NCBI GenBank assembly: GCA_030447045.1
Contig: JAUJMB010000058.1
Span: forward strand, 1-8,670
DNA length: 8,670 bases
Direction: 5' to 3'
From: Rubrobacteraceae bacterium
GTDB taxonomy: Bacteria > Actinomycetota > Rubrobacteria > Rubrobacterales > Rubrobacteraceae
Positions 1 through 8,670 of the stretch are shown here, piece by piece; positions within the stretch are counted from its first letter, which is position 1; each line of letters starts with the position of its first letter. The position numbers and the translations under genes were made by a program. Under the pieces are notes generated by a model. That model was not told the DNA's origin. It saw only the letters and a list, made by a program, of their open reading frames with translations, and searched no databases.

Positions 1-312
1 TAGTTCGTGATTGCGGACCAGCACGGTGGTCTTCCCTGGTCCCTGGAAGGCGGCCATGCCATCATGTTCACCCGGCACCGGCGCGCCGTTGGACAACGTA
101 GCGTCCTGCCCGGAGATGATGCGGTACTGAAACCCTTTCGGAAGATCTACTAGCCCGCCGGGATCTGGTCCCAGATCCCCGTAGCCCGGCTTCTTCGCCG
201 TTCTTGCCAGTGCTCCTTGGCCGGTCGCCAGGAGCGTCGCCGCCCCGAGTCCGCCAATGGCGAGAAAGGTCCTCCGGCTTATGCGACGGCCATCATTGTA
301 GGTGCCGTCCAA
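1..312 (-). CDS. PhoX/DUF839-family phosphatase, N-terminal part (runs off left edge)
   Basis: The frame translates to 104 residues and is cut by the window edge. The N-terminus carries a textbook Tat signal: ISRRTFL at residues 11-17, then a hydrophobic stretch (18-30) and a likely ALA cleavage site at 34-36. The mature part contains GYGDLGPDPGG (43-53), LPKGFQYRIIS (57-67), GEHDGMAAF (81-89) and VRNHEL (99-104). These match the start of the PhoX/DUF839 family, which are calcium- and iron-dependent alkaline phosphatases exported folded by Tat. The start is TTG at 312, chosen because GGAGG lies five bases upstream. The frame is open further back to a TGA near 435 but has no ATG or GTG there, only another TTG at 357. 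Family assignment is from recognised motifs; substrate and activity are not shown here. A frameshift upstream of the true start cannot be excluded. Confidence 0.8.
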   Translation of the reverse strand, partial: MDGTYNDGRRISRRTFLAIGGLGAATLLATGQGALARTAKKPGYGDLGPDPGGLVDLPKGFQYRIISGQDATLSNGAPVPGEHDGMAAFQGPGKTTVLVRNHEL

Positions 313-365
313 GTTCTCCTCCGTATCCGGGCAGGGGTTAGCGACTTTGAGGGCCAAGTGGAGAG

Positions 366-398
366 GGTCCCGAGATTTATTCGGCCCGGCTTGGGACC
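366..398. repeat. Short inverted repeat between PhoX-like gene and small membrane gene
   Basis: GGTCCC (366-371) and GGGACC (393-398) form a six-base perfect stem around a 21-base loop. The 139-base gap (313-451) between the two minus-strand genes contains little else. No T-run follows on either strand, so a terminator role is weak. It may be chance in GC-rich DNA. Confidence 0.25.
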
Positions 399-451
399 TT
401 GCATCGACGTCAGTAGGCCCAAACGTGGTCCGTTGTCACGCTTCTTGCGAG

Positions 452-697
452 CTAGATTAGACCTTCGGCGAGTACCGCCAACACCCCGACGATCAACGCT
501 CCCCAGAATAAGATGGGCCACGCAGCGCTTCTCTTGTCTTCTGCCCCGGTCAAGATAAGGTACATGGCCACCGCGAACCCCACCTGTGAGAGCATAAACC
601 AGTAGCGGCCGAAGAGCGCGCTCGCGATGGCTGAGATCAGAAAGCATACGAACGCCGCGATCAAGAACGTGCTCGATGAGAAGCGCCGTCGGTCCAC
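452..697 (-). CDS. Small three-helix membrane protein, unknown function
   Basis: Encodes 81 residues starting at GTG 697 and ending in TAG. A purine-rich Shine-Dalgarno stretch (GGGGAGAAG) lies just upstream, supporting this start. After a basic N-terminus (DRRR, residues 2-5) there are three hydrophobic segments at about 11-28, 33-50 and 60-78. The polar loop at about 51-58 (GAEDKRSA) is the only clear hydrophilic connection. This is a plausible small integral membrane protein with the cytoplasmic side set by the positive N-terminus. No catalytic motif or known family is recognised. It lies downstream of the cysteine-rich gene but is separated from it by a strong terminator, so it is probably transcribed on its own. 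It sits in the lower-GC left block. Confidence 0.6.
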   Translation of the reverse strand: MDRRRFSSSTFLIAAFVCFLISAIASALFGRYWFMLSQVGFAVAMYLILTGAEDKRSAAWPILFWGALIVGVLAVLAEGLI

Positions 698-811
698 TTG
701 CGTCTTCTCCCCTCGGTATAGGCCACTGCTCTCGTAGGCTGATGTTACCGGACGCGTTCAGCAATCTTCTATGGTTCGCTGCAGTAAAACGGCGCAATCC
801 GACACTCAAGA

Positions 812-843
812 ACCCCGGGAGCCAGACGTCTGGCTCCCGGGGT
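812..843 (-). terminator. Strong palindromic terminator after cysteine-rich gene
   Basis: Positions 812-843 are a perfect 32-base palindrome (16 + 16, centred between 827 and 828, with GACGTC at the core), so its RNA folds into a very stable hairpin. It starts 31 bases beyond the TGA (875-877) of the minus-strand gene. In that direction the stem is followed by TTCTTGAGTGT, a partial T-tract. Position and shape suit an intrinsic terminator. The symmetry also allows a protein-binding site. Confidence 0.75.
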
Positions 844-874
844 AGCCCTCCGTTACTCACGCTCATTCGGTGCC

Positions 875-1921
875 TCAGCCGCATGGGTTCCTGCAACAGC
901 GCCTGATGCCGATGGGACATCCTACAAGCGCGCACGCCAGGCATGCGCCGCATGCCCACTTCGCCGGGGTCGCGATGCAAGCGGCGCACGTAGCGCCGCA
1001 GCCTACGCAGGTTGAGGCCACGGTGGCAACGCATCCCCATCTCCATCTGCAGCACCCGCACCCGCGTCCAAGAGACTTAGACGAGCTGGCCGCGTCGACA
1101 ACGGCGCTGCGTCGCCTGCCGTTGACGCTTGTGGCCTCTTTCCAGATCTCCTCGCCCGTCTCGTAACCGAAGAGGGTCGCCTCTGAAGTGTAGTTTCCGA
1201 TTGGACGATCGGCCGCATAATGGACGAGAACCTTTCCGTCGGGCGTGCTCCAGGAGACGGCGGTCAAAATCGTGCCGTCCCCGAGCTTGTGGCGAACCGC
1301 GAAGGCATTCTCGTCTGGGAGGCGCCGGCCCTTCCAGATGTTCCGAACGTCGGAGCTTGCCGCAGCCGAACGCAACGCTTCTCGTCGAGTTGCGCCGTGC
1401 AAGCGCTCTTGAGACCGAAAACGTACCCTCTCGAGCGGATGTGTCCATCCCCTGAGTGACGCCTCTTTGGCGAAAGCTTCTGGCCCAGACAAGATAGAAG
1501 CGGCAATCAGGACGCCGCCCACGCCCTTCAAGAAGCCAGCACGCGATAAGCGGCCGGCCAGCTTCGTGGCGATGCCGGTCTCTGGTATGGGCACGGCGTC
1601 GAGTTCACCCAACACCTGCATTACTCGCCATGTCGTGGCAGTCCCAAGGATGCGGGCCATGTGTGCCGCCATCCTCCAGCCGGTCCACGCCTGAACCTTG
1701 CCACCGCCGACCTCAACCAGGGTTGGCGCCCAGGGGGCGTCCTCTCCGAAAAATTCCCTGCGCCAGTGTCCCATCATGGGATCACTCAGGCTGCGGATCT
1801 CCAGCTTGTCGCCGACCGCTTCCTCGATACTTTTCGCCAGACCACTGCACGTCATGCACCCGGCGTCGAAGCCGAGCACCAGCCTGCGTGCGTCGCCGGT
1901 CTGGTTGTTCGTCCCTTCCAC
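875..1921 (-). CDS. CxxC thioredoxin-like protein with Tat-like segment and 15-cysteine C-terminal tail
   Basis: Encodes 348 residues from GTG 1921, with GGAGAGGAG about eight bases upstream. Three parts are visible. Residues 13-100 look like a thioredoxin-fold domain of the DCC/DUF393 kind, with the redox pair C22xxC25 in FDAGCMTC and a later WAPTLVEV (64-71). Residues 120-151 form a hydrophobic helix preceded by LSRAGFLKG, close to a Tat motif but with one arginine replaced, and followed by an AFA signal-peptidase-like site (149-151). Residues 152-280 contain a predicted beta-rich region of unknown type. The last ~60 residues hold 15 cysteines in short-spaced pairs, for example GCGCC (287-291) and ACGACLAC (323-330). 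This pattern resembles halocin-C8-like peptide bacteriocin domains, which is an inference from spacing, not an established match. A self-processed or exported disulfide-rich peptide is one reading; a metal-binding tail is another. It is followed by a strong terminator. Confidence 0.75.
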   Translation of the reverse strand: MEGTNNQTGDARRLVLGFDAGCMTCSGLAKSIEEAVGDKLEIRSLSDPMMGHWRREFFGEDAPWAPTLVEVGGGKVQAWTGWRMAAHMARILGTATTWRVMQVLGELDAVPIPETGIATKLAGRLSRAGFLKGVGGVLIAASILSGPEAFAKEASLRGWTHPLERVRFRSQERLHGATRREALRSAAASSDVRNIWKGRRLPDENAFAVRHKLGDGTILTAVSWSTPDGKVLVHYAADRPIGNYTSEATLFGYETGEEIWKEATSVNGRRRSAVVDAASSSKSLGRGCGCCRWRWGCVATVASTCVGCGATCAACIATPAKWACGACLACALVGCPIGIRRCCRNPCG

Positions 1922-2027
1922 GTCTCCCGCTCCTCTCCGGTGTTCGCCTGTGACGGTACGAACATCGGATGGGGTGGGAGGGAGCTTTAGTGGGTTGGTT
2001 GTTCCTCTGCGGGGTGGGTTTGGGCGG

Positions 2028-2774
2028 CTAGACCGGCTGCTGGGTTGGCCGGATCAGGATCTCGTTGACGCTTACCCGCTCCGGCTGCGTAACGGCGTAG
2101 ACGATGGCGTTGGCTATGTCTTCGGCCTGGAGTATCTCCAGGTTCAACAGGCCGCCCAGGGCCTCCCTGGCATCCTCGTCGGTGATGTGGTCGGTGAGCT
2201 CCGTGGCGACGGCGCCGGGCTCGACGATGGTCACGCGGATGTTGTCCTCGAGCAGCTCCTGGCGTAGGCCTTCGGAGATGGCGCCGACGGCGAACTTGGT
2301 GCCGGCGTAGACGCCGCTGGAGTCGCGGGTCACCTTGCGGCCGGCGACGCTGGAGACGTTGACGAGGTGGCCGCCACCCTGACGCTTCATCGTCTCGATG
2401 GCGGCGTCGGTGGCGTAGAGGAGGCCGAGGACGTTGACGTCGAACATGCGGCGCCACTCGTCGGAGAGGCCCTTGCCGACGGTCGAGAGGAGCATGACGC
2501 CCGCGTTGTTGACGAGGATGTCCACGCGGCCTAACTCTTCCTCGGCTCTCCGGATCAGGCCGTGCGCCTGCGCCTCGTCGGTGACGTCGCACGCCGCCGC
2601 GAGCACCCTGCCGCCGCCCTCCTCTATCCGCCTCGTCAGCTCCGCGAGCCGGTCCTCCCGCCGGGCCGCTACAACCACCGAGGCGCCCTCTGCTGCGAGG
2701 GCTTCGGCCGTCGCCTCGCCGATGCCGCTGGAAGCGCCCGTTACCACAGCTACCTTGCCGTCGAGTTTCGGCAT
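2028..2774 (-). CDS. Short-chain dehydrogenase/reductase (SDR), YdfG-like
   Basis: Encodes 248 residues, the normal length for a classical SDR. It has the cofactor motif TGASSGIG (12-19), NNAG (89-92), the helix asparagine N114, the catalytic serine in VSSVAG (S141/S142), Y156 and K160 (YAGTK) and the PG turn (186-187). The double arginine after the second strand (AARRE, 36-40) suggests NADP(H) rather than NAD(H). These proteins reduce carbonyls or oxidise alcohols in the cytoplasm; the general form is closest to the COG4221/YdfG group (serine and 3-hydroxy-acid dehydrogenases), but the substrate cannot be read from sequence. The ATG at 2774 has GAAAGG seven bases upstream. It is the last gene of a minus-strand operon, 43 bases after the membrane protein gene, and ends in TAG 106 bases before the cysteine-rich gene. 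Confidence 0.92.
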   Translation of the reverse strand: MPKLDGKVAVVTGASSGIGEATAEALAAEGASVVVAARREDRLAELTRRIEEGGGRVLAAACDVTDEAQAHGLIRRAEEELGRVDILVNNAGVMLLSTVGKGLSDEWRRMFDVNVLGLLYATDAAIETMKRQGGGHLVNVSSVAGRKVTRDSSGVYAGTKFAVGAISEGLRQELLEDNIRVTIVEPGAVATELTDHITDEDAREALGGLLNLEILQAEDIANAIVYAVTQPERVSVNEILIRPTQQPV

Positions 2775-2817
2775 ACGTGAACCTTTCTTCGGGTTTGCCT
2801 GGCCGTCCTCCGGACGC

Positions 2818-3786
2818 CTACGCCACCGCGCTCTGCTGTGCTGGTCCCCCGTCTTCGCGGTGCCCGGTGAGGCGGAGGTAGGCGAGGGTCCAGTAGGAGT
2901 GGAAGAACGCGCCGGTGGCGCCGGAGGCGGCGAGGAGGATGGGCAGCAGGATCACGCCGGCCACGATGCCCGTTACGACGGCGGCCGTGGACATCTCCGC
3001 GAAGCCCAGGAGTATGGTCGGGAGGAAGAGGACGAGGCCGACGATGCCGAGCGCCAGCACGACGGCTATGGTGACCCCGATCCCGAGCAGCAAATTTATG
3101 AGCCAGAGGAGCAGGCTCCTGCCGACGTCGCGGCGGAAGATCCCGTACCCGCCGCCGAAGGACGCGAAGATGCCGGCCCGGCGAACCACGATCTCCCTCA
3201 GGGCGTACTGCCCGACGATGGAGAGGGGGATGAAGACCACGATCAGGGCCACGAGGCCGAGGAGTCCCGCCAGCACCGCGACGATCACCCTGGCGGCGAC
3301 GGACTGCGTGGCGGCGAAGGTCACCCCCACCAGCAGCGCGAGGGGCACCCCGATGGCGACGAGCAGCCCGAGCGTTATGAGGAAGTACACGACGTAGTAC
3401 CCGAGCACGCGCCAGACGTTCCCGAGACCGGCCCGCCAGCCCGACCCGAACCGGCGCCCCTCGCCCCGGTCTATGGCGGCCACGTTCTCGGCCAGGGCGC
3501 CCTGCGAGATCAGGGTCAGCGCTATGAACAACAGCACGATCAGGCCGATCGCGACAAAGAGCGCGACGAGCAGTGCCACGTTGTCGAAGAGACCGGGACC
3601 TACCTGCGCCGCGAGGCCCGGGGTGCCCGACTGCTCGGAGCCACCGCCGTCGAAGTTGCCGACCCCGGAAGGGACGTTGCCGCCGAAGCTCGAGCCCACG
3701 CCCCCGGCGAAGAAGCCGAAGAACCAGAGGTACTTGTTGCGCCAGGAGACCCTGAACGCGTCCCTTATGAGGTCGCCGTAGTTCAC
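2818..3786 (-). CDS. Polytopic integral membrane protein, unknown function
   Basis: Encodes 322 residues from GTG 3786, whose last bases overlap the TGA of the upstream ATP-grasp gene (GTGA), implying translational coupling. The frame stays open upstream through the ATP-grasp gene, but that extension is antisense-quality, arginine-rich sequence and is rejected. The N-terminus NYGDLIRDAFRVSWRNKYLW (2-21) is characteristic of a widespread family of multi-helix proteins in Actinobacteria and Chloroflexota. It is followed by WFFGFF and a glycine/serine-rich loop (28-60). Hydrophobic segments lie at about 69-95, 128-157, 167-193, 225-260 (probably two helices) and 266-290. The C-terminus is hydrophilic. 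The fold recalls glycerophosphodiesterase-associated membrane domains, but no catalytic residues are seen. Its coupling to an ATP-grasp gene suggests a joint envelope or transport role, which is inference. Confidence 0.85.
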   Translation of the reverse strand: MNYGDLIRDAFRVSWRNKYLWFFGFFAGGVGSSFGGNVPSGVGNFDGGGSEQSGTPGLAAQVGPGLFDNVALLVALFVAIGLIVLLFIALTLISQGALAENVAAIDRGEGRRFGSGWRAGLGNVWRVLGYYVVYFLITLGLLVAIGVPLALLVGVTFAATQSVAARVIVAVLAGLLGLVALIVVFIPLSIVGQYALREIVVRRAGIFASFGGGYGIFRRDVGRSLLLWLINLLLGIGVTIAVVLALGIVGLVLFLPTILLGFAEMSTAAVVTGIVAGVILLPILLAASGATGAFFHSYWTLAYLRLTGHREDGGPAQQSAVA

Positions 3787-5201
3787 CGCCCGAGCACCCA
3801 GGTATCCTTCATCTTTCCCCCGCTGGAGATGTTGACCACGTGCTTGCCGGGGGCCGCCACCCGGCTCAAAGACCCCGGCACGGCCTCGACCACGCCGGGG
3901 TCCTCGGCGTCCGGCGCCAGCACGAGCACCCTGTAATCCGCGTAGGAGTCGCGCAGGAGGAAATCGTCGCCGGCTTCGCCCGTCTCGCAGAGGACGTGGG
4001 TGGAGAAGTCTATGGTCTCCTGGGCGACGTACTCGGCCGGGTTCTCCTCCACCATCCGGCGGAACTTCTCCACGCCTTCTCTGGTCTCCTCCGGCCCTAT
4101 CATTACCTCCTTGCCGCCGTAGCCGCCCCGGCTCTTGACGACGAGCTCCGCGAAGTGGTCCATGACGTACCGGCGGTCCTCCTCCACCGCGAGCGACCAG
4201 GTGCGGGCGTTCTCTATCAGGGGCTCCTCGCCCAGGTAACGGCGGACCATCTCGGGGACGAAGACGCCTACGCCCTTGTCGTCTATCACCTCGGAGTTCG
4301 GGGCGAAGAGGACGTGGACGTTGCCCGTGAGGTGGCACTCCAGAAGCCCTGGCACCTCGGCATAGAGCGTGTCCTCGTCCACGCGCTCATAGATTACGTC
4401 TATGCGGCGGCCGGTCGGACGGTGGACGAGGAAACCCCCGTCGATCTCCAACTCCTTCGTCTCGGCCAGGATGGCACCCATCTCGTGGGCGTAGATGTGG
4501 TGGTCGAGGTAGAACTGGTCGGCCGGGCCGCTGGAGACGACGGCGAGCGTGGCCTCCGGTCCCTTTGGGGAGGCCGCCCGCAGCGAGTCCCCGAGCCGGG
4601 CGAGCCAGCCGTCGAGGGGGTAGACAGGGAGGCCCGTGTAGGTCTTGGGGAAGAAGATCTCCTCACCCATCCTCCGCCGCCGGGTCATGGCGGCGAGGCC
4701 GACGGGCATCTTGGCGTTCTCTTCTATTACGAGGTACTCCCAGCCGCCGGTCTGGCCCTCTCTCCTGCTCTCGACGGCGACGACGTCGAAGGCGATCTGG
4801 CGCACCGGCACCGGCCCGAAGCGGTTGGGCGTCCCCGTGTCGTAGAGGATGCTGCTCTCGAGTATCTCCTGGGGGACGATCTCCTCCCTGCCCGCCTCCA
4901 GGCGGCGGAGAAACTCGTTTATGGCCCGCAGGCGTTGCTCGAGGCCACTCCGGAGGCGGGTCCAGTCCGAGGCGGGGACGATGCGCGGGATCCAGTCCGT
5001 CGGGTGCGTCTTGTCCCCTTCCAGCACCCCGAAGGCGTGCTGCTCTTCGAGCAGGGCCTCGTGGGCGCGGCGCCGCTTCTCCTGCCACCGCGCGGGGCCC
5101 GTTCCCTCGAGCTCCTCGAAGAGGCCATCGTAGACCGGGCGCGGCCGTCCGTCCGGCCCGAAGACCTCGTTGGTGCCCGGTAGCGCGCGCTCGAACCTCA
5201 C
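3783..5201 (-). CDS. Circularly permuted ATP-grasp protein (COG2308, DUF404/DUF407 type)
   Basis: Encodes 472 residues, full length for the family. These cytoplasmic enzymes are thought to join a carboxylate to an amine using ATP, making peptide-like bonds; exact substrates are mostly unknown. Visible family signatures are IDVIYERVDED (267-277), the run from NSEVIDDKGVGVFVPEMVRR (302-321) into YLGEEPLIEN (322-331), the phosphate-binding VVKSRGGYGGKEVM (354-367), VAQETIDF (392-399) and the C-terminal VPGSLSRVA (441-449) with VNISSGGKMKDTWVL (456-470), which corresponds to the usual VNSSQGGGSKDTWVL. In most genomes such genes sit next to an alpha-E (DUF403) gene and a transglutaminase; neither is in this window. 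Instead it heads an operon with a membrane protein (4-base overlap) and an SDR. The GTG at 5201 has no Shine-Dalgarno sequence and lies nine bases after a TATAAT box, so the mRNA is probably leaderless. Confidence 0.9.
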   Translation of the reverse strand: MRFERALPGTNEVFGPDGRPRPVYDGLFEELEGTGPARWQEKRRRAHEALLEEQHAFGVLEGDKTHPTDWIPRIVPASDWTRLRSGLEQRLRAINEFLRRLEAGREEIVPQEILESSILYDTGTPNRFGPVPVRQIAFDVVAVESRREGQTGGWEYLVIEENAKMPVGLAAMTRRRRMGEEIFFPKTYTGLPVYPLDGWLARLGDSLRAASPKGPEATLAVVSSGPADQFYLDHHIYAHEMGAILAETKELEIDGGFLVHRPTGRRIDVIYERVDEDTLYAEVPGLLECHLTGNVHVLFAPNSEVIDDKGVGVFVPEMVRRYLGEEPLIENARTWSLAVEEDRRYVMDHFAELVVKSRGGYGGKEVMIGPEETREGVEKFRRMVEENPAEYVAQETIDFSTHVLCETGEAGDDFLLRDSYADYRVLVLAPDAEDPGVVEAVPGSLSRVAAPGKHVVNISSGGKMKDTWVLGR

Positions 5202-5210
5202 AAGACGGGG

Positions 5211-5216
5211 ATTATA
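5211..5216 (-). promoter_or_regulatory. -10 box of ATP-grasp operon promoter (leaderless)
   Basis: On the minus strand this reads TATAAT, a perfect -10 hexamer. Nine bases separate it from the GTG start at 5201, so transcription should begin at or within a few bases of the start codon. No good -35 is seen at 17-18 bases; that region falls in a 7-bp inverted repeat. Confidence 0.65.
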
Positions 5217-5218
5217 CT
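5213..5218 (+). promoter_or_regulatory. -10 box of divergent promoter for the 122-residue membrane gene
   Basis: TATACT on the plus strand shares four bases with the opposite-strand TATAAT. A start near 5225 would give a leader of about 50 bases before the TTG at 5277. The -35 is poor. The overlap means the two promoters could compete or share one open complex. Confidence 0.4.
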
Positions 5219-5228
5219 AGTACCCTGG

Positions 5229-5247
5229 CCGGGCACGCTCTGCCCGG
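5229..5247. repeat. Inverted repeat in divergent promoter region
   Basis: CCGGGCA (5229-5235), a five-base loop and TGCCCGG (5241-5247) make a perfect 7-bp stem. It covers the position of the -35 of the ATP-grasp promoter and lies in the leader of the plus-strand gene. It could be an operator or an RNA hairpin; the sequence does not decide between these. Confidence 0.45.
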
Positions 5248-5276
5248 ATGGGCGGAACGCAGGCGACGGGGGGAGC

Positions 5277-5645
5277 TTGACCGACAGCGGGGACAGCAGG
5301 AGGCCGGGCGAGGGCCTCGGGGGGCCGGGCGGTGAGAGGGGAGCCGGCCGCGAGCGGCAGGTAACGCTCCTCGCGGGCAGAGTCTCCTGCCTCGTCGGAC
5401 TGCTATTAGGTATGGGCGGTATCGCCGCCGTCTTGTTCGGGGGTGGCGCCAACATCTCGCCCGGCGCCGTCGGCGCGGCTTTGGGCATCCTGGGCTACTT
5501 TCTCGGCTCCCGCAGGCTCGGCACCGCGACCGTCCTTATCTGCGTCGCGGCCCTCTTCTTTGGCCTCGCCGCCAGCCAGGGCCTCATCCCCGGCGTAGAC
5601 GCCACAGACCGCGGCCTCCCCGCCAACGAGCCGGCGGTCGAGTAG
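5277..5645 (+). CDS. Small membrane protein with disordered N-terminus, unknown function
   Basis: Encodes 122 residues. TTG at 5277 is the only usable start before an internal ATG at codon 46; it is preceded by GGGGGGAG with very short spacing, so the start is uncertain. Residues 1-28 are hydrophilic and rich in glycine, arginine and glutamate. Three hydrophobic segments follow at about 36-57, 62-77 and 82-104, with a charged SRR turn at 78-80. The C-terminal tail is polar and acidic. No known family is recognised. It is divergent from the ATP-grasp operon and shares its promoter region, and is followed after 60 bases by the DnaD-like gene, which has its own promoter. The clean transmembrane pattern supports a real gene rather than a random open frame. 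Confidence 0.6.
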   Translation: MTDSGDSRRPGEGLGGPGGERGAGRERQVTLLAGRVSCLVGLLLGMGGIAAVLFGGGANISPGAVGAALGILGYFLGSRRLGTATVLICVAALFFGLAASQGLIPGVDATDRGLPANEPAVE

Positions 5646-5651
5646 GGGACG

Positions 5652-5667
5652 CGCCGAAAACCCGGCG
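5652..5667 (+). terminator. Weak hairpin after membrane gene
   Basis: CGCCG (5652-5656) and CGGCG (5663-5667) flank AAAACC, forming a 5-bp stem seven bases after the TAG at 5643-5645. There is no T-run and it abuts the next promoter's -35, so it may only attenuate read-through. Confidence 0.3.
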
Positions 5668-5696
5668 TAGCCAGCATGCCGGCAAGCTCCTATACT
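5668..5696 (+). promoter_or_regulatory. Promoter of DnaD-DnaC-annealing operon (leaderless)
   Basis: TAGCCA (5668-5673, four of six matches to TTGACA), a 17-base spacer and TATACT (5691-5696) form a good housekeeping-type promoter. The ATG at 5706 follows the -10 after nine bases, the same distance as for the ATP-grasp GTG, and no properly spaced Shine-Dalgarno sequence exists. This favours a leaderless mRNA and decides the start at 5706 over the ATG at 5676, which lies inside the promoter. Confidence 0.65.
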
Positions 5697-5705
5697 GCGG
5701 GCAGG

Positions 5706-6500
5706 ATGGAGAGGCTCAGGCTCACACCGCCGGGTGAGGGGCGGGCGCGGGGAGGCCGCGCCCGGCTGTACGTGCGCTGGATGCCCCACCTGGGCGCCGA
5801 GGCCGTCGCCCTCTACGAGCTGCTACGCATCCTGCCGGACGTCGGGCAAGACGCCGTCGAGGTCGAGGAACTGGCGGAGCTACTCCGCTCCACCCCGGAG
5901 GACGTCGAGGCGGCCCTCGAGGCCCTGGTCGGGGCCGGGTTCGTCGCCGAGCGGGATGGGTGGTTGGAGGTGGCCGAGCACCCGCCCTCGGGTGGGGCCC
6001 GCCCGAAATCTGGCCGGGTCGAGCCTCCCCGCGAGGTCGTCCACGATGCCGTCCGCGAGAAGGCCGCGGCGCCGGTCCGGGACGTGCAGGTGATCCGGGC
6101 GGAGCCCGAGGGGGTCTCGGCCGACGACTACTTCCGGTTTATGGGGACCCTGCCGGCGCCGCACATCCTGGAGTTCCTCAACGGGTACTGCGGGCGGGAC
6201 GGGCTCACGCCGGACGCGGTCAGGGAGGCGCTCAGGATCGCCAGCGAGCGCGACGCCAGGCGCGTCGGCTACGTCAGGAGCATCCTGGAGCGTTGGGTGG
6301 AGCGGGGCGTGAAGACCGTCGAGGACGTCGAGCGCTTCGAGCAGGACCGCAAGCTCAGGCTCGTCGAGGAGAGCGGGGCCGTGAAGGGCGGGGTGTTGAA
6401 GATCAGGGAAGGCGGAGGGGGGGTGAGGGGTGGAGCGGATAGACAATCTGCTGCCAGGCGCCGGGAAGGCTACGAGTGGCTCTTCGGGGAAGAGGGTTAA
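5706..6500 (+). CDS. DnaD-like replication initiation / helicase-loading protein
   Basis: Encodes 264 residues. The first ~90 residues look like a winged helix-turn-helix domain (helices around 30-43 and 53-77, wing ending near WLEVAE, 86-91). A polar linker (92-135) leads to a DnaD/DnaB_2-type domain at about 140-215. It ends with YVRSILERW (189-197), the hallmark YxxxILxxW motif of DnaD proteins, followed by GVKTVEDVERFE (201-212), also typical. In Firmicutes and their phages DnaD remodels DNA at origins and helps load the replicative helicase. A short C-terminal motif, GYEWLFGEE (255-263), follows a glycine-rich linker. It is the first gene of a three-gene operon and overlaps the next gene by 71 bases. 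Close involvement with helicase loading is supported by the DnaC-like neighbour. Whether it is host or phage-derived is unclear. Confidence 0.85.
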   Translation: MERLRLTPPGEGRARGGRARLYVRWMPHLGAEAVALYELLRILPDVGQDAVEVEELAELLRSTPEDVEAALEALVGAGFVAERDGWLEVAEHPPSGGARPKSGRVEPPREVVHDAVREKAAAPVRDVQVIRAEPEGVSADDYFRFMGTLPAPHILEFLNGYCGRDGLTPDAVREALRIASERDARRVGYVRSILERWVERGVKTVEDVERFEQDRKLRLVEESGAVKGGVLKIREGGGGVRGGADRQSAARRREGYEWLFGEEG

Positions 6501-7293
6501 GCCCGCCGAGATACTCAGGCTGGACGACCAGATCTGCGCGCACTGCGGCCGCGAGCTGACCGCGGAGTGGGTCGAGTTCCCCCCCGCCCTCCAGAAGAAG
6601 TACGGCAAGGGCGGCGAGTGGTACTACCACCCCTGCACCCCCGAGTGCGAGGCGAAGAACGACCGCCGCGAGTGGGAGCTGATGCGCCGCAACGCCCGCG
6701 TCGGCGCCCTCAGGGAGAAGAGCGGACTCAGTAAGCGCATGAAGGGCTACACCCTCACAAGCTTCAAGCCCTACGTCAGCCCCGCCGCCGCCAGGGCCAT
6801 GGAGAAGGTCCAGGAGTACCTCAAGGACTGGGAGGAGAACCGGAGCACCGGCCACGGCCTCTACTTTGTCGGCGACGTCGGGACCGGAAAGACGCACCTC
6901 GCGGTTGCCGTCATGAACGAGCTCATAGCGCGCAAGCGGGTGCCGGCGCTTTTCGTCACCGTGCCCGAGCTTCTGGACAACATGCGCGGGACCTACAACA
7001 ACCCCGGGCGGGACATCGACGAGTGGATGGACTCCGTCAAGAACGCGGACCTGCTCCTCCTCGACGACCTCGGGGCCGAGCGGGCCAACGACTGGGTAAG
7101 GGAGCGCATCTTCGTCATCGTCAACCACCGCTACAGGGAGGAGCTGCCCACCATCTTCACCTCCAACACCGGGCCCAAGGACCTCGCCGCCCAGCTGGGC
7201 GAGAGGACGGCCAGCAGGATCATCTCGATGTGCGACTGGATCTCCCTCGAAGGCGAGGACTACCGCGAGGCCGAAGTGAGGCGCGGCCTGTGA
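6430..7293 (+). CDS. DnaC/IstB-like AAA+ helicase loader with zinc-finger-like N-terminus
   Basis: Encodes 287 residues from GTG 6430, the only start in frame before codon 85, with GGAGG 11 bases upstream. Residues 32-75 contain CAHC (36-39) and HPCTPEC (67-73), a probable four-cysteine zinc site. The AAA+ core follows: TLTSFKPY (108-115, the linker typical of DnaC/DnaI), Walker A GDVGTGKTH (148-156), Walker B LLLLDDLGAE (208-217) with D212/D213, sensor-1 TSN (244-246) and an arginine-finger box GERTASRI (257-264). Proteins of this type bind ATP and place the replicative helicase on single-stranded DNA; the IstB transposition helper shares the fold, but no IstA or insertion-sequence ends are present. 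It overlaps the DnaD-like gene by 71 bases and ends in a GTGA overlap with a possible start of the next gene. Confidence 0.9.
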   Translation: MERIDNLLPGAGKATSGSSGKRVKPAEILRLDDQICAHCGRELTAEWVEFPPALQKKYGKGGEWYYHPCTPECEAKNDRREWELMRRNARVGALREKSGLSKRMKGYTLTSFKPYVSPAAARAMEKVQEYLKDWEENRSTGHGLYFVGDVGTGKTHLAVAVMNELIARKRVPALFVTVPELLDNMRGTYNNPGRDIDEWMDSVKNADLLLLDDLGAERANDWVRERIFVIVNHRYREELPTIFTSNTGPKDLAAQLGERTASRIISMCDWISLEGEDYREAEVRRGL

Positions 7294-7304
7294 GGGACGA
7301 GTTC

Positions 7305-8057
7305 ATGATTACTAGGCAGGGCAAACAGTACGTCCTGTTCCAGGGCCTCTTGGACGAGGCCCACACCCAGGGCCTGCGCGGCATAGACACCGAGCTCCTC
7401 CAGGTCCCAAGCCCCGAGAACGGCAACGTCGCCATAGTGAAGGCCGTCTGCGAGATGGAGGACGGGCGGAAGTTCTCCGGCATAGGCGACGCCTCCCCGG
7501 ACAACGTCGGGCGGAACATAGCCCCGCACGTCATCCGCATGGCCGAGACCCGCGCCAAGGCCAGAGCCCTGCGCGACGCGGTCAACGTCGGCGCCACCGC
7601 CCTTGAGGAGCTCTCCGAGGGCGACGACGCCCCGCCCGCGGGCACAAGCTACGGCAGGCCCTCCCAGCGCGGCTCCGATGGGGCCAGGTCCGGGGCCAGG
7701 CCGACGCCGATCCGGGGCGCCGGCCCCCGCCAGGACGGCCGCGGGGGCGAAGGCCAGGGCGAGCCACAGAGGGCCCGGCGGAGCCCGCCCGCCGCGGAGC
7801 CAGAGGATGCGGCCGGCAGCCCGAACGGCCAGGCCGAAGAGGAGGCACCTGCCCCGGCGGCCCGCAAAGGGGGGAGCAGGGCGGGGGCCAAGGCGCGCAA
7901 GAGCCAGGTGGACCTGCTCAGAACTTTGGCCGTCGAGTGGGCCGGCGACGGCGGCGTCGAGCGTCTGGAGGGCCGCGTCGGCAAGCCGCTCACCGACCTG
8001 ACCCGCGCGGAGGCCGACGAGTGGATAGACCGCCTGACCCCCGACGGCCGCGAGTAA
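7305..8057 (+). CDS. Putative single-strand annealing / recombination protein
   Basis: Encodes 250 residues from ATG 7305 (AGGGA seven bases upstream). A GTG at 7290, overlapping the previous stop as GTGA, would add five residues and is nearly as likely. The N-domain (1-105) is compact and conserved-looking: GKQYVLFQGLLDEAH (6-20), a two-strand section MEDGRKFSGIGDAS (51-64) and MAETRAKARALRDAVNVG (79-96). The last resembles the helical signature of Rad52/ERF-type annealing proteins and of uncharacterised firmicute proteins beside helicase loaders. Residues 105-198 are a low-complexity linker rich in Pro, Ala, Gly and Arg. Residues 199-250 form a small helical domain with VGKPLTDLTRAEADEWIDRL (225-244), a module often found at the end of phage recombination proteins. 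The DnaD and DnaC neighbours support a DNA replication or repair role. Function is inferred, not shown. Confidence 0.7.
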   Translation: MITRQGKQYVLFQGLLDEAHTQGLRGIDTELLQVPSPENGNVAIVKAVCEMEDGRKFSGIGDASPDNVGRNIAPHVIRMAETRAKARALRDAVNVGATALEELSEGDDAPPAGTSYGRPSQRGSDGARSGARPTPIRGAGPRQDGRGGEGQGEPQRARRSPPAAEPEDAAGSPNGQAEEEAPAPAARKGGSRAGAKARKSQVDLLRTLAVEWAGDGGVERLEGRVGKPLTDLTRAEADEWIDRLTPDGRE

Positions 8058-8081
8058 CCGGGCAGAGTAGCTGGTCATCTG

Positions 8082-8100
8082 CGCCGCACCTCTCGCGGCG
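8082..8100 (+). terminator. Hairpin after the replication operon
   Basis: CGCCGC (8082-8087), a seven-base loop and GCGGCG (8095-8100) form a perfect 6-bp GC stem 24 bases after the TAA of the annealing-protein gene. No T-tract follows, so termination would be inefficient or factor-assisted. It directly precedes TATGCT (8103-8108), a weak -10 candidate for the next gene. Confidence 0.45.
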
Positions 8101-8128
8101 GATATGCTCTCACCATCGAGCTGCTTAA

Positions 8129-8670
8129 GAAGATCCCGCAAAGCGCCGTATACCCGCAAGAGCCGGAACGAGGCGGGAGGTCACGGCGAGAACCGTCCGG
8201 AAACCGCAGAGACCGCCAGGGACATACTGTCTTCGCGGCTTTTCGGGATCGTCCTGGGGGCATCTGCTCGCCGCCGTACTGCTCGTCCTGTCCCTGGCGG
8301 CCTGCCAGGGTCTCGGTCCGTCCGGCGGGGTCGACCCTCCGCCCTCCCGCTCCCTCTCCGTCAGCTTTATAGACGTCGGACAGGGCGACAGCGTGCTCGT
8401 GCAGGCCGGCGGGGAGGGCTACCTCATAGACGCCGGCAGGGCGGAGGAGGGCCCGAACATCGTGGACTTCCTGCGCGACCGGGGCGTGCGCGACCTCGAC
8501 GGCATCATGGTCAGCAACCCGGACGCCGACCACATAGGCGGCTTTCTCGACGTCTTCGACGCCTTTCCCGTCGAGACCGTCTATCTCTCCGGCGACCCCA
8601 AGGGCACGCTCACCTTCAACACCTTCCTGCGCGCGGCCCGCGAGGAGGGCTCCGACACGGAGGTCGTGCG
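8129..8670 (+). CDS. Secreted lipoprotein with ComEC/Rec2-like metallo-beta-lactamase domain, partial, start unresolved
   Basis: The frame is open from 8129 (after TAA 8126-8128) to the window edge. It encodes LLAAVLLVLSLAAC, a lipoprotein signal with lipobox LAAC (cysteine codon 8303-8305), a short Pro/Ser linker, then VSFIDVGQGDSVLV (from 8360), YLIDAGR, VDFLRDRGV, DGIMVSNPDADHIGG (from 8498) and VETVYLSGD. This is the beta-lactamase-fold domain found at the end of the ComEC/Rec2 DNA-uptake channel and in related secreted hydrolases; here it is free-standing and lipid-anchored outside the cell. No ATG, GTG or TTG precedes the signal in this frame. In frame +1 an ATG at 8104 leads to SSRLFGIVLG, and removing one G from the G5 run at 8256-8260 would join that to HLLAAVLLV and give a complete signal peptide. 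A frameshift, sequencing error or rare CTG start (8264) is possible. The usual first histidine of HxHxDH is asparagine (8516-8518). Confidence 0.75.

Follow-up and report, generated by a model that had tools for sequence, protein, structure and literature searches.

Introduction

Most known polymorphic toxins with exchangeable C-termini are large delivery proteins, and CdiA is far longer than the precursors discussed here. CDI systems combine a constant N-terminal part with abruptly diverging C-terminal parts and with orphan modules of C-terminal part and partner (PMC4725963). Among bacteriocins, the halocin C8 precursor ProC8 is described in a review as exported by Tat and processed into HalI and a 76-aa peptide (PMC11509114). 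Sublancin 168 of Bacillus subtilis is disulfide-bonded and matured by a dedicated thiol-disulfide oxidoreductase, BdbB; its cluster has a terminator between the precursor operon and the immunity gene; and the peptide is glycosylated and exported by SunT, the oxidoreductase being a separate protein (PMC6391423).

Here, a gene from a Rubrobacteraceae bacterium was analyzed within a window of 8,670 nucleotides, the whole stretch of DNA under study. Because one first part is found on several tails, often with a small membrane protein as neighbor, the system looks like an undescribed interchangeable bacterial weapon system. We place the probability at roughly two in three (0.68) that the gene product is a bacteriocin precursor and belongs to an undescribed, modular, polymorphic-toxin-like family with a redox domain, an exchangeable tail, and a membrane immunity protein. 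This architecture was not recognized in any description within the open-access literature searched. By analogy with the systems above, it would work like halocin or fulvocin production and diversify like polymorphic toxins. It shares with the latter (CDI, Rhs) the constant N-terminal part, the diverging C-terminal parts, and the orphan modules, but differs in that its precursors are small and bacteriocin-like and its constant part is thioredoxin-like. It differs from sublancin 168 in that the redox domain lies in the same chain as the peptide. The logic of polymorphic toxins would thus extend to small peptide precursors, in Rubrobacter and other actinobacteria, whose constant part is a redox domain.

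Comparison with described families

The halocin C8 precursors likewise end in a cysteine-rich peptide and have a pro-region; a Tat-type start is present in two of three aligned haloarchaeal plasmid precursors, and a 68-aa protein with hydrophobic segments lies directly downstream at two of four loci (L061, L062). At a third locus (L063) the same 68-aa protein accession as in L061 is encoded behind an IS element, and at the fourth (L060) a different, 230-aa ORF follows the precursor. Unlike the window protein, the three precursors carry no thioredoxin-like N-terminal domain. The initial annotation had likened the tail to halocin C8 precursors by cysteine spacing, a resemblance that does not extend to membership: the halocin C8 model TIGR04449 (curated cut-off 24 bits) was exceeded in none of nine genomes of relatives and in none of 396 Actinomycetota genomes, with the Haloferax volcanii control above it. 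Profile comparison with halocin C8-like precursors (hhalign) returned probabilities of only 0.8% (A6 against A7) and 2.7% (A5 against A7), A7 consisting of three sequences only. Membership in the halocin C8 family thus finds no support.

The fulvocin C-related model NF033852 (cut-off 35 bits) spans only 150 positions, corresponding to the C-terminal part, and the window protein does not match it at E ≤ 1. The likeness lies in front of that region, as Streptomyces-like members carry the same N-terminal module and Tat-like helix. The window protein likewise has no match at E ≤ 1 in Pfam or in NCBIfam as a whole.

For the N-terminal domain, a thioredoxin- or DCC-like identity had been proposed. 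The window-type module shares with the DCC1-like family (PF04134) its DxxCxxC start, which we take to be the motif of that family. Module genes are the best PF04134 matches in three of eight genomes (G071, G107, G020), all below threshold: no match in the eight genomes exceeded the curated cut-off (27.8 bits), the best reaching 20.9 bits, and the relative L030 scored 19.4 bits. The proposed likeness draws support from these genes and from the predicted structure. Most top Foldseek matches of the predicted N-terminal domain are thioredoxins, glutaredoxins, and PDI domains, and PDB comparisons recover mostly Trx, Grx, PDI, and GST structures, with weak scores. Since the curated cut-offs are not reached, the window protein is not assigned to the halocin C8, fulvocin, or DCC families.

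Domain structure and conservation of the precursor

The precursor gene is an ORF on the minus strand at 875..1921, with a GTG start, encoding 348 aa plus a stop. The three-part anatomy of redox domain, Tat-like helix, and cysteine-rich tail given in the initial annotation is borne out on this strand, read 1921 to 875; that annotation had named no strand, and the middle domain, the 81-aa membrane gene downstream, and above all the appearance of the module with other tails had escaped it. The thioredoxin-like constant domain (residues 1–105; 1607..1921, minus) is delimited by alignments, predicted models, and PDB comparisons, and includes the CxxC motif C22-M-T-C25 (1847..1858, minus). Sequence and motif counts place the Tat-like signal helix RLSRAGFLKGVGGVLIAASILSG and its AFA site at residues 124–157 (1451..1552, minus). 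A middle alpha/beta domain follows (residues 158–280; 1082..1450, minus), with pLDDT of about 82–96 over residues 161–270 in the predicted model; in the C-terminal clustering it is common to the members of the window protein's own cluster. The 15-cysteine peptide tail, defined by cysteine conservation and dN/dS, makes up residues 281–348 (878..1081, minus) and has a net charge of +8. As had been claimed, the CxxC pair and the tail lie in one frame: the protein has 17 cysteines, namely C22, C25, and fifteen at 288–347, with none between. A placement of 15 or more of the 17 cysteines in the last 68 residues has a chance probability of 6e-10 (hypergeometric test).

A first homologue search scored 8000 candidates and recovered 247 proteins at E ≤ 1e-3, the best 120 of which were detailed. 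Among the matches listed, identity to the window protein reaches down to about 34%, and the few informatively named sources are Rubrobacter, Rubrobacteraceae, or unspecified Actinomycetota. The homologues start and end at about the same places as the window protein; a pattern of homologues ending before residue 280, as a read-through tail would produce, is not what they show. Alignment A5 comprises the window protein and 54 matches chosen as full-length among these best 120 of 247. Cysteine is present in all 55 rows at C22, C25, C288, C290, C297, C305, C308, C330, C335, and C343, in 54 rows at C327 and C342, and in 50 at C312 and C347; it is found in only 16, 17, and 21 of the 55 at C291, C315, and C324, respectively. 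The P66-T67 pair of the thioredoxin-like domain and R127/F130 of the helix are invariant or nearly so.

Values of dN/dS are below 1 in every part of the gene. Between the window gene and its relative in L004 they are 0.22 for the thioredoxin-like domain, 0.41 for linker and helix, 0.22 for the middle domain, and 0.07 for the tail; between L004 and L005 the corresponding values are 0.22, 0.29, 0.17, and 0.12. Tail dS is saturated in the window–L005 and window–L039 pairs. The tail is a genuine coding sequence, since it is the most constrained part of the protein, which a read-through tail would not be. The number of tail cysteines is odd (15) in the window type and 13, 14, 16, or 18 in other subtypes; the odd number means that a free or intermolecular thiol is possible.

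Export helix and the role of the redox domain

The segment LSRAGFLKG...AFA corresponds to residues 125–151. Over 19 residues its hydropathy peaks at a modest 1.55 (128–146), and a higher value occurs inside the tail (1.71 at 298–316). The label Tat-like calls for caution: the AFA site is present, but the motif of the window protein reads SRAGFLK and lacks a second arginine. A script count found an RR motif in only three of 163 motif-bearing module proteins, with L013 mis-assigned and L030 outside the counted set; RR motifs are present in L030, L013, L002, and L043. Matches of TAT-signal models to relatives all fall short of the model cut-offs, and TatC was found in all eight related genomes. 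The RR motifs and sub-threshold model matches suggest Tat ancestry, and from the positive residues ahead of the helix the CxxC domain would be expected to remain inside and the tail to be exported.

In the preferred bacteriocin reading, the constant thioredoxin-fold CxxC domain would remain on the cytoplasmic side of the export helix, and behind the helix would come the middle domain as a putative pro-domain and then the exchangeable antibacterial peptide, here cationic and with 15 cysteines. The tethered redox domain would form or shuffle the tail disulfides, or keep the cysteines tractable, before the tail is exported by a Tat or Tat-like route; signal peptidase and a further protease would release the tail outside; and the downstream 81-aa membrane protein would protect the producer. 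Tails would be exchanged, as in polymorphic toxins, by recombination close to where the constant domain ends. Antibacterial activity, export route, cleavage, immunity, and redox role are what we infer for the family as a whole.

This mechanism has two versions. In the first, which we favor only tentatively, the family is self-oxidizing, with the thioredoxin-fold domain installing the tail disulfides in cis in the cytoplasm, ahead of folded export. Tat exports folded proteins, and disulfides can form first in the cytoplasm given an oxidase and an isomerase (PMC6350376). A tethered oxidoreductase is preferred because Tat takes folded cargo, cytoplasmic disulfides are feasible, and sublancin has a dedicated oxidoreductase. 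If this version is true, halocin-like, fulvocin-like, and class-II-like peptides, and even an M23 lysin, could be plugged into one module by recombination at the domain boundary, with shared secretion and maturation, and the family would be a natural model for the cytoplasmic production and export of disulfide-rich peptides. In the second version, doubtful in itself and nearly as likely as a tethered oxidoreductase acting before export, the precursors belong to the same bacteriocin family and the N-terminal domain, as a reductase or holdase, would maintain the tail cysteines in reduced form for export by Sec, with the disulfides formed outside. It is a variant of the bacteriocin reading, and the two probabilities overlap. 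The absence of the RR pair from nearly all of the 163 motif-bearing members and the usually reducing activity of cytoplasmic thioredoxin-fold proteins argue for Sec and a reductase, whereas the RR motifs of L030, L013, L002, and L043 and the sub-threshold Tat-model matches argue against it.

Reuse of the N-terminal module

The first ~150 residues are common to the relatives of the window protein; the remainder is not. By BLASTP, 27 module proteins from fetched loci form one N-terminal cluster and nine C-terminal clusters, two of the nine being one truncated and one frame-broken copy. In Rubrobacteraceae and some other actinomycetes, one N-terminal module is shared by at least seven C-terminal types that are mutually unalignable by BLASTP. 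From a larger set of 170 proteins that included database matches, seven without the helix motif and four with short C-terminal parts were set aside; the remaining 159 fall into nine C-terminal clusters, seven of them with at least two members, in a sample skewed to the window's own type (133 of 159) and containing locus/database duplicates. The other clusters comprise a type that is class-II-like by eye (seven members), another cysteine type (seven), the fulvocin type (four), the L040 type (two), the L044 type (two, from near-identical genomes), an M23 peptidase type (two; Pfam M23 in L049 at 7.8e-10), the singleton P0145, and P0079, an apparent chimera that looks like an artefact. One constant N-terminal part on mutually unalignable C-terminal parts is thus observed here as in polymorphic toxins.

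Every C-terminal cluster has some member with at least two C-terminal cysteines. Only two to four are found in the L044/L046 and M23 members and three in some class-II-like ones; parts with three or six cysteines occur at the gene ends of L009 and L054 and in P0062, P0130, P0138, P0144, and P0147. L009 and P0062 end in a Gly/hydrophobic stretch that is class II bacteriocin-like by eye.

A module profile (A2) gave matches in 17 of 396 Actinomycetota genomes, the match in G333 being weak and unconfirmed, and in 15 of 39 genomes of the class to which G004 belongs. Of ten Streptomyces plasmid records matched, five carry the annotation 'bacteriocin fulvocin C-related' under the match. NF033852 matches the C-terminal part of all four scanned members from Streptomyces, Kibdelosporangium, and Actinocatenispora (91–103 bits), and the same four carry the CxxC domain and Tat-like helix in front, the L002 frame being read from upstream of its annotated start. 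All eight plasmid records found with a fulvocin-type C-terminal part were recovered by the window protein as well, by way of the module. Among the matches listed, source-named module proteins are called 'hypothetical protein' or given no function, with the exception of a PhoX chimera (P0027); if the bacteriocin reading is true, the module would serve as a search handle for unannotated bacteriocins and would also lend context to the 'fulvocin C-related' annotation in Streptomyces.

The PhoX chimera P0027 (235 aa, on a 3435-base contig) joins the N-terminal module in frame to a PhoX phosphatase part. In the window, PhoX lies two genes downstream of the precursor gene (1–357), and because of this proximity P0027 may have arisen by deletion, as a fusion, or as a chimera of assembly.

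Tail exchange and orphan copies

Two genomes record an exchange at a single locus. L043 and L045 are 97.8% identical over 9.1 kb upstream of a break; the match enters the module gene to about window-equivalent residue 103, stops, and resumes beyond the tail at 97.9% over 7.8 kb. This break near the end of the thioredoxin domain is an allelic tail swap. The L043 cassette holds an 18-cysteine tail, and the L045 cassette a different tail (8871–9446, minus), apparently frame-broken and followed by a gene that appears alpha/beta hydrolase-like by eye. A hydrolase-like gene similar to that of L045 also lies in L040, behind the module gene at 2989–4032.

In a further genome, G020, a 20-kb stretch holds five module matches, among them a fragment of 54 aa. 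Its b and d genes are 94% identical in thioredoxin-domain DNA and have C-termini in different clusters. The same genome (locus L039) contains a 695-bp, 88%-identical duplicate of a tail and small membrane gene without the N-terminal module, directly behind the window-type gene and two small membrane genes; together with the exchange at L043/L045, this orphan tail copy parallels what is known of polymorphic toxins, and by analogy the duplicate fits the pattern described for CDI orphan modules. The window-type gene of G020 is also adjoined by relatives (83% DNA identity) of the L044-type downstream membrane genes, beside which the L044-type tail is absent.

Downstream membrane genes and alternative functions

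Downstream of the precursor gene by 177 bp, on the same strand, lies a gene for an 81-aa small membrane protein with at least two hydrophobic segments (452–697, minus), a candidate cognate immunity protein in view of its same-tail neighbors and dN/dS (0.22 and 0.17). Where the same tail type occurs in L004 (81%), L005 (64%), and L039 (41%; two genes), relatives of this protein recur directly behind it. In the Rubrobacter loci the gene caller kept 18 of 22 module genes. Of these 18, 12 have a small ORF with at least two predicted TM segments that starts no more than 300 bp downstream, against 12 of 234 other genes (Fisher p 3.6e-10, a test that treats related genes as independent). Such an ORF is missing behind L052 (where a 74-aa ORF has a single predicted TM segment), L040 (gene at 2989), L044 (a one-TM ORF), L045, and the two M23 members. 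Of the four genes that the caller did not keep, those of L053 and L043 are followed by an ORF of this kind, that of L046 by one with a single TM segment, and that of L001 by none. Other tail types are followed by other small membrane proteins, and those with BLASTP relatives among one another group by tail type. No such gene was seen next to the fulvocin-type and M23 members at the loci inspected. By comparison with bacteriocin loci, these small membrane proteins are candidate immunity proteins. The bacteriocin-like character proposed in the initial annotation is strengthened by the tail swapping and these adjoining genes.

A perfect 12-bp GC-rich inverted repeat, CCCCGGGAGCCA-6-TGGCTCCCGGGG (813..842, no strand), lies between the tail gene and the membrane gene; the fold of its region has a z of −2.2. 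L004 shows one two-sided compensatory change and one lost pair, L005 lacks the repeat, and a T-run terminator scan did not return it. It may act as a terminator or attenuator that uncouples expression of the toxin from that of the immunity gene.

Two further explanations are improbable, and to a like degree. The precursor could be a membrane redox protein binding a metal or cofactor, in which a metallothionein- or Fe-S-like cysteine tail and the CxxC domain serve thiol homeostasis and no toxin is made. Many CxxC pairs in the tail, among them CGACLACALVGCP, whose spacing we take to be near the ferredoxin type, and the redox domain within the same chain fit such a role. The same N-terminal domain, however, also bears C-terminal parts with just two to four cysteines (L044/L046, M23) or three; C324 of the Fe-S-like run is the weakly conserved position noted above; and the allelic swap, orphan tail copy, and tail-linked membrane genes would be unexpected for a housekeeping function. 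Alternatively, the tails could be anchored parts of a polymorphic surface or kin-recognition protein engaged in contact-dependent signaling and not released bacteriocins, as would suit the predicted N-in membrane helix after a cytoplasmic domain, the differing C-termini at one locus, and the paralogue array; the AxA-type site behind the helix in the window protein speaks against anchoring, and the fulvocin C-related tails and M23 peptidase of relatives point to antibacterial action. An artefact of frameshift or assembly, in which a redox protein would have been fused to a cysteine-rich frame of other origin, can be dismissed despite the existence of chimeric or frame-broken copies (P0027, P0079, L045), as full-length homologues with the same tail occur at 54–87% identity and the tail is under the strong constraint reported above.

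Genomic context

In L039 (11700–18915), the module gene stands in a run with a 185-aa membrane protein and with ABC-transporter and SpoIIM-family genes, which lie in front of it; we presume this run to resemble some bacteriocin immunity/export operons. On plasmid 3 of Rubrobacter radiotolerans (L001, 3552–5980), genes for an S8 (subtilase) protease and a Big_5 Ig-like protein lie directly upstream of the module gene, and the protease could process the tail. In the window itself, 5676–8057 encodes DnaD-like and DnaC-like helicase-loader proteins and a further protein whose sole match is a phage family of unknown function; this region may be a replication module derived from a phage or plasmid.
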